Assembly: GCA_028283655.1 (NCBI GenBank)
Contig: JAPWKE010000001.1
Location: forward strand, 213,082 to 277,081
Length of the DNA: 64,000 bases
Direction of reading: 5' to 3'
From: Acidobacteriaceae bacterium
Lineage (GTDB): Bacteria > Acidobacteriota > Terriglobia > Terriglobales > Acidobacteriaceae
In this document: in pieces, positions 1 through 64,000 of the stretch
Layout: each line of letters starts with the position of its first letter
Numbering within the stretch: the stretch's first letter is position 1
The notes under the pieces: generated by a model
Told to the model about the DNA's origin: nothing
The model's input: only the letters and a program-made list of their open reading frames with translations
The model's database searches: none
Program-made: the position numbers and the translations under genes

Positions 1-58
1 TTCGCATCAAACGTTCGCCCCGTAGATGGCGGCGGACGGATTGCGGCTGAAACAGAGC

Positions 59-109
59 GGCCTGCCCGGAAAGCTCTTCGCGTTTGTGAAGGGACGTTCC
101 GGGCAGGCC
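59..109 (-). terminator. Inverted repeat downstream of coaE, probable terminator
   Basis: A perfect 13-bp inverted repeat (59-71 with 97-109) encloses a 25-nt spacer that itself contains a short CTTC/GAAG stem. It lies just past the coaE stop codon and would fold at the end of the folD-coaE transcript. There is no long T-tract, so termination is an inference. Bases 1-58 show no recognisable gene on either strand. Confidence 0.5.
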
Positions 110-123
110 ACGATGTGGGTGGG

Positions 124-786
124 TTAGAGCGCGCGTTCGCGGAGGATGAGCTCTTCCCAGACGGCGTTCGCTTGTTGGGTGAGTTCGTCCATGCTGCCTT
201 CGTTATGGATGACGAGAGACTGTCCGGCGAAGGCGGCGTTGGCCTTCTGCTGAGCGAGGCGAGCGAGGGCGTCGGTGGCGAGCGCGGCGCGTTCGTCTGC
301 GCTGAGTTCGCGGCCTGTGGCCATGCGTTCGACGAAGCGAGCGACCTTGGTGTCGTCTGGTGCGGTGACCATGACGATGACGTCGAAGCGGTCCTGCCAG
401 TTCTCGCCTGTGCCGGATTTTGCGGAGAAGATCAGCGCCGACTCGACGACCGCGATAGCGTGCGGACGCTCTGCACGCAGCTGCGCGATGCGCTTTGCCT
501 GCTTGGCCAGCACGGCAGGGTGGACCAGGGCGTTCAGCTCTTCGATGCGCGGGTTTTCTGGATCGAAGGCGAGGCGGGCGAGCTCGCGGCGGTTGAGCGT
601 GCCGTCTGCTGCGAGGATGCCGGGGCCGAAGCGTTCGACGATTTCGTCGAAGACTGGCTTGCCCGGCACCATCAGCGCGCGACCCATTTCATCGCTGGCA
701 AAGACGACTGCGCCTTGTTCCTGAAAGAGTTTTGCGACGGTGGATTTGCCGCTGCCGAGGTCCCCTGTGAGTCCGACTCGAAGCAT
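124..786 (-). CDS. coaE: Dephospho-CoA kinase
   Basis: This enzyme phosphorylates the 3'-hydroxyl of dephospho-CoA with ATP, the last step of coenzyme A synthesis, in the cytoplasm. The 220-residue protein is full length for CoaE. It opens with a P-loop (GDLGSGKST, residues 8-16) followed by the family's early Asp (SDEMGRALM). The later segment LVHPAVL is the conserved HP motif, and the LARLAQQ and IHNEGS stretches near the C-terminus match the family ending. It starts 4 bp after folD, so the two are probably co-transcribed and translationally coupled. A strong hairpin follows the gene. Confidence 0.95.
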   Translation of the reverse strand: MLRVGLTGDLGSGKSTVAKLFQEQGAVVFASDEMGRALMVPGKPVFDEIVERFGPGILAADGTLNRRELARLAFDPENPRIEELNALVHPAVLAKQAKRIAQLRAERPHAIAVVESALIFSAKSGTGENWQDRFDVIVMVTAPDDTKVARFVERMATGRELSADERAALATDALARLAQQKANAAFAGQSLVIHNEGSMDELTQQANAVWEELILRERAL

Positions 787-790
787 TGGG

Positions 791-1762
791 TTATTTGCCT
801 CGCCGCATACGAGCGGCCTTCACGGTGTTTGCCATGAGCATGGCGATGGTGAGCGCACCGACGCCGCCCGGGACGGGCGTGTAGGCGCTGCTGGTGGAGA
901 AGGCCATCGGTGCGATGTCGCCGATGACAGTCGAGCCGCGCTTGGCGAAAGTGGCCTTGCGGGTCTCGTGGTCGGGATGCTCCGAGGGGAAGAACTCGAC
1001 AACTTCGGCTTCACCGGTCAGGCGGTTGATGCCGACGTCGACGAGCGTAGCGCCGGGCTTGACCATGTCTTTGGTGACGAAGCCGGGGCGACCAATGGCG
1101 GCGACGAGGATGTCGGCTTCGCGCGTGAAGTCGGCCAGGTTTTTCGTGCGCGAGTGGCAGACCGTGACCGTGGCCGAGGCGTTGATGAGCATCGCGGCGA
1201 TGGGCTTGCCGACAATGTTGGAGCGGCCCAGGACGACTGCGTTTACGCCGGAGACGGGGATGTTGCTGCGCTTCAGCACTTCCATGATGCCTGCGGGGGT
1301 GCAGGGTGCGAGCAGCTCGCTGGCGTCGGTGCCGTTGAGCAGGCGACCGGCGTTGATGGGGTGGAAGCCGTCGACGTCCTTGCTGGGGTGCACGGCTTCG
1401 AGCAGACGCTGGGTGTCGACGTGCGCGGGCAAGGGAAGCTGGATGAGGATGCCGTCAATCTCGTCGCGGGCGTTCAACTGGGCGACCAGTTCGAGCAGGT
1501 CTTCGGTGGTGACGGAGGCGTCGGGCGTGTGCATCTCGGAGTAAATGCCGAGCTCAGCACAGGTTTTCACCTTGCTGCGCACGTAAATCTGCGATGCAGC
1601 TACGTCGCCGACCAGCACAACGGCAAGGCCCGGTGTGTAGCCAGCGGCGACCGCGCTCTTTACTTCCTCGGCCACTTCGGCCTTGATCTCTGCGGCGATT
1701 CTTACGCCGTCCAATACTCGTGCCGCTGTCTGGTTGGCGATTGCCGCCGCTGTTTCACTCAT
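791..1762 (-). CDS. folD: Methylenetetrahydrofolate dehydrogenase / cyclohydrolase
   Basis: This bifunctional one-carbon enzyme oxidises 5,10-methylene-THF to methenyl-THF with NADP and hydrolyses that to 10-formyl-THF. From the chosen ATG (MSETAAAIAN) it is 323 residues. The open frame continues 23 codons further upstream, but that extension is basic and Cys/Pro-rich and does not resemble FolD. The catalytic YVRSK is at residues 60-64. The substrate signature ILIQLPLPAHVD follows, then the Rossmann GRSNIVGKP, and the PGGVGALTIAMLM signature near the C-terminus. It is the first gene of a folD-coaE unit. Confidence 0.95.
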   Translation of the reverse strand: MSETAAAIANQTAARVLDGVRIAAEIKAEVAEEVKSAVAAGYTPGLAVVLVGDVAASQIYVRSKVKTCAELGIYSEMHTPDASVTTEDLLELVAQLNARDEIDGILIQLPLPAHVDTQRLLEAVHPSKDVDGFHPINAGRLLNGTDASELLAPCTPAGIMEVLKRSNIPVSGVNAVVLGRSNIVGKPIAAMLINASATVTVCHSRTKNLADFTREADILVAAIGRPGFVTKDMVKPGATLVDVGINRLTGEAEVVEFFPSEHPDHETRKATFAKRGSTVIGDIAPMAFSTSSAYTPVPGGVGALTIAMLMANTVKAARMRRGK

Positions 1763-1907
1763 GTGTACAAGGATATCGCGGCGCGAGGAATGTTTGCGTG
1801 GCGGCAAAAAACACGCACAATTCGCAAACAACCTATGGAGAGGGTTGCGTTTCTAATCCTGAAACGCAGCAGCTTGCGTAAACAACACTTCTATAAGGGG
1901 CGCTGAG

Positions 1908-2174
1908 ATGACCGATAGGGACAACGAAGAGAAGCAAGATCGCTGCCTGATCGAAAAGTTCACCCCGGCTGACCTCATCATGTTGCGCTATGACCTGCTC
2001 CAGACGGGGGTTGATAGCTTTCAAGCTGCCGAAATTGTCGCCAACTTTCTCTCAGGACGAGGGTATGGGATCTCGTCGCAGGAGGCGCGTGGCGTGGCGT
2101 TCAGCATTGAAGGCGCGGGGGTGACGCCGGAGATTATTCAGTCTGAGCTGGAGCGCGTGGCCCGCGTAATGTAA
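1908..2174 (+). CDS. Small conserved-looking hypothetical protein (88 aa)
   Basis: I do not recognise a family. The protein is acidic, soluble and probably all-helical: a charged N-terminus, then FTPADLIMLRYDLLQ and a hydrophobic-patterned helix around FQAAEIVANFL, ending in an amphipathic helix. No signal peptide or membrane segment is visible. The ATG follows an AAGGGGCGCTGAG stretch that can act as a ribosome binding site. It is transcribed away from folD, so the 145-bp gap probably holds divergent promoters. It converges on the DUF5076 gene with a gap of only 16 bp. Confidence 0.65.
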   Translation: MTDRDNEEKQDRCLIEKFTPADLIMLRYDLLQTGVDSFQAAEIVANFLSGRGYGISSQEARGVAFSIEGAGVTPEIIQSELERVARVM

Positions 2175-2190
2175 CGCGCAGGCCACGCGG

Positions 2191-2484
2191 CTACATCAGT
2201 TCGCCTTCGGCTTCGTCGGTGGGAGATTCGATTTCAGCGTCAAAGGACTCGAGCAGGCGATCGAGGAACGCTTCCTCGTCGATGTCTTTGTTGCTCATGG
2301 CCTCGGCGTTCACGATGTGGCGTGCGAGGTCGGCGAGCACGACTCCCCAGGCGGCTGGGTCTTGAAAGGTGCCGGTGCGCAGGCTGACGTGCTGGCTGGC
2401 TTCGGCTACCCAGACGCGCAGGAGTTCAAACGAAGCGTTGTCGCGTTCCGCAGCGGGTGGTGGGTTAAGAAACTTCATGCTCAT
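2191..2484 (-). CDS. DUF5076-like small protein
   Basis: This 97-residue soluble protein resembles the DUF5076 family (recognised by eye). It has the characteristic start MKFLNPPP, a helix with FELLRVWVAE, and the segment WGVVLADLARHI. The function is unknown. The C-terminal third is strongly acidic (ESFDAEIESPTDEAEGE). It lies 33 bp downstream of the small membrane protein gene on the same strand, so the two could share a transcript. Confidence 0.75.
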   Translation of the reverse strand: MSMKFLNPPPAAERDNASFELLRVWVAEASQHVSLRTGTFQDPAAWGVVLADLARHIVNAEAMSNKDIDEEAFLDRLLESFDAEIESPTDEAEGELM

Positions 2485-2517
2485 GGGGTGAGTTCGACTC
2501 GCTTCCGCAGGGGGTGA

Positions 2518-2748
2518 TTAGTAGTGCCAATCCGAGCTTACGAGAACGAGCGCAACCCCGACCAGCAGAATGCCGACAAAAACCAGGAACCAGCGATATC
2601 CGCGGTGCAAAACCGCCTCACGGCTCTGTGCGCGAACGTGCCGGGGCACCATCCAGAGACTGAGCGGAGCGTAGAACCACGCCGCAAAGAAGTATCCGGA
2701 GATGACGAGCAGGAGCAGTGGCGCGATGGGGCCGTGGAGGTATCTCAT
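2518..2748 (-). CDS. Small two-TM membrane protein (76 aa)
   Basis: The family is not recognised. There are two hydrophobic segments, about residues 8-30 and 53-72, separated by a basic loop (RHVRAQSREAVLHRGYR), so a small inner-membrane protein is expected. It is followed by the DUF5076-like gene on the same strand and lies 258 bp downstream of plsX. That upstream gap holds no convincing gene and could carry its promoter. Confidence 0.6.
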   Translation of the reverse strand: MRYLHGPIAPLLLLVISGYFFAAWFYAPLSLWMVPRHVRAQSREAVLHRGYRWFLVFVGILLVGVALVLVSSDWHY

Positions 2749-3006
2749 GCGTATGGAAGATAAGAGCGTTGCGGGAAGTCTTGTCCATCGTAGTCCCTCG
2801 GGATGCGACGCGAGAAGTTTTTAGGTGCGGAGGTTGTTTCCCGAGGTTCATTTTGGAACAAGCCGCTGCGAACGCAGCAGATTACGAAAAAGATATTGGC
2901 GGAATCTTCATCCACGTAGCGGTGCCATGCGTACACACTTCACACATGATCACCGCATACGTCGCACTCAAATTGTGTTTTGTGTCGGTTGCCGTCTATC
3001 GGCGGA

Positions 3007-4068
3007 TCAACTGGCGGCAGGTTCGAGAGCGGTTTCAATCGCTGCGTTTACGTCAGCATCCGCAAACTCCGCTGCCACTCGAATGCCATTCATAATGGCG
3101 CGCTCGTTTGAGCTGCCATGACCGACGATGGCTACGCCGCGAACGCCGAGCAGCGGTGCGCCGCCGTATTCGGAGTAGTCGAGCCGCTTTTTGAAGGCCT
3201 TGAAGGCGCGCTGGCTGAGCAAGGCGCCCACCTGTGAGGTCACCGTCGACTTCAGGCTTTCACGCAGGCTCGAGTTGACGAGTCTGGCGATGCCTTCCGA
3301 GGTTTTCAGCGCGACGTTGCCTACGAAGCCATCACAGACGACGACGTCGGCGCTGCCGTTGTAGAGGTCGCGACCTTCGACGTTGCCCAGGAAGTGGATG
3401 ACGCCGCGTGTGCCGAGTTCACGCATCAGCGGCAGGGTGTCGCGAACGAGCGTATTGCCCTTGGAGTCTTCTTCGCCGATGGAGAGCAGGCCGACGCGCG
3501 GACGGGCGACCCGCAGCACGTTCTTCGAATACATGTGGCCCATGACGGCGAACTGCAGCAGGTTGTCGGGGTCTGAGTCCACGTTGGCACCGACGTCCAG
3601 CAGAACGCAGGGTGCTCCGGTGCTGGTCGGCAGAATGGTGGCCAGGGCAGGGCGGTCGACGCCGCGGAGCGAGCCGAGCACCATCTTGGCGGTGGCCATG
3701 GCTGCGCCGGTGTTGCCGGCCGTGACGAAGCCTGCCGCGCGGCCTTCGCGCACCATCTTCAGCCCGACACGCATGGAGGAGTCACGCTTGGAGCGCACAG
3801 CCTGTGCGGCCTTGTCTTCCATGGAGATCCACTCGCTGGCCTGGACGATGAAGATGGGCAGGCGCTCGCGCTTGGAGGAGCCGACGACGAAGCCGCCACC
3901 TGAGGAGGCTTTGAGGGCTTCGCGAAGCTTCGGACGCAGAATGTCTTCCGGTCCCACCAGGTGAATGCGAACTCCTGGCAGGGTGCGAGCAGCGAGTATG
4001 GCTCCGCGGATTTCAGGGTCGGGAGCTTTGTCGCTTCCCATGGCATCCAGAACGATGTCGATGGACAT
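3007..4068 (-). CDS. plsX: Phosphate acyltransferase PlsX
   Basis: PlsX converts acyl-ACP to acyl-phosphate, the donor for PlsY in phospholipid synthesis, and acts peripherally at the membrane. The 353-residue length is typical. The N-terminus has the family DAMGSD motif and later segments include [38 protein letters not shown] and the C-terminal GAPLLGVRG. It is the third gene of yceD-rpmF-plsX, a widespread arrangement linking ribosome and lipid synthesis. A 7-bp hairpin lies between rpmF and plsX and may tune expression between the two genes. Confidence 0.95.
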
Positions 4069-4137
4069 ATCTCAGTGAGGGTACCGCGAAGTGAGGCGGA
4101 AATCTTTCGATAGGTATCGTGATGTTCAACACGAAAG

Positions 4138-4155
4138 GCACGGCCTGAGCCGTGC
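4138..4155 (-). terminator. Short intercistronic hairpin between rpmF and plsX
   Basis: A 7-bp perfect stem (GCACGGC / GCCGTGC) with a CTGA loop lies between the end of rpmF and the start of plsX. With no T-tract it is more likely an RNA processing, stability or attenuation element than a full terminator. Confidence 0.35.
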
Positions 4156-4185
4156 TGTTCGCGTTAGAAATTGCAGGAAAGGGAC

Positions 4186-4380
4186 TTAGGCTGCAGTTGC
4201 AGTCTTGTCCGGGCCATACTGGCGGCCCTTGTACTGTCCGCAGGAAGCGCAAACAGTGTGGGGAACGCGCTTGGCGCCACAGTTGGGGCAGTTGCCTACG
4301 CCGGTGTTGGGCGTAAGGAAGTCGTGCGAACGGCGCTTGGCGGTACGCTGCTTGGAGTGGCGGCGCTTAGGATTAGGCAT
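4186..4380 (-). CDS. rpmF: 50S ribosomal protein L32
   Basis: This is a structural protein of the large ribosomal subunit. The 64-residue sequence begins MPNPKRRHSKQRTAKRRSHD, as in typical L32, and carries the zinc-ribbon pair CPNCG and CASCG, so this is the zinc-binding (C+) form. The C-terminus GQYKGRQ is conserved. It sits between yceD and plsX on the same strand. Confidence 0.97.
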   Translation of the reverse strand: MPNPKRRHSKQRTAKRRSHDFLTPNTGVGNCPNCGAKRVPHTVCASCGQYKGRQYGPDKTATAA

Positions 4381-4496
4381 GGTATTCCTCTCAAACGTTT
4401 CCTGACCGCAGGCGGCGAACGTACCGCGAACCGGCAGATCAAGAATCCGGAAGTTCTAAAATTTTGCAGCCGGCTTTGTGAGCACGGAGATCTGCG

Positions 4497-5057
4497 TTAG
4501 GACTTTGGCGGCAACGATAGCCCGGCCAGCGCATTCCAGCGCAGATCGGACGGCGTTTCGCTGCAGTTGCAATCCGTAGTGTTGCGGTTCACGCCGCACG
4601 ACGGACACAAGCCCTTGCAGTCCTCTCGGCAAAGAGTCCGTCCGGGCAGGCCTAAAAGAACCTGCTCACGCACGGCGTCCTCCAGCCGCAGGCCGCTTTG
4701 TTCATAATAACCGATTTCTGTCTCATCTTCAGAAATTGCGTGTTCGCCAGCCTCGGCATCGACGCCGCCGGGGCGAAAAATGAGGTCGAAGCGGCCAGAA
4801 AGATGCTTTTGGATGGGGTCGAGGCAGCGTGCGCAGAGGAGTTCGAAGTTGCCTTCGTACTTTCCGCGCAGGCGAATGTCTTCTACTTCTTCCTTGGGCC
4901 CGCGGTGCTCGATGAGCAGGTCGGCCTGGCCTTTGATGGCGAGCGGGCCGATCTGTCGAACGTCGGGCGCGTACTCGATCTCGCCTGCCGGAATTGCCTG
5001 GTCAAATTCCAGGGACTCGTCGGCAAGTAGTTCTGGCGTAATCATCATGGTCTGCAC
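4497..5057 (-). CDS. YceD/DUF177 family protein
   Basis: This family is linked to 23S rRNA accumulation and ribosome biogenesis. The 186-residue protein contains the characteristic CARCLDPIQKHL segment (about residues 85-97), acidic flanks, and the C-terminal cysteine cluster CREDCKGLCPSCG. It is immediately upstream of rpmF, the conserved position for yceD, and is probably the first gene of a yceD-rpmF-plsX operon. The start ATG follows a GGAGGGT-type ribosome binding site. Confidence 0.9.
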   Translation of the reverse strand: MQTMMITPELLADESLEFDQAIPAGEIEYAPDVRQIGPLAIKGQADLLIEHRGPKEEVEDIRLRGKYEGNFELLCARCLDPIQKHLSGRFDLIFRPGGVDAEAGEHAISEDETEIGYYEQSGLRLEDAVREQVLLGLPGRTLCREDCKGLCPSCGVNRNTTDCNCSETPSDLRWNALAGLSLPPKS

Positions 5058-5207
5058 CCTCCAACCTTCATTTTCTCATGCACTGTTTCTTTTGCTACCT
5101 AGAGGCTGGAGCGGATGTGGGTCGTATGCTGGAGTGCAACGCAGCGCGCAGGGATATCTGCGCCGCTGTTGCCGATCTCACCCGAATTCTTCAGGAGCCA
5201 CCTTATC

Positions 5208-6992
5208 GTGCGTGTTGCCCTTTCTGCCCTTCTGTTCGCTGCTGCCGCCACGGCTGCTGCGCAAACGCCGGTTGCGGCGAAGCCTGTAGACGCTCAGCCT
5301 GCCTGGATTGCTCGCTCGGATGCGTTTACGAAGCAGTTGCTGGAGATCAGCCTGCGCTACTCGCCGGAAGAGGCGTCGTCGCAGGGCATTGCCTCGGCAG
5401 ACGCGCGGATTTCGGTCCCTACGCTGGCGATGGAGAAGAAGCAGCGTGCGGAGGAAGAGGCTGAGGTCGCGAAGCTGAAGGTCGCGCTGAAGACGGAGAA
5501 GGACGAGAACGTTCGCCAGGACCTGCAGATTCTGATTCACGCAGAGGAGCTGGGGTTCCGCGAGCAGGAGTTCAGCTGGCAGCATCGAGTGCCCTACAGC
5601 AATGCGTCGATGGACGTGTATGGCGGCCTGCAGGTGCTGCTGGATGACCAGATGTCACCGGAGCGTCGCGCGAAGGCGGTGACGCGGTTGAAGGAGTATG
5701 CGGGGCTGGAGGGCGGTTATCGCCCGTACACGGACGTGATGATGGAGCGCACGCGGGAGCAGATGGCCAAGCCCGGCGTGATTTATCCCTCGCGGCAGGC
5801 GATGCTGACGCAGCTTGGGCGCAATCCGGCGATTGTGGACGGCATTGCCGCGCTGTTTACCAAGTACAAGCTGACGGGGTGGGAAGAAGCCTACGCGACG
5901 CTGAAGAAGCAGCTCGCCGCGTATGACGAGTTTGAGCGTTCGACGGTGCTGCCGAAGGCGCGAACAGACTTCCGCCTGACCCCGGAGGAGTACAAGCTTG
6001 CGTTTGAGGGCTTTGGCATCGACATCACGCCGGAGCAGATTGCGGCGATGGCCCACAAGGCGTTTGCGGAGTACCAGGCGGAGATGGTTCCGCTGGCGGC
6101 GAGCATTGCGAAGAAGCATGGATGGAAGTCGACAGATTATCGCGACGTGATCGCGGAGCTGAAGAAGCAGCAGATTGAAGGCGATGCGATCCTGCCGTTC
6201 TACGAGAAGCGGTTGCACGAGATTGAGAAGATCATCGTGGAGCACCAGCTTGTGACGCTGCCGTCGCGGCCTGCGATTATTCGTCTGGGTACACCGGCAG
6301 AGAGCGCGCAGTTGCCCGCACCGCACATGGTGCCGCCGCCGTTCCTGCACAACACGGGGCAGCGCGGTGTCTTTGTGCTTCCGCTGAATATGCCTGCTGG
6401 AGCGGGCGAGGCGAAGGCCGCCAAGGTGGACGATTACACCTTCGACGCGGCGAGCTGGACTCTGATTGCGCATGAGGCTCGTCCGGGCCATGAACTGCAG
6501 TTTGACTCGATGGTGGAGCATGGCGTGTCGAAGGCGCGTGCGCTCTATGCGTTCAACTCCACGAACGCCGAGGGCTGGGGTTTGTATGCGGAGTACATCA
6601 CGAAGCCGTATATGTCGGAAGAGGGGCAGTTGATCAGCCTGCAGTTCCGTCTGTTGCGCGCGGCGCGTGCGTTCCTTGACCCGGAGTTGCAGGCGGGGAA
6701 GATTACTCCGAAGCAGGCCATGGACGTGCTGACGAAGGATGTTTGCTTCTCTGTGCCGTTTGCGAACCAGGAGATGGAGCGTTACACGTTCCGTATGCCG
6801 GGACAGGCGAACAGCTACTTCTACGGCTTTACGCGGCTGCTGGCGCTGCGCAAGGAGACGGAAGCAGCGCTGGGGCCGAAGTTTGTGCCGCTGCGCTTCC
6901 ACGACTTCATTCTGGCGCAGGGATTGCTGCCGCCGAACCTGATGCAGAAGGCGGTGGAGGAACACTTCATCCCGGAAGAGAAGAAGCGGTAG
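5208..6992 (+). CDS. DUF885 family secreted metallopeptidase-like protein
   Basis: This protein is predicted to be exported and to bind zinc. Starting at GTG 5208 (AGGAG 10 nt upstream) gives a clean signal peptide ending in ATAAAQ. A longer in-frame ATG at 5115 would bury it. The 594-residue protein has the DUF885 architecture, with the zinc-site-like motif HEARPGH at residues 422-428 and FNSTNAEGWGLYAEYI downstream, where the Glu pattern resembles M32-like gluzincins. The family includes uncharacterised lipoprotein and peptidase-like proteins; the substrate is unknown. It is divergent from yceD and ends in a hairpin shared with the convergent ThiE-like gene. Confidence 0.88.
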   Translation: MRVALSALLFAAAATAAAQTPVAAKPVDAQPAWIARSDAFTKQLLEISLRYSPEEASSQGIASADARISVPTLAMEKKQRAEEEAEVAKLKVALKTEKDENVRQDLQILIHAEELGFREQEFSWQHRVPYSNASMDVYGGLQVLLDDQMSPERRAKAVTRLKEYAGLEGGYRPYTDVMMERTREQMAKPGVIYPSRQAMLTQLGRNPAIVDGIAALFTKYKLTGWEEAYATLKKQLAAYDEFERSTVLPKARTDFRLTPEEYKLAFEGFGIDITPEQIAAMAHKAFAEYQAEMVPLAASIAKKHGWKSTDYRDVIAELKKQQIEGDAILPFYEKRLHEIEKIIVEHQLVTLPSRPAIIRLGTPAESAQLPAPHMVPPPFLHNTGQRGVFVLPLNMPAGAGEAKAAKVDDYTFDAASWTLIAHEARPGHELQFDSMVEHGVSKARALYAFNSTNAEGWGLYAEYITKPYMSEEGQLISLQFRLLRAARAFLDPELQAGKITPKQAMDVLTKDVCFSVPFANQEMERYTFRMPGQANSYFYGFTRLLALRKETEAALGPKFVPLRFHDFILAQGLLPPNLMQKAVEEHFIPEEKKR

Positions 6993-7009
6993 GTCTGGTG
7001 GATTGAGGG

Positions 7010-7037
7010 GAGACGGCGGCCTTTGGCTCGCCGTCTC
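7010..7037. terminator. Hairpin between convergent genes
   Basis: A GAGACGGCG / CGCCGTCTC stem (7010-7018 with 7029-7037) lies between the convergent DUF885 and ThiE-like genes, and its right arm touches the latter's stop codon. It is symmetric, so it could end transcription from either side. Confidence 0.5.
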
Positions 7038-7600
7038 TATTGCTGCCGCGTCGCGAAGAGGCGGATGGCTGCGATGCCTGCCGCGCCTGCCTGCAGGCAG
7101 GCTTCGGTGTTTTCTTCCGTGATGCCGCCGAGCGCCAGTACGGGAATCTTCGTGGCGGCGCGGCAGGCCTCGGCTAATGCCGCGATGCCGGTGCCCGGGA
7201 CGACGATCCGGCCGGCAATGCGTTTTTCGAAGACAGGGCCAAAGAGGATAAGGTCAGCGGCTTGTTTGTTGGCTCGTTCCACGTCGCAGAGGGTGTGGGC
7301 GCTGACGCTGACGAAGGCTCCTGGTATGAGGGAGCGGATTTGTGCGGGGGTGAGTTCGCCCGAGCGGGAGGTCAGGTGGACTCCAGCGGCGTGGGCCGCC
7401 ATGGCGACGTCTGCCCGGGCGTTGATCAGCAGACGGGAGGAACTGCCCTGGAGGGTTTGCTGCCATTGTTTGGCCATCTGCAACAGATCGCCCGCATTGA
7501 GGCTTTTCGCGCGCAGTTGCACGAAATCCACACCCTGCTGCATCCAGCGTTTGAGGTCGTTTTCGGTGGTGGTTTCGTCGGCAATCGCCATTTTCAACAT
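7037..7600 (-). CDS. ThiE/TenI-like thiamine phosphate synthase family protein
   Basis: The TIM-barrel ThiE/TenI family joins HMP-pyrophosphate and thiazole phosphate to make thiamine phosphate (ThiE) or aromatises the thiazole (TenI). At 187 residues it is short for ThiE, which is about 210, and begins inside the first strand; no better upstream start exists before an in-frame stop. Visible family blocks are VQLRAKSL, the LLINARADVA strand, AGVHLTS, GPVFEKR and LALGGITEEN. The Asp of the usual NDR/NDD motif, a magnesium ligand in ThiE, is Ala here (NAR). A TenI-like or divergent role is therefore possible. Confidence 0.7.
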   Translation of the reverse strand: MLKMAIADETTTENDLKRWMQQGVDFVQLRAKSLNAGDLLQMAKQWQQTLQGSSSRLLINARADVAMAAHAAGVHLTSRSGELTPAQIRSLIPGAFVSVSAHTLCDVERANKQAADLILFGPVFEKRIAGRIVVPGTGIAALAEACRAATKIPVLALGGITEENTEACLQAGAAGIAAIRLFATRQQ

Positions 7601-7749
7601 CTGCGCCAGTGTATGCCTCGCTTCTGCCGTTTGTGTTCATCGCTAGAGCCGTTCATCCGAGGGGTCTAGAATAGACAGCGGTTCACTGCTTCACTTTCGC
7701 GCCTCTGTGGCGTCTGCATCTTAAAGCTCTGGAGTATGTTTCGACGCCT

Positions 7750-9144
7750 ATGGCTACTGTGTATGACCTTATCGTGATTGGTTCCGGCCCCGCGGGCCAG
7801 CGAGCCGCCATCTACGGCGCGAAAGTGGGCAAGAAGGTTGCCCTTGTGGAAAGCCGTGAAGTCGTCGGCGGCGCCTGTATCAACACCGGCACCATTCCGT
7901 CGAAGACCATGCGCGAAGCTGTGCTGCATCTCTCCGGCTATAACTACAAGTCGATCTATGGCATGAACTATCGCGTGAAAGAGCGCATCACGATGGCAGA
8001 TCTCGCCTTCCGCGTTCAGCATGTGATCAAGACCGAGGTCGACGTGACCGATGCGCAGCTCTCGCGGAACAACGTGGAGATGCTGACGGGTGTGGCGAGT
8101 TTTGAAGATCCCACGCATGTTCGCGTGACGAACTCGCGCGGGTCGACGGTGTACGAAGCGACGAATATTCTGATCGCCACCGGCACGAAGCCTGCGACCA
8201 GCCCCAAGGTGCAGATCAACGGCACGACGATCATCAACTCCGACCTGATCCTGAACCTGACGAACCTGCCGCAGACGATGATCATCGTTGGCGGTGGTGT
8301 GATCGGTGTGGAGTATTGCTGCATGTTTGCGGCCCTTGGCGTGCGTGTCACGCTGATTGAGCGCCGCCCGCGGTTGCTGGAGTTTGCTGACACCGAGATG
8401 GTGGAGGCGCTGAGCTATCACCTGCGCGATGCGCGTGTGACGATGCGTCTGAACGAAGAAGTCGAGTCGGTCGAAGAGATTGACGGCAAGGTTGTTGCGA
8501 CGCTTGAGTCCAAGAAGAAGCTGCAGGGCGATGCGTTGCTCTATGCCGTTGGCCGCCAGGGCAATGTGGATGAGTTGAACCTCGCTGCTGCGGGCATTGA
8601 TGCTGACGCGCGTGGACGTATCCCGGTCGACAAGGACTTCCGTACGAAGTGTCCGTCGGTGTTTGCGGCAGGCGATGTGATCGGCTTCCCGTCGCTGGCT
8701 TCGGTCTCGATGGAGCAGGGCCGCATTGCGGCAGCGCGTGCGTTCGGCGATGTGACGATTGTGTCGAATCCGAGCTTCTATCCCTATGGCATCTATACGA
8801 TCCCGGAGATCAGCTTTATCGGCAAGACCGAAGAGCAGTTGACGGAGGAAGATGTGCCGTACGAAGTGGGTCTGGCGTACTACCGCGAGATTGCGCGTGG
8901 CCAGATTCGCGGCGATACGACGGGACGTTTGAAGCTGATCTTCCACCGCGAAACACACTCGATTCTGGGCGTTCACATCATCGGCGAAGGTGCGGCAGAG
9001 TTGCTGCATATTGGCCAGGCGGTGATGGCGCTGGGCGGTAAGATCGACTACTTCGTGGAGACGGTTTTCAACTACCCGACGCTCGCGGAGTGCTACAAGG
9101 TTGCAGCATTTAATGGCCTCAATCGCGTCTCCCGTCTCGACTAA
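7750..9144 (+). CDS. sthA: Soluble pyridine nucleotide transhydrogenase (SthA-like)
   Basis: This FAD flavoprotein exchanges hydride between NADPH and NAD+, balancing the two pools. The 464-residue protein has the FAD-binding GSGPAG (11-16) and the redox-site region GGACINTGTIPSK. Only one Cys (C43) is present where disulfide reductases have two, which separates it from lipoamide or glutathione reductase and fits SthA. A second NAD-binding GGGVIGVE and the FAD-binding VFAAGDVIG follow, with a standard pyridine nucleotide-disulfide oxidoreductase dimerisation domain at the end. A mercuric-reductase-like relative is the main alternative. Confidence 0.88.
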   Translation: MATVYDLIVIGSGPAGQRAAIYGAKVGKKVALVESREVVGGACINTGTIPSKTMREAVLHLSGYNYKSIYGMNYRVKERITMADLAFRVQHVIKTEVDVTDAQLSRNNVEMLTGVASFEDPTHVRVTNSRGSTVYEATNILIATGTKPATSPKVQINGTTIINSDLILNLTNLPQTMIIVGGGVIGVEYCCMFAALGVRVTLIERRPRLLEFADTEMVEALSYHLRDARVTMRLNEEVESVEEIDGKVVATLESKKKLQGDALLYAVGRQGNVDELNLAAAGIDADARGRIPVDKDFRTKCPSVFAAGDVIGFPSLASVSMEQGRIAAARAFGDVTIVSNPSFYPYGIYTIPEISFIGKTEEQLTEEDVPYEVGLAYYREIARGQIRGDTTGRLKLIFHRETHSILGVHIIGEGAAELLHIGQAVMALGGKIDYFVETVFNYPTLAECYKVAAFNGLNRVSRLD

Positions 9145-9257
9145 TTGAGCGATTCCCGTTGACGACAGCGGGTTTCGCGTTCTACCGTCACAGAACCTCG
9201 CGGCTTTCTGGCCGCATGACCGTCCAACAAAGTAGCCGGGAAGAGGGGATCGCGATT

Positions 9258-10241
9258 ATGTCGACGACCGTCATTGCACCGCCACCGACGTCGGGTACGC
9301 CCGAAGGCCATGGCCACGTTACGACCATTGGCGTCATCCTGACGCAGCGTATTTATGCGGGCGTGATCCATAACGGCACGCTTGCGGGCGAGTTGAAGAT
9401 CTTTCCCGACAGCCCGATTCCTGAGGATGAGGACGACGACAACTCGCTGGTGGAGTTGCCGGCTGAGTCGCTTGTGGCGGCGATTTGCGATGTGGTGCTG
9501 CCGCTGGCGCGGACGCATGAGTCGCATCTGCAGGCCATCGGTGTGGCGATTCCGGGCCTTGTCCGCAATGGTTCGGTGGAGGACGCGCCGAACTTTCCGC
9601 AACTGAAGGGCGAGCGGCTGGAGCAGCGCATTACGCAGGCCCTGGCGGACCGCGGGCTGAAGACGCGGGTCTGCGTGTTGAACGATGCAGACGCGATGGC
9701 AGCAGGGTTGGCTTCGACGCATGGCAAGCTTGACCGCAACATCCGTGTCTGGACGCTGGGGACGGGCATTGGCTACGGCGTGTACCCGTTCATGGAAGGC
9801 GCGTGGGAAGGCGGCCACACGGTCGTTACGCTGGATGATCGCGAGAACTACTGTGGTTGCGGCGGGCGTGGGCATCTGGAAGGCATCATGGGCCATCGTG
9901 CAATGCGCCTGCGCTTCCTGGACATGGAGCCTGAAGAGGTTTTCGAAGCAGCCAATCGCAAAACGTCGCCGGACCATCGCTGCCTGGAGTTCAAGAAGCT
10001 TTGGCATCGTGCGCTGGCTGCAGCAACGGCGAGTGCCGTGCATATCTCGGGCGGTGGTAAGTTCTTCCTCACTGGCTTCAATGTCCGCTTCCTGGATATG
10101 AACATGCTGCGGCAGTATCTGAGCGAGATGGTGAAGATGAGCTGCCTGCAGAACTACTCGATGGAAGTGGTGCCGGATGACCAGGCGGTACGCGTGCTGG
10201 GTGCAGCGGTTGCCGCCAGCCAGATGTGCTCGCGTAGCTAA
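9258..10241 (+). CDS. ROK family sugar kinase, glucokinase-like
   Basis: ROK kinases phosphorylate hexoses with ATP. From ATG 9258 (GAGGGG upstream) the protein is 327 residues. It has the phosphate-binding and family segments AIGVAIPGLV, the catalytic Asp context VLNDADAMAAG, GTGIGYGV, and the EGGH substrate motif. The zinc motif reads CGCGGRGHLE: the usual third Cys is His. There is no N-terminal helix-turn-helix, so it is an enzyme rather than a NagC-type repressor. An acidic insert (EDEDDDN) lies near residues 55-60. It ends at a strong hairpin facing the MFS gene. Confidence 0.82.
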   Translation: MSTTVIAPPPTSGTPEGHGHVTTIGVILTQRIYAGVIHNGTLAGELKIFPDSPIPEDEDDDNSLVELPAESLVAAICDVVLPLARTHESHLQAIGVAIPGLVRNGSVEDAPNFPQLKGERLEQRITQALADRGLKTRVCVLNDADAMAAGLASTHGKLDRNIRVWTLGTGIGYGVYPFMEGAWEGGHTVVTLDDRENYCGCGGRGHLEGIMGHRAMRLRFLDMEPEEVFEAANRKTSPDHRCLEFKKLWHRALAAATASAVHISGGGKFFLTGFNVRFLDMNMLRQYLSEMVKMSCLQNYSMEVVPDDQAVRVLGAAVAASQMCSRS

Positions 10242-10259
10242 ACGTTTCTGCAAACGAGC

Positions 10260-10283
10260 GGGGCATGGCCTAGGCCATGCCCC
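10260..10283. terminator. Bidirectional terminator between ROK kinase and MFS genes
   Basis: A perfect 11-bp inverted repeat (GGGGCATGGCC / GGCCATGCCCC) with a 2-nt centre lies between two convergent genes, followed by a T-rich stretch on the plus strand. Confidence 0.75.
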
Positions 10284-10304
10284 ACTTTGTATTTGGGCGT
10301 GTGA

Positions 10305-11504
10305 CTAGTGGAAGGCGACGAAGTCCAGCGGCGGACCGGCGTCGGGGTCAGAGAGCATAGTCTTGTCGAGTCGGCGGGCCCATAGCGCCATGAAGATCAC
10401 GGAGACTGCGACGGCAGCGGCCGCGAGTGGAAGCTTTTTGTAGCTGCAGCCGGTGGCGATCATGACGCCGCCGAGGCTGGCTCCAAGGGCGTTGCCCAGG
10501 TTGAACGCGCCTTGATTGAGGGTGGAGGCGAGGTTCGGAGCGCGGCGGGCCTTTTCTACGATGCGCGCCTGCAGCGGTGCTCCGGCGGCGAAGTGCACGA
10601 GGCCCCATAGGAGCACGATGGCGGCCATGGGCCAGCGGTAAGGCATGGCTAGCGGCATCACGAGCAGTACGGCGGCGACGGCGGCATATCCGCCGACGAT
10701 GGTGAGCATCTGCCGCCAGTCGCTGAGCTTTCCGCCGAGCAGATTGCCCACCGTGATGCCGACACCAAAGAGGACGAGCACCCAGGTGATGGCGCCTTCG
10801 GAGAGGTGCGTGGCTGTGCCCAGCATGGGGGCGATGTAGGTGAAGACGGTGAAGAGCGAGACGGAGCTGAGCGTAGAGAGTGCAAGTACGAGCAGCACCT
10901 TGGGCTTGATGACCGTGGCGATTTCGTGGCGAAGCTCGACGGGTTCCAGGGGCTGCGTGGGGACGAGGAAGATCAGGCCGAGCATGGCGATGAGGCCGAT
11001 AGGCACGAGGCAAAGGAAGGTCGCTCGCCAGGTGAGTGCGTGGCCGATGGCGGTGCCGGCGGGGACGCCGAGGACGTTGGCGAGCGTGAGCCCGGTGAAC
11101 ATGGTGGCGATGGCCTGGGCCCGCTTGTTCTTCGGTACGAGGTTCGAGGCGACGACGCTGCCGGTGCCGAAGAAGGCTCCATGGCAGAGAGCGGTGATGA
11201 TGCGGGCGCAGAGCATCAGCTCAAAGTTTGGCGCGTAGGCGCAGCAGATGTTGCCGATCAGGAAGAAGCTCATCAGGATGATGAGTGAGCGTTTGCGCTC
11301 GACGCGGGCGAGGGCCATCGCCACCAGCGGCGAGCCGAAGGCGACGCTGAACGCGTAAACCGAGACGATGACGCCTGCTTTGGGGATGCTGATGGAGAAC
11401 GAATGCGCGAGGTCCGGCAGCAGACCCATGATGACGAACTCAGAGGTGCCGATGCCGAAGGCGGCTACCGTCAGCGCCAGAATGGCTTTTCGCATAACGC
11501 CCAT
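10305..11504 (-). CDS. MFS transporter, DHA1 (AraJ/sugar-efflux-like) family
   Basis: This is a proton-driven inner-membrane exporter with about 12 hydrophobic segments over 399 residues from the start MGVMRKAILALT. A second ATG lies three codons in, and the open frame upstream overlaps mutM and is not MFS-like. Family signatures are GIGTSEFVIMGLLP in TM1, ALARVERKRSLI in the TM2-3 loop, and GSVVASNLVPKNKRAQAIA after TM4. The TM10-12 region ends with the small-residue-rich NQGAFNLGNALGASLGG. Substrates of this subgroup are sugars or drugs; none can be assigned here. Confidence 0.88.
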   Translation of the reverse strand: MGVMRKAILALTVAAFGIGTSEFVIMGLLPDLAHSFSISIPKAGVIVSVYAFSVAFGSPLVAMALARVERKRSLIILMSFFLIGNICCAYAPNFELMLCARIITALCHGAFFGTGSVVASNLVPKNKRAQAIATMFTGLTLANVLGVPAGTAIGHALTWRATFLCLVPIGLIAMLGLIFLVPTQPLEPVELRHEIATVIKPKVLLVLALSTLSSVSLFTVFTYIAPMLGTATHLSEGAITWVLVLFGVGITVGNLLGGKLSDWRQMLTIVGGYAAVAAVLLVMPLAMPYRWPMAAIVLLWGLVHFAAGAPLQARIVEKARRAPNLASTLNQGAFNLGNALGASLGGVMIATGCSYKKLPLAAAAVAVSVIFMALWARRLDKTMLSDPDAGPPLDFVAFH

Positions 11505-11593
11505 CGTAGCGTGAATGCAGGGTTTCGGGGGGAGGGTTTCGGGTGGAGCGGTAGATTCGCGCTGCGTTCCGGGCGTTCTAAACCCTGTGTCGT

Positions 11594-12400
11594 TTACTTC
11601 TGGCAGTGTGGGCAGTAGACCGTGGTGCGGCCGCCTACGACGATCTTTTTGAGAGGCGTGGCGCAGTCTTTGCACTCTTCTCCGGCGCGGCTGTAGACCT
11701 TGTGCTCGAGCTGGAAGAAGCCGCGGACCCCGTCGGCGTCCACGTAATCAGAGACGGAGGAGCCGCCGAGCTGGATGGCGTGTAGCAGCACGGCCTGCAG
11801 GGCGGTGTGGAGCTTGAGGAGCTCGAGCTTCGTGAGCTTGCCCGCGTGCTTCGTGGGGCGGATGCCGGCGCGGAAGAGGCTTTCGTCGGCGTAAATGTTG
11901 CCGACCCCATGCAGGATGGACTGGTTGAGCAGCGCGGCCTTGATGGCGAGTTTGCGTGCTTTGAAGAGCGTGGAGAAGGCGTCGGCGGTGACGGTGGTGG
12001 GCTCAACGCCGGGGCCTTCGTAGCCTTCGGCGAGAGACAGGCGGCCGAAGCGACGTGGATCCACGAAGCGGAGTTCGCGGCCGTCGGCGAAGGAAAGTAC
12101 AGCGTGCGTGTGTGGCGGCAGCGGCACGGCTTGCTGCGAGACGAGCAGGCGGCCGGTCATGCCGAGATGCACGAGGAACTGCCCGGCTGGCTTTTTCTTG
12201 CGCGCCAGTTCGATGGCGATCGTTTTGCCGACGCGCCGGACGCGGTCGATCGTCGCGCCGGTGAGGGCTTCGACGATCTCGGCTTCGGGTGTTTTGAAGG
12301 TCTGCGGCTTGCCGCTGGTCCACACGCTGACAATGCGCTGTCCGCGGACGCGGGCGTCTACGCCGTTGGCAACTGTTTCGACTTCGGGGAGTTCGGGCAC
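11594..12400 (-). CDS. mutM: Formamidopyrimidine-DNA glycosylase
   Basis: MutM excises 8-oxoguanine and formamidopyrimidines and nicks the abasic site. The 268-residue protein begins MPELPEVETV with the catalytic Pro2/Glu3. It carries the conserved LVHLGMTGRL (with Lys nearby), a helix-two-turn-helix with LHGVGNIYADE, and a C-terminal zinc finger made of CKDC and CPHC. It belongs to a run of minus-strand genes. The open frame of the following MFS gene overlaps its end, but the real MFS start lies beyond the mutM stop. Confidence 0.96.
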   Translation of the reverse strand: MPELPEVETVANGVDARVRGQRIVSVWTSGKPQTFKTPEAEIVEALTGATIDRVRRVGKTIAIELARKKKPAGQFLVHLGMTGRLLVSQQAVPLPPHTHAVLSFADGRELRFVDPRRFGRLSLAEGYEGPGVEPTTVTADAFSTLFKARKLAIKAALLNQSILHGVGNIYADESLFRAGIRPTKHAGKLTKLELLKLHTALQAVLLHAIQLGGSSVSDYVDADGVRGFFQLEHKVYSRAGEECKDCATPLKKIVVGGRTTVYCPHCQK

Positions 12401-12422
12401 AAGCTCAGGATAGCTGGTTCAG

Positions 12423-13445
12423 CTACTGAGGAACTCGCATCGAGGGAGCGAGGCGTTCGTAGGCTTCGCTGAAGAGTACTTCGAGGCGGCCATCACGGGC
12501 GGCTTGAACGATGTCGGGATGCTCGTCGAGATCGTCGACGCAGACGGTTTTCTTGCGGAAGTAGGCGAGGTCAGAGAGACGGGGATAGTTGCCGGAGCCT
12601 GCGACGCTGCCGAAGTCGAGGAAGCGGTGCTGCTGGTAGAACGGCGTCGTGTAGACGTTGATATTGCTTCCGCTGGTCCAGCCGTTGGTGAACATGCGTG
12701 CGCCTTCACTCTCGAGGCGGAGGATGAAGTAGCTGCGGATCATCACGCGGATGATTCGGCGAAAGAAGGGGAGGGGAGCGTCTCCGCTGTCGAGCAGCCC
12801 GGCGTAGTAACGGCCGTCGCGGTCGAGGTATCGCAGGAAGCTATCCCAGCTGCGGTCTGCGTCTTCTTCGAAGAGCGCGCGGCCCCGGATGAGGGAAGGG
12901 GCTACGCCGTGGTATCCGCAGAACTGCTCAAGCAGGGCCTCGGAAAAGAGAAAGACACCGCAAAAGACGAGGCGTTCGCGGCCAAGCAGAAGGTCGAGCC
13001 CGGCTTTGCGGTTGACGTTGGCCTGCAGGAGATTTTTCAACGGCATCAGTCGCTGCCGCACCTTCAGCTTGCTGATGCGCTGCCGGGCCGCCGTGTCGAA
13101 CTCAGAGTCCGGCTTGCTGAAGTGCAGAACTCCGCGTGGGTACAGAGGCTGTGGGCGGAAGCGTGAGCCGGCTGGGAGGTCGCTGCTGCCGACGAAGAGA
13201 GCGACGAGTTCGGCTGCTTCGCCGAGTTGCCTTTGCGCTTGCTGCAGTGGAGCTTCGGTCTGTACGCCGTCCCAGAAGATGAAGTAGAAGCGTGTGTCGG
13301 GCTGGTCGCGTCGGTCGGTAGGCACTCGCTCGAGCGAGTCGAAGAAGATGGCTGTGCCGGGACCTTCGCTGAGCTCGGGATTTGAGCGCACGCCGAGGTA
13401 TCCCCACCAGAGTTTGGAGCTATCCAGCCGAAGTTCTGCGATCAC
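12423..13445 (-). CDS. Unknown 340-residue protein, coupled to flippase gene
   Basis: The family is not recognised. The protein is soluble with no clear signal peptide or membrane segments, rich in aromatics and Arg. Distinct segments are SSKLWWGYLGVRSNPELS at the N-terminus, FYFIFWDGV, LVALFVGSSDLPAG, and MFTNGWTSGSNINVY near residue 260. It starts with GTG overlapping the flippase stop as GTGA, which strongly suggests translational coupling. A role alongside surface polysaccharide export is an inference from that linkage only. Confidence 0.7.
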   Translation of the reverse strand: MIAELRLDSSKLWWGYLGVRSNPELSEGPGTAIFFDSLERVPTDRRDQPDTRFYFIFWDGVQTEAPLQQAQRQLGEAAELVALFVGSSDLPAGSRFRPQPLYPRGVLHFSKPDSEFDTAARQRISKLKVRQRLMPLKNLLQANVNRKAGLDLLLGRERLVFCGVFLFSEALLEQFCGYHGVAPSLIRGRALFEEDADRSWDSFLRYLDRDGRYYAGLLDSGDAPLPFFRRIIRVMIRSYFILRLESEGARMFTNGWTSGSNINVYTTPFYQQHRFLDFGSVAGSGNYPRLSDLAYFRKKTVCVDDLDEHPDIVQAARDGRLEVLFSEAYERLAPSMRVPQ

Positions 13446-14842
13446 TGTTCTTCCTCGGCGGGACGGCTGGTGCGGAGGATACGACGGAGCAGGGCGGCAG
13501 GACGAACGGATTCAGGGATGTCCCAGAGGCTGCGAATGAAGTCGGGCAGGTTGTCGTGGGTGAGCTTCAGCGAAGTCGGCAGAACGTAGTAGTTCATGAT
13601 GAGCTCGCCGAGAATGAGAGACGAAGCTGCCCCAAACAGACCGTAATGGCGCGCGAGCACGTAGGTGAAGATAACCGTCAGGCCGGTGGCGATGATGTAG
13701 TAGACGCTTAGCTTCTGATGCTGGTTGGTGGCAGCCAGCAGCGTGGAGCTGGTGGACCAGAGCGAGTAGCAGACGACAACGCCGAGCAAAATGGCGAGCA
13801 GGCCCTTGCTTGGTGGGACGTGGCCAGCGGTCCAATGGGTCAGGAACCAGGGACCAAAGCTCATCATGGCTGCGACCAGCGCAAGAGCGATGCCAAGCGC
13901 AAGCTGGCAGGAGCGGCGGTGCAGAAGCTTGACGAGGTCCCAGTTCTTGGCACCGAAGGCCAGGGAGAGTTCGGGCCAGAAGGTGGAGTTCACCATTTGC
14001 ACCATTTGCAGTGCAACACGGGAGACCTGCCGAGCGGTGGAGAAGATCACAACATCCAGCGGGCCGAGAGCGTACTGCACGGCGAGCACGGTTCCCTGGA
14101 GGTTGAAGGCGTTACCTAGCGGGAAGCCCAGAAAGGCGATGGCCGGGCCGCTCATGCGCTTGATCTCGTTCCAGCTGGCATGTTGCCAGCCGAAGCGCAG
14201 CCAGGGGATGTCGTAGCGCACCTTGATCGCAAGAATGATGGTGCCGACGATGTTGGCGAGCGCGTAGACGAGCGCGGTAGTGCGTGCGCCTTTATGCATC
14301 ATCACCGGAATGATCATGGCGGCGAAGGCCAGCAGCGAGATGATGCTCTTGTAGAACGAGCCTTCGGCGTAGCGGGCGATGCAGGTGTAGGCTGCGCCGA
14401 GGAGTTGCTCGAGCTGGCCGAGGAGCACAGCGATGCCGAGGTAGAAGATGATCCAGCGAGCGTCTGAGAGTTGGATCGCCGTGAGCTTCAGCATCTTGTC
14501 GATGGGAGCGAAGTAGACGACTGGACCGAGCAGGAGGCCAACGGTAGAGCAGGCAGCGGTGATCAGCCACCAGCAACTTTGAAAGACGCGCAGCGTTCCT
14601 TCGCGGTCGCCAGCGGACTCCCGCATGGTCATGTCATTGCCCGCTACGGAGCCAAAGCCGATGTTGCTGAACGCGAGGTACGAGGGGATCGCATTGACGA
14701 TAACCCATTCGCCGTAAAGCGTGGTTCCCCAGAAGTGAAGGAAGATGGGAACCTGGGCAAAGGTGATGATGGAGCTGGAAAGGCGGCTTATCCAGTTGGA
14801 AAGGAAGCCGAGATACAGCCGTCGCTGCGTTTTTGTATCGAT
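13442..14842 (-). CDS. Polysaccharide (Wzx/MATE-like) flippase with apparent ATC start
   Basis: This multispanning inner-membrane protein is of the oligosaccharide-flippase type. Opening at the first ATG (14632) would delete the first two membrane helices. The same frame continues upstream with family-like sequence (LSNWISRLSSSIITFAQVP, LYGEWVIVNAIP, NIGFGSVAGND) and contains no ATG. The best start is ATC at 14840-14842: GAGG lies 8 nt upstream, and it gives a 466-residue protein of normal length. CTG 14818 has no such site. The gene overlaps the downstream unknown gene by 4 bp and lies 126 bp after an APC permease. Confidence 0.75.
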   Translation of the reverse strand: MDTKTQRRLYLGFLSNWISRLSSSIITFAQVPIFLHFWGTTLYGEWVIVNAIPSYLAFSNIGFGSVAGNDMTMRESAGDREGTLRVFQSCWWLITAACSTVGLLLGPVVYFAPIDKMLKLTAIQLSDARWIIFYLGIAVLLGQLEQLLGAAYTCIARYAEGSFYKSIISLLAFAAMIIPVMMHKGARTTALVYALANIVGTIILAIKVRYDIPWLRFGWQHASWNEIKRMSGPAIAFLGFPLGNAFNLQGTVLAVQYALGPLDVVIFSTARQVSRVALQMVQMVNSTFWPELSLAFGAKNWDLVKLLHRRSCQLALGIALALVAAMMSFGPWFLTHWTAGHVPPSKGLLAILLGVVVCYSLWSTSSTLLAATNQHQKLSVYYIIATGLTVIFTYVLARHYGLFGAASSLILGELIMNYYVLPTSLKLTHDNLPDFIRSLWDIPESVRPAALLRRILRTSRPAEEEQ

Positions 14843-14968
14843 GGTTCTACCCTCGTGGCAAACGGCCGTGGCCTGCTGCGTTTTTCCCTGACGAAAATTC
14901 GGTTGGGTGGCAGCAGCCCCAGTATATCGGCCACCTGCTGTAGATGGCTTCAGATGATTGTGACGGGC

Positions 14969-16375
14969 TCAGGCCGTGCGACGGCTGCGTAGCGTGTAGA
15001 AGAGATAGCCCAGGGCGTTTACGCCAACTGTTGTCAGCACGATCTTTACGGTGAACGCCGAGGCGCTGCCTACGACGACGAACGGATAGGCGTTCAGCAG
15101 GGTAGCGAAGAGCGTGGCGAGGACACCTATGCCGCATAGCCAGGCGGCCCAGCGGGGCATGGCTTTGCGGATGGCCCGTGCGCCGCAGATGGGAATGAGG
15201 AACATGGCGAGGTAGGCGAGGTTGTAGAACTCGCTGGAAGCGTCGTTCAGTACACCGAAAGCTTCTGCGGCGTGGACGCCAGCGGATGCCAGTACCAGCA
15301 GGGCTGCCACCACGAGGCTGGTGAGCAGGATGGAGTTGGCCGGGATCTTACGGCTGTTGAGCCGCGCGAACCATTCGGGGATCATGTGGTCCCAGCCTGC
15401 GGTCATGGGCAGGCGCGTAGCGCCGGTGAAAAGGTAGCTTGCTGCGCCGATGATGCGGATCTGCAGCAGGAGCATGATGATCTTCGCGACCCAGGCCATG
15501 GGGCCGTGCTCGCCGAAAGCCTGCGCGAGTGTCTGCGGGATGGGCGCAACGTAGTTGATGGCGTCGCCCGAGTGCAGGCCGTGGAAGGTCATCACCGAGG
15601 CCGTTCCCAGCGTGAACATGAGGAAGACGATGGGGGTGGCGATGATGACGGAGCGGCTGATGGCGCTTTCGGCGGCGTGGGTTTCGCCGGCCATGATGGC
15701 GATGTACTCCAGCCCGGCGGCGGCGAAGAGGACCTGGCCGATCAGCGAGAGCGAGGTGAGATCATGAGCCGGGAGATGCAGCGGCGCGGGGTTCCAGTGG
15801 ATGTGCGCACCGTGGGCCAGCGCCCAGAGCGGAGCGACGATGAGCAGGGCGAAGGCGGCGATCATGGCCGCGCCGGAGATGTTGTGCAGCCACTTGCCCC
15901 AGCCGAGCCCGCGTAGCGCGACCCACATCAGCACCAGCACGATGACGGCGAGGATGCTGTAGACGACCTTATGGTTTTCGGGCAGTGAGGCGGCGCGCGG
16001 GCCGATCATGAACGCCATTTCGCTGGGGATCTGGAAGAGGATGGCGGCGATGGAGCTGATCGCGTAGGCCCAGACGTTGAAGGCAACCATGAAGCCGACG
16101 GCGTCGCCGAAGGCCTTGCGGGCCCAGACGTAGAGGCCGCCTTCGAGGGGCATGGCGCGGTTCAGGTAGAAGACGGCAACAGCCATGGGGGCGTAGAAGC
16201 AGACGAACGCCGCAACCCACACAAGGAACTCACCGCGACCCAGCCCGGCGGCGATGCCGACCCAGGAACTGCCGACGACGGTAAGCACCTGCGCGAGAAC
16301 GAGATCGCGCATACGCAGTTGGCGATGCAGGCCATGTTGGCTGAGTTCGGGGGAAGGGGTTTCCTCGGAGACCAT
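14969..16375 (-). CDS. APC-superfamily amino acid permease
   Basis: This is an inner-membrane amino acid transporter of 468 residues with about 12 hydrophobic helices. The first helix region (VLTVVGSSWVGIAAGLGRGE) is an APC-like unwound TM1, and PLEGGLYVWARKAFGDAVGF after TM2 is characteristic of the family. It reads LLQIRIIGAASYLFTGATRLP about residue 305. The substrate cannot be told from the sequence. It is transcribed on the minus strand, divergent from the DinB-like gene with less than 50 bp between start codons, so promoters must overlap. Confidence 0.85.
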   Translation of the reverse strand: MVSEETPSPELSQHGLHRQLRMRDLVLAQVLTVVGSSWVGIAAGLGRGEFLVWVAAFVCFYAPMAVAVFYLNRAMPLEGGLYVWARKAFGDAVGFMVAFNVWAYAISSIAAILFQIPSEMAFMIGPRAASLPENHKVVYSILAVIVLVLMWVALRGLGWGKWLHNISGAAMIAAFALLIVAPLWALAHGAHIHWNPAPLHLPAHDLTSLSLIGQVLFAAAGLEYIAIMAGETHAAESAISRSVIIATPIVFLMFTLGTASVMTFHGLHSGDAINYVAPIPQTLAQAFGEHGPMAWVAKIIMLLLQIRIIGAASYLFTGATRLPMTAGWDHMIPEWFARLNSRKIPANSILLTSLVVAALLVLASAGVHAAEAFGVLNDASSEFYNLAYLAMFLIPICGARAIRKAMPRWAAWLCGIGVLATLFATLLNAYPFVVVGSASAFTVKIVLTTVGVNALGYLFYTLRSRRTA

Positions 16376-16422
16376 TGCGGCTATCCTCGCACAGCCGTCG
16401 CTCCGGGTACTATGGCAGCATT

Positions 16423-16935
16423 ATGGCCGATGCAAATGCGCTTGCCGCCGCTTTTACCGAGTACGCGATCTGGAGTCTGAACCGCAGCGAAGTGCAGATT
16501 GGGCACTGCCTGGGACGTCTGAGCGAAGAGCAGATGCAGCAGCGTGGTGGCGACCACGAGAACTCGATTGTGAACCTGCTGCTTCATCTCGACGGAAACA
16601 TCCGGCAGTGGGTTCTGCACGGTGTTGCCGGGCAAGAGGACGTGCGGCAGCGTGAGCAGGAGTTTGATCTTTCCCCGAAGCTCTCGGGCAGGGAAGCGTT
16701 CTCTCAGCTGCAGGGCACGCTGGCGGCTTGCCGGGAGGCGTTTGCGGCGGTTTCCGCGGACCGTCTGCTGGAGATCATCGATCCGCAGCCGTCAGGAAGC
16801 TATCGTTTCCCGACCGTGATGGCAGCGTCGGCGCGGGCGTTTGGGCATCTCGAATATCACACCGGGCAGATTATTTTGCTGACCAAGCAGATCGCGGCGA
16901 CGGACCTCGATCTGACAATTCCGAGGAAACGTTGA
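16423..16935 (+). CDS. DinB-like protein (DUF1572-type)
   Basis: DinB-like proteins are metal-binding four-helix bundles, several of them thiol transferases or stress proteins of unknown role. From ATG 16423 the 170-residue protein has histidines placed as in the family: NLLLHLDGNIRQWVLHGV about residue 50 and FGHLEYHTGQIILLTKQI near the C-terminus. These presumably coordinate one metal. It ends about 90 bp before purA and may be co-transcribed with it. Confidence 0.8.
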   Translation: MADANALAAAFTEYAIWSLNRSEVQIGHCLGRLSEEQMQQRGGDHENSIVNLLLHLDGNIRQWVLHGVAGQEDVRQREQEFDLSPKLSGREAFSQLQGTLAACREAFAAVSADRLLEIIDPQPSGSYRFPTVMAASARAFGHLEYHTGQIILLTKQIAATDLDLTIPRKR

Positions 16936-17023
16936 GCCTCCTGCCGAAGCTGAGGCGGTATAATGACACAAAGGCGCGGTGGTTTTGCCCGCGTACTTTT
17001 GCCTTCCGGAGCACATCCCGCTC

Positions 17024-18352
17024 GTGATCACCAGAACCCAGCCGAAGTCAGCCGTCATTCTTGGAGCCCAGTGGGGCGATGAAGGCAAAGGCAAGATTGT
17101 CGACGTTCTCAGCGAAAAGTTCGACATCGTTGCACGTTACGCCGGTGGCCACAATGCTGGTCATACCGTCATCATCGAAGGTAAGAAGATCGTTCTGCAG
17201 CTTATTCCGTGTGGCGTACTGCGCCCCGGCTGCGTGGGCGTGATCGGCAACGGCGTCGTCCTCGACCCAGCCGCTTTCCTTGCCGAAATCAAAAAGTTGA
17301 AGGACGCTGGTCTGCCTGCGCATGACCCTGCTGCCAAGCAGCTCTTCATCTCCAACCGTGCGCAGGTCATCCTGCCGTACCATCGCATGATCGAGCTGGC
17401 AGCAGAGACCGCTCCCGGTCGTCAGACGATTGGAACGACGCGTCGCGGTATTGGACCGGCGTATGAAGACAAGATTCATCGCAACGGCCTGCGTGTGGCC
17501 GACCTGCTGAACACCTCGCTGCTGCGTACGCACATCAACAACGCCTGCCACGAGAAGAACACCATTGCGCATGCTCTCTTCGGCACCGAGCCGCTCGATC
17601 CGAAGCAAATGTACGAAGACTACGTTCGCTTTGCCGAGCAGCTGGCACCGTATGTGACCGATACGGCCGAGATGCTGAACAAGGCGCTCGACAACGGCAA
17701 GAGCGTGATGTTCGAAGGCGCGCAGGGTGCGTTGCTCGACATCGACCACGGAACGTATCCGTTTGTCACCAGCTCGAACTGCACCTCGGGTGGCGCTGTG
17801 ACCGGTACGGGCGTTGGTCCGACCAAGATCGGTACGGTCATCGGTGTGACGAAGGCGTATGTGACGCGTGTGGGTGAAGGCCCGTTCCCGACAGAAGACT
17901 TTGGCCAGGATGGCGAACTGCTGGCTCGTCGCGGCAATGAGTTTGGTGCTGTGACCGGACGCCCGCGTCGCTGCGGCTGGCTGGATCTGCCGCTGCTTCG
18001 CTACTCGAACATGATCAACTCCACCGAGTGGCTGGTGGTGACGAAGATGGACGTGATGGACGAGCTGGAAGAGATCAAGGTCTGCACGGCATACAAGGTC
18101 GACGGCAAGCTGACGGATACGATCCCGGCTGACATCCGCGGCTTCAAGACGATTGAGCCGATTTATACGACGGTGAAGGGCTGGAACTGCTCGACCGAAG
18201 GCATCACCGAGTACGACAAGCTGCCGAAGCTGGCGCAGGAGTACCTGGAGTTTGTGGCTCAGGAGTCGGGAGCGAAGATTGGTATGATCTCGACCGGCCC
18301 GGATCGTGTCCAGACGATGACACTGCCCGATTTTGCTGCTGTTCTCGGTTAG
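17024..18352 (+). CDS. purA: Adenylosuccinate synthetase
   Basis: PurA condenses IMP and aspartate with GTP, the first committed step to AMP. The 442-residue form begins at GTG 17024 with GGAG 12 nt upstream; an in-frame ATG at 16979 would add 15 unusual residues. The GTP-binding GDEGKGK is at residues 18-24, and later blocks HNAGHTV, GTTRRGIGPAYEDK, EGAQGALLDIDHGTYPFVTSSN and GVTKAYVTRVGEGPFPTE are diagnostic. A clear hairpin terminator follows. Confidence 0.96.
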   Translation: MITRTQPKSAVILGAQWGDEGKGKIVDVLSEKFDIVARYAGGHNAGHTVIIEGKKIVLQLIPCGVLRPGCVGVIGNGVVLDPAAFLAEIKKLKDAGLPAHDPAAKQLFISNRAQVILPYHRMIELAAETAPGRQTIGTTRRGIGPAYEDKIHRNGLRVADLLNTSLLRTHINNACHEKNTIAHALFGTEPLDPKQMYEDYVRFAEQLAPYVTDTAEMLNKALDNGKSVMFEGAQGALLDIDHGTYPFVTSSNCTSGGAVTGTGVGPTKIGTVIGVTKAYVTRVGEGPFPTEDFGQDGELLARRGNEFGAVTGRPRRCGWLDLPLLRYSNMINSTEWLVVTKMDVMDELEEIKVCTAYKVDGKLTDTIPADIRGFKTIEPIYTTVKGWNCSTEGITEYDKLPKLAQEYLEFVAQESGAKIGMISTGPDRVQTMTLPDFAAVLG

Positions 18353-18374
18353 ACTTCGTTTTTTCGTTTCTCGC

Positions 18375-18420
18375 AACGCGGCGGAGGAATAAGCTTTCCT
18401 TCGCCGCGTTCTTTCTTTTC
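18375..18420 (+). terminator. Rho-independent terminator after purA
   Basis: A stem AACGCGGCG / CGCCGCGTT (18375-18383 with 18402-18410) is extended inward by GAGGAA / TTTCCTT pairing and followed by CTTTCTTTTC, a T-rich tail. Confidence 0.75.
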
Positions 18421-18433
18421 AAAGGGCTTATTC

Positions 18434-18721
18434 ATGATCTCCTTCGCTGTTCGTATGACCTTCCGCTCGGAAGACCACCAGGATATTCAGCACGATCTCG
18501 TCGAGCTGACGCGGCTTTCGCGTCAGGAGCCGGGCTGCGTCAGCTACATTCCGCACTGGGTCGAAGGGCATCCGGACACGGTTCTTATCTATGAGCAGTA
18601 TCGGGATGAGGGGGCGGTGGAGCACCATCGCGGCACCGAGCACTTCAAACAGCATGCGATTGGCGGGCTTTACCAGAAGATGCTCGAGCGGCATGTCGAG
18701 AATCTGCACGCGATTGCGTAG
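18434..18721 (+). CDS. Antibiotic-biosynthesis-monooxygenase (ABM) domain protein
   Basis: This is a small cytoplasmic ferredoxin-like dimer of 95 residues. The ABM pattern is clear: an N-terminal strand ISFAVRMTF, a helix LVELTRLSRQEPGCVSY, and the second half EQYRDEGAVEHHRGTEHFKQH. Relatives include quinol monooxygenase YgiN and LsrG. The catalytic chemistry of this member is not predictable from sequence. It stands alone after the purA terminator. Confidence 0.85.
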   Translation: MISFAVRMTFRSEDHQDIQHDLVELTRLSRQEPGCVSYIPHWVEGHPDTVLIYEQYRDEGAVEHHRGTEHFKQHAIGGLYQKMLERHVENLHAIA

Positions 18722-18789
18722 TCTTTCCCCAGGGCTACTGCGTCTTTTGACGTATGCCACGCTTCCGGTCTAACATCCGCGATAAGTCA

Positions 18790-19299
18790 ATGCGCTTGCT
18801 CAGCACATCCCGTCGACTCATCGTTTTCGCGCTGGTCGCGTTCGTTTTTGCGAGCGCGGCTTTTGCCTTTGCACCCAAGGTCAAGAAGGCGGCCAAGCGT
18901 GATCTGCGCGCCGAAGTGCTCGCCATTGACGACCAGTGGCGGAAGGCGACCTCAAGCAACGACACCGTGGTGATGGACAAGCTGATGTCGGACGACTATC
19001 TGGGGATCAGCGGCAACGGGCAGGTAATGACCAAGTTGCAGCAGATTGACCGGATGCGCGACCGCACCATGATGGTCACGAGCCTTTCCACGGACGATGT
19101 GAAGGTGAAGCTAATCGGGCAGAGAGTGGCGATTGTGACCTCCTCTGCCGATCTGGACGGCAGCATCGACGGGCACAAGGTTCATGGCCGCTTCCAGTCC
19201 ACGCGCGTCTACCAGCGTCGCCCGACGGGGTGGAAGATTACAAACTTTGAAGCGACGCCGATGCGCCCGTACCCGCACGGCTCCCCTCACGACGAGTAG
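18790..19299 (+). CDS. Exported SnoaL/NTF2-like (DUF4440-type) protein
   Basis: From ATG 18790 the 169-residue protein has an N-terminal hydrophobic signal segment (about residues 8-26, ending near AFAFA). The alternative ATG 12 codons upstream blurs this. The mature part fits a cone-shaped NTF2-like fold: DDQWRKATSSNDTVVMDKLMSDDYLGIS is the family's first helix and loop, then paired strands to GWKITNFEATPM. Catalytic residues are not assignable. It lies 12 bp before the nucleoside hydrolase gene and is probably co-transcribed with it. Confidence 0.78.
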   Translation: MRLLSTSRRLIVFALVAFVFASAAFAFAPKVKKAAKRDLRAEVLAIDDQWRKATSSNDTVVMDKLMSDDYLGISGNGQVMTKLQQIDRMRDRTMMVTSLSTDDVKVKLIGQRVAIVTSSADLDGSIDGHKVHGRFQSTRVYQRRPTGWKITNFEATPMRPYPHGSPHDE

Positions 19300-19311
19300 C
19301 CGTTTCGCATT

Positions 19312-20310
19312 ATGCTGAAGGGCATGGCTCTGAAGCGTTTCCTGGCTGTTGCCGCCTTCGTGTTTGTTGCCGCAGCTCCGTTGCGATCTCTTGCACAGTC
19401 CCCAGCGAAGCCGCAGCTCGTGGTCTTCGATACCGATATCGGCGATGACATCGATGATGCCTTTGCGCTAGGTCTGTTGCTGAACAGCCCTTCGGTTCAT
19501 TTGCTGGGTGTGACAGCTGATTGGGGTGATACGGCGTTGCGGGCCCGTTTGCTCGATCGCTTCCTGGCCGAGACGGGGCATACGGAGATTCCGGTGTTTG
19601 CCGGGCCGGAGAAGACGCACCCGCAGATGGCGAGCTTTACGCAGAAGCGTTGGGCCGAACGTTCTCCGGCAAAGACGCATGGCGATGCGGTGGCTTTTCT
19701 GCTTGAGATGGCGACGCAGCATCCCGGCGAGGTGACGGTTGTGGCTGTCGGTCCGATGACAAACCTGGGTGCAGCGTTTGAGCGCGACCCGGCCGCCTTT
19801 CGCAAGCTTCGTCGCATAGTGATGATGGGTGGTTCGGTGCGCCGGGGATACGGCGAGCCGCCGTTCCTGCTGCCGCGCAACCAACCTTCGGCTGAGTACA
19901 ACATCAAGATGGATATTGCCGGGGCGAAGAAGGTTTTTGACAGCGGTGTTCCTCTGTTTGTGCTGCCGCTGGATGGCACGCAGATTCCGGTGGACGAGAC
20001 GAAGCGGTCGTTGATCTTTAGTGCCAGCACACCGCTGACGGACGTTCTTGCACTGCTGACCGCGCAGTGGATGGCGAACCAGCACTGGCCGGTTCCGACG
20101 GCGTTCGATGCGGTGGCGGCCCTGTATGCGATTGATCCGGCAACCTGCCCGATGACGCTGATACATCTTGAGGTGGACGCCGAGGGGTATACGCGCGAGC
20201 GGCCTGGAACTCCCAATGCGGAGGTCTGCCTGCACAACGACTCAGACCGCTTCTTTCAGCGCGCGATCCCGATCTGGCTTCGGGGTTCAGAGAATGCACC
20301 TGAACGGTAG
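19312..20310 (+). CDS. Inosine/uridine-preferring nucleoside hydrolase, exported
   Basis: The enzyme cleaves N-glycosidic bonds of ribonucleosides. The 332-residue protein has a signal peptide (cleavage near SLAQ, residue 29) and the family's calcium-binding Asp cluster DTDIGDDIDDAFAL (residues 40-53). Further blocks are VTVVAVGPMTNLGAAFERDP, the RRIVMMGGSV strand and the EYNIKMDIAGAKKVF segment. Export suggests periplasmic salvage of nucleosides. An internal ATG four codons in (19324) is an alternative start. A symmetric terminator follows. Confidence 0.9.
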   Translation: MLKGMALKRFLAVAAFVFVAAAPLRSLAQSPAKPQLVVFDTDIGDDIDDAFALGLLLNSPSVHLLGVTADWGDTALRARLLDRFLAETGHTEIPVFAGPEKTHPQMASFTQKRWAERSPAKTHGDAVAFLLEMATQHPGEVTVVAVGPMTNLGAAFERDPAAFRKLRRIVMMGGSVRRGYGEPPFLLPRNQPSAEYNIKMDIAGAKKVFDSGVPLFVLPLDGTQIPVDETKRSLIFSASTPLTDVLALLTAQWMANQHWPVPTAFDAVAALYAIDPATCPMTLIHLEVDAEGYTRERPGTPNAEVCLHNDSDRFFQRAIPIWLRGSENAPER

Positions 20311-20334
20311 GCGCACAGAGGGCACAGAGCGCAA

Positions 20335-20358
20335 AAACTCGATCCGAGGATCGAGTTT
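20335..20358. terminator. Bidirectional terminator
   Basis: A perfect 11-bp stem AAACTCGATCC / GGATCGAGTTT with a GA loop lies between the convergent nucleoside hydrolase gene and a small minus-strand gene. The stem ends in AAA/TTT, giving weak T-tails on both strands. Confidence 0.7.
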
Positions 20359-20392
20359 GCTCTTTGCAGGAAGTGCTGTGACGTTATGCCAG

Positions 20393-20746
20393 CTACGCCA
20401 CTTGCCGGGTGATCTCTTCGAGGACAGCTCGCGCTGTCGTTTCTGCTGCCGTCGTGGAGGCTACGGTTGCCTTCGCGGGAGCAGCCTTTACCGGAGCAGA
20501 GAGGCCAAGAATATTGAGCCCCAGAGCGCGGCGGAATAAGGAGCGCGTCGAACCAGTCAGGCGAGCATCTTCCGGTTCGGATCCCAAACCTGCGAGATGA
20601 GCCTGAATCGCGAGCGGCGCGTAGTCGGCAGCACCGTCCTGCGGCTGCCGCATCTGTAGTTCAGTCACGAAGGCCATCCCGCCATGGCTGTTCCGGCGGG
20701 AGGAGCTACGGTTACCATCAATCGGCAAAATGCTTGGAGTTGGCAT
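20393..20746 (-). CDS. Hypothetical protein (117 aa)
   Basis: The family is not recognised. ATG 20746 is supported by a GAGGAA ribosome binding site about 8 nt upstream; the longer reading from 20779 is not needed. The sequence is low in hydrophobic segments, with polar and Ser/Arg-rich N-terminal residues and an Ala/Thr-rich C-terminal helix. No signal peptide is visible. It may be a real small protein or a poorly conserved ORF. Confidence 0.5.
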   Translation of the reverse strand: MPTPSILPIDGNRSSSRRNSHGGMAFVTELQMRQPQDGAADYAPLAIQAHLAGLGSEPEDARLTGSTRSLFRRALGLNILGLSAPVKAAPAKATVASTTAAETTARAVLEEITRQVA

Positions 20747-20887
20747 GGCAAAGTTCCTCGAGTCGCGGAAAGCGATCATTAGTAACTATGACGCCGGTAC
20801 TTTGGTGGGAGTTGTCTTTCAGGTACTTGTTCACAAAAATTTAGCAGAACGAAAATAAGCAGTAACGACAAGGGTTTGCGCGATTTG

Positions 20888-20921
20888 GCTTGGTAACCAA
20901 GCAGGCAAACCTTTGCCTGCT
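20888..20921. repeat. Overlapping palindrome and hairpin
   Basis: GCTTGGT-A-ACCAAGC (20888-20902) is a perfect palindrome. Sharing its last three bases is a second perfect stem AGCAGGCAAA / TTTGCCTGCT (20900-20909 with 20912-20921). A further GCTTGGTA copy follows at about 20924. They lie downstream of the HIT gene, so termination or two alternative RNA folds are possible. Confidence 0.55.
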
Positions 20922-20971
20922 CCGCTTGGTACGGCGCACTGGTTTTGGGGTAACTTCTGCTGCCCGAACGA

Positions 20972-21568
20972 CTAAGCGGCAGAAGTGGGCGCTTCTGTGG
21001 GATCTTCGGCGAGTGCTTTGCGGAGGCGGTGCCAGCTGTCGTCGAGCATCTCGGGAAGAACGCGTGTCTCGCCAACGACTGTCATGAAGTTCGTGTCTCC
21101 GCTCCAGCGCGGGACGGCGTGCAGGTGGACGTGGTGGGCGACTCCGGCACCGGCAGCTTCGCCCAGGTTCAGCCCCATATTGATGCCGTCGGGCTTGTAG
21201 ACCACGCGGAGGACGCGTTCGGCCCGGCGAGCCAGCCGCATCATCTCGTCGGTGGTGGCCGCAGGCAGCGCTGCGAGCGAGGCTTCGTGCTGATAGGGAA
21301 CCACCATCAGATGGCCGCCGTTGTAGGGAAAGGCGTTCAGGACGAGGTAGCAAAACTCGCCGCGATCGAGGATCCAGGTCGACTTTTCGGCGGCTTCGCG
21401 AGCCATGCCATGTTCGACGGCCCACTCGACCGAGGCCAGCATGTTGCAGAAGACGCAGTGATGGTCGCCGGGCCAGGCTTCCAGGGCCTCCGGCACGCCT
21501 CGTTTGGTGCTACGTTTTTCTCCACCTGTTACGTACGCGTAGCGCCACGGCGTCCAAAGCCTATCCAT
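20972..21568 (-). CDS. HIT family hydrolase
   Basis: HIT proteins hydrolyse or transfer nucleotides, for example AMP-lysine, Ap4A or ADP derivatives. The start is ATG 21568, with GGAGG 5 nt upstream. The long in-frame extension to 21970 runs back over the intergenic region and is not HIT-like. The 198-residue protein has a zinc-type CVFC (C38, C41), the LNAFPYNGGHLMVVPYQH strand pair and the catalytic HVHLHAVPRW. It is divergent from rpsA with a 408-bp gap. Confidence 0.9.
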   Translation of the reverse strand: MDRLWTPWRYAYVTGGEKRSTKRGVPEALEAWPGDHHCVFCNMLASVEWAVEHGMAREAAEKSTWILDRGEFCYLVLNAFPYNGGHLMVVPYQHEASLAALPAATTDEMMRLARRAERVLRVVYKPDGINMGLNLGEAAGAGVAHHVHLHAVPRWSGDTNFMTVVGETRVLPEMLDDSWHRLRKALAEDPTEAPTSAA

Positions 21569-21976
21569 CGAGCCTCCATCCAGCCGAGTATACCGGCGAG
21601 GGTGGAGAGGACGGCTTCTCAAGGGACGATTGGACAAGCGCTTTGTTCGTTCTGCGACTAAATGGCGTGTGGTGCATCTGAAGGGGAAGGCCGTGCTTTG
21701 TTGAAAGCCCGTTGCAGCGGCCAAAATCAAAGGTTTTCGATGACCCTGCAATTGACCGCTTGTTCTGGCGGCTGCTACACTTGATCTTGTAGCCCATGCG
21801 TGCGGGATCCAAGACGCACTGGGTTGAGCAACACCTTCACTCCCGCCTGACATCTCGACCTGTAGTTTCGGCCACCTTGGCCGCGTGTCCTCACGCCACC
21901 AACGTTCCGGCTCTGCAAGTCGCTGCTCGATGTACGGACGCCAGTGAACAAAGGATCCCGGAGAACACACATCAGC
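21569..21976. other. Intergenic region between HIT gene and rpsA
   Basis: This 408-bp non-coding stretch carries the HIT ribosome binding site at its left end and a good sigma-70-like promoter for rpsA in its right half. An rpsA leader of about 190 nt would follow. No protein on either strand looks real. Confidence 0.7.
21752..21781 (+). promoter_or_regulatory. Putative sigma-70 promoter for rpsA
   Basis: TTGACC (21752-21757) and TACACT (21776-21781) are separated by 18 bp, close to the consensus. The inferred start of transcription near 21788 gives an rpsA leader of about 190 nt. S1 is autoregulated through its leader in other bacteria, so a structured leader is plausible but not demonstrated here. 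Confidence 0.5.
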
Positions 21977-23875
21977 ATGCCTGACAACATCACTTCAACC
22001 GAGAGCACAGCCCTGAACACCACACTTGAACCCACCTCCAACGAAGCGGTAGCCGAAACCCCGGCAACCGAAACCACCGCCACCAACCTCATCGAAGAGC
22101 AGACCACTCCGGTTGCTGCTGCTGTCGCTATCAACGAAGAGCCCGAGTACGACGCGGACGATTTCGCGAAGGCACTTGAGAGCTTTGATCGCGAGCAGGC
22201 TGCCGAAAAGGACGCTGCCCAGTCGATGACTGCTGAAGAGTCCATCGTCGTCGGCACCGTTGTGAAGATCACCGACAAGCACGTCGTGGTCGACATCGGT
22301 CTGAAGAGCGAAGGTCTTATCCCGCTGGACCAGGTCGTCGATCACACCGGCGCGCCCAAGTTCAACGTGGGTGACAGCGTGGAAGTGGTTGTGGAGCGTG
22401 AAGAGGCCGAAGGCGGCTATCTCGTTTCGCACGAGAAGGCCCTGCGTCACAAGGTCTGGGACACTCTCGAAGAAGCCTGCAACTCGAAGACCCCGGTGAA
22501 GGGCATGGTCCTTTCGCGTGTCAAGGGTGGTCTGACCGTTGATATCGGCATCAAGGCATTCCTGCCTGGCTCGCAGGTCGAAGTGCGCCCCGTGCGCAAC
22601 CTCGACGGCTACATCGGCCAGGAACTGGAAATCCGCGTCATCAAGCTGAACAAGAAGCGCGGCAATGTCGTGGTTTCCCGCAAGGAAATCCTCGAGGAAG
22701 AGCAGAACGCCAAGAAGGACGTTACGCTTCAGAACCTCGAAGAAGGCGCAGTCTTCACCGGTGTTGTGAAGAACCTGACCGATTACGGCGCATTCGTTGA
22801 TATGGGCGGCCTCGATGGTCTGCTGCACATCACCGATATGAGCTGGGGCCGTCTCACCCACCCGCGTGACCTCGTCAACGTGGGCGATGAGATCCAGGTC
22901 AAGGTTCTCAAGTTCGACAAGGAAAAGTCGCGCGTTTCGCTCGGCTTCAAGCAGCTCACGCCTGATCCGTGGCTCGACGCCGTTGAGCGTTACCCGGTGG
23001 GCGCACAGGTTCGTGGCCGCGTACTCTCGGTCACCGACTACGGTGCGTTCGTCGAACTCGAGCAGGGTATCGAAGGCCTGGTCCACGTCAGCGAGATGAC
23101 CTGGTCCAAGCGCATGAAGCACCCGTCGAAGATGGTCAAGCCCGGCGATGAAGTCGACACGATCATCCTCTCGGTGAACCCGAACGACCGCCGCATTTCG
23201 CTTGGCATGAAGCAGCTCCAAGACAACCCCTGGGAAGAGCTTGAAGGCAAGTATCCGGTGGGCATGGAAGTGGAAGGTCGCGTTCGCAACCTGACCGACT
23301 TCGGTGCATTCATCGAAATCGAAGACGGCATCGACGGCCTGGTTCACGTTTCGAACCTGTCGTGGACCAAGCGCATCAAGCATCCTTCGGAAGTGCTGAA
23401 GAAGGGTGAGAAGGTCAAGGCTGTTGTTCTCGGCGTCGAGCCGGAAAACCGTCGCCTCTCGCTCGGCATCAAGCAGCTTCAGCCGGACGTCTGGGACACC
23501 TTCTTCGCTCAGCACCGCGTCGGTGACGTGGTCAAGGGCAAGGTTCTTCGCACCGCTCAGTTCGGCGCGTTCATTGAGCTGGCTGAAGGCGTTGAAGGCC
23601 TCTGCCACGTATCGGAAGCAGTGGATGAGAGCGGTCGTCAGCTCGAACTCAACGCTGGTGACGAGCACGAGTTCAAGATCGTCAAGATGAGCCAGGAAGA
23701 GAAGAAGGTTGGCCTGAGCATCAAGGCGGTTGGCGAAGAAGCTTCACGTGCGGAAGTCGAGTCCTACAAGGAATCGGCACGCGGCGGAAGCAGCAAGAGC
23801 CAGAACTCCTCGAGCAACTCCGGTTCCACCACACTGGGCGACCTGCTCAAGTGGAAGCAGAGCGAAAACGACTAA
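21977..23875 (+). CDS. rpsA: 30S ribosomal protein S1
   Basis: S1 binds mRNA and helps load it on the 30S subunit. From ATG 21977 the protein has 632 residues: an acidic Thr/Glu-rich N-terminal tail of about 75 residues, then six S1 (OB-fold) repeats. Repeated signatures such as DYGAFVDMGGLDGLLHITDMSW, DYGAFVELEQGIEGLVHVSEM and DFGAFIEIEDGIDGLVHVSNLSW mark domains 3-5. The C-terminus is Ser/Asn-rich. An upstream in-frame ATG at 21944 is a less likely start. A clear hairpin follows. Confidence 0.96.
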   Translation: MPDNITSTESTALNTTLEPTSNEAVAETPATETTATNLIEEQTTPVAAAVAINEEPEYDADDFAKALESFDREQAAEKDAAQSMTAEESIVVGTVVKITDKHVVVDIGLKSEGLIPLDQVVDHTGAPKFNVGDSVEVVVEREEAEGGYLVSHEKALRHKVWDTLEEACNSKTPVKGMVLSRVKGGLTVDIGIKAFLPGSQVEVRPVRNLDGYIGQELEIRVIKLNKKRGNVVVSRKEILEEEQNAKKDVTLQNLEEGAVFTGVVKNLTDYGAFVDMGGLDGLLHITDMSWGRLTHPRDLVNVGDEIQVKVLKFDKEKSRVSLGFKQLTPDPWLDAVERYPVGAQVRGRVLSVTDYGAFVELEQGIEGLVHVSEMTWSKRMKHPSKMVKPGDEVDTIILSVNPNDRRISLGMKQLQDNPWEELEGKYPVGMEVEGRVRNLTDFGAFIEIEDGIDGLVHVSNLSWTKRIKHPSEVLKKGEKVKAVVLGVEPENRRLSLGIKQLQPDVWDTFFAQHRVGDVVKGKVLRTAQFGAFIELAEGVEGLCHVSEAVDESGRQLELNAGDEHEFKIVKMSQEEKKVGLSIKAVGEEASRAEVESYKESARGGSSKSQNSSSNSGSTTLGDLLKWKQSEND

Positions 23876-23897
23876 CCCTCGCCTCACAAGGCAAACG

Positions 23898-23923
23898 AAA
23901 GGCCACCCGCAAGGGTGGCCTTT
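23898..23923. terminator. Terminator after rpsA
   Basis: AAAGGCCACCC / GGGTGGCCTTT, an 11-bp perfect stem with a GCAA tetraloop, lies between convergent genes. It would act for both rpsA and the minus-strand transporter gene. Confidence 0.8.
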
Positions 23924-23953
23924 CTGCTTTGCGGCAACGCGTAGAGGGAAACG

Positions 23954-24998
23954 CTATGCCAGCTCGTCTGAGCTTTCCATATGCTGCTTCCAGCTCTGCA
24001 CCAGCAGCATGGTCGCGGCGACGATCACCGGCCCGAGCACGAAGCCTGCGAAGCCAAACATCCCCAGCCCGCCGAAGACGGAGACGAAGATCACAGCAGT
24101 GTGGAGGTCTGTCCTGCGACCCACCAGCGCGGGGTAGAGGACGTTGTCGAGGTTGCTGACGATGACTCCGCCCCAGACCGCCATGATGATCGCCTTGGTC
24201 CATCCTGCGGCCAGCGCGAGGTAGATCGTTACGGGAACCCAGATCAGAAAGGCGCCAAACGCAGGGATCAGGCAGAGGATGGCGGTGATGGCCGCCCAAA
24301 GCAGGGCTCCCGGAACGCCGAGCAGCAGGTAGGCCAGCCCGGAGAGCAGGCCCTGAATTCCGGCGATGAGGAAGCGGCCAAGGAAGATGGCGTGGGTCAC
24401 CTCGCCGAGCCGCTTCAGGAACGGGCGGGCCTCTTTGTCCGGCATCGGCAGCAACGACAGCAGGGTTGCGTGTGCGGTCTCCGCATCGCGCAGCAAAAAG
24501 AAGAGCAGGAAGAGCATCAGGCCGATGTGGAAGACGCCAACCGCAACGTTGCGGAAGCCGGTCGCCATCCATCCGGCGGCCATGCCTGCGACGCGCTTGC
24601 CCTCCTGGTCGGGTGCGAGCTGGTCGAGCCCTTGCTCGAGCAGCGGGCCGATCTTGTGGTGCTGATCGGCAAAGCGCTGCATGTCATCTGCGGCGTCACC
24701 GCTGGCCACATAGTGCGTGGCCTGCATGGCTTCAACCACAAGCGTGCGCACCACCAGGATGCTCGGCAGAACGACAGCGACGGTGACGGCCCCCAGCAGC
24801 AGCCACGCACAGGCCATCGCTCCCATGCGCTTGCGCAGCCACAGCCGAGGCTCGTGCAGCACGACCGCCAGCGCAACGGCGCCGGTCAACGGGAACAGCA
24901 ATGTGTGCATGAAGATCAGGCATCAGCACGACTCCGACTGCGGACACCAGGAACAACGTGCGGCTTCGCCACATCGACCAGCGTTCGTTCTCGCTCAC
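23954..24998 (-). pseudogene. AI-2E/YdiK-family transporter, frame broken near 24920
   Basis: This is a polytopic membrane protein of the AI-2E exporter/YdiK/TqsA superfamily. The intact reading frame from 24910 starts at an internal Met and lacks the first membrane helix. That helix is encoded just upstream in another frame, starting GTG 24998 (GAGG 8 nt upstream) and reading RTLFLVSAVGVVLM. Removing one base of the GG pair at 24919-24920 joins it to LIFMHTLLFPLTGAVAL, giving about 348 residues, the normal family length. Later blocks (FLLFFLLRDAE, LGRFLIAGIQGLLSGLAYLLLG, LDNVLYPALVG) are intact. A sequencing error, a genuine mutation or a shorter active protein are all possible. Confidence 0.7.
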
Positions 24999-25121
24999 TT
25001 CGTTTGCCTCGTTCTCGTTCCGTGCCCGATTTTTCTTGCTCTACTTACAGATGCAGGATGTGGCGTTGTCACTGCCTCGCGTGTTGTTCCAATGCCAGAC
25101 AACGTACCATGAGGGACAGCC

Positions 25122-26255
25122 ATGCAGACGTCCCAAGAGTACGCACTCCAGCACCCTGATTCCGTGCCGCTTGTTATCGCGCAGCTTGATTCGCTAGGAG
25201 GAGCCGAGCGCAGCCTGCTTGCCATGGCTCGCTGGCTGCATTCGCAGGGACGCGCGGCGCACCTGGTCGTCTATGAAGATCAATGCAACTTTGCGCAGTA
25301 TGCTGACTTTCCGCTGCCGATTCATGAGCTAAAGCCTGCTGGTGGCGTGCGCGCCAAGATCGCGGCGCTCAAACAGTACTTTGCGACGCATCATTACACC
25401 TCTCGGCCGCTGCTCTCCGGCTACCAACCTGCTCTGCACGCCACGCTGGCACGCATCGGCTCGTTCCACTGCCTGATGCATGACACACCAGTGCTTTTTG
25501 AGGTGGAGGAGCTTCGCGATCAGTCGTTCAAGCAGCGTCTGCGGACGTGGGTCTCGAACAAGATCATCGGCATTGGGCTTCGCCGCGGCCAGACGATCGT
25601 CACCAGCGAGTTTTTGCAACAGGACTGCCGCAAGGAGTTCGGTGTCCGCGCACAGATCGCCCGCATGGGCGGCTTCGTGAGCCTGTCCGGGTTTGTCCGT
25701 CGTCCCTTCGATGGCGAGTTGCGCCTGTTGTCCGTCTGCCGCATCGAGGCGAACAAGCGCGTCGACTGGATGCTGAACGCGCTTGCCTCGTTGGAGCGGC
25801 AGCAGCCTCCGCTTTCTTCGCAGATCCCCTGGCGGTTTGACCTTGCCGGTAAGGGCTCTTTGCTGGAGGCGATGCGTGCACGCGCTGCGGAACTCGGCCT
25901 CAGCGAGCGCGTCCACTTCCATGGCTTCGTCCCGGACGATGCACTCGATGGGCTTTACGACAGCGCCCATCTCTTCCTGATGCCTGCGGTGCAGGGTTAC
26001 GGCATTCCGGCTGTCGAAGCGCTGGCGCGTGGTATCCCTGTGCTGCTGCACCGCGACTCCGGCGTCTCCGACATTCTGCTCGATACGCCATGGGCTTCGG
26101 TGCTCACGGGCGGCGAAGAGGAGCTTGCTCCGAAGCTGGAGGCGATGATGCGTTTTCTTGCCACCAATGGCCAGATGTCTGCGCCGCCGCCGCCTGCTTT
26201 GCCGACGGAAGACGAGTGGGCGCACCGCGTCGCCTCACTTTGCGGCTACGTCTAG
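25122..26255 (+). CDS. Family GT4-like glycosyltransferase
   Basis: This is a retaining, GT-B-fold sugar transferase of 377 residues. The N-terminal domain has the GGAERSLLAMARWL motif and the acceptor-side region FHCLMHDTP. The C-terminal domain has LLSVCRIEANKRVDWML and LAGKGSLLEAMRARAAELGL. It also has VHFHGFVPDDAL and GYGIPAVEALARGIPVL. The first Glu of the usual E-x7-E pair is Gln here (QGYGIPAVE). Donor and acceptor are unknown, with cell-surface polysaccharide the usual target. It is divergent from the transporter gene and ends about 26 bp before the serine hydrolase. Confidence 0.85.
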   Translation: MQTSQEYALQHPDSVPLVIAQLDSLGGAERSLLAMARWLHSQGRAAHLVVYEDQCNFAQYADFPLPIHELKPAGGVRAKIAALKQYFATHHYTSRPLLSGYQPALHATLARIGSFHCLMHDTPVLFEVEELRDQSFKQRLRTWVSNKIIGIGLRRGQTIVTSEFLQQDCRKEFGVRAQIARMGGFVSLSGFVRRPFDGELRLLSVCRIEANKRVDWMLNALASLERQQPPLSSQIPWRFDLAGKGSLLEAMRARAAELGLSERVHFHGFVPDDALDGLYDSAHLFLMPAVQGYGIPAVEALARGIPVLLHRDSGVSDILLDTPWASVLTGGEEELAPKLEAMMRFLATNGQMSAPPPPALPTEDEWAHRVASLCGYV

Positions 26256-26281
26256 ACGGCTGGCAGCGGTATGCTGTCGAC

Positions 26282-27682
26282 ATGCGCCTTGTCCTTTCCG
26301 CCGCCGCACTTCTTGCCGTTTGCACCGTCGCCACCTTTGCCCAGGAACTACCTGCCGCTACCCAGCAGCAGGTAGAAGCCATTGCGCAGAAGGTGCTCAA
26401 AGATACCGGCGTGCCTTCGGCGTCAGTCGCCATTGCGGAGAACGGCAAGGTTGTCTACGCACACTCGTTTGGGCTCGCGAACGTTCAACCGCCGCGGCCC
26501 TCCGTACCGTTGATCGCGTATCCCATCGGCTCGGTCTCCAAGCAGTTCACGGCTGCGGCGATTCTCCTGCTGCAGCAGCAGGGGAAGCTCTCCGTCGACG
26601 ACCCCGTCGCCAAGTACTTCCCGAAGTTCACGCGAGCGAACGACGTCAAGCTTCGCAACCTGCTCACCATGACCTCCGGCTACGAAGACTACGCGCCGCA
26701 GGATTACATCATCCCCGCATGGATGCACGAGGTCTCGCCGCTGAAGAACGTGACCGAGTGGGCGACGAAGCCGCTGGACTTTGAGCCGGGCAGCGAGTGG
26801 CAGTACTCGAACACGAACTATGTGATTCTCGGCCTGATCGTGGAGAAGGTCTCCGGCAAGCCGTTGATGCAGTTCCTGCGCGAAAACATCTTTACGCCGC
26901 TCCAACTGAAGGGCGTCTTCAACACCTACCGAGAGCGCGAGAAGCTCGAAGTCACCGGCTACGTCTCGCACGCGCTTGCGCCTGTCCGTGTGCAGCCGCT
27001 GGAGGCTGCAGGCTGGTACGACGGCGACGGCGATCTTGCCATGCCGCCGTCGACGCTCGCGGAGTGGGACCTCTCCTTCGCGAAGAAGTCACTGCTGTCT
27101 CCCGAGAGCTACAAGATGATGGAGACCGCGTTTACCTTCACAAGCGGTAAACCCTCTAACTATGGCTTCGGAGTGTTTACGCGCACGCTCAACGGCCATC
27201 GCGCACTGGAGCATAGCGGCGAGGTCGGCGGTTACGTCGCAGAAAATATCGCGTTCCCGGACGACGGTGCAGCGATCGTCGTGTTGACGAATGAGGTGGC
27301 TTCTTCGGCGGCCGGCTCCATCGCTCACGGCATCCTTCCGCTGCTCTTCCCTGACTCTGCAAAGCCAGTTGCTGCGTCCGGCGATACGCTGGTCTCGACA
27401 CTACGCACGTTGTTGCCTGAGCTGCAGCAGGCGAAGATTGATCGCAGCGCACTGACCTCAAACGCCGCGTACTACTTCACTCCGGAGACGCTCTCGGACT
27501 TCCAGTCCACGCTCGCTCCGCTGGGCGCGTTGAAGAGCGTGAAGCTTCTGCGGAGCGCACAGCGCGGTGGCATGACCTTTGGTGCTTACAGCGCAGAGTT
27601 TGAGAAGGGCACCGTTCACCTCAGCACGTATCTCACGAAGGACGGCAAGATCGAGCAGTTGCTGGTCGTCGGCAAAGAGTAG
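26282..27682 (+). CDS. Secreted serine hydrolase, class C beta-lactamase/PBP4* family
   Basis: The 466-residue protein begins with a signal peptide ending near TFAQ (ATG 26282; the open frame from 26090 upstream is spurious). The active-site SxxK is SVSK at residues 84-87, the YxN motif is YSNTNY about residue 178, and the third motif appears as EHSGEVGGY. Such enzymes act as peptidases, esterases or beta-lactamases in the periplasm; the substrate is not predictable. The C-terminal third is a separate domain. A small hairpin follows. Confidence 0.88.
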   Translation: MRLVLSAAALLAVCTVATFAQELPAATQQQVEAIAQKVLKDTGVPSASVAIAENGKVVYAHSFGLANVQPPRPSVPLIAYPIGSVSKQFTAAAILLLQQQGKLSVDDPVAKYFPKFTRANDVKLRNLLTMTSGYEDYAPQDYIIPAWMHEVSPLKNVTEWATKPLDFEPGSEWQYSNTNYVILGLIVEKVSGKPLMQFLRENIFTPLQLKGVFNTYREREKLEVTGYVSHALAPVRVQPLEAAGWYDGDGDLAMPPSTLAEWDLSFAKKSLLSPESYKMMETAFTFTSGKPSNYGFGVFTRTLNGHRALEHSGEVGGYVAENIAFPDDGAAIVVLTNEVASSAAGSIAHGILPLLFPDSAKPVAASGDTLVSTLRTLLPELQQAKIDRSALTSNAAYYFTPETLSDFQSTLAPLGALKSVKLLRSAQRGGMTFGAYSAEFEKGTVHLSTYLTKDGKIEQLLVVGKE

Positions 27683-27702
27683 CCGTAGGCTTTAGCCCAC
27701 GG
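27683..27702. terminator. Imperfect hairpin between convergent genes
   Basis: CCGT-GGCT / AGCC-ACGG arms with one A.C mismatch around a TT centre lie in the 35-bp gap between the serine hydrolase and the GT51-like gene. A weak terminator is inferred. Confidence 0.35.
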
Positions 27703-27717
27703 AATAAGGCTTCTCCT

Positions 27718-28377
27718 CTAACGTTTTCCCAACAGCGGTTCGGCACGCGCTCTGCGCCACGCCGAGCCGCTTAGCATTCCTTGCTCACGCATCCGCTGAA
27801 GCACTTCGTTTCTGCGCTGTAGAGCATGGTCAGGGTGCTGGAGCACGGAGCTATACGCAGGCCGCGCGATCAGCCCTGCAAGCAAGGCTCTCTTTGCGGT
27901 GTCGATCTGCAGCGGTGTCTGGTTGAAGAAGCTCTTTGCTGCGGCGTCGATACCGCGCTGCTCATCGCTGAAGTACACCACGTTGAGAAACATCGTCATC
28001 TGCTCTTCGCGAGTAAACTGCCGACGCAGATGCGCGGCCAGGCGCAGCTCCCGCATCTGTCGCACAAACGTCTTCTGCGACGCATCGGGGCAGCTCAGAA
28101 TGCGGGCCAGTTGGACGGTGTAATGCCCATCGGTCGGGTCGCCTTCGGCCGCGCGCAGAGCAGGGAACTGCGGTCTCAACTCTTCGACGGTATAAACGTG
28201 AAGCTTCGGCAGACATCCCGTCGCGTTGGCATCGCCTTCCGTTGCAGGCGTAAACGCTGCGGCAGAAGCGCGGTCATACCCCGCAACCGGCCAGTAATAA
28301 AGCCATGCTCCTACAGCCGCAAAACAGAGCAGAAGAGTGACAGCGATTGCAGTGAACCAGCGAAGAAGTGTTTGCAT
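27718..28377 (-). CDS. Truncated GT51 (peptidoglycan glycosyltransferase)-like membrane protein
   Basis: A single N-terminal membrane anchor (about residues 8-28) precedes a periplasmic part. From about residue 105 on it matches the second half of GT51 transglycosylases: a Lys/Arg-rich helix, the equivalent of the KEEILELYLN motif (REEQMTMFLNVVYF), GIDAAAKSFFNQTP and AKRALLAGLIARP, then the typical arginine-rich ending. The first half, with the catalytic Glu motif (EDxxFxxHxG), is missing and replaced by unrelated sequence. Catalysis is therefore doubtful and a binding or regulatory role is more likely. Its ATG lies inside a 38-bp repeat shared with the next upstream gene. Confidence 0.65.
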   Translation of the reverse strand: MQTLLRWFTAIAVTLLLCFAAVGAWLYYWPVAGYDRASAAAFTPATEGDANATGCLPKLHVYTVEELRPQFPALRAAEGDPTDGHYTVQLARILSCPDASQKTFVRQMRELRLAAHLRRQFTREEQMTMFLNVVYFSDEQRGIDAAAKSFFNQTPLQIDTAKRALLAGLIARPAYSSVLQHPDHALQRRNEVLQRMREQGMLSGSAWRRARAEPLLGKR

Positions 28378-28404
28378 AAGGTGCTGGCCGCAGAGTAGCA
28401 GAGC
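28367..28404. repeat. 38-bp direct repeat, copy 1 (carries start of GT51-like gene)
   Basis: This stretch matches 29499-29536 at 35 of 38 positions in the same orientation. On the minus strand each copy ends with ATGCAAACACT, which is the start (MQTL) of a different gene. Confidence 0.85.
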
Positions 28405-28428
28405 TTGCTCGCCGTTGCTGGTCTTCCG

Positions 28429-28902
28429 TTACTCAGAAGCCGGCTGCTCGTTGATATCTTCGCCCGGTGGCTGGCAAAAAGCATGGCGGTCGCCGTTCCA
28501 GCATTTGAGCACAACGCTCGCAGCATCTCTCTGCCCCCTCGTGGCGGACGGGTCGGTAGAGAGCACTTGCAGGCGACTGCGCTCCTGCTCCAGTTGCGTT
28601 GCGTTTAGCCTGAGGCTGGAAACGAACTGCAGCAGATACGCGGTCATGGCCTTCTTCTCAAAGACCCGACGAAGTGCTTCGTCGTTCACTCGTTCGCTGG
28701 CATTGCCTAGCGCGATCGTGTGAAGACTATCGCCGAGAGTCTCTTTGGTCTGGTCCGGACGATCGAGAAACGTGATGATCGCGTCATCGTTCTCTTCCAG
28801 CCCTGGAAGAGCGGTGAGGAAATGTAGCAACTGCGGGCCATCCGCTGGGAGCAGTCTTGGGCGTACCGATGCTCTAAACTTTGCCTGTTGTTCTGCGTTC
28901 AT
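28429..28902 (-). CDS. C-terminal part of a frameshifted HEAT-like secreted protein
   Basis: This 157-residue frame begins at an ATG with no ribosome binding site. Upstream of that ATG its frame reads SRANKRILAQM, sensible coding that joins the preceding 211-residue frame if one T is dropped from the T6 run (A6 at 28934-28939 on the plus strand). The segment is helical and charged (SLHTIALGNASERVNDEALRR). The family is not recognised. I read it as the second half of one gene, although an overlapping separate gene cannot be excluded. Confidence 0.5.
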   Translation of the reverse strand: MNAEQQAKFRASVRPRLLPADGPQLLHFLTALPGLEENDDAIITFLDRPDQTKETLGDSLHTIALGNASERVNDEALRRVFEKKAMTAYLLQFVSSLRLNATQLEQERSRLQVLSTDPSATRGQRDAASVVLKCWNGDRHAFCQPPGEDINEQPASE

Positions 28903-29509
28903 TTGCGCAAGAATGCGCTTGTTGGCTCTCGATAAAAAACGGGTCAGGAGCCTGCACCAGAACGTCCGGCTCGCGAAGCATCGGAAGGACTAGGTGAATG
29001 AGTTCCTGCAGGCCGGAGCCGCTGAGCTCTGTGGGCTGCAGGGCTAAAAACGCACCCCTGCGAAGGATGAGGTCTGGATCGCGAAGGTGTGCCGCAATCG
29101 TCGGCAGATATTGAACCGGAAGCGAAGCGTACGGGGAGTGCGCCGGACGCTTCGCTCCGGGCAGGTAAAGCAGCCCCAGAAGCATCATCGCGTTCTGGCG
29201 GACTCTCAGGCGCTCATCGCTGGTCCACCGAATGAGCTGAGGGATCGCGTTGTCCCGCTCGGAGGCTGTTGCCTCCTCGGCAACCATGCTGATCTGCAGC
29301 GGGTTCGCAGGAGAGACGTGCTCTGGAAGATGCTCGACAAGGCTGCCAAGCGTGAGATTGGGTTCTGCAGGCGTAGTCGCTGCTCGCTGCGCTGCGCCAT
29401 ACGGCGCAGCCGCACAAAGAGTGCCAGCACAAAGCAACGCGAGCTTCAGCGAAAACCGAGTCTTCACGGCGACCTTCATGCGAGTAACGCAAGGAGCAAG
29501 TGTTTGCAT
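28874..29509 (-). CDS. N-terminal part of a secreted HEAT-repeat-like protein
   Basis: The 211-residue frame has a signal peptide (hydrophobic core LKLALLCAGTLCAAAP, cleavage near GAAQ) followed by HEAT-like helical pairs: IPQLIRWTSDERLRVRQNAMMLLGLL and LPTIAAHLRDPDLILRRGAFLAL. The last residues (about 13 after ESQQ) look out of frame. Coding continues in the overlapping 157-residue frame if a T6 run is one base shorter. The ATG lies inside a 38-bp repeat shared with the GT51-like gene. An internal Met (MKVAVKTRFS) is an alternative start. The function is unknown. Confidence 0.6.
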   Translation of the reverse strand: MQTLAPCVTRMKVAVKTRFSLKLALLCAGTLCAAAPYGAAQRAATTPAEPNLTLGSLVEHLPEHVSPANPLQISMVAEEATASERDNAIPQLIRWTSDERLRVRQNAMMLLGLLYLPGAKRPAHSPYASLPVQYLPTIAAHLRDPDLILRRGAFLALQPTELSGSGLQELIHLVLPMLREPDVLVQAPDPFFIESQQAHSCANERRTTGKV

Positions 29510-29536
29510 ACGGACCTGGCCGCAGAGTAGCAGAGC
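29499..29536. repeat. 38-bp direct repeat, copy 2 (carries start of HEAT-like gene)
   Basis: This is the same element as 28367-28404, with three substitutions. It begins 4 bp before the rnr stop region and spans the RNase R/HEAT gene junction, so the duplicated unit is an intergenic-plus-start segment. Confidence 0.85.
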
Positions 29537-29539
29537 CGT

Positions 29540-32290
29540 CTAGCTCTTGCGGTACTTTGCCCTTTTGGCGTGCTTCAACGTCTTCGAACTCTTCTTCTGC
29601 TTCTCTGCCTTCTTGCGTTCGCCGAACGCGCGCGGCGAGTTGGGGTTTGCGGCCTTGCCGCTCGCAGGTTCTGTACCCGGCAGCAGCGCAAACTGTAACC
29701 GTCGTTGCACGCGGTCGATGCGGTCGAGAACGACCTCCACACGCTGGCCCGGTTTGAAGGTGTGTCCCGAGCGTGCGCCAACGATGGTGCGGTCTGTGTC
29801 GCGGAAGCTCCAGTGATCGCCGGGCAGGGAAGCGATTGGCACCATGCCTTCGATGAACATTTCGTCGAGTTCCACGAAGAAGCCGTACTTGGTCACCGAC
29901 AGAATCATGCCGCCGAAGTCGTCGCCGACTTTGTCCGCCATGAACTTCATCTTCTTCCACTCGATCAGCTCACGCTCGGCTTCGGCCGCACGGCGCTCGG
30001 TCAGTGAACACTCGTTGGCTATGTCGTTCAACTCCGTCACTGACATCGGCCCATCTTCAAACTCACGCTGCTTGCGTGGAGGAGCGGCCTCTTCCTTCCA
30101 CGGCTGCTTGTCCGTCGAGCGAATCGCTCCACCGAGAGGTGACGCACCGTCACGAAGCATCGCCCGCATCAGTCGATGCACGATGAGGTCAGGGTAGCGG
30201 CGAATCGGCGAGGTGAAGTGCGTGTACGAGGGTGAGGCCAGCGCGAAGTGTCCCTCGTTCTGCTCGGCGTAGCGCGCCTGCTTCAGCGAGCGCAGCATCA
30301 TGTAGCTAAGGATGCGTTCTTCGGGGTGTCCGACGATCCTGCGAATGAGCTTTTGATACATCTGCGGCGTGACCGGTACCTGCTCCGGCACTTCGCGTGT
30401 GCGGGCCGGGGCGGCGCTGCGACCGCGTGCGCTGCTCTGCTTCAGCGAGCGCCGGTCACTCTTCATCGTCAGCTTCTTTACCGGCATGGCCCCGATGCCC
30501 AGCGTCTGTCCGAACGAGGCAGCGGTCTCTTCGAAGTCGATGATGCGTTTGGGGTCGGGCATCTCGTGGATGCGGTACATCGAGGGAATCTGCTGCGACT
30601 CCAGCCATGTGGCCACGCACTCGTTCGCGCTCAGCATGAACTCTTCAATCAGCCTGTGCGACCAGCCGCGCTGCGATCGCACAATCGCCTTCATGTTGCC
30701 GTCCGGGTCAAACTGAACCACCGGCTCCGGCAGGTCGAAGTCAATTGAGCCGCGACGCACGCGCTTGCGGTTCAGCCGCAGGGCGAGCTCCAGCATGGCG
30801 TCAAACCGCTTCGGCATCCCGGGCTGTTCCATCTCCACGCGCTCGCGCTCGGCAAGGTCGTCAGCGGTCGGCTCGCTCAGGGCTTCAGGGATGCTGCGCC
30901 CAGCGTTCAGGCACGCCTGCACGCTCGTGTACGTGCAGCGTCGCGCCGAGCGAATGATGCCTTCGGTCACGCGATAGCCCGCGATCTCGCCGTGCGCATC
31001 GATCTCCATGACGCAGCTCATGACGAGGCGGTCTTCCTGCGGGAGCAGAGAGCACATTCCACTCGAAAGTGCGTGCGGGAGCATCGGTACAGCGCGGTCC
31101 GGGAAGTAAACGCTGTTGCCGCGGACGCGTGCCTCGGTATCCAGCGCGGAGCCCGGCCGCACATACGCGCTGACGTCGGCGATGTGCACCTGCAACTCGG
31201 TGTTGCCGTTGGGCAGCGAACGCACCAGGACCGCATCGTCGAAGTCCTTCGCGGTCTCGCCGTCGATCGTCGCGACGGGCAGTTCGCGGAAGTCTTCGCG
31301 GTCGACAAGCTCGTCCTCGCTCAGCGATGCCACCGTTTGCCGCGACTGCTCTGCCGCCTCGATCAGTACGTCGGCCGGGAAGGTGTGCGGTAGATGATGC
31401 TTGCGGATGATGATCTCCACGTCGACACCGAAGTCATCGGGATCTCCCAGCACCTCAAGAACGCGACCCACGGCGGGCTGCCCTCGCTGCGGGAAGCGCG
31501 TAATCTCCACGTCAACGGCCAGGCCTTCCAGCGACAGCTCTTCCGCCGCGCCACGCTTCTTTCGGCTCTTGCGAGCTTCATCGCCCAGCGTTCGATTCGC
31601 GTTGCCCGCACGGTCGATGACGACCTCTGCTCCCTCGGGAATCGCAATCGTGCCGCCCACGCGCTCGTCCAGCGGGGTGACGTAGTTCGTTGTCAGCCCG
31701 GACTCTTGATAGCCTGGCGACCGCCGCGCTGTTCGCGCGTAGTGGAAGATGCCCACTACGGTAGGGTTGCGGCGCGTCAGCACGCGGGCTACCCGACCGG
31801 AACGGCGTCCGTCACGGCCTGGTGGGAACTCGTCCACCAGCACCAGATCGCCGCCCATCGCGCCGTTTAACTCATTCGGAGCCACAAAGATATCGCCGCT
31901 GACCGCTGTCTGCCCCTGCGCGGCTGAGGCCGCATCAGGACGCACAAACCCAAATCCATCGCGATGCAGATCCAGCTTGCCGCTCACCAGTCGATCGCGC
32001 CCACCGCGATCCTCGGCCTCGAAGCCGTCCCAAAGCCCACCGGGAGAGCGCTTTGGCCGCTGCGGAGTCTCCTCCTTCGCTCGCGGCAGCCCCCATTGCT
32101 CGTCGCCCAGGCGCACAAGCTCGCCGCGGGCGACCATGCGGGTCAGTTGCTCCACCAGCAACCGTCGCTCGCGGCCTCCGCCCAGTCCTAGTTCTTTGAC
32201 CAGTTGTTTGTAGCCAGCCTTGTTTCCGGCGGACCGGCCAATCCGGTTTAGAAGCTCTCGATCACTGCGGGGATACGGTCCACGGCCCAT
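29540..32290 (-). CDS. rnr: Ribonuclease R (RNase II family 3'-5' exoribonuclease)
   Basis: RNase R degrades structured RNA processively from the 3' end. The protein is about 916 residues from ATG 32290. A GTG at 32335 would add 15, and neither start has a clear ribosome binding site. Order: N-terminal winged-helix-like region (RELLNRIGRSAG), cold-shock domains, the RNB catalytic domain with ATIDGETAKDFDDAV (the metal-binding Asp cluster) and YTHFTSPIRRYPDLIVHRLM, then a C-terminal S1 domain (GMILSVTKYGFFVELDEMFIEG) and a Lys-rich tail. Confidence 0.93.
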   Translation of the reverse strand: MGRGPYPRSDRELLNRIGRSAGNKAGYKQLVKELGLGGGRERRLLVEQLTRMVARGELVRLGDEQWGLPRAKEETPQRPKRSPGGLWDGFEAEDRGGRDRLVSGKLDLHRDGFGFVRPDAASAAQGQTAVSGDIFVAPNELNGAMGGDLVLVDEFPPGRDGRRSGRVARVLTRRNPTVVGIFHYARTARRSPGYQESGLTTNYVTPLDERVGGTIAIPEGAEVVIDRAGNANRTLGDEARKSRKKRGAAEELSLEGLAVDVEITRFPQRGQPAVGRVLEVLGDPDDFGVDVEIIIRKHHLPHTFPADVLIEAAEQSRQTVASLSEDELVDREDFRELPVATIDGETAKDFDDAVLVRSLPNGNTELQVHIADVSAYVRPGSALDTEARVRGNSVYFPDRAVPMLPHALSSGMCSLLPQEDRLVMSCVMEIDAHGEIAGYRVTEGIIRSARRCTYTSVQACLNAGRSIPEALSEPTADDLAERERVEMEQPGMPKRFDAMLELALRLNRKRVRRGSIDFDLPEPVVQFDPDGNMKAIVRSQRGWSHRLIEEFMLSANECVATWLESQQIPSMYRIHEMPDPKRIIDFEETAASFGQTLGIGAMPVKKLTMKSDRRSLKQSSARGRSAAPARTREVPEQVPVTPQMYQKLIRRIVGHPEERILSYMMLRSLKQARYAEQNEGHFALASPSYTHFTSPIRRYPDLIVHRLMRAMLRDGASPLGGAIRSTDKQPWKEEAAPPRKQREFEDGPMSVTELNDIANECSLTERRAAEAERELIEWKKMKFMADKVGDDFGGMILSVTKYGFFVELDEMFIEGMVPIASLPGDHWSFRDTDRTIVGARSGHTFKPGQRVEVVLDRIDRVQRRLQFALLPGTEPASGKAANPNSPRAFGERKKAEKQKKSSKTLKHAKRAKYRKS

Positions 32291-32335
32291 TCGCCGAGCA
32301 TACCAGTGCACCCGGTCAGCCCATTGCTCGTGCAC

Positions 32336-32671
32336 GGAAAACGTGACCGATTGGCGTCGGCTGGTAGTTCACAGGCGACCCCGCAACACATCGCCAGACG
32401 ACTCCTGCTCTGAATTCAGGAACTTACTGAGAGGTCAGACGGAGCCTTGAGATGGAGGAAGAGATGAGCTCCAAAGTAATCATGCAGTTACTTCAGTAAT
32501 GTTTACTAAAGCATAAATAGATAAGTACTGGAAAACGTTGGACTTAGCCTCTACATGCACCTTACGTTGTAGACATCTGGTTTGTCCAGAGAAACTTTCA
32601 AGCAGTACCGAACTACCAAATTTAGCAGCTTTAGTAACCAATTTCTTTACCGATCTCTAAGGAGTTTCCCC
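32336..32671. other. AT-rich leader region of the peptide array
   Basis: These 336 bp, visibly AT-richer than the surroundings, separate rnr from the first peptide gene and should hold the array promoter. A TTACTTCAGTAA palindrome near 32488 is followed by AT-rich sequence (GCATAAATAG). A 15-codon ORF (32452-32499) has GGAG 7 nt upstream. I could not assign -35/-10 boxes with confidence. Confidence 0.5.
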
Positions 32672-32857
32672 ATGCAGAAGTTCACCGTTCGCGCTCTTGT
32701 CCTGTCCCTCGCTGTTGCCGGCGCCGTCGCCACCACCGTTTCCTCGCAGGCTGCAACCCGCAACCCGCTCACGACCAAGACTGCAGTTTTGACGGACACC
32801 TCTGTCCCGGCTCCCCTGTGCAACCCACGTGGTGTTTCGAAGTGCGGCCTCGACTAA
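32672..32857 (+). CDS. Small secreted peptide, array copy 1 (61 aa)
   Basis: The peptide has a canonical Sec signal sequence: MQKFTVR then a 16-residue hydrophobic core, with cleavage expected after SSQA. A mature region of about 34 residues ends in PAPLCNPRGVSKCGLD, with two cysteines separated by seven residues. The start is the ATG preceded by AAGGAG 8 nt upstream, matching copies 2 and 3; an upstream TTG in frame is not needed. It differs from copies 2 and 3 mainly in signal-sequence codons and a one-residue insertion. No family is recognised. A secreted signal, bacteriocin or matrix peptide is speculation. Confidence 0.8.
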   Translation: MQKFTVRALVLSLAVAGAVATTVSSQAATRNPLTTKTAVLTDTSVPAPLCNPRGVSKCGLD

Positions 32858-32926
32858 TCCGCTGCCGCCTGTAAGTACCTGATTACTCGCTTCGACCATC
32901 CCTGTTCAGCCCTTTAGGAGTTTCCC

Positions 32927-33109
32927 ATGCAGAAGTTCACCGTTCGCACTCTCGTTCTCTCCCTCGCAGTAGCTGGCGCTGTCGCCACCACCGTGTCCTC
33001 GCAGGCTGCCACCCGCCGCCCGCTCTCGACCAAGATTGCTTTGACCGACACCTCTGTCCCGGCTCCCCTGTGCAACCCACGTGGTGTTTCGAAGTGCGGC
33101 CTCGACTAA
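32927..33109 (+). CDS. Small secreted peptide, array copy 2 (60 aa)
   Basis: The layout is the same as copy 1: signal peptide, then a mature region starting near ATRRPL. It has the conserved TDTSVPAP stretch and the LCNPRGVSKCGLD ending. AGGAG lies 6 nt before the ATG. The mature part carries net positive charge, which would suit an exported or membrane-active peptide. It encodes exactly the same protein as copy 3. Confidence 0.85.
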   Translation: MQKFTVRTLVLSLAVAGAVATTVSSQAATRRPLSTKIALTDTSVPAPLCNPRGVSKCGLD

Positions 33110-33179
33110 TCCGCTGCCGCCTGTAAGTACCTGATTACTCGATTCGACCATCCCTGTTCAGCCCTTTAGGAGTTTCCCC

Positions 33180-33362
33180 ATGCAGAAGTTCACCGTTCGC
33201 ACTCTCGTTCTCTCCCTCGCAGTAGCTGGCGCTGTCGCCACCACCGTGTCCTCGCAGGCTGCCACCCGCCGCCCGCTCTCGACCAAGATTGCTTTGACCG
33301 ACACCTCTGTTCCGGCTCCTCTGTGCAACCCACGTGGTGTTTCGAAGTGCGGCCTCGACTAA
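33180..33362 (+). CDS. Small secreted peptide, array copy 3 (60 aa)
   Basis: The protein is identical to copy 2, with two silent substitutions near the end of the gene. AGGAG lies 7 nt before the ATG. It is the last copy, and downstream sequence diverges right after the stop codon (TAATCCG). The next gene, a polytopic membrane protein, begins about 90 bp later on the same strand. Confidence 0.85.
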   Translation: MQKFTVRTLVLSLAVAGAVATTVSSQAATRRPLSTKIALTDTSVPAPLCNPRGVSKCGLD

Positions 33363-33452
33363 TCCGCGTATGACCCTTAGGTTGTAGGAAAAGAATTGTG
33401 ACAGCGCGCTCGGTAGGGGGATACCATAAAGGTCTCACTCGGAGTGCGTTCT

Positions 33453-34382
33453 ATGTCTGCGAAATTCGCCCTTCAATATGCGCTGATTGTGCTGTCACTA
33501 TTGGGTTTGGTAGTGGCACTCTTGCTGCTTAAGAAGCGCCTCGTAAGTACATACCCGGCTCTTTTTTCATTGATTCTGCTCCGTGTGGCCACCTCGCTGG
33601 TTGGAGTGGGAATTCTGTATCACCGCAAAACTTTGCATTTGTCGCTCGAACTGGCATATCAAATCTACTTCGATTGGTATTGGTTCTCTGTCATTTCGCA
33701 GACTTTGCTTGAAGTTGCCATCATTTATGGTGCCTACCGCATTGCGATGAAACCGTTAGATGGGCTCAAACGGATAGGTAGCGTGATTTTTGCTTGGGTC
33801 GCCAGCGTTTGCATTCTATTGTCGCTTGCGGTCGCTCTCGGGCCGCACACACAGGGTGCTAGCTATTTCGCGACTTTGCTCGGCCAGATGCAGCAAGGTG
33901 TCAGTGTTCTCACCCTCTGCCTGCTGCTGTTTGTTTGCTTTGCCGCTCGTCCTCTTGGCTTGACCTATCGCAGCAGGGTTTTCGGCGTGATGCTGGGTAT
34001 GGGAATGGCTTCGACGAGTTCCTTGGTTATGTCAACCTGGTACTCGACGAAGGCTCTGCAGTCTGTTTATTCACCGGCTTTTCTCGTAGGTGCGCTATGC
34101 GGCCTGGCAACGTTAACCGTGTGGGCGACGTACTTTGCTCTGCCTGAGCAGGAACGCGCTCTGGTACTGCTTCCCACCACATCACCGTACTTCACCTGGA
34201 ACCGCATCTCAGAAGCCTTGGGAGACGAGCCTGGTCTGGTGGCCATCTCCGGCTTCCGCCCGGCGATGCTTGCTTCCGCGGAGTTGAAGGCGATGATCGT
34301 GGCGCAGAAGAGTCTCCAATCTGTTGCCGATGAACCGGCACAGGCTATGCTCGTTGACCGGATCGCGGTCGGCGCCAACTAA
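33453..34382 (+). CDS. Polytopic membrane protein, about 7 TM
   Basis: The family is not recognised with certainty; similar uncharacterised membrane proteins occur in Terriglobia. The 309-residue protein starts at ATG 33453 (GGAG 8 nt upstream; the GTG at 33444 overlaps that site). About seven hydrophobic helices span residues 5-220 (YALIVLSLLGLVVALLLL is the first), with charged loops between, then a soluble C-terminal tail of about 90 residues. It lies directly downstream of the secreted-peptide array on the same strand, so it could transport or sense those peptides. That is only positional inference. Confidence 0.7.
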   Translation: MSAKFALQYALIVLSLLGLVVALLLLKKRLVSTYPALFSLILLRVATSLVGVGILYHRKTLHLSLELAYQIYFDWYWFSVISQTLLEVAIIYGAYRIAMKPLDGLKRIGSVIFAWVASVCILLSLAVALGPHTQGASYFATLLGQMQQGVSVLTLCLLLFVCFAARPLGLTYRSRVFGVMLGMGMASTSSLVMSTWYSTKALQSVYSPAFLVGALCGLATLTVWATYFALPEQERALVLLPTTSPYFTWNRISEALGDEPGLVAISGFRPAMLASAELKAMIVAQKSLQSVADEPAQAMLVDRIAVGAN

Positions 34383-34417
34383 CGTAATTCTGTTCTTAGG
34401 ATCTCGAACGCGCCAGA

Positions 34418-35539
34418 ATGGAACCGGTTACTCACACACTTACCGGTGCCCTTCTGGCGCGTTCCGGCTTTAACCGCAAAGCAGCTTACGCTACGGCGGC
34501 GATGGCGATCGCTGCTGAGTTTCCGGACATCGATACGGTCTCAAGCGTAGGTGGCCCCGTCGCGGGCTTTGTGCATCATCGTGGGATCACGCATACCTTC
34601 CTTGGCTTGCCGCTTGAGGCTGCGTTTCTGCTCGGCTGCTTCTATGGGCTACATCGTTGGCGGCTCGCACGAGCTCGCAATCGGGGTGTGAGCGATCTGA
34701 GTTCGATCACGGCAGCGCCGGTGCGGTGGGGGATGCTTTATCTCCTCATGCTGCTCGCGCTGTGCTCGCACCTGCTGCTCGACTTCACGAACAACTACGG
34801 CATCCGTCCCTTCGCGCCCTTCAATCCGCACTGGTACGCGGCCTCGATCGTCTTCATCTTCGATCCGCTACTCTTTGTCTTCCTGCTCGCAGGGTTGCTT
34901 TTGCCCGCTCTACTGCGGCTGGTTGGCAGCGAGATCTCCAGTACCCGGTCGCGATCGCGCGCCTTCTCCTCAAAGGCGCCTGCGCAGGTTGTCCTCACCG
35001 TGATTGCGGGCTATTACCTCTTGCGTGTCTATGAGCATCTCCGCGCAGGGCAACTTGCCCAGGCGCAGTTTCTGGCGCTCGCGGCACCGAACGACGCTGG
35101 TTCGCCTACACCGATCCTCACGGCGCAGCGTTCGCTGGTTAGCCCCGATCCGCTTAGCGTCTTCCGCTGGCACGCCGTCACCGACTTCGGCCCGGCATAC
35201 CTGCTCGCTGAGATCGATACCTACCGTGGCACCATCCTCTCGGCCGACACCACGGAGCGTAAAGCCAATACGGCTGATCCCACGATCCGCGCGGCTATCG
35301 AGTCGCCCATCGGGCGTGCTTATCTTGACTGGTCATCGATGCCCTGGATCGCGGTCGATCGTCCTGACCTGGGGATCACGCCGGGGCAGCCTACGGTCGT
35401 CACTTTCACCGATCCGCGCTTCATGGGCGACGTCCCGATCCTGCGTTCCCGCAGCCGCACCCCGCTTACCGCGACGGTAGAGCTGGACACTCAAAATCAC
35501 GTCCTCGCCCAGACACTCGACGGCAAGCTGCAACCCTAA
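34418..35539 (+). CDS. YdjM-type inner-membrane metal-dependent hydrolase-like protein
   Basis: The N-terminus (MEPVTHTLTGALLARSGF), EFPDIDTVSS and FVHHRGITHTFLG form the His/Asp pattern of the YdjM/LexA-regulated membrane hydrolase family. The 373-residue protein has several membrane segments in the first half (YLLMLLALCSHLLLDFTNNYGIRPF among them) and a soluble C-terminal domain. The substrate is unknown; in E. coli YdjM is SOS-regulated. Its stop codon overlaps the miaA stop codon on the opposite strand. Confidence 0.82.
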   Translation: MEPVTHTLTGALLARSGFNRKAAYATAAMAIAAEFPDIDTVSSVGGPVAGFVHHRGITHTFLGLPLEAAFLLGCFYGLHRWRLARARNRGVSDLSSITAAPVRWGMLYLLMLLALCSHLLLDFTNNYGIRPFAPFNPHWYAASIVFIFDPLLFVFLLAGLLLPALLRLVGSEISSTRSRSRAFSSKAPAQVVLTVIAGYYLLRVYEHLRAGQLAQAQFLALAAPNDAGSPTPILTAQRSLVSPDPLSVFRWHAVTDFGPAYLLAEIDTYRGTILSADTTERKANTADPTIRAAIESPIGRAYLDWSSMPWIAVDRPDLGITPGQPTVVTFTDPRFMGDVPILRSRSRTPLTATVELDTQNHVLAQTLDGKLQP

Positions 35540-36495
35540 GCCTTTGGGCTGACTGTCCCCAGGAAATTGCGAACGGCATCGAGTGCTTCGCCTTGCACCA
35601 GCGACTCATCGCCGCTACCAGCGAGCCACTGGATATCCTTATCGCGACGAAACCAGGTCATCTGCCGTTTGGCGTAGTTTCTATGCCCCTGTTGAACTTC
35701 GGCCAAGGCGGCGTTCCTCTCGGTCTCCCCGCGCAGAAGCTGCAGGGACTGCAGGTAGCCCAGCGTCGTCAGTCCGCGAGCATCGTCCCCAAACTCGGCT
35801 CGAATAGCCTCTGTTTCAGCTAGCAGACCTCGATCAAACATCGCGGCGGCGCGTTCGTTGATGCGCTCGTAGAGCCGCGCTCGCGGCACATCAAGCCCCA
35901 GCTTCAGAACGCGATAGCCTTGCAGTGCCTCGCGGCCTGCCTGCCACTGTTCGGTTTGCGGCTTTCGGCCAGCCAAGGAGACCTCGATGGAGCGAATGAG
36001 CTTCGGCGTGTCATTGGCGTGGATGGCTGCAGCGGCCCGGGTATCCAGCCGCGCGAGCACCCGGTGCAGATACCCCGGGCCGCGAGCCTCTGCGCGCTTC
36101 CTCAGCCTCTCTCGCAGCCCCTCATCCCGCAGCGGAGCAGGAGCCAGCCCTTCCAGGGTTGCGCGCAGATACAGCCCCGTTCCGCCAGCGAGGATCGGCA
36201 GTTTGCCGCGCGTGCTGATTTCGTCCAACGCGGCGCGCGCATGGCGCGCGTAGTCACCCGCCGTCGGGTGCTCGTCGGGAGCGTACAAGTCGAGGCAATG
36301 GTGCGGCACGCGAGCGCGTTCTTGCGAGGAAGGCTTCGCCGAACCCACATCGAGGCGCTGATACACCGCGACCGAGTCGCAGGAGACGATCTCGCCGCCA
36401 AAACTCTCTGCAAGTAGCAGGCTGAGCGCGGTTTTTCCGCTGGCGGTCGGACCCACCAGCACGACCAGCGGCTTGTCTACCATTGCTTCCACCAT
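35536..36495 (-). CDS. miaA: tRNA dimethylallyltransferase
   Basis: MiaA adds a dimethylallyl group to A37 of tRNAs reading UNN codons. The 319-residue protein has the P-loop GPTASGKT near the start and the conserved DSVAVYQRLDVGSAKPS. Next come the family block CLDLYAPDEHPTAGDYAR and LPILAGGTGLYLRA, which lines the substrate channel, with RQMTWFRRDKDIQWL at the end. Two in-frame starts exist (36495 and 36483). It overlaps the short gene upstream and converges on the YdjM-like gene with overlapping stops. Confidence 0.95.
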   Translation of the reverse strand: MVEAMVDKPLVVLVGPTASGKTALSLLLAESFGGEIVSCDSVAVYQRLDVGSAKPSSQERARVPHHCLDLYAPDEHPTAGDYARHARAALDEISTRGKLPILAGGTGLYLRATLEGLAPAPLRDEGLRERLRKRAEARGPGYLHRVLARLDTRAAAAIHANDTPKLIRSIEVSLAGRKPQTEQWQAGREALQGYRVLKLGLDVPRARLYERINERAAAMFDRGLLAETEAIRAEFGDDARGLTTLGYLQSLQLLRGETERNAALAEVQQGHRNYAKRQMTWFRRDKDIQWLAGSGDESLVQGEALDAVRNFLGTVSPKA

Positions 36496-36701
36496 CCTGA
36501 GTACAGCACCCGTTCCGCGCCCGCTCGTACCGCCATCGCCAGCACGACGAAGACGGCGAAGAGCACCAGAGCCCGCGCCATGGCAAGCTTCTCCCGTGCG
36601 CGGCTGGCTTCAAGCCGTACTTCGTACTCCGCGATCGCTTCTCGCACGCGGGCGTTGGTTTCTTTCATCGGTTCGGCAGGGATTGGCTTGGAAGGCGTCA
36701 C
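36477..36701 (-). CDS. Small single-TM protein (63-74 aa)
   Basis: This is a short gene between tonB and miaA. A start at GTG 36701 is possible; ATG 36668 gives 63 residues. The N-terminal helix is charged (VREAIAEYEVRLEASRAREKLA), followed by one membrane segment (ALVLFAVFVVLAMAV) and a short tail. The function is unknown. Its end overlaps the start of miaA, so translation is probably coupled. Confidence 0.6.
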   Translation of the reverse strand: MTPSKPIPAEPMKETNARVREAIAEYEVRLEASRAREKLAMARALVLFAVFVVLAMAVRAGAERVLYSGWWKQW

Positions 36702-36721
36702 CGCTCCAGCGTACCTCGCCG

Positions 36722-37819
36722 CTAGCGCTGCGTGTTGACGAGGTAGTGGAAACGGATGACCAGGTTCGGGCCGTGGAACTCCTTGGGCAGCGGATGCAGC
36801 TTGCCCTGAGTCACAATCGAGCCCCACGCCGAGCGGTTGATCGCCTGATCGTGCGTCGAGCTTTCGAGCTTCCAACCACCGATGGTGCCATCCGGCAGAA
36901 TCGTCAGCAGCCAGTAGCACTCGCCAGACTTCGACAGCGGCGGGCGGACCTCTTCGGGCAGCAGCGGATACCAGGCGTTCGCCGTATCGCGCTGCAGGCG
37001 AGCCATGTACTGGCTGAAGTCCACACCCTGCGTGTCCGAAAGGATTTCAGCACCAGCGCCCATATTGCCGCCACCGGGCAGGTTGCCGCCCACGGCGTTG
37101 CTCGGCATCGCCCCCGTTGCTCGCGGGGAGGAGTGTGCCAGATCGCTCATCGCCGAACTGGCGTTCGAGGAGTTGCGCGGCAGAATCGGGTGGGAATTAG
37201 CCTGCGGCGTCGGTGCATCGGCCATCGGCTGGGAAGGACGTGGCTGAACGCGCGGCTGCGGAGAGTCCGGCAGACTCGGCGCGCTGCTCGGAGCCATCTT
37301 CGGCGTGGGCTGGGGAGCCGGCGGCTGTGGCTCTTCGCTCTTCGGTGTGGGGGCGGCAGATTTCTCCATGCTGAACTTGTCCGACTGCGACAGCTGCGGC
37401 TTGGGTGGAGGAAGCTCGTTGCGCGGAATCGCCTTCATCATCGGCGCCTTCGGCAGCACGGGCGCGGTCAGCATCGTCAGTTCGTGTTGCTTCATCGCGT
37501 CGCTGGGTAGCATCAGCTTCGGCGCGTGCCAGAGGACTCGCGGGCCGTAGAACACGAACCACGCAATCGCCAGCCACACGAAGACGGAGATGTAGATCGA
37601 TTCGCGGAAGCGTCCACGGGCTCGTTCATCTTCGATGGAATCCAGCAGATGCACCAGTTCATGCGCTTCCAACTCACCGTAGCGGGCTGTGCGGATGCGC
37701 GAGGACTCCGGCGCAACGACGTTGCCGTCGCTGTCATGCGGAACGACTGGGCCGGTCTGCGGGGAGGCAGGTGGCGTCGTCTCAAAACTCTCTGGCTGGT
37801 TCGGGTCGATAGGTGGCAT
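36722..37819 (-). CDS. TonB-family protein
   Basis: TonB proteins pass proton-motive energy to outer-membrane receptors. The 365-residue protein has a cytoplasmic N-terminal stretch of about 70 residues and one membrane anchor (ISVFVWLAIAWFVFYGP). A Pro/Ser/Gln-rich periplasmic spacer follows. The C-terminal domain reads YWLLTILPDGTIGGWKLESSTHDQ and FHGPNLVIRFHYLVN, resembling the TonB/TolA-type beta-hairpin fold, so it may belong to the AgmX/PglI-like group. It precedes a small TM gene and miaA. Confidence 0.8.
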   Translation of the reverse strand: MPPIDPNQPESFETTPPASPQTGPVVPHDSDGNVVAPESSRIRTARYGELEAHELVHLLDSIEDERARGRFRESIYISVFVWLAIAWFVFYGPRVLWHAPKLMLPSDAMKQHELTMLTAPVLPKAPMMKAIPRNELPPPKPQLSQSDKFSMEKSAAPTPKSEEPQPPAPQPTPKMAPSSAPSLPDSPQPRVQPRPSQPMADAPTPQANSHPILPRNSSNASSAMSDLAHSSPRATGAMPSNAVGGNLPGGGNMGAGAEILSDTQGVDFSQYMARLQRDTANAWYPLLPEEVRPPLSKSGECYWLLTILPDGTIGGWKLESSTHDQAINRSAWGSIVTQGKLHPLPKEFHGPNLVIRFHYLVNTQR

Positions 37820-37934
37820 CTAGCTTGTACTAAGTGTCAGACGGTCGATCCACCCTCACAGTTGCGGCCCGTCCGTTGGCAAAGCAGTTTCTTTGCTGCT
37901 TCGCCTCCTCCATTCTCGCATTTATGCTGGGCGG

Positions 37935-38426
37935 ATGACGCTTCATGGCATCACCGCCTGCATTCTTACCGCCAGTGACCGCTGCTCGGCCGGCACGCAG
38001 GTTGACGTTTCGGGGCCTGCACTCGCGGCTATTCTGCTCGAGCACGGTGCAACGCTGCTGCCCGCGCACCTTGCGCCAGACGACGCTGTGCGGATCGCGG
38101 CTGGGCTTCGCGAAGCCGTGGCCTCTGGCGCGGCGCTTGTGCTCACCACGGGAGGCACCGGGCTTTCGCCTCGCGATGTCACGCCCGAAGCCACACTTTC
38201 GGTCTGCGAACGTCTTGTCCCGGGCCTCGCCGAACTGATTCGTGAGCAGGGTCGCGAGCAGACGCCCTTCGCTTCGCTTGGCCGGGGCGTGGCGGGAGTG
38301 CTGGATCGGACCCTCATCGTGAATCTGCCGGGTTCGCCGCGTGGCGCGGAAGATGGCTTGCGTACGATCCTGCCATTGCTGCCGCACGCTCTTGCGTTGC
38401 TCGCCGGGCAAACGGACCACGGCTGA
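37935..38426 (+). CDS. MogA/MoaB family molybdopterin adenylyltransferase
   Basis: The family adenylylates molybdopterin during molybdenum cofactor synthesis. From ATG 37935 the protein is 163 residues; the open frame starting at 37893 is not supported. The fold signatures are [15 protein letters not shown] (first strand and loop), [21 protein letters not shown], and the C-terminal [25 protein letters not shown]. It is divergent from the tonB-like gene. Confidence 0.9.
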
Positions 38427-38523
38427 GTGTTGCGGGCTCAGGCGAGGGGTTGCTCTGTGTTCTCTGCGACTTCCGTCTGCCTGCCGAACATGGTTTTGCG
38501 GGCGGAACAACGTAAGATGGTAC

Positions 38524-39180
38524 GTGGTGAAACTGCATCCCGTTATTCTTCTCCACAAGTTCTCCGCGACGCTGCTCGCGGTGCTCAAGCCCCTCGGCAT
38601 CTGGGGCGTAGGCGCGCTATCGCTCATTGATTCGGCGCTTATTCCGATCCCGGTCTCGATGGACGGCGTCCTTATCGGCTACGTCGCGACGGACCATAGC
38701 CGCTTCCTTGCCTACAGCCTGATCGCGGCCGGAGCCGCAGCCCTTGGCTCGCTTGTGCCGTACTACATCGGCCGCGCGGGTGGGGAGCTGGTGCTGCTCA
38801 AGCGCATCAACCGCGAGCGCTATGAGCGCATCCGCGACCGCTTTGAAAAGCAGGAGTTCCTGGCCATCATGATCCCGGCCATGCTTCCGCCGCCGACACC
38901 TATGAAGCTCTTCGAGTTCGCCGCCGGTGTCTTCGAGATGAAGCCCCTGACGTACATTCTGGCGATCTTCGTTGGCAAGATGATCCAGTTCCTCGTCTGC
39001 TCGCTGCTGACGATCTGGTTTGGCCCCACGTTGGCGCATTCCCTGCGTACGGCCTTCCATGAGCACATGGCGGTCAGCCTCACCGTGGTTGGCTTGATTC
39101 TGCTAGTGGTTGGTGTCTGGTTCGTCCGCAAACTCTTTGACCGCAACTCGAAGGACTCGCTGCCGGTTGAAGGGGAGTAG
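38524..39180 (+). CDS. DedA/VTT-domain membrane protein
   Basis: DedA-family proteins (SNARE-associated/VTT fold) include flippases for undecaprenyl phosphate and phosphatidylethanolamine, and act in the inner membrane. Start GTG 38524, or 38527 next to it, gives about 218 residues. Family features are GIWGVGALSLIDSALIPIPVSMD, the re-entrant region AAALGSLVPYYIGRAGGE and EFLAIMIPAMLPPPTPMKLFEFAAG. A strong symmetric hairpin follows. Confidence 0.87.
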   Translation: MVKLHPVILLHKFSATLLAVLKPLGIWGVGALSLIDSALIPIPVSMDGVLIGYVATDHSRFLAYSLIAAGAAALGSLVPYYIGRAGGELVLLKRINRERYERIRDRFEKQEFLAIMIPAMLPPPTPMKLFEFAAGVFEMKPLTYILAIFVGKMIQFLVCSLLTIWFGPTLAHSLRTAFHEHMAVSLTVVGLILLVVGVWFVRKLFDRNSKDSLPVEGE

Positions 39181-39238
39181 GACATTCGGTAAGGACGGGG
39201 CAGGGGCTTTCAAACACAAGCCTCTGCCTCAAACAGTA

Positions 39239-39265
39239 AAAGGCCGCGCCATTGGCGCGGCCTTT
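39239..39265. terminator. Bidirectional terminator
   Basis: AAAGGCCGCGCC / GGCGCGGCCTTT, a perfect 12-bp stem with an ATT loop, lies between convergent genes and ends in AAA/TTT on both strands. Confidence 0.8.
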
Positions 39266-39281
39266 ACTGCGTAACGAAAGA

Positions 39282-39821
39282 CTAGGCTGCGTGACCAGCC
39301 GTTGCGGTTGACTCTGCCAGCTGCTTCGCCAGCGCAGGCAATCCGAACAACACCGTCGCCACCAGTCCTGTCGACACCAGATCGTTGGCATAGAAGGGAA
39401 GAGCGGACACAAAGCAACTCACCAGTCCGGCGGAGCTATGCGGATACATTCCGCTACCCACCCACACAGCAAAGTTCGAAAGGAGGAAGAAGCCCGTTGC
39501 CGAAGCGAAGATCGCTGCTGCAACACGCAGGGTGGTCACCTTGCTCAGCACATCGCTCGCCATGATGCATACCGCGGCGTACCAGAACCACGTGACGAGA
39601 TAGCTGCTCGCGTGGAATGGATAGCTGTACACAAAGTGCGTCAGCACGAAGTCGGTCGAGGCCATGACGGCTACGGCAAACACCGCCTGCCAGCGCGGAC
39701 GGCGCGAGCCAAAGAACAGCAGGCCTGCACCCACGGCCGTAAAGTTCAGCGCCGTGCCGTGAAAGGTGTGCGGAAGAAAGCGGGTCAGAGCCGCAAGGAT
39801 CAAAACGATAAAGGCGAGCAT
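39282..39821 (-). CDS. DUF6580 family membrane protein
   Basis: This 179-residue protein has about five membrane segments. It resembles a small transport-related family recognised as DUF6580, with the ordered pieces LTRFLPHTFHGTALNFTAVGAG at the N-terminus and FASATGFFLLSNFAVWVGSGMYPHSSAGL in the middle. The function is unknown. It faces the DedA gene through a bidirectional terminator and lies downstream of the lipoprotein gene on the same strand. Confidence 0.75.
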   Translation of the reverse strand: MLAFIVLILAALTRFLPHTFHGTALNFTAVGAGLLFFGSRRPRWQAVFAVAVMASTDFVLTHFVYSYPFHASSYLVTWFWYAAVCIMASDVLSKVTTLRVAAAIFASATGFFLLSNFAVWVGSGMYPHSSAGLVSCFVSALPFYANDLVSTGLVATVLFGLPALAKQLAESTATAGHAA

Positions 39822-39938
39822 AGGCAGGTGGCCTTCAAATTTTCAGTGAAATAGTGGCGCAAGCGCCTTTGGTCGATTGTACGCGAACGCCGCTGTTTAC
39901 CGCGTATTTCGCGTTGGATGCTACTTCAAAGCCAACAA

Positions 39939-39964
39939 GGGCCTGCCGTTTCCACGACAGGCCC
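39939..39964 (-). terminator. Hairpin after the lipoprotein gene
   Basis: A GGGCCTG / CAGGCCC stem (39939-39945 with 39958-39964) separates the lipoprotein gene from the DUF6580 gene. It is GC-rich with no T-run. Confidence 0.45.
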
Positions 39965-39989
39965 TATTGGTACTTCGCCAATCAAAGGC

Positions 39990-40913
39990 CTAACGCTGTA
40001 CGACCAAATCATCGGAGAGGCGGAAGTGCTGCACCGACTCAGCCGGGATCACGATGTCGCGATTGCCCGTCGTTCCGGCAATCAGAGTACCCGCACCTGC
40101 ACCGGAAGCTGCACCGATAGCCAGACCAACGCCGCCGGTAGCGATGCCGCCGATCAGCATACCTGCACCGGTCATACCGCCGATCCAGCCTGCCGTGCGC
40201 TTGCCCTTGCCCTTCTTGGTGTGGACGTTGTCATGCGTATCCAGGGCGTATTCGTTGCCGCCGAGCGTCATCGAGGTGAGGCGAAGTTCGAGGATGGAGG
40301 CACCCTTGAAGTGTCCACGGCGATGCGAAGCATCTACGCGTCCGCGTACCGGGGTACCCTTCGGGATAATCACCGAACCGTTGCGTACGATTGGCTCTGC
40401 GAACTCACCCGAGAAGTGCGAGCCTGCCGGAGTATGCTTCACGTCAATGCGCTCGTTGATGCGGATCGCCAGCGTCGTTCCCGCAGGAACCGTCAGGTTG
40501 ATCGGAGCTACTGGAGCTGCTACAGGTGCCGCTGCGGCACCGCTCGTTGTGCCTGCCGGAGCCGTCGTGTCCTGCTGCGGGGCGGCGGCCACGGGTGCCG
40601 TCACAGGCGGTACCGGAGCGGCCTGGCTGAGGGGCAGCACGACAGGCTTCGTCTCAGCGGGCTTCGTGCCGGCGGGCGGTGGCGTTGTTTGCGTGGAAAC
40701 CTGCGGCTCCTGGCCGGAGACCGGAGGCTGAACCACCGTCGTCACCGTGTTGCCGTTCTTGTCGATGTACTGCACCTGCTGGGCCATGTTGGTCGCTGAG
40801 GCAGCATTCTTGGCCTGATCGAGCGCCTTCTGCTCATCGCTCTTGCAACCCGTAATCAGTCCTAGCGAAAGAATCGCAACACCAGCGGCCAGGTGAATTC
40901 GTTTCATCAGCAT
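39990..40913 (-). CDS. Lipoprotein with Pro/Ala linker and glycine-rich C-terminal segment
   Basis: The start MLMKR gives a lipobox LITGC (Cys about residue 22-23) after a short signal. An alternative ATG two codons later is possible, and the much longer open frame is spurious. A Pro/Ala/Thr/Val-rich linker of about 100 residues follows. The C-terminal domain begins LTVPAGTTLAIRINERIDV, then FAEPIVRNGSVIIPKGTPVRGRV. A glycine-rich stretch resembling a membrane-spanning glycine zipper (GGIATGGVGLAIGAASGAGAG) follows. A role in envelope integrity is inferred, not shown. Confidence 0.75.
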   Translation of the reverse strand: MLMKRIHLAAGVAILSLGLITGCKSDEQKALDQAKNAASATNMAQQVQYIDKNGNTVTTVVQPPVSGQEPQVSTQTTPPPAGTKPAETKPVVLPLSQAAPVPPVTAPVAAAPQQDTTAPAGTTSGAAAAPVAAPVAPINLTVPAGTTLAIRINERIDVKHTPAGSHFSGEFAEPIVRNGSVIIPKGTPVRGRVDASHRRGHFKGASILELRLTSMTLGGNEYALDTHDNVHTKKGKGKRTAGWIGGMTGAGMLIGGIATGGVGLAIGAASGAGAGTLIAGTTGNRDIVIPAESVQHFRLSDDLVVQR

Positions 40914-40943
40914 CTCTCGTACCTCTCCTTGTTGTGCATCGTG

Positions 40944-40959
40944 TGCACAGATCTGTGCA
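40944..40959. promoter_or_regulatory. Perfect 16-bp palindrome upstream of lipoprotein gene
   Basis: TGCACAGATCTGTGCA is its own reverse complement. It lies 30 bp before the lipoprotein start codon and 200 bp before the plus-strand ORF at 41163. This is a typical position for a dimeric repressor or activator site. No known operator is recognised. Confidence 0.5.
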
Positions 40960-41162
40960 GGGAGCCCGACTACTTGTGACTTATTCATCCTGCAGACAGG
41001 GAGATAGATGCAGACGCTTACTCTTTTCGCTGCCTCAGTGCGTGGGAAAGGCTGAGAAAAGCAAAGTCGAGGGAATCCTCGGAATATCGCGTTACGACAT
41101 CGGAAGATAGGAAAATTCGGGCCCGAACGCCACCATTTGCTGTGGCATACTCCATTCCAAGG

Positions 41163-41567
41163 ATGCACTCACCGCGCCATTTCGTACGGTCTCTTCTGCT
41201 CACCGGCATCATGCTGGGCCTGAGCGTGATGGGTGTCGTGCGACTTCATCACGCGCATGTTGCGTCGCATCTTGCCAGCTCGCACCACCCTGTGCCGGTC
41301 CAGCAGCAGACGCGTCGCTCGCCCAACAGCGGTCGACGCTCGGGTGACAACTCGGCCTCGGCCAGCGGTCATGCAGAGTTTGGCAGCTACCATCACATTG
41401 GCTCGGGCGGCGGTCCTGCGATCGCTTCAGCTCTGCCTGTGTCGGCCCCGGCTCTGCGTTTTGATGCTCCCCTTCACTCGCATCCTCTTGCCACGCGCAA
41501 CGTCGTGGCTGTCGGCAGCGCGCCGCGCGCTCCCGGCGATCCTCGCGGTCCTCCTCAACTCGCCTAG
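41163..41567 (+). CDS. Hypothetical histidine-rich exported protein (134 aa)
   Basis: This open frame has an N-terminal membrane or signal segment (LLLTGIMLGLSVMGVV) followed by a His/Ser/Gly-rich part (RLHHAHVASHLASSHHPVP) and a Pro-rich tail. The start codon has no good ribosome binding site, and neither alternative nearby does. Its position between a divergent lipoprotein gene and carbonic anhydrase, and its biased composition, make it possible but unproven. A His-rich metal-buffering role would be speculation. Confidence 0.35.
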   Translation: MHSPRHFVRSLLLTGIMLGLSVMGVVRLHHAHVASHLASSHHPVPVQQQTRRSPNSGRRSGDNSASASGHAEFGSYHHIGSGGGPAIASALPVSAPALRFDAPLHSHPLATRNVVAVGSAPRAPGDPRGPPQLA

Positions 41568-41816
41568 TCTGCCCGTCAGCTTCAGCACGGCAGCCTCGTT
41601 TCCTCGGTGTACTCAGCGTTGTCGGCTGTTGAGTTCGCACCCTGAACGCGGTCTCGCCAAACGAAGTCGCCGGACTTTGCTGTCTGCGTTTGCCGCATCG
41701 CAGCCAAGGCCCTGCACCTCCTGCTGAAGCTCTCCGCAAAAGACCCGCCGCGCCTCCCCACGCGTCGCCGCACAAGCCGCCCGCTCTCCCCAGCGAGTGG
41801 CCACAGGAGAGTTTCC

Positions 41817-42467
41817 ATGCACCGTTTACTTCAGGGCTACGCCCGCTTTCGTACCGAAGTCTTCCCACGCATACAGCCCGCGTTCGAGCGTCTCGCGCAC
41901 GGCCAGTCGCCGGAAGCGCTCTTCATCACCTGCTCGGACTCGCGCGTTATGCCGGAGCTGATTCTGCAGGCCGAGCCCGGCCAGATCTTCCCCATTCGTC
42001 TTGCGGGGAACCTCGTTCCGCGCCCCGGCAATGATCCTTCGGGCATTGCCGCGACCATCGAGTACGCCATCCGCGCGCTGAAGATCGCCGACATCGTTAT
42101 CTGTGGCCACTCCGGCTGCGGCGCGATGAAGGAGTTGCTCGAACGCGCGCATCGTCATGATCTGCCGGACGTCACTTCGTGGCTTGACCACGCTGGCCCC
42201 GCCTCCAACTGGCTTCGCCGGACCTTTGACGACACGCGCAGCCTCACCCCGGCGAAGCGCCTTCATCTGCTCACGGAAGCGAACGTGCTCGCGCAACTCG
42301 AGCACCTTCGCCAGCACCCGGCGGTGGCCGAAGCCCTCGCCGCGGACAAGCTTCGGCTCCATGGCTGGATGTTCGATATTCCTTCCGGCATCCTCAGCGA
42401 GTTCAACGCGCAGAGTGGCTCGTTTGAAGCGATCTGCGAGCCAGAGGAAGCGCGAATGGTCGCATAG
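41817..42467 (+). CDS. Beta-class carbonic anhydrase
   Basis: This zinc enzyme interconverts CO2 and bicarbonate. The 216-residue protein has zinc ligands C39 (ITCSDSR, with the Asp/Arg dyad D41/R43), H98 and C101 (GHSGCGAM), in the order typical of the beta class, together with the LAGNLVPRP region. AGGAG lies 8 nt before the ATG. Similar genes are annotated cynT/can, and the subtype is not distinguishable here. A hairpin with a T6 tract follows. Confidence 0.93.
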   Translation: MHRLLQGYARFRTEVFPRIQPAFERLAHGQSPEALFITCSDSRVMPELILQAEPGQIFPIRLAGNLVPRPGNDPSGIAATIEYAIRALKIADIVICGHSGCGAMKELLERAHRHDLPDVTSWLDHAGPASNWLRRTFDDTRSLTPAKRLHLLTEANVLAQLEHLRQHPAVAEALAADKLRLHGWMFDIPSGILSEFNAQSGSFEAICEPEEARMVA

Positions 42468-42561
42468 CGTTTGGGCGGCCCGCATCGCCGCCACGGTTTT
42501 GCTACGCCGCTTCGAAGCAGAGCGTAGCTCACAAGGTTGTTCCTTTTCGGCCGCTGCCAAC

Positions 42562-42584
42562 GCCACGGGCAGTGGCCCTTTTTT
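42562..42584 (+). terminator. Terminator after carbonic anhydrase gene
   Basis: GCCAC-GGGCA-GTGGC with TTTTTT at 42579-42584 is a short stem-loop and T-run, pointing on the plus strand just before the convergent gene's stop codon. Confidence 0.65.
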
Positions 42585-42586
42585 GT

Positions 42587-43243
42587 CTAAAATCGGAGTT
42601 CGGGCCGCTCGGCTGCTGTTTCCGGCGCAGTGTGAGGAAGAAGTAGGGGGCCAACCAGAACGACTGCTGAGGGCGGAAGCTGGATCCACACCCAACGAAC
42701 GCCTACGGCTGCAATAAGCAGCAGATAAGCCGCCATCTGCCGCTCACCGATAACCAACTGGATGAAAGGAGCGAAGGGGAAGAGCAGGAAAGCCCACAAC
42801 GGTACGTCCCTGGTTCCAAGAAGTACGGACAACATCGCGACGCAGATAGCGCAATAGGTCAGTACGGAAGCGATCACTTGATAGGACCTGCCGCCTGCTC
42901 CGCTGGCTGCACTTCGCATGGCTTTTCCGATGGCCATACCCACAAAGATCGCGCATATCCACGCGGCCCATGACTGATGAATCAAGTAGCAAAGCTGCAG
43001 GGCAAGGTAGAGCAGGATGCTCGCGCCAATCGCTGCTGCTACGCCCCATGCGGCGGACTTCAACAGGGTTTTGCGGCCTTGCGTTGGAAGCCACTCCTGC
43101 ACTCTTCCCGCGCAAACAGAGCAGATCCTGTTCTTATTCAGCGTGAAGAACTCTCGGTGGAGTTCGCGCCCGCAAGCGGTGCAATGTAACGGCGCATCAC
43201 CGTCAAGATAGACGGCTCGATCAAACTGAAGAGGACTTTGCAT
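42587..43243 (-). CDS. Zinc-ribbon-containing polytopic membrane protein
   Basis: The family is not recognised. The N-terminal 45 residues carry a zinc-ribbon-like pattern, CTACG then CSVCAG, typical of a small metal-binding module. The rest has four to five hydrophobic helices (ILLYLALQLCYLIHQSWAAWI, VIASVLTYCAICVAMLSVLL, MAAYLLLIAAVGV). ATG 43243 is used; 43264 is the upstream alternative. It ends beside the carbonic anhydrase terminator and lies 30 bp downstream of rel. Confidence 0.65.
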   Translation of the reverse strand: MQSPLQFDRAVYLDGDAPLHCTACGRELHREFFTLNKNRICSVCAGRVQEWLPTQGRKTLLKSAAWGVAAAIGASILLYLALQLCYLIHQSWAAWICAIFVGMAIGKAMRSAASGAGGRSYQVIASVLTYCAICVAMLSVLLGTRDVPLWAFLLFPFAPFIQLVIGERQMAAYLLLIAAVGVRWVWIQLPPSAVVLVGPLLLPHTAPETAAERPELRF

Positions 43244-43273
43244 CGTGTCGCCTGAGTGTAGCAAGGCCCGCGG

Positions 43274-45781
43274 CTAAATCTTCTGCACGCGAAGCACTTC
43301 GCGAACGCCGTCTACCTTGCGAAGGTTCTGTGTCAGCTTCGTCAGATGCCGTACATCGACGGTTTCGATAACGAACTCGACGTTCACGACACCGTCTTTC
43401 GCGGGCTGCGAATCCACGGAGCGAATATTCGTGTTGTCGTCGGAGATGATTGCGGTGAACTCGCGCAGCAGACCGGAACGGTCGTCGCACACAATCACCA
43501 GCTTGACCGGATACGTTGTCGGCTTCGGTCCGCCTGACTTGCCTGCGGCTTCCGGTGCTGCCGACCACTCCACTTCGATGCGGCGGTCGGCTTCGTACAA
43601 CAGGTTCTGCACGTTACTACAGCTTCTTGCATGGACCGCAACGCCTTTGCCGCGCGTCACGTAGCCAATAATTTCCTCGCCACGAATCGGGTTGCAACAG
43701 CGTGCGCGATAGACCAGCAGGTCGTCCTGACCTTCCACCTGCAGGCTGTCCGATCCCTTCCCGAAGAAGACCCGCTTCACGGCGTCAGACATGTGCGCCA
43801 GTGTGTTCCCGACCGGCGCTTCCTGCGCGGTCTGCTCCGGCAACGCCGTCGAGCCCGGCTCCAGCTTGTTCAACACCTGTCGCGTGGAGTACTTGCCGAA
43901 GCCGATGCCGGCCAGCAGGTCTTCCTCGCCGCCCAGGCCGTACTCCTGCGCTACGTGGTTGAAGTCCGCCGTGCTGTGCTTCGAGAGGCTGACCTTGTAC
44001 TTGCGTGCCTCGCGGTCCAGCAGCTTCTTGCCGATCTCAATCGCGCGTGCGCGCTGGTTCTCGTTCAGCCAGTGCTTGATCTTGTTGCGTGCGCGCGAAC
44101 TCTTGGTGAAGGAGAGCCAGTCGCGCGAAGGCGCATGGCCCTGCTGCGTGCTGATCTCGACGATGTCGCCGTTGCGCAGTCGCGAACGCAGCGGCACGAT
44201 GCGTCCGTTCACCTTTGCCCCGGTGGTCGCATGGCCTACGTCCGTGTGGATGGCGTACGCAAAATCCACCGGGCTCGCGTCCTTCGGCAGCACAATCACC
44301 TTGCCCTTGGGCGTGAAGGTGTAGACCTCTTCCGGGTACATATCCATCTTCAGCGTGGACATGAACTCGTTGGGGTCGTTCATCTCGCGTTGCCACTCGA
44401 TCAACTGCCGCAGCCACGCCAGACGCTCTTCATCCTTCGCGCTGACGTTGTCGGTGGCCTTGTACTTCCAGTGTGCGGCGATACCTTCTTCCGCCACGCG
44501 ATGCATGTCTTCGGTGCGAATCTGCACCTCGAACTGGTGGCCGCCATCCGCGATCAGCGTCGTGTGCAGCGACTGATAAAGGTTCGGTCGAGGCATTGCG
44601 ATGAAGTCTTTGAAGCGTCCGGGGACGGGGCGCCACGTTGCATGCAGCAGTCCAAGCGCGGCGTAACAGTCCTGCTCGCTCTGCGTAATCACGCGGATCG
44701 CGAAGAGGTCGAAGACCTGGTCTACGGGAACGTTGTGCGCGGTCAGCTTCTGCTGGATGGAGTAGAGGCGCTTGATGCGCGACTCCACGCGGGCGATGAT
44801 GCCTGCATCGCGCAGCTTCGCTTCCAGTGTTGCCACCACGCGCTTCAGAAACGCTTCACCCTCGCCGCGCAACGACTCGACTTCGTTCGTGAGCTGCGTG
44901 TAGGTGAACGGATCGGTATAGCGGAACGCAAGGTCTTCTAGCTCGCCACGCACCTTACCCATGCCGAGGCGATGGGCGAGCGGCGCATAGACATCCAGCG
45001 TCTCGCGGGCGATGCGCTCCTGCTTCTCGGGCTTCAGATGCTCGAGCGTGCGCATGTTGTGCAGCCGGTCGGCCAGCTTGATGATCACCACGCGAACGTC
45101 GGTGACCATGGCCAGCAGCATCTTGCGAATGTTTTCGGCCTGGTGGTCTTCGCGGTTGGCGAAGTTGATCTTGTCCAGCTTGGTGACGCCTTCCACGATG
45201 TGCGCGACCTGTTCGCCGAAGCGCTGCGCGATGTCGTCCGGGGTCACATCGGTATCTTCCACCGCATCGTGCAGCAGACCAGCGGCGATCGCCGTGGCGT
45301 CCATCTTCAACTCGGCCAGCAACTGCGCAACTTCCAGCGGATGGATGACATACGGCTCGCCCGACGCGCGCTTCTGCCCTGCATGATGCTGCAGGCAGAA
45401 AAGCCATGCCCAGCGAATCAGGTTCAGATCGTCATGCGGGCGGTTTGCCCGCACCGTGGTCAACAGGTGTTCAAAAGTGGCTTCGAGCGGATCGCCTTCG
45501 GGGAACTGGTTGTAGCGAAGGTCCACCGGCGGCATGGCGTTTTCGGGCTGTTCGTCGCCTGCGGTTTCCAGCGCAAACTCGCCGCTCGGCTCATCCAGCG
45601 GATTCACTGCGGCTCGCGGCTGGGCCGCCACCGTTGCGCCGTGGAGCAGAGTTGCTTCCTGGCCCAGACCCGACTCGCTGGCAAACTCCGGCGTCTCTGC
45701 AGCATGAACGCCTTCTGCCGCGCCAACTGCCCGGTTTTCCCCGCTGCCAGGGATCATAGACCCCGGCTCACTTGTGGCCAT
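43274..45781 (-). CDS. Bifunctional (p)ppGpp synthetase/hydrolase (Rel/SpoT)
   Basis: This protein makes and degrades the alarmone (p)ppGpp in the stringent response. The 835-residue protein has an unusual Ala/Glu-rich N-terminal extension of about 115 residues, then the HD hydrolase domain (HPLEVAQLLAELKMD, LLHDAVEDT intact). The synthetase domain (RVESRIKRLYSIQQKL, NLYQSLHTTLI, EEGIAAHWKYK) follows. Next come a TGS domain (DVGHATTGAKVNGRIV), a zinc-finger-like region around ARCCNPIRGE and a C-terminal ACT domain. Both active sites look intact. It is the only Rel/SpoT gene in the window. Confidence 0.94.
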   Translation of the reverse strand: MATSEPGSMIPGSGENRAVGAAEGVHAAETPEFASESGLGQEATLLHGATVAAQPRAAVNPLDEPSGEFALETAGDEQPENAMPPVDLRYNQFPEGDPLEATFEHLLTTVRANRPHDDLNLIRWAWLFCLQHHAGQKRASGEPYVIHPLEVAQLLAELKMDATAIAAGLLHDAVEDTDVTPDDIAQRFGEQVAHIVEGVTKLDKINFANREDHQAENIRKMLLAMVTDVRVVIIKLADRLHNMRTLEHLKPEKQERIARETLDVYAPLAHRLGMGKVRGELEDLAFRYTDPFTYTQLTNEVESLRGEGEAFLKRVVATLEAKLRDAGIIARVESRIKRLYSIQQKLTAHNVPVDQVFDLFAIRVITQSEQDCYAALGLLHATWRPVPGRFKDFIAMPRPNLYQSLHTTLIADGGHQFEVQIRTEDMHRVAEEGIAAHWKYKATDNVSAKDEERLAWLRQLIEWQREMNDPNEFMSTLKMDMYPEEVYTFTPKGKVIVLPKDASPVDFAYAIHTDVGHATTGAKVNGRIVPLRSRLRNGDIVEISTQQGHAPSRDWLSFTKSSRARNKIKHWLNENQRARAIEIGKKLLDREARKYKVSLSKHSTADFNHVAQEYGLGGEEDLLAGIGFGKYSTRQVLNKLEPGSTALPEQTAQEAPVGNTLAHMSDAVKRVFFGKGSDSLQVEGQDDLLVYRARCCNPIRGEEIIGYVTRGKGVAVHARSCSNVQNLLYEADRRIEVEWSAAPEAAGKSGGPKPTTYPVKLVIVCDDRSGLLREFTAIISDDNTNIRSVDSQPAKDGVVNVEFVIETVDVRHLTKLTQNLRKVDGVREVLRVQKI

Positions 45782-45811
45782 ACAGCATTATAAGCGGCAG
45801 ACGTTATCACG

Positions 45812-47113
45812 TTACGAACGCCCCACAGGTCCTGGCTCTTTTACGCCTGGCTGCAGCGGCGTGTTCTTCGGCAGGTCCTTCACGCCCGGCACGGAGGGCG
45901 CGGGCTTGGCCACGTCCTTCACGGCTTGCGGAACCCGCACCAGTCCGGGCTCCGGCCGTGGACCCTTGTGCGTCCACTCCACCAGTTCGTCGAACGCCCG
46001 CATCTCTTCTTCGGCGGTAATGTTGCAGTGGCCCTCGCGCTTTACATACTGCTGCACAAGGTTGGCTCCGTAGCCTGCGTACTCCACCGTCTGGTTGTAC
46101 AGCGAGAGCGTGCTTGCCGGGATGATGGGGTCGTACACCGTGTGTACAGCCAGCATCGGCTTGGTCAGGTGGCCGCTCGGGGTGTAATGCCGCATCAGAT
46201 ACGCCCGCGCCTTCGGGTCGGCTGCGTAGCGACGTACGTTGTCGTTCAGCGCGAAATCGCCCCGGCTGTCGTTCGGGTTCGTTCCTGTGTAGATGAAGTT
46301 GCGGTTGTCGAAGGGATTGCCGCCTGCACGGCGAATCATGTCGCCTACGACGTAGGTATAGTACGCAATATTCCAGGCCACGCCCGCGTCGGTATGCACG
46401 CCCATCAGCATTCGCATGGCTTCGGCGTCCTTCGGATCGCGGCGCAGAGCCGCAGCGATCTTCTCCCGCTCGGCGTCGTTTGCAATGTAGTCCGGCGGAA
46501 CGTTCAGCAGCGGCGGCGCAGCGTTGGGGAAGAAGTAGTCGAACGCGGCCCGCAGCGCAAAGCGCCGGTCAAAGCTCACAAACGTTGGCCCGACGGCACC
46601 GCACAGGTCCAACCCGCCGAGATAGGGCTTCGGGTTCAACTCCAGCGTCACCATCGTCAGCGCTCCACCCATGGAGCCGCCAGCCACGTAGCTTTCCTTC
46701 GGCTGGCCGTATTTGCGTACAAAGTAGCGCCGCAACGCCTCGGTCTCGGGGTACGCCTGCGGTAGCGCCCATCCGGGCAGGGAGTAGCCGCTCTGGGCCA
46801 CGGCATAGCGGCGCTCGAAGAACGGTGCCTGCTGGCCCACCAGCCGCTCCGCAAGGTGGAACGTCACCGGAGTCATGGAGTAGCCGTGGTAGAAGACCAC
46901 CAGCGAGCCGTTCCAGTCTGCGGGAATGTCGATCCGATAGGCGGCGCCGTCGAGCACGCCTGTCTCCGTCAGCCCCAGCGGCCCACGCAGTTGCTGTGTC
47001 GCCGTTGGCTTCGGGTCGGCAGCGCGAGCGGCCACGGTGGCCGTCATGACGCAGAGCGCAGCCACAGCAACGCTGGCGGAACGCCAGATCTTGATTCGGG
47101 AAAACATTCTCAT
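45812..47113 (-). CDS. Secreted alpha/beta-hydrolase-fold protein
   Basis: The 433-residue protein has a signal peptide (core SVAVAALCVMTATVAA, cleavage after ARA) and an alpha/beta-hydrolase core. The oxyanion region is VVFYHGYSMTP, the nucleophile elbow is GGSMGG, and a late His appears in VKREGHCNI, giving a plausible Ser-His pair. The C-terminal 35 residues are Pro/Val/Lys-rich. It resembles tannase- or DUF6351-like secreted hydrolases. The substrate is unknown. Confidence 0.78.
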   Translation of the reverse strand: MRMFSRIKIWRSASVAVAALCVMTATVAARAADPKPTATQQLRGPLGLTETGVLDGAAYRIDIPADWNGSLVVFYHGYSMTPVTFHLAERLVGQQAPFFERRYAVAQSGYSLPGWALPQAYPETEALRRYFVRKYGQPKESYVAGGSMGGALTMVTLELNPKPYLGGLDLCGAVGPTFVSFDRRFALRAAFDYFFPNAAPPLLNVPPDYIANDAEREKIAAALRRDPKDAEAMRMLMGVHTDAGVAWNIAYYTYVVGDMIRRAGGNPFDNRNFIYTGTNPNDSRGDFALNDNVRRYAADPKARAYLMRHYTPSGHLTKPMLAVHTVYDPIIPASTLSLYNQTVEYAGYGANLVQQYVKREGHCNITAEEEMRAFDELVEWTHKGPRPEPGLVRVPQAVKDVAKPAPSVPGVKDLPKNTPLQPGVKEPGPVGRS

Positions 47114-47173
47114 CGCGGTAGTACCGCCGATTTTACTCCGACCCGGCGGCCACTCCGCAATGTGTCTGTTCGC

Positions 47174-48937
47174 TTAGCGATCTCCGCCGAAGTGGAACGC
47201 CCAGGCCACACCGAAGGACAGAATCGGATAGAACCGCAGCGGACGAATGTCCGAGTTGATGTCGTTCAACTCCTGCTTCAGGTCAGCCTGCGCTTCGGAG
47301 TCCGTTTCCAACGACGAGCAGCCGTACGATCCGCTCTGCGACCCACATGCTGAACCCTGCAGCACGAAGTTGATCCGCGGGTTGTTGATGTACTGTACGC
47401 CGACCTCAAACGGGAAGCTGAGGTGCTTGCCCGAGCGCGGAATCATGTTGCCTGTTCCAATCGTCAGGCTCGGCGCGGCTTGCCAGCCAAACGTCATGGA
47501 CGCGTTGCCGTGCACCGGATCTGTCGGGTCGGAGGTGTAGTCGTCGTCGTTCAGCGAAAACTTGTTCCCGCCCGGAACGTAGAGCTGAGCCGTCATCTTG
47601 TTGCCGTTGTAGAACGTTACTCCCGGCGAAATGCGGAAGGTGTTGCCGAAGGGGAAGATGTCCAGCGCCAGATTGCTCGAGATCAACTGGATCGCAGCGT
47701 TGAACTTGAGGCCGTCGTAGGAGAAGGGCCCGTGATACTGCGCGCCGCTTGCGCCCACGCGAATATTCATCCTGCTCGCTACCGGCATCGCCAGGTCGAG
47801 TCCGCCACCGGCAGCGCCGATCTTCAACTGCACACCAAGCGCATGGAACGGCCGGACGCCTGGGTTCATCACCACCGGTTCGGCCTGTCCTTCGGACACG
47901 GGAGCCTCGCGTCGAACGGATGCCAGATACATTCCCTGAGTCTGCGGCTGCATGGAGACGGGGGAAGCCTCTGCCTGGGGGAACGTCGTTCCTGCAGGCA
48001 CTACACCGATGGGCATACCGGTCTGCGGATCGGCTTGCCCAGGCTGCGGGAAGATGACTCCGGGCATCGGCGCAGGCTGTGCGTTCTGCTTTGGCTTGAC
48101 GGGGATGGTGTACGCCGGCATTGTGCCCGGCTGTCCCGGCTGAGCGTAGACGAGCTTCTCGGGGGCTTCGCTGTGGGGCGTCGCCATTTTAGGAGCCGGA
48201 TAAATCTCCGTTCCCAGCCCGGTGATGCGATCGCTGCCCGCAGCGGGGGTGTCGTTCGCGACAGGCTCGTACACATTGGTCGGCACTGATTTGAGTGGGG
48301 GCAGATAGTCGCCCGAGGGTTGCGGCACGTTCGTTGGCGGCACCACTTCTTTGCCCAGCGGCACGACGGAGTCGTTGCCTGCGGCTTGCTGCGCGGTATC
48401 GTCTGCCGCGGGCAGGGCATACACGGTGCGCGGGATATACGTTACGGGCGGCAACGTCTCACCGCTGCTGTGCGGCACGCTCGTTGCGGGCACAATATCG
48501 GTTCCGAGCGGCATCAGCGTGTCGCTGCCTGTGTTGTTTGCAACGGATTCCGTCGCTGCGACAGGGTGCTTGGAGCTGATGTGCGCGCGAGTCGATTTTC
48601 GATAAGAAACGCGGCTTCTGCTCGAAACCGAGGATCGCCTCGTTATCGCAGGATGCGATGCGGTATGCCGGCGGTGAACCGTTGTTGCCGGAGCGCTCGT
48701 CCCTTGCTCTACGGGCTGCGTGTAGCGATGGCTCAGATCGATAGGGTGTACATCACCCTGAGCGGCGCTGGGTTCCTGAACGCCTGTCTCGAGCTGCCAG
48801 CCTGTTGCTGGTAGTGTTGCTGCGGCAATCTCGAGCGAGCGCACGCGATTCTGCATCAGGTGTTGTGCGGTAGCACGATCCGCGCCCAATGCAAGCAGGC
48901 TTGCGAGCGAAACAAAGCAGAGGTATCCAGTTTTCAT
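47174..48937 (-). CDS. Exported repeat protein with beta-barrel-like C-terminus
   Basis: From ATG 48937 the 587-residue protein has a signal peptide ending near ATAQ. A long Pro/Val/Thr-rich region follows, with three imperfect repeats of about 48 residues. Each begins like DTLMPLGTDIVPATSVPHSSG or DSVVPLGKEVVPPTNVPQPSG. The C-terminal half alternates aromatic and polar residues (FRISPGVTFYNGNKMTAQLYVPG; final SFGVAWAFHFGGDR) as in an outer-membrane barrel. A TTG at 48994 extends the frame but loses the signal peptide. A perfect hairpin lies 6 nt before the start. Confidence 0.65.
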   Translation of the reverse strand: MKTGYLCFVSLASLLALGADRATAQHLMQNRVRSLEIAAATLPATGWQLETGVQEPSAAQGDVHPIDLSHRYTQPVEQGTSAPATTVHRRHTASHPAITRRSSVSSRSRVSYRKSTRAHISSKHPVAATESVANNTGSDTLMPLGTDIVPATSVPHSSGETLPPVTYIPRTVYALPAADDTAQQAAGNDSVVPLGKEVVPPTNVPQPSGDYLPPLKSVPTNVYEPVANDTPAAGSDRITGLGTEIYPAPKMATPHSEAPEKLVYAQPGQPGTMPAYTIPVKPKQNAQPAPMPGVIFPQPGQADPQTGMPIGVVPAGTTFPQAEASPVSMQPQTQGMYLASVRREAPVSEGQAEPVVMNPGVRPFHALGVQLKIGAAGGGLDLAMPVASRMNIRVGASGAQYHGPFSYDGLKFNAAIQLISSNLALDIFPFGNTFRISPGVTFYNGNKMTAQLYVPGGNKFSLNDDDYTSDPTDPVHGNASMTFGWQAAPSLTIGTGNMIPRSGKHLSFPFEVGVQYINNPRINFVLQGSACGSQSGSYGCSSLETDSEAQADLKQELNDINSDIRPLRFYPILSFGVAWAFHFGGDR

Positions 48938-48943
48938 ATGTTT

Positions 48944-48971
48944 AGAAGAACCGCATCTCTGCGGTTCTTCT
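48944..48971 (-). promoter_or_regulatory. Perfect 12-bp hairpin immediately upstream of a start codon
   Basis: AGAAGAACCGCA-TCTC-TGCGGTTCTTCT is perfectly paired and its inner end is 6 nt from the ATG of the repeat protein. The RNA hairpin would occupy the position of the ribosome binding site; no separate one is visible. Translational control or an operator are the two readings. Confidence 0.6.
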
Positions 48972-49047
48972 GACTCTACGGTCTTCAGGTGCAAATTGGA
49001 TTAACACTGAAGTGCCAAAGGGAACCTGTAAAGGTTCGGTTCCCAAT

Positions 49048-50091
49048 TCAGGCAATGACGGGTTGCCTGCTGCAGGCTTCTGCAAGTGCTGCAGAGAAAC
49101 GCATCACGGACTCCTGCGTCGTGTCCCACGAACACATCAGGCGTGCACAGGAGCCGATAAACTCATAGAAGATCCATCCCTGGGCGCGGATGTCTGCTGC
49201 AACGTGAGGGGGCATGTCGACGAAAAGCGCGTTCGCTTCCGGCGGCCACATTACCTGTACGCCGGGAATGTCACGAATCTGCTCATAGAGCAGCGAGGTC
49301 ATGGCGTTGGCGTTGGTCGCATTGCGCAGCCACACGTTGTTTTCAAGTAGTCCCAGCCAGGGGGCCGAGATGAAGCGCATCTTGGAAGCGAGTTGGCCTG
49401 CCTGCTTGACCCGGTAGGCGAAGCCTTCTGCCTGGGCGCGGTCGAAGAACACGATCGCTTCGCCGACGGGGAGTCCGTTCTTTGTGCCACCGAAGCAGAG
49501 CACATCGACTCCGGCCTTCCAGGTAATCTCTGCCGGCGAGACGCCGAGATGTGCGACGGCGTTGGCAAAGCGCGCACCGTCCATGTGCACCTTGAGCCCG
49601 TTCTCCTTCGCCACTGCGGTAATGGCTTTGATCTCGTCCACGCTGTAGACGGTGCCCATCTCGGTAGCCTGCGTGATCGTTACTACTTCAGGGCGAGGGT
49701 AGTGAATATCGTTGCGGCGATGGATGATTTCGAGCACGGAAGCCGGAGCCAGCTTGCCTGCGGGGCCTTTGCCTACCAGCAGCTTTGAACCGTTGGAGAA
49801 GAACTCCGGTGCGCCACACTCATCGGTTTCGACGTGAGCAGACTCATGGCAGATGACGGACTGGTACGAGCGGCAGAGTGAGGCCAGAGCAAGGGCATTG
49901 GCGGCGGTGCCATTGAAGACGAAGAAGACTTCGCAGTCCGTCTCGAAGAGATCGCGAAAGGCCTGGCAGACGCGTGCCGTCCAGGCATCGTTCCCATAGC
50001 TCGGTTCGTGGTCGCTATTGTTGGCGCGCACGAGATACTCAAGCGCCTCCGGGCACATGCCCGAATAGTTGTCTGAAGCGAAGTGCTGCAT
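49048..50091 (-). CDS. ltaE: Low-specificity L-threonine aldolase
   Basis: This PLP enzyme cleaves threonine and allo-threonine to glycine and acetaldehyde. The ATG at 50091 is supported by AAGGGG 6 nt upstream; starts at 50109 or 50112 are less likely. The 347-residue protein begins MQHFASDNYSGMCPEALEYL and has FNGTAANALAL and HMDGARFANA. The PLP-lysine block VDVLCFGGTKNG follows. The aspartate-aminotransferase-fold family assignment is firm; the exact beta-hydroxy amino acid preference is not. Confidence 0.87.
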   Translation of the reverse strand: MQHFASDNYSGMCPEALEYLVRANNSDHEPSYGNDAWTARVCQAFRDLFETDCEVFFVFNGTAANALALASLCRSYQSVICHESAHVETDECGAPEFFSNGSKLLVGKGPAGKLAPASVLEIIHRRNDIHYPRPEVVTITQATEMGTVYSVDEIKAITAVAKENGLKVHMDGARFANAVAHLGVSPAEITWKAGVDVLCFGGTKNGLPVGEAIVFFDRAQAEGFAYRVKQAGQLASKMRFISAPWLGLLENNVWLRNATNANAMTSLLYEQIRDIPGVQVMWPPEANALFVDMPPHVAADIRAQGWIFYEFIGSCARLMCSWDTTQESVMRFSAALAEACSRQPVIA

Positions 50092-50234
50092 GGTCGTCCC
50101 CTTCGCCATCAAGGGTAAAACATTGGTCTCATGCGCAGAGTGCAGGCGAGGGTTTTGTGGAAGGACAAATCTGCGAACGGAGCGATTTTATCGCTCAGCC
50201 GGTACGGCAGATTCATTGTGAAGATGGAAGTAAA

Positions 50235-52881
<2,647 letters not shown>

Positions 52882-53003
52882 CGTTCAGCCGTTTCGCCGG
52901 GTTGCGATACAGTCAAACCATCAAGCAGTAACCAGTCATTCATAAATGGGCCCTCGCTGGCGCCTTGCGCCCAGCTTTACCTAATAGAGGACAGGTGTCA
53001 CGG

Positions 53004-54656
53004 ATGGGACTTACTCGCCGGCAGTTTTTAACGCGCGTCGGACAGGCCGGAGGCTACTCGGCCGCAGTCGTCGCGATGCAGGGTTTCGGCCTTTTCCCCA
53101 CATACGCTTCGGCGAGTACGCCGAACCTTGCTGCGGCACCCAACTCTGGCAAAGGCGTTCGGGTCGCGATTCTCGGCGGTGGGATCGGTGGACTTGTGGC
53201 AGCGTATGAGCTGCGCGAGCTGGGCTACGAAGTCACGCTTCTGGAAGCGCGTTCGCGTCCCGGCGGTCGTAACTGGACCGTTCGCGGTGGCGATACGGTG
53301 GAGTTTCTCGACGGCACCAAGCAGCACTGCACGTGGGACGCAGGCCACTACCAGAACTTCGGCCCCGCGCGCCTGCCCTCAGTACACAAGCTTATGCTCG
53401 GCTATGCGAAGAAGCTGGGAGTCGAGCTACAGGTCGAGGTCAACACCACGCGTTCGAGCTTCCTGCAGAACGATAACGCCAACGGCGGCAAGCCGGTGCA
53501 GCAGCGTCAGGCGATCAACGACACGCGCGGGCACGTCTCCGAGCTGTTGATGAAGTCGATCAAGGGTGGTTCGCTCGACCAGGAGATGACCAAGCAGGAC
53601 CGCGAGCGGATGCTCGACTTCCTAAGCCTCTATGGTCCGCTGGATAAGACCGGAAAGTACGCTGGCTCCGACCGCGCTGGCTACGCCATTGCTCCGGGGG
53701 CTGGTGAGCAGACGGGTAAGCTGCTGGAGCCGCTCGACATGCACACGCTGCTCGACGCGAGCTTCTGGGACGGCATGTTGTTTGAGGAGACCTTTGACTG
53801 GCAGGCGACGATGTTCCAGCCGGTTGGCGGTATGGACCGCATCCCGTACGCGTTTGCGAAGTCGCTCGGAAGCATTGTGAAGTACAACTCGCCGGTGACC
53901 GAGATTCGCAAGACGGCGAAGGGCGTGCGCATTGGCTATGAGTCCGAAGGCAAAGCGCATCAGCTTGAAGCGGATTTCTGCATCTGCGGCCTGCCGCTCT
54001 CGCTGCTGAAGAAGATTCCGAACGACCTGAGCAAGCCGGTGCAGAACATCATCTCCGAGTGCACCTACGGCGATGCGTACAAGATCGCGTGGGAGAGCCG
54101 CCGCTTCTGGGAGCAGGATTACAACGTCTACGGCGGGCTGGAGTTTGTGAACGTTGGCTGCTCGCCGGTGTGGTTTCCGTCGGAAGGTTTCTTTAAGGAG
54201 CGCGGCGTTTTTGTCTCCGGCTACACGGAAGAGCACACGACTCCGCTGGTGATGATGCCGCTCGAAGGCAAGCTGGCTGAGAGTCGCAAGAGCATCGAGC
54301 GCCTGCATCCCGGGCATGGCAAGGAGCTCGAGAAGCCGATGTACCTGAACTGGGCGCAGATCAAGTGGAACGAAGGCTCGTGGATCGACACCTACGGTGC
54401 AGGGCAGGGGCGCAATGCTTCGGCCGTGACACAGGGCTCGGGTCGCGCGACCGCCCGCGTCATTGCGCCGAACCAGGAGAACTACGAGATTCTGCTGAAG
54501 GCTGATGACCGCATCTTCCTTACCGGCGACCATATGAGCCATCTGGTCGGCTGGCAGGAAGGCGCAGCCGAGAGTAGCCATCGCGTCATTCGCCTGATTG
54601 AAGACCGCGTGAAGCAGGCGCGCGTTGCCACGCAAACGGACAAGATCTTTGCCTAA
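53004..54656 (+). CDS. Tat-exported flavin amine oxidase
   Basis: This FAD enzyme of the monoamine-oxidase family oxidises amines to imines, releasing H2O2. From ATG 53004 the 550-residue protein has a twin-arginine signal (TRRQFLTRVG) with a hydrophobic core to about residue 35. The FAD-binding GGGIGGLVAAYELRELGYEV and LEARSRPGGRNWT follow, and the C-terminal FAD motif is IFLTGDHMSHLVGWQEGA. A codon-close RidA gene follows. The amine substrate is unknown. Confidence 0.87.
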   Translation: MGLTRRQFLTRVGQAGGYSAAVVAMQGFGLFPTYASASTPNLAAAPNSGKGVRVAILGGGIGGLVAAYELRELGYEVTLLEARSRPGGRNWTVRGGDTVEFLDGTKQHCTWDAGHYQNFGPARLPSVHKLMLGYAKKLGVELQVEVNTTRSSFLQNDNANGGKPVQQRQAINDTRGHVSELLMKSIKGGSLDQEMTKQDRERMLDFLSLYGPLDKTGKYAGSDRAGYAIAPGAGEQTGKLLEPLDMHTLLDASFWDGMLFEETFDWQATMFQPVGGMDRIPYAFAKSLGSIVKYNSPVTEIRKTAKGVRIGYESEGKAHQLEADFCICGLPLSLLKKIPNDLSKPVQNIISECTYGDAYKIAWESRRFWEQDYNVYGGLEFVNVGCSPVWFPSEGFFKERGVFVSGYTEEHTTPLVMMPLEGKLAESRKSIERLHPGHGKELEKPMYLNWAQIKWNEGSWIDTYGAGQGRNASAVTQGSGRATARVIAPNQENYEILLKADDRIFLTGDHMSHLVGWQEGAAESSHRVIRLIEDRVKQARVATQTDKIFA

Positions 54657-54666
54657 GGAGAAGAGT

Positions 54667-55158
54667 ATGAAGCTGAAGTTTGCACTCGTTGCCGCACTTG
54701 CCGTAGCTGCTACTACTACGGCAGCTCACGCGCAGACCGCCGTCAAGCACATCCAGAACGAGAAGAGCCCGCTGGCTGCAGCGGTCTGGGCAGGCGACAC
54801 GCTGTACTGCTCGGGCCAGATCGCTGACCCGCTTACCCCTGCTGACCCGGCGAAGAATTCGGCGGCTGTCTTTGGCGATACGCAGGAGCAGACGTTCAGC
54901 ATCCTGACTAAGATCCAGGCACTGTTGAAGAGCCAGGGTTTGGAGATGAAGGACGTGGTGAAGATGACGGTCTTCCTCGCAGCCGATCCGGCGAAGGGCA
55001 ACAAGCTGGACTTCCCCGGCCTGCAGGCCAGTTTCACGAAGTTCTTCGGCACAAAGGAGCAGCCGAACAAACCGGCTCGCTCGGCTGTTCAGGTTGCTGC
55101 GTTGGTTCTTCCAGGCGCGTTGGCCGAGATTGAAGTGATCGCGGTGAAGAGTAAGTAG
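54667..55158 (+). CDS. Exported RidA/YjgF-family protein
   Basis: RidA deaminates reactive enamines and imines. The 163-residue protein has a signal peptide (MKLKFALVAALAVAATTTAAHAQ) not found in cytoplasmic RidA, and GGAGAAGAGT before the ATG. The family core is visible: LAAAVWAGDTLYCSGQIADP, QEQTFSILTKIQALLKSQGL, VVKMTVFLAADPAKGNKLDFP and ARSAVQVAALVLPGALAEIEVIA. It starts 10 bp after the amine-oxidase stop, so a shared transcript is expected. It would process imines made by that oxidase. Confidence 0.88.
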   Translation: MKLKFALVAALAVAATTTAAHAQTAVKHIQNEKSPLAAAVWAGDTLYCSGQIADPLTPADPAKNSAAVFGDTQEQTFSILTKIQALLKSQGLEMKDVVKMTVFLAADPAKGNKLDFPGLQASFTKFFGTKEQPNKPARSAVQVAALVLPGALAEIEVIAVKSK

Positions 55159-55187
55159 TGAGGGCAAGTGGTTAGTATTTTGTGACT

Positions 55188-55216
55188 GTACGCCGCGCAT
55201 TGCGCGGCGTACTTTT
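55188..55216. terminator. Bidirectional terminator after the RidA-like gene
   Basis: GTACGCCGCGC / GCGCGGCGTAC, a perfect 11-bp stem with an ATT loop and a TTTT tail on the plus strand, lies between convergent genes. Confidence 0.8.
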
Positions 55217-55218
55217 GC

Positions 55219-55257
55219 ACTAACCACTAACCACTAACCACTAACCACTAACCACTA
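55219..55257. repeat. Five tandem copies of the 7-bp unit ACTAACC
   Basis: Five exact ACTAACC units and a partial sixth run to 55257 and touch the end of the SDR gene. The reverse complement GTGGTTAGT occurs once, at about 55168, on the other side of the terminator hairpin. Confidence 0.9.
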
Positions 55258-55261
55258 TTCC

Positions 55262-56038
55262 CTACGTCGTACGCGTGACTACGTACGCGCTGGCCTGCGC
55301 GTTGGGGCAGAGCACCATCGTCTGGATCGTCACATGTGCCGGACGAGTGGCAGCCCAAACGATCGCGTCGGCGATGTCTTCGCCGGTGAGCGGCTGCAGG
55401 TTGGCGTAGGTCTTGGCGGCGCGCTCTTCATTGCCGTGGAAGCGCACCTTGCTGAACTCGGTTTCGACCATGCCCGGGTCGATGGTGGTGACGCGGAGGT
55501 CGGTGCCGTTCAGGTCGATGCGCAGACCGTCGGTGATGTAGCGTTCGGCAACCTTTGTGGCGCAGTAAACCGCGCCGCCCGGATACGCTGCGAGGCCTGC
55601 AATCGAACCGAGGTTGATGACGTGACCGGTGTTGCGGGCCACCATGCCGGGAACGACCGCTCGTGTGACATAGAGCAGACCCTTCACGTTGGTGTCGATC
55701 ATCTCTTCCCAGTTCTGCACGTCGTCTTCGTAGACCTTATTCAGCCCGCGGCTGAGGCCAGCGTTGTTCACCAGCACGTCGATCTCGCGCCACTCGGCGG
55801 GCAGCGTGGCAAGTGTGCCCTCGACGGCGTCGCGATCGCGAACGTCGAGTTCAAAGCTGAAGGTATCTTCCGCGCCGAGCGAGCGGAGCTCTGCTTCGAG
55901 CGTCTTCAGGCGGTCGAGGCGACGGGCGCAGACCAGCACCTTTGCGCCGAGTTTGGCGAACTCCTTTGCCGTTGCTTCACCGATACCCGCGCTTGCGCCG
56001 GTCACAAATACCCGCTTGCCTCTAAGAGAAATTGCCAC
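55262..56038 (-). CDS. Short-chain dehydrogenase, YdfG-like
   Basis: This NAD(P)-dependent oxidoreductase has 258 residues. The cofactor motif is TGASAGIG (residues 13-20), followed by NNAG about residue 89, the Ser of INLGSIAG and the catalytic YxxxK as YCATK. The region RRLDRLKTLEAEL suggests NADP preference. The C-terminus is typical of YdfG/3-hydroxy-acid dehydrogenases (VETEFSKVRFHGNEE, ADAIVWAATRPAHVTIQTM). The physiological substrate is not known. Confidence 0.9.
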   Translation of the reverse strand: MAISLRGKRVFVTGASAGIGEATAKEFAKLGAKVLVCARRLDRLKTLEAELRSLGAEDTFSFELDVRDRDAVEGTLATLPAEWREIDVLVNNAGLSRGLNKVYEDDVQNWEEMIDTNVKGLLYVTRAVVPGMVARNTGHVINLGSIAGLAAYPGGAVYCATKVAERYITDGLRIDLNGTDLRVTTIDPGMVETEFSKVRFHGNEERAAKTYANLQPLTGEDIADAIVWAATRPAHVTIQTMVLCPNAQASAYVVTRTT

Positions 56039-56339
56039 GATCGATTGTCCCCGTTCTGTTTTCCGGCGACCGACTTCCGTCGCCCCTCTGGCGAATGGAT
56101 AGTGGTGCCTACGTCTTTATGATGCACAATCTGCCGGGAAGCCGCGAACTCCGGTTGGAGCTCGTTTGGGTGTGGAGCGGTGTCGAGCGTGGTTCCGCCC
56201 CGGTGATTTGCGGCGGCAGGCGTGGAAGAATTGAGGATGCTCTGGTGGTCATTGTGTTCTGGCCGGCCTCCGCGGCGCACCAGCGCATGCGATGCTCGGC
56301 CCTGACCGCGCCTCGTGTTTGCTTCAAGGGGACCCAAGT
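56039..56339. other. Intergenic region between SDR and ftsK
   Basis: This is a 301-bp divergent region. Overlapping open frames on both strands were examined and none looks like a real protein. It should hold the promoters of both genes; no clear -35/-10 pair stood out. Confidence 0.5.
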
Positions 56340-59159
56340 ATGCGACCACAGCGACTCGTTTACGCGCCTACGCGCAGCCGCAGGCTGAACGAAATGTTCG
56401 GCCTCTGCGTGTTGGCCGCCGCAGGCCTTCTGCTGCTTGCGCTGGCGACCTACACGCCTTCGGACCCATCGTTTAATACGGTCGCTTCGATCTCGTCACT
56501 GCGCCCGGCGCGCAACTGGACAGGGCTGATTGGTGCGTACAGCAGCGACCTGCTGCTGCAGATCTTTGGTGTTGCCATCTTTGTGTTGCCGCTGTCGCTC
56601 ATTCGCGTGGGCGTTAGCTGGATGCGTTCGAAGCCCGTGGGGGCTGCTGCGGCGAAGCTCCTGGGGATGGTGCTTTGGCTGCTCTTTGCGCCTGCGGTGA
56701 TTGCTCTGCTGCCCGGTCACTTTCTGTGGCGTCATGCGTTGCCGATCGCTGGCGTCGAAGGTCGCCTGATCGCTGACGGGCTTGTAAAGTTTGTGAACCT
56801 GCCGGGTGCTGTGACGATCGCTGGCCTCATGGTGGCGCTCTCGCTTTATCTTTCGACGACGTTCCTGCTGGCGATGGCGCGGGAGTGGTTCTCGACGAAG
56901 TTTGCGTTCGTTGGTGCGATGCGCAGCCGCTGGTCGAACTGGCGGACTCACCGCGATCATGCACCCGAAGCTGTAGAAGCAGCGGAGTTGAATCAACGTC
57001 AGGCTCGCGCGGCTGCGCGGTTGAAGTCTGAGCCCATACCTGAGGAGATGCAGCAGGCAAAGGATGCGCGGCAGCAGAACTCCCTGCTGGCTGGCTTCCT
57101 GTCGCTCTTCCGCCGCAAGCAGGCGCTTGCAGAAGGTGATGGCGAGGACGATGACCGCGCTCGTTTTGGAGGAGAAACGCCCTCGGTGTGGGACTCGCTT
57201 CCGCGCACGGATGTCGATGCTCCCACGGCGACGGCGTTCACCACCGCCGCCGCTGCTGCTGCACCGTTCGCTGCAAAGCTCGCCGCGGCCGCTGCACCTT
57301 TGCGCGAGGCGGAGTTGCCGTTCAGCGCATCTGAACCGGTGATGGAGCACGGCGAAAGCTACGAGCCGGTGGAGGATGATGGCTGGCTGGATGCGCCGGA
57401 GCGTGCGACGTTTGGCCGCAGCCCGCTGGAGAATGTCGACATCCCCGAAGCGCCGCCTGCGCGCATTCCTGTTGCCGAGCCGCTGCGTCCGCAGTTGGTG
57501 CGGCCTTCGATCACGCCGATGGCTCCCCCGGCGAATCGTATCGAGGAAGTTCCTGCGGCTCCGCGTCGCATCAACCCTGTGCCTGAGCCACCTGCGATGC
57601 CTTCGCCGATGGCGAACCTTCGCGATCAGAACATCGCGTTCGGCAAGCGAGCGGATGCGGATGTGCGCTCGATGACGATTACGCCGAAGTCGATTCGTGG
57701 CTATAAACTTCCGCCTTCGTCGTTGCTCTACCACTCGGACGAACAGGCCGAGATTCGCGAAGATCAGCTTCGTGAAGAGGCGCGTCTGCTGGTGGAGAAG
57801 TGTGCGGAGTTCGGCGTGCAAGGCAAGGTGGAGCAGATCAATCCCGGCCCTGTTGTGACGACGTTTGAGTTCAAGCCGGACAGCGGTGTGAAGTACGCCA
57901 AGGTGACCGGACTGGCCGACGATCTTTGCCTCGCTATGGCTGCAGAGAGCGTGCTGATTGAACGGATGCAGGGCAAGAACACCGTTGGTATTCAGGTGCC
58001 GAACACCTCACGCGAGACGATCTGGCTGCGGGATGTGGTGGAGTGCGAGTCGTTTGTTCACTCGAAGTCGCGGCTGGCGATTGCGCTGGGTAAGGACATC
58101 AACGGTGGCATTGTGACGGCCGATCTGGCGGCGATGCCGCATGTGCTGATCGCGGGCTCGACCGGTTCGGGTAAGTCGGTGGCGATCAACGCGATGATCA
58201 TGAGCGTGCTCTTCAAGAGCACGCCTGAGCAAGTGCGCATGATCCTCGTTGATCCGAAGCGCGTCGAGCTTGGTATGTATGAAGGCATCCCGCATCTGTT
58301 TACGCCGATCATTACGGAGGCAAAGCAAGCTGCGAATGCTCTGCGCAATGCGGTGAAGGAGATGGAGCGGCGGTTGAAGCTGCTGGCTGCCAATCACGTT
58401 CGCAACATCGACCAGTTCAACAAGCTCTTTGATAACGGCAGCGAGTATCTCTTCGAGGACGTCAATCAGGAGCCGCTGCCGTACATCATGATCATCATCG
58501 ACGAGCTCGCCGATCTGATGATGCTCGACCGCGCGAATGTAGAAGAGTCGATCACGCGTCTGGCGCAGATGGCGCGTGCTGTTGGCATTCATCTTGTGCT
58601 GGCAACGCAGCGTCCTTCGGTGGACGTGATCACGGGTTTGATCAAGGCGAACGTGCCGACGCGTATGAGCTTCCGGCTGGCGACCAAGACGGACTCGCGC
58701 ACGATCATCGACTCCAACGGCGCAGAGAGTCTTCTGGGTCGTGGCGACATGCTCTATCTGCCGCCGGGAACGTCGCGTCTGCAGCGTGTTCATGCGCCCT
58801 TTGTGACCGAGAAGGAGATCGCCGGGGTTACGGAGTTCTGGCGCGCACAGGGCGAAGCTGAGTACGTCGAAGGTTTCCTCGAAGGTCCGAAGGACGAGAA
58901 CTCAGAGTCCGGCGGACGTGGCTCCGATGGGGAAGACAACGATCCGATGTTCGACGATGCGGTACGTCTGGTCTTCGAGTTTGGTAAGGCGTCGACGTCG
59001 CTGCTGCAGCGTCGTCTGCGTGTTGGCTATGGCCGTGCGGCGCATCTGATTGACATGATGGAGCGCGATGGTCTGGTGGGGCCTGCGGATGGATCGAAGC
59101 CTCGCGAGATTCTGAAGCGGCCGGATTTCTTCAGCGAAGTAGACAGCGCGATACGGTAG
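56340..59159 (+). CDS. ftsK: DNA translocase FtsK/SpoIIIE
   Basis: FtsK pumps DNA at the division septum and helps resolve chromosomes. From ATG 56340 the protein has 939 residues. Four to five membrane helices lie in the first 200 residues, then a Pro/Ala-rich linker of about 250 residues. The motor domain has Walker A GSTGSGKS (606-613) and Walker B YIMIIIDELADLMM. The C-terminal gamma winged-helix domain (LLQRRLRVGYGRAAHLIDMM) should bind the KOPS-like signal. The length is within the FtsK range. Confidence 0.95.
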   Translation: MRPQRLVYAPTRSRRLNEMFGLCVLAAAGLLLLALATYTPSDPSFNTVASISSLRPARNWTGLIGAYSSDLLLQIFGVAIFVLPLSLIRVGVSWMRSKPVGAAAAKLLGMVLWLLFAPAVIALLPGHFLWRHALPIAGVEGRLIADGLVKFVNLPGAVTIAGLMVALSLYLSTTFLLAMAREWFSTKFAFVGAMRSRWSNWRTHRDHAPEAVEAAELNQRQARAAARLKSEPIPEEMQQAKDARQQNSLLAGFLSLFRRKQALAEGDGEDDDRARFGGETPSVWDSLPRTDVDAPTATAFTTAAAAAAPFAAKLAAAAAPLREAELPFSASEPVMEHGESYEPVEDDGWLDAPERATFGRSPLENVDIPEAPPARIPVAEPLRPQLVRPSITPMAPPANRIEEVPAAPRRINPVPEPPAMPSPMANLRDQNIAFGKRADADVRSMTITPKSIRGYKLPPSSLLYHSDEQAEIREDQLREEARLLVEKCAEFGVQGKVEQINPGPVVTTFEFKPDSGVKYAKVTGLADDLCLAMAAESVLIERMQGKNTVGIQVPNTSRETIWLRDVVECESFVHSKSRLAIALGKDINGGIVTADLAAMPHVLIAGSTGSGKSVAINAMIMSVLFKSTPEQVRMILVDPKRVELGMYEGIPHLFTPIITEAKQAANALRNAVKEMERRLKLLAANHVRNIDQFNKLFDNGSEYLFEDVNQEPLPYIMIIIDELADLMMLDRANVEESITRLAQMARAVGIHLVLATQRPSVDVITGLIKANVPTRMSFRLATKTDSRTIIDSNGAESLLGRGDMLYLPPGTSRLQRVHAPFVTEKEIAGVTEFWRAQGEAEYVEGFLEGPKDENSESGGRGSDGEDNDPMFDDAVRLVFEFGKASTSLLQRRLRVGYGRAAHLIDMMERDGLVGPADGSKPREILKRPDFFSEVDSAIR

Positions 59160-59177
59160 TTTCTGCGTAAAGCCATC

Positions 59178-59205
59178 GGGGCCGAACTCTTGAGAGTTCG
59201 GCCCC
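59178..59205. terminator. Bidirectional terminator after ftsK
   Basis: GGGGCCGAACTCT / AGAGTTCGGCCCC is a perfect 13-bp stem with a TG centre between convergent genes. Confidence 0.8.
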
Positions 59206-59219
59206 AATGGTTTTCAGGC

Positions 59220-59993
59220 TTACTTCGTTGCGGGTTTTTGGGGGGCCGCGTTGGATCGTCGCAGCCAGCGCAGGACGTCTGCGCGAAGCTGGCGATAGCC
59301 CGGCTCTCTGGCGTAGTGGCGGATCGTTCCGTGGCCGCTACTTGTGTACCAGTTCAGAGAGAAGTCGCCGCTGGCGGCTTCGGCCTTGTCTTTGCCGATG
59401 CGGACTTGCGGGTCGCGTTCGAGCGCGGTCTTGGCGGCTTCTGCGCGTTCGAGCGAGATGTACTCCGAAACTTTGCCTTCGGGGGTGAAGTGTTCGAAGT
59501 TGTAACGGGCCTCGGAGCGCCCCATCGGGACGAAGTACTCGCGAACGAGCCATTGTTTGCCGGCAACGTCGAAGCTGTCGATGAGGTCAGACTCGAGCGG
59601 TGAGAGGTTGTCGGCGCCGCGCTTGCGGGCCTGACGCAGCAACTCGCGTTCGCTGTCGAAGTCCTCCCAGCGGCCCAGTTTTGCCTCTACCAGGACGAGA
59701 TCTTTGTGTGCAGGCCACATGCCTGGGTCGATCATGACGGCGTGGCGAAGGCTTAGCTCTGCGGCCTCGTACTCATGGAGCATCAGGTCGGCGTCGCCTA
59801 CGCCTTTGGGGCCGCGGGCGTCATCGGGATGGGCCTTGGCGTACGCCTCGTAGAGCGTTCTGGCGCGAACCGCGTCTTTAGCGGTCAGGGCATCGCGCGC
59901 TGCGGTGAGAGCAGGCGGCGTAATCGTCTGGGCAGAGGCCGCGACGGCCGCGCACAGGGTGATCAGGAGAGTTGGAAAAGAAACACGCACCAC
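59220..59993 (-). CDS. Exported TPR-like protein (257 aa)
   Basis: A signal peptide (core FPTLLITLCAAVAASA, ending AQT) is followed by two to three helical pairs typical of tetratricopeptide repeats: LTAAKDAVRARTLYEAYAKAHPDDARG and GDADLMLHEYEAAELSLRHAVMIDPG. The C-terminal third (FEHFTPEGKVSEYISLERAEA onward) is not repeat-like. The start is GTG 59993 or the next codon, which is also GTG. The function is unknown. Confidence 0.72.
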   Translation of the reverse strand: MVRVSFPTLLITLCAAVAASAQTITPPALTAARDALTAKDAVRARTLYEAYAKAHPDDARGPKGVGDADLMLHEYEAAELSLRHAVMIDPGMWPAHKDLVLVEAKLGRWEDFDSERELLRQARKRGADNLSPLESDLIDSFDVAGKQWLVREYFVPMGRSEARYNFEHFTPEGKVSEYISLERAEAAKTALERDPQVRIGKDKAEAASGDFSLNWYTSSGHGTIRHYAREPGYRQLRADVLRWLRRSNAAPQKPATK

Positions 59994-60036
59994 AACAGGG
60001 TAGACGTTTCCGACGCTGCTTCGTGATGTTGTTTCT

Positions 60037-61344
60037 TTAGTGGTGTCCGCTGCGATGTTTTACCTGGCTGACGGCCGTTGCGCCAAGGATGGCGACGACG
60101 GCGAGCAGGGCGATCCACAGTAGCTCCGGATGGCGCTCGGTGAAGGGGCGGCTGTCTTTGCGAGGAGCGTAGGCCGGGTTGGGCTGTTCGGGGCCAAGCC
60201 AGGCGGCCGCGGCGACGTCGCCACCCTGAAAGAGGCGGGCGTAGTCGTAGACGGGAGCGGCGAGGGCTTTGTCGCCGTACCTCAGCGTGTAGCTTGAGCC
60301 GGGGGCGGCGTCGAAGCAGAGACGGCGCTGGCGCATCTGCAATGCGACGCGGGTAATGGGCAAAGGAGCGTCGTTGGCGTTTTGCACGCGGAGCTCGATG
60401 GTGGCTGCGTCGTCCATATTGGCGGCGAGCACGGCGCTGACAGAGAGATGCTCGGAGTGAATGGGGGAGGCTCCTGGAATGCGTGCAGGCATCTGTACGC
60501 GAGAGATCTCTCCGCTGAGCTCTTCTCCGTGGCTGCCGTCGTCGTGCCGGGTGACGTCGCGAAGGACGACGTTCCGAACGAAGTTGGTGTGGAACTCCGC
60601 AGGGAGTTCTACGCTCAGGCGCTCGACGGGGACGTGTGCCGGGATGTTGAGGCGAGCGACCGTGGCAGAGCCCTCCTGATGCAGTGTGGAGGTTTCTACG
60701 ACGGTGGTGTAGACGGTCTGTGCTTCGCGGCTGGGCGGGACGGTGGCCCCGGTAAGGACCTCGACGGGCAGCGGCTTCGGCTTGCCGTCGAGCGCGGTGA
60801 AGTGCAGCACAACGTGCAGCGTGGGGAAGGTTTCTTCAGCCAGTGGCAGGGTCGTGGAGCGCGAGAGGTGCTGCGCCGTAAGGTCGAAGAGCGTGAAGGT
60901 ACCAAGCTGGATGGGTGTCGAGTGGGCGACGAGGCCGATGCCGGTGACCTCGGCTGTGGCTACGAAGTCGTGCGCGTTGAGCACGAGGTTTACGGCCGAG
61001 TACGGACGCGAAGGCATGGCGAGGTCGAAGGCGATGGCGTCGCCGGTCATACCGAGGTTCTGCACCGTGGCGGCGACGGGCTCGCTGGTGGCTGCGGAGC
61101 TTTCGGTGAGAGCGTAGGCGGTTTCGACGGTGCCGTTGCGATAGAGGCGAAGGTCATTGCCTGCCCGGTTCTCGGCGTGGGCGAAGGTGGTTGCGTCGAG
61201 CACGGCGCAGGTGGTGCCGTGGAGGCCGGGGGAGATGTTGATGGCGCGTTCAAAGCGAAGGTGCGCGGGCTCTGCCGGTGGAGCGTCCATGGAGGCCGCA
61301 GACTGCAGTAGAAGAGCGCCGAGGGCGCAGGTAAGAAGCTTCAT
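60037..61344 (-). CDS. DUF3999 family exported protein
   Basis: The start at 61344 overlaps the DUF2339 stop as ATGA, so translation is coupled. The 435-residue protein has a signal peptide (LLTCALGALLLQSAAS), a large beta-rich periplasmic part (VYTTVVETSTLHQEGSATVARLNI and similar) and a single C-terminal membrane anchor (WIALLAVVAILGATAV). The pair DUF2339/DUF3999 is a recurrent gene partnership in Gram-negative bacteria. Its role is unknown and envelope-related function is inferred. Confidence 0.82.
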   Translation of the reverse strand: MKLLTCALGALLLQSAASMDAPPAEPAHLRFERAINISPGLHGTTCAVLDATTFAHAENRAGNDLRLYRNGTVETAYALTESSAATSEPVAATVQNLGMTGDAIAFDLAMPSRPYSAVNLVLNAHDFVATAEVTGIGLVAHSTPIQLGTFTLFDLTAQHLSRSTTLPLAEETFPTLHVVLHFTALDGKPKPLPVEVLTGATVPPSREAQTVYTTVVETSTLHQEGSATVARLNIPAHVPVERLSVELPAEFHTNFVRNVVLRDVTRHDDGSHGEELSGEISRVQMPARIPGASPIHSEHLSVSAVLAANMDDAATIELRVQNANDAPLPITRVALQMRQRRLCFDAAPGSSYTLRYGDKALAAPVYDYARLFQGGDVAAAAWLGPEQPNPAYAPRKDSRPFTERHPELLWIALLAVVAILGATAVSQVKHRSGHH

Positions 61345-63188
61345 TGTGCGACCTCGTCGTTCTGGTCCAGCACATGATCGAGCCCGAGCAGACCTTTCTG
61401 GTACGCAAAGCTGACGGCGAGCAGAAGTGCGCCGAGCGCCAGGTAGCTGATGATGCGGAAGCCTGTGCTGAGCGTACGCATGTCGTACGCCACGGTCTTG
61501 ATCAGGGTGATTGCAAGCAGAAACAGGCCTGTCCAGCGAACGAGTGCGATTTTTTTCCAAAAGCCGAGGGCCAGCATAGCGGCTCCCTGCACGGCGAGCC
61601 ACGCGGAGAAGGCAAAACCGCCGAGAGCCAGCATGTGCATGTAGTCGTCGTTGGCGGAGGTTGGAGCGAAGACGATGTTGATCTGGCGATAGGCGGTGGT
61701 GGCCAGCGTGAGATTGAAGAGAGAGAAGGCGACGATGCTGAGAAGCTTTGGATCAGGAGCAAAACGGACGCCGGTAACGAGTTTCGGCGCTCGGGCGAGG
61801 ATGACGCCGAGCACAAGCAGCGCGCCAAGTTCGGTAGCGAAGCCGCGGTTGAAGAAGACAAGTCGTCCTGGCCCGAAGACCTCTGGCCCCAGCAGTGCGC
61901 CGCCGACACCTAGCAGCATGGCGGCAGTGGCGAGGTGTCCCAGCACGGCGCGGGCACGGGCTTCGAGCCCGGGCATGGAAGCCAGCCAGATGACAGCGAC
62001 AGCTTCTGCGAGCCAACCTGCGGTGATGCCGTGCCCGGTGAGTTTGAGCGGGATGGCGACCGTGATGAAGCTGAGGGCGAGCGAAAGGTGGATGGCGGAA
62101 GCAACGGCGCTGTGGCGGACGCGGGAGATCGCCAAATAGGCTGCGGCGAAGAGCAGAGCGGCCCACGGTTCGATTGCAGGGCGGCGGGAACCGGCGAGGA
62201 AGGCGTAGACCGAGAAGGCTCCGAAGAGCGCCGTGGCGACGGGCATGATCACGTTGACCAGCGCAGAGTCAGCCTGGCTGGCGAGCAGTGGGATGGCCGC
62301 AAAGATGGCCCAGAGCAGGGTAACGAGTGCGAGCGTGAGTCCGAGCAGGTCGGGGGCGAACGATTGCATGGCCCAGATCGCGACGAAGACCGCGGTGATG
62401 GGAAGGGGGCCAAGCAGGAGCAGGTTCCAGGGTTTGGCTCGAAGCAGCGCGAGCAGAGCTGCTGCGATGGCGGCAAGATAGCTGAAGAGAAAGATCTCGT
62501 GGTTGCCCCCGGTGGCGAGCAGCATGGGCGTGATGTAAGCCCCGAAGAGAGCGTACGCGGCCAGCAGTTGCGCGTCCTGCGTGATGGCCATGGTGGCGTT
62601 CCAGGCTGTGACGAGCACCATGCCCAGCAAGGCGACAGGCGCGGGCACGAGGTGGAAGATCTGGAAGCTTGCCCAGAGCGAAAGGTACAGCACACCAGTC
62701 CCGACGGCTTTGAGAGCGTAGCTGAAGGCCGGGGTGCCGTTGCGGCGGAAGCGCTCTGACCACAGGATGAGACCGCTGCCTGCCGCGAGCCCGATAAGGA
62801 TGCGGCCGCTTGGGCCGATCCAGCGATTGTCGAAGGCCCACTTGAGGAACCATGCTGCGCCCACGAGCAGAAGGATCACCGCAAGTTTGCTAAGTACCTG
62901 CGAGCCAAGTCGGGATTCAATGCTGACGGGTTTGCTGCCATCCGGTTTCGTGCCATCCACGGAAGCGAAGACCGGCGAGGATGCCGGAGTGAACTCGGTG
63001 GATACCGACCGAGGCGCAGGTGCGGTGCGACGAAGAAGGGGCTGACGAGAAGACGCGCTGGTTTGAACCATCTGTCGCAGCTCGGCGACTTGTTCTTCCA
63101 GCCGTGAGACACGGGAACGGAGCTCCGCGTTTTCTGAACTGCTGAAAACGCTGTCGTTGGCGTCGGGCGAACCGGGTTCATTCGTCAT
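61341..63188 (-). CDS. DUF2339 family polytopic membrane protein
   Basis: From ATG 63188 (GGAGG immediately upstream; the longer frame is spurious) the protein has 615 residues. An N-terminal coiled-coil segment (AELRSRVSRLEEQVAELRQM) and a polar linker are followed by about 15 hydrophobic helices. Family blocks include LGSQVLSKLAVILLLVGAAWFLKWAFDN and the later GALLVLGVILARAP. It is the first gene of the DUF2339-DUF3999 pair. It is divergent from the response regulator at 63294 with only about 105 bp between starts. Confidence 0.85.
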   Translation of the reverse strand: MTNEPGSPDANDSVFSSSENAELRSRVSRLEEQVAELRQMVQTSASSRQPLLRRTAPAPRSVSTEFTPASSPVFASVDGTKPDGSKPVSIESRLGSQVLSKLAVILLLVGAAWFLKWAFDNRWIGPSGRILIGLAAGSGLILWSERFRRNGTPAFSYALKAVGTGVLYLSLWASFQIFHLVPAPVALLGMVLVTAWNATMAITQDAQLLAAYALFGAYITPMLLATGGNHEIFLFSYLAAIAAALLALLRAKPWNLLLLGPLPITAVFVAIWAMQSFAPDLLGLTLALVTLLWAIFAAIPLLASQADSALVNVIMPVATALFGAFSVYAFLAGSRRPAIEPWAALLFAAAYLAISRVRHSAVASAIHLSLALSFITVAIPLKLTGHGITAGWLAEAVAVIWLASMPGLEARARAVLGHLATAAMLLGVGGALLGPEVFGPGRLVFFNRGFATELGALLVLGVILARAPKLVTGVRFAPDPKLLSIVAFSLFNLTLATTAYRQINIVFAPTSANDDYMHMLALGGFAFSAWLAVQGAAMLALGFWKKIALVRWTGLFLLAITLIKTVAYDMRTLSTGFRIISYLALGALLLAVSFAYQKGLLGLDHVLDQNDEVAQ

Positions 63189-63293
63189 GCCCTCCACTGT
63201 ACCCGAGTCGAGAAGGAAGGCCGCTTCGAAATGATTTTCGCGCAACGCGGTTGCGAGCCATGCGTTGCCCGCGTAGGCTGAAGCTCGGTACCC

Positions 63294-64000
63294 ATGACTC
63301 AGCCGCTTCGCATCCTTGTTATCGACGACGATCCCGTGATGCGCGAACTTCTGGAAGCCTTGCTCGGCATCGCCGGGTACCTCGTCGAGACGGTGAGCTC
63401 CGGCGAGGGAGCGCTTCTGCGGATGGATGAAGGCACAGCGTTCGAGGCGATCCTGACAGACCTGCACATGCCGGGCATTCAAGGCAGGGAGCTCGCAGCA
63501 CGCTTGCTGGCGGTTCGCCCGAAAGGCATGGTGCTGCTTGGCATGAGTGGAAGCTTCCCAACGGAGAGTGAGAAAGAGCTGCTTGACGTCTTTCTGCAGA
63601 AACCTTTCACGGTGGAAGAGTTTCAGGCAGCGCTTGAGTCGGCACGGCAGCAACTTGTCGCGTCCCTGCGCACGCCCGTCGAGCGCACAAGCTCGGCCGT
63701 TGTGCTGGATGAAGCGGTCTTCGCACGTTTGCTGGCGACGCTGCCAGCCGATGCTCTACGTAGCGTTTACCGCCTTACGCTGGACGATGTGCGCGAGCGG
63801 CTGGTGCGTATGGACGTTGCTGTTGCAACCGGGGATCGCGCGGCGCTGCACCGCGAGGCGCATTCGATCAAAGGTGGATGCGGCATGGTAGGGGCGGCAG
63901 AGCTTTATCAACTTGCGGCCACCACAGAAGAGGGAACCGCATCTGATACGAGTGCTATTGCAGAATTCGCGGCTGCGTGTCAGCGACTGGAGCGTATTCT
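63294..64000 (+). CDS. Response regulator fused to an HPt domain (5' part; runs off right edge)
   Basis: This is a signalling protein without a DNA-binding output in the visible part. The receiver domain (residues 1-120) has the acidic pocket VIDDDP, phospho-acceptor D56 (LTDLHMPG), Ser/Gly of GMSGSF and K103 (LQKPF). After a linker, a four-helix HPt domain carries the phospho-His in EAHSIKGGCGMVGA (H190). No stop is reached by base 64000, so the gene continues. A phosphorelay or hybrid-kinase partner role is expected. A kinase is not visible nearby. Confidence 0.85.
   Translation, partial: MTQPLRILVIDDDPVMRELLEALLGIAGYLVETVSSGEGALLRMDEGTAFEAILTDLHMPGIQGRELAARLLAVRPKGMVLLGMSGSFPTESEKELLDVFLQKPFTVEEFQAALESARQQLVASLRTPVERTSSAVVLDEAVFARLLATLPADALRSVYRLTLDDVRERLVRMDVAVATGDRAALHREAHSIKGGCGMVGAAELYQLAATTEEGTASDTSAIAEFAAACQRLERI

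Follow-up and report, generated by a model that had tools for sequence, protein, structure and literature searches.

The window, a stretch of 64,000 nucleotides from the genome of an Acidobacteriaceae bacterium, contains three precursor genes for small secreted peptides in tandem, a gene for a predicted seven-helix membrane protein behind them, and a conserved upstream region ahead of them (Table 1). The first-pass annotation covered only the region 32672-33362, which is half of the story: it omits the conserved upstream region (32487-32594) and overlooked the membrane gene (33453-34382), the constant partner of the peptide genes.

Table 1. Elements of the peptide and membrane-protein locus, in positions of the window
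Feature	Position	Strand	Remarks
Palindrome GTTACTTCAGTAAT, candidate operator	32487-32500	+	GTTAC-N4-GTAAC
Promoter-like sequence TTGGAC-N19-TACGTT	32538-32568	+	37 nt after the palindrome
Conserved leader element TTGTCCAGAGAAA	32582-32594	+	10-mer TGTCCAGAGA shared by 10 of 40 upstream regions
Precursor copy 1	32672-32857	+	61 aa; the last 18 residues are the unit SVPAPLCNPRGVSKCGLD at 32801-32854
Precursor copy 2	32927-33109	+	60 aa; unit at 33053-33106
Precursor copy 3	33180-33362	+	60 aa; protein identical to copy 2; unit at 33306-33359
Predicted seven-helix membrane protein, proposed receptor	33453-34382	+	309 aa; ATG behind CGGAG

The three tandem open reading frames are confirmed, each with an AGGAG site ahead of it, and TRF resolves the array into a period of 253 with 2.8 copies and 94% matches. 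Copies 2 and 3 differ at 2 of 183 nt and encode the same protein, copies 1 and 2 have 168 of 186 nt in common, and the spacers between the genes (69 and 70 nt) are near-identical. Each precursor ends in LCNPRGVSKCGLD, with a C-x7-C pair. Signal-peptide cleavage is likely at SSQA, a site picked by eye, and the part that follows it has a pI of 8.9-9.5 and a net charge of +2/+3, in line with the short cationic mature region proposed earlier. An assembly artefact is judged unlikely, since copy 1 is distinct from copies 2 and 3 and comparable arrays are found elsewhere, for instance six genes in G128, a genome in a single contig. For the membrane gene, the list of open reading frames begins at GTG 33444; the ATG at 33453, read by eye, is preferred.

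The peptide is of no recognised family, as had been supposed: searches of Pfam, NCBIfam and PDB sequences gave nothing credible. DUF6520 (PF20130) was rejected, its scores of 15.5 and 13.3 bits lying below the Pfam gathering score of 25.4; at E ≤ 0.1 it matches 4 of 23 peptide members (best 0.023). Likewise rejected was an RNA family, the sole match under an E-value threshold being mir-890 (E 0.62), far under its gathering score. A scan of genome contigs with the single peptide sequence confirmed no relative, the peptide being too short and divergent for such a method. Queried with the one peptide, 36 of 200 genomes from the family give a match at E ≤ 0.01; a profile built from 23 peptides (A1) matches 21 of the 28 genomes of the window's genus and, family-wide, 184 of 398, spread over 27 of 79 genera. 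Two to six matches each are present in 52 of these 184 genomes, the tandem arrangement being confirmed in part of them. The genome of the window itself is matched three times, by this array only, and once more at E 0.36; the fourth match contains an internal stop and was taken as chance.

The precursors share a common layout, with an M-K-like start followed by V/I-R, a hydrophobic Sec-type signal, a variable linker and a C-terminal PxPxCxP-x(n)-C unit. The invariant columns of the profile are A20, P47, C49, P51 and C57, and the two cysteines are spaced by 4 to 8 residues (36 units compared). The units vary by species: the 11 that were compared from the window's genus are all distinct, and LCNPRGVSKCGLD of the window corresponds to MCSPKSASLCGID in G140. 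Granulicella, Edaphobacter, Terriglobus and Bryocella all have records with the close subfamily, and several of these are culture-collection strains. At one locus of G361 (L291), a precursor carries an additional C-terminal cysteine-rich stretch, CAPQPCCTCGCS, and the neighbouring precursor differs.

Homologous arrays near similar membrane genes, which the first-pass annotation had said would count in favour of its reading, were looked for and found. Forty loci were compared, comprising the window and 39 regions around peptide matches that were hand-picked for spread over the genera. Clustering of their open reading frames yields one membrane protein of ~300 residues at 37 of 40 loci, and a profile made from those 37 sequences finds the membrane gene at all 40, always downstream of the peptide and on its strand; the three loci not among its sources (L092, L096 and L123) are thus recovered by the profile. 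The other neighbours depend on the genus: RNase R accompanies the pair at 11 loci within the genus of the window, and other genera have GyrB-like (9 loci) and IF-3-like (8 loci) flanks, named by eye, so that the pair persists as its surroundings vary. In another 14 genomes, chosen for several peptide matches or for belonging to genus g34 and searched over short stretches only, the membrane gene lies near the peptide in 13, the exception (G118) having weak peptide matches only. No constant third gene or output gene accompanies the membrane gene across the 40 loci, and in the genome of the window the membrane gene is single-copy.

Two to six tandem precursor genes are present in 15 of the 40 loci. 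Within genus g34 the tandem genes occur in one species (G097), and in others the units are repeated inside a single precursor (four in G181, five in G239, three each in G250 and G265). Gene duplication and unit repetition therefore look like alternative routes to more of one short peptide, and the earlier idea that the copies serve a high dosage gains support from this alternation.

Among equal-length pairs inside the 15 arrays (sums over pairs, which are non-independent), pN/pS is 0.02 for the unit (10 nonsynonymous and 158 synonymous differences), 0.31 for the linker (133 and 159) and 0.22 for the signal (154 and 286). Mean amino-acid identity within arrays is 0.97 for the unit and 0.89 for the rest (Wilcoxon p 0.013); the corresponding difference at the nucleotide level is not significant (p 0.09), and two of the 15 arrays (L098 and L101) are opposite, the unit being less conserved than the remainder. 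In the four g34 precursors with internal repeats, pairwise comparison of the units gives 81 synonymous and 0 nonsynonymous differences; these units were chosen by an exact amino-acid pattern that excludes nonsynonymous differences by construction, but every unit recognised by eye in these precursors fits it. The bias towards synonymous differences among copies and units indicates that the unit is a translated product, constant within a genome and yet divergent between species, and such strong purifying selection within arrays makes the array more than chance.

The membrane protein falls in no family that could be found. Pfam searches with 37 members return scattered weak matches to 8 families, never in more than two members per family (the best, Lambda_Bor at 0.00027, in one member only), NCBIfam has no match at 0.01, and PDB sequences give nothing credible, the JNK kinase matches (best E 0.008) being taken as chance. 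An AF2 model from the 37 sequences (pLDDT 85.7, pTM 0.79) consists of seven long helices, with a less certain C-terminal part, and a second model, of a distant member (pLDDT 75), likewise has seven. Positive charge is concentrated in loops 1 and 5 and in the tail, which argues for an N-out/C-in topology; the arrangement would be that of the GPCR or microbial rhodopsin fold, as a prediction only. Against the PDB, neither model has a Foldseek match at E ≤ 0.001, and no receptor is significant. The best match of the main model is a chitin synthase (E 0.1), its six best rows are all chitin synthases or a zinc transporter, and GPCRs make up 29 of its best 50; the distant-member model has a GRP receptor as its best match (E 0.017) and GPCRs in 46 of its best 50 rows. 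This abundance of GPCRs among weak matches is suggestive only, and other seven-helix bundles may give the like.

The inner half of the protein, assigned by hand from the AF2 model, is more conserved than the outer half (mean entropy 1.57 vs 2.27, p 3e-10), and its conserved inner loops and tail read LPTTSP...WN.I..ALGD. The invariant residues are G, G, W, F, G, G, Y and W. No His or Asp stands in the invariant or nearly invariant columns, and C155, the sole near-invariant Cys, is missing from the invariant list of the distant homologues; the lack of a conserved His leaves no obvious enzyme site. No kinase or other output domain was found in the protein, which has a short tail only. Unit and membrane-protein distances correlate (n 36), with values of 0.216 for the outer half given the inner (permutation p 0.001) and 0.196 for the inner half given the outer (p 0.0095). 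The inner half thus adds about as much as the outer, and no specific coevolution of ligand and pocket emerges.

The family extends well beyond the main peptide subfamily. The profile of the membrane protein has matches in 43 of the 396 genomes sampled from the phylum, all of the same family and distant homologues included, and hhalign aligns the main and distant sets, which have no sequence in common, at 99.8% (E 2e-27). Of 297 genomes searched with a profile of 18 distant members, 41 match, six of them outside the family; five of these six were examined, and two have a peptide (L259 and L263). For a search that started from the membrane protein, 40 regions (20 from each list of membrane-profile matches) with 42 membrane ORFs were taken, and a peptide was defined by rule as a signal-like ORF of 35-160 aa that is preceded by an RBS and whose end falls at most 160 nt ahead of, or 60 nt beyond, the start of the open frame. 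Such an ORF precedes 23 of the 42 membrane ORFs vs 4 of 175 other ORFs (Fisher p 8e-16) and 0 of 7 multi-helix control ORFs, a small number. In L166, L169, L265 and L266 a peptide outside the rule was recognised by eye. Nineteen of the 42 have no peptide by rule, and about 15 have none by eye either (L154, L156, L172, L173, L252, both ORFs of L255, L256, L257, L258, L260, L261, L262, L264 and the second ORF of L170).

The distant peptides are very diverse, many being Pro-rich and a good part ending in a PxPxCxP..C-like sequence. Repeated units recur: the L170 precursor contains five units of IPMSPIPVGR, that of L253 seven of AMSPxSPHPVPPP, that of L251 three imperfect units, and that of L166, with a provisional frame start, at least four of NMPVFPTPPAVK; L168 has four tandem precursor genes, one of them containing an N. 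Four of the five L170 units show 3 synonymous and 0 nonsynonymous differences and four of L166 no differences, and the seven of L253 show 18 synonymous and 12 nonsynonymous differences, all 12 from the first unit. The cysteine pair, which the first-pass annotation read as a sign of a disulfide-closed or otherwise modified peptide, is conserved in the main subfamily but is not general, as the peptides of the related pairs L170, L250, L253 and L265 lack it.

Several single loci of this set deserve mention. G050 has eight distant-profile matches (L159, L160 and L247-L252), and seven of the eight loci have their own, differing small secreted peptide. In L170 and L255 two membrane ORFs of the family stand in succession, in L255 with no peptide gene before either. 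L179 lies on a contig titled Verrucomicrobia bacterium Tous-C9LFEB and encodes a membrane-gene relative with 49% identity, possibly owing to a binning error or transfer. Palindromes of the TGTTC...GAACA type lie within ~300 nt upstream of the peptide gene in L161, L162, L164 and L165, and may belong to another regulator.

The upstream region of the main subfamily carries a conserved pattern. Of the 40 upstream regions (330 nt each), 21 contain GTTAC-N4-GTAAC with at most 1 mismatch, compared with 1.2% of shuffled sequences and about 1% of 1140 windows drawn at random. The promoter-like box WTRGAC-N17/19-TANNNT, a pattern defined after some of those same sequences had been inspected, follows the best palindrome by exactly 37 nt in 25 of 40 regions and by 35-37 nt in 29, and is absent from 10. 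The 10-mer TGTCCAGAGA is common to 10 of the regions, with a one-base variant in 7 more, and a 14-base piece of the leader is common only to the genome of the window and G140. Among 16 genomes chosen for carrying the module, the full palindrome-promoter pattern occurs once per genome in 14, each time directly upstream of precursors, and is absent from G095 and G312; the reversed control gives 0 in the 16. A single occurrence at the module suggests that a regulator serves mainly this locus and has been retained despite the locus moving, and the pattern offers a handle on that regulator. The palindrome alone was rejected as an entry to a regulon, as its sole other site in the genome of the window lies in an apparent coding stretch and the backward pattern gives three sites per strand. 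A generic promoter scan did not list the box at 32538-32568 and elsewhere returned one chance-level site only. Within 32538-32594, TGGAC of the -35 box is complementary to GTCCA of the leader, ~40 nt apart, as in several other loci; the pair could form a hairpin or a paired protein site.

These arrangements suggest a peptide signalling module, in which an exported peptide would be the signal and the seven-helix protein its receptor. We consider this reading probable, with much room for doubt. It draws on an exported unit, which stays the same inside a genome, is multiplied and diverges between species, and on the seven-helix protein beside it, conserved on the inside and variable on the outside; among the roles first proposed for the array, communication fits best. 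The precursor would be exported by Sec and lose its signal peptide, and further proteolysis would free about 15-18 C-terminal residues as the unit (PxPxCxP...CG), in the main subfamily probably closed by a disulfide. The dose would be set by gene copies or by unit repeats within one precursor. We infer that the adjoining seven-helix protein senses the unit, receiving it at its variable outer half, and that the conserved inner loops and tail would relay the signal to a partner in the cytoplasm whose gene lies elsewhere.

The most serious rival holds that the peptide is a Sec-exported antimicrobial, its dose raised by the array, and that the seven-helix protein protects the producer. Sec-dependent bacteriocins with an adjoining immunity gene exist, and the order of peptide gene and membrane gene, the multiplied peptide genes and the divergence between species all fit. 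However, with the peptide conserved in 184 of the family's 398 genomes and in 21 of the 28 from the genus, the distribution resembles a lasting trait more than a weapon of patchy occurrence, conservation in the membrane protein lies on the cytoplasmic side, the units are short and Pro-rich, and ~300 residues in seven helices are large for the immunity proteins of Sec-dependent bacteriocins. This explanation is unlikely on balance, while deserving serious weight.

It is rather more improbable that the membrane protein serves to process, close or export the peptide, in the manner of AgrB or an intramembrane protease, with the receptor elsewhere. The adjacency is constant and repeated units require cutting, but the Sec-type signal makes a dedicated exporter unnecessary, the residues expected of an enzyme come down to C155, which is not invariant in the distant set, and the very dissimilar peptides of the distant pairs would be odd substrates for one enzyme family. 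A secreted peptide that binds a metal or cofactor, taken up through the membrane protein, would be in keeping with the conserved cysteine pair of the main subfamily and with multi-copy production, and is very improbable given the homologous pairs that lack those cysteines. Least credible is a monitoring peptide of the SecM/MifM type that arrests its own translation and so controls that of the membrane gene behind it: a small signal-sequence ORF does precede that gene, the ends are Pro-rich with PPP in L103 and L253, and arrest peptides that combine a signal sequence with LPPP near the C-terminus have been described (PMC10987492), but the 15 loci with two to six complete precursors, besides internal repeated units, differ from one upstream ORF before a localisation gene, only the last of the tandem precursors could control the next gene, PPP is missing from most units, and the partner matches no known family and hence no protein-localisation gene.

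Signalling through the seven-helix protein remains the preferred reading, and neither the peptide nor the membrane protein falls in any family found. A wider proposal is more tentative, and we lean slightly against it: Acidobacteriota, among the commonest soil bacteria, may possess a new class of communication systems, in which Sec-secreted, often multi-unit Pro-rich pheromones act on stand-alone GPCR-like receptors without a kinase, in many radiated pairs. No description of a peptide communication system in this phylum was found in the open-access literature that was searched, and to our knowledge no stand-alone seven-helix receptor for secreted peptides is known in bacteria. If true, the proposal raises the question of how a receptor signals without a fused output domain. 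As the close subfamily is present in culture-collection strains, the system is testable with synthetic peptides and deletions.

Several known systems share parts of this design. 7TMR-DISM proteins and the LytS-type BtsS are likewise seven-helix bacterial membrane receptors. Sensors of both types are fused to output or extracellular domains, whereas the membrane protein described here is short-tailed only and matches no Pfam or NCBIfam model. AgrBD systems combine a short, ring-closed and species-specific peptide with a membrane partner encoded alongside, and here too a short species-specific peptide, possibly ring-closed, adjoins a membrane gene. By contrast, there is no match to an Agr family, no conserved Cys/His pair as in the AgrB-type endopeptidase, a Sec-type signal is present, and no histidine kinase lies beside the pair.

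In general logic, a peptide signal with an adjacent receptor is already known from the RRNPPA systems (Rap-Phr and kin) of the Bacillota, which appear to be the nearest analogue. In these systems a Sec-exported propeptide of 50-120 aa is encoded beside the receptor gene, the active peptide is mostly C-terminal, and a propeptide sometimes contains one to four pheromone repeats (PMC11343458). The signal-like N-terminus, the conserved C-terminal unit and the adjoining partner gene of the present module look alike at the sequence level. However, the RRNPPA peptide is re-imported and meets a cytoplasmic TPR-type receptor, whereas here the partner is predicted to be a membrane protein with seven helices and belongs to no Pfam family; the phylum is different, the cores carry a Cys pair or Pro-rich repeats, and whole genes are repeated in tandem.

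A parallel in design lies outside the bacteria. Yeast alpha-factor is cut from a secreted precursor with repeated peptide units, and its receptor Ste2 has seven helices with an N-out/C-in topology, as is predicted for the partner protein here. Ste2 (7ad3) does come up among the weak Foldseek matches, at rank 7 with E 0.3, which is not significant. The two systems have no detectable sequence relation, no G protein is involved here, and the peptide and membrane genes are adjacent in the genome. If the proposed class is real, it would be a prokaryotic counterpart, in design, of the alpha-factor/Ste2 pair.
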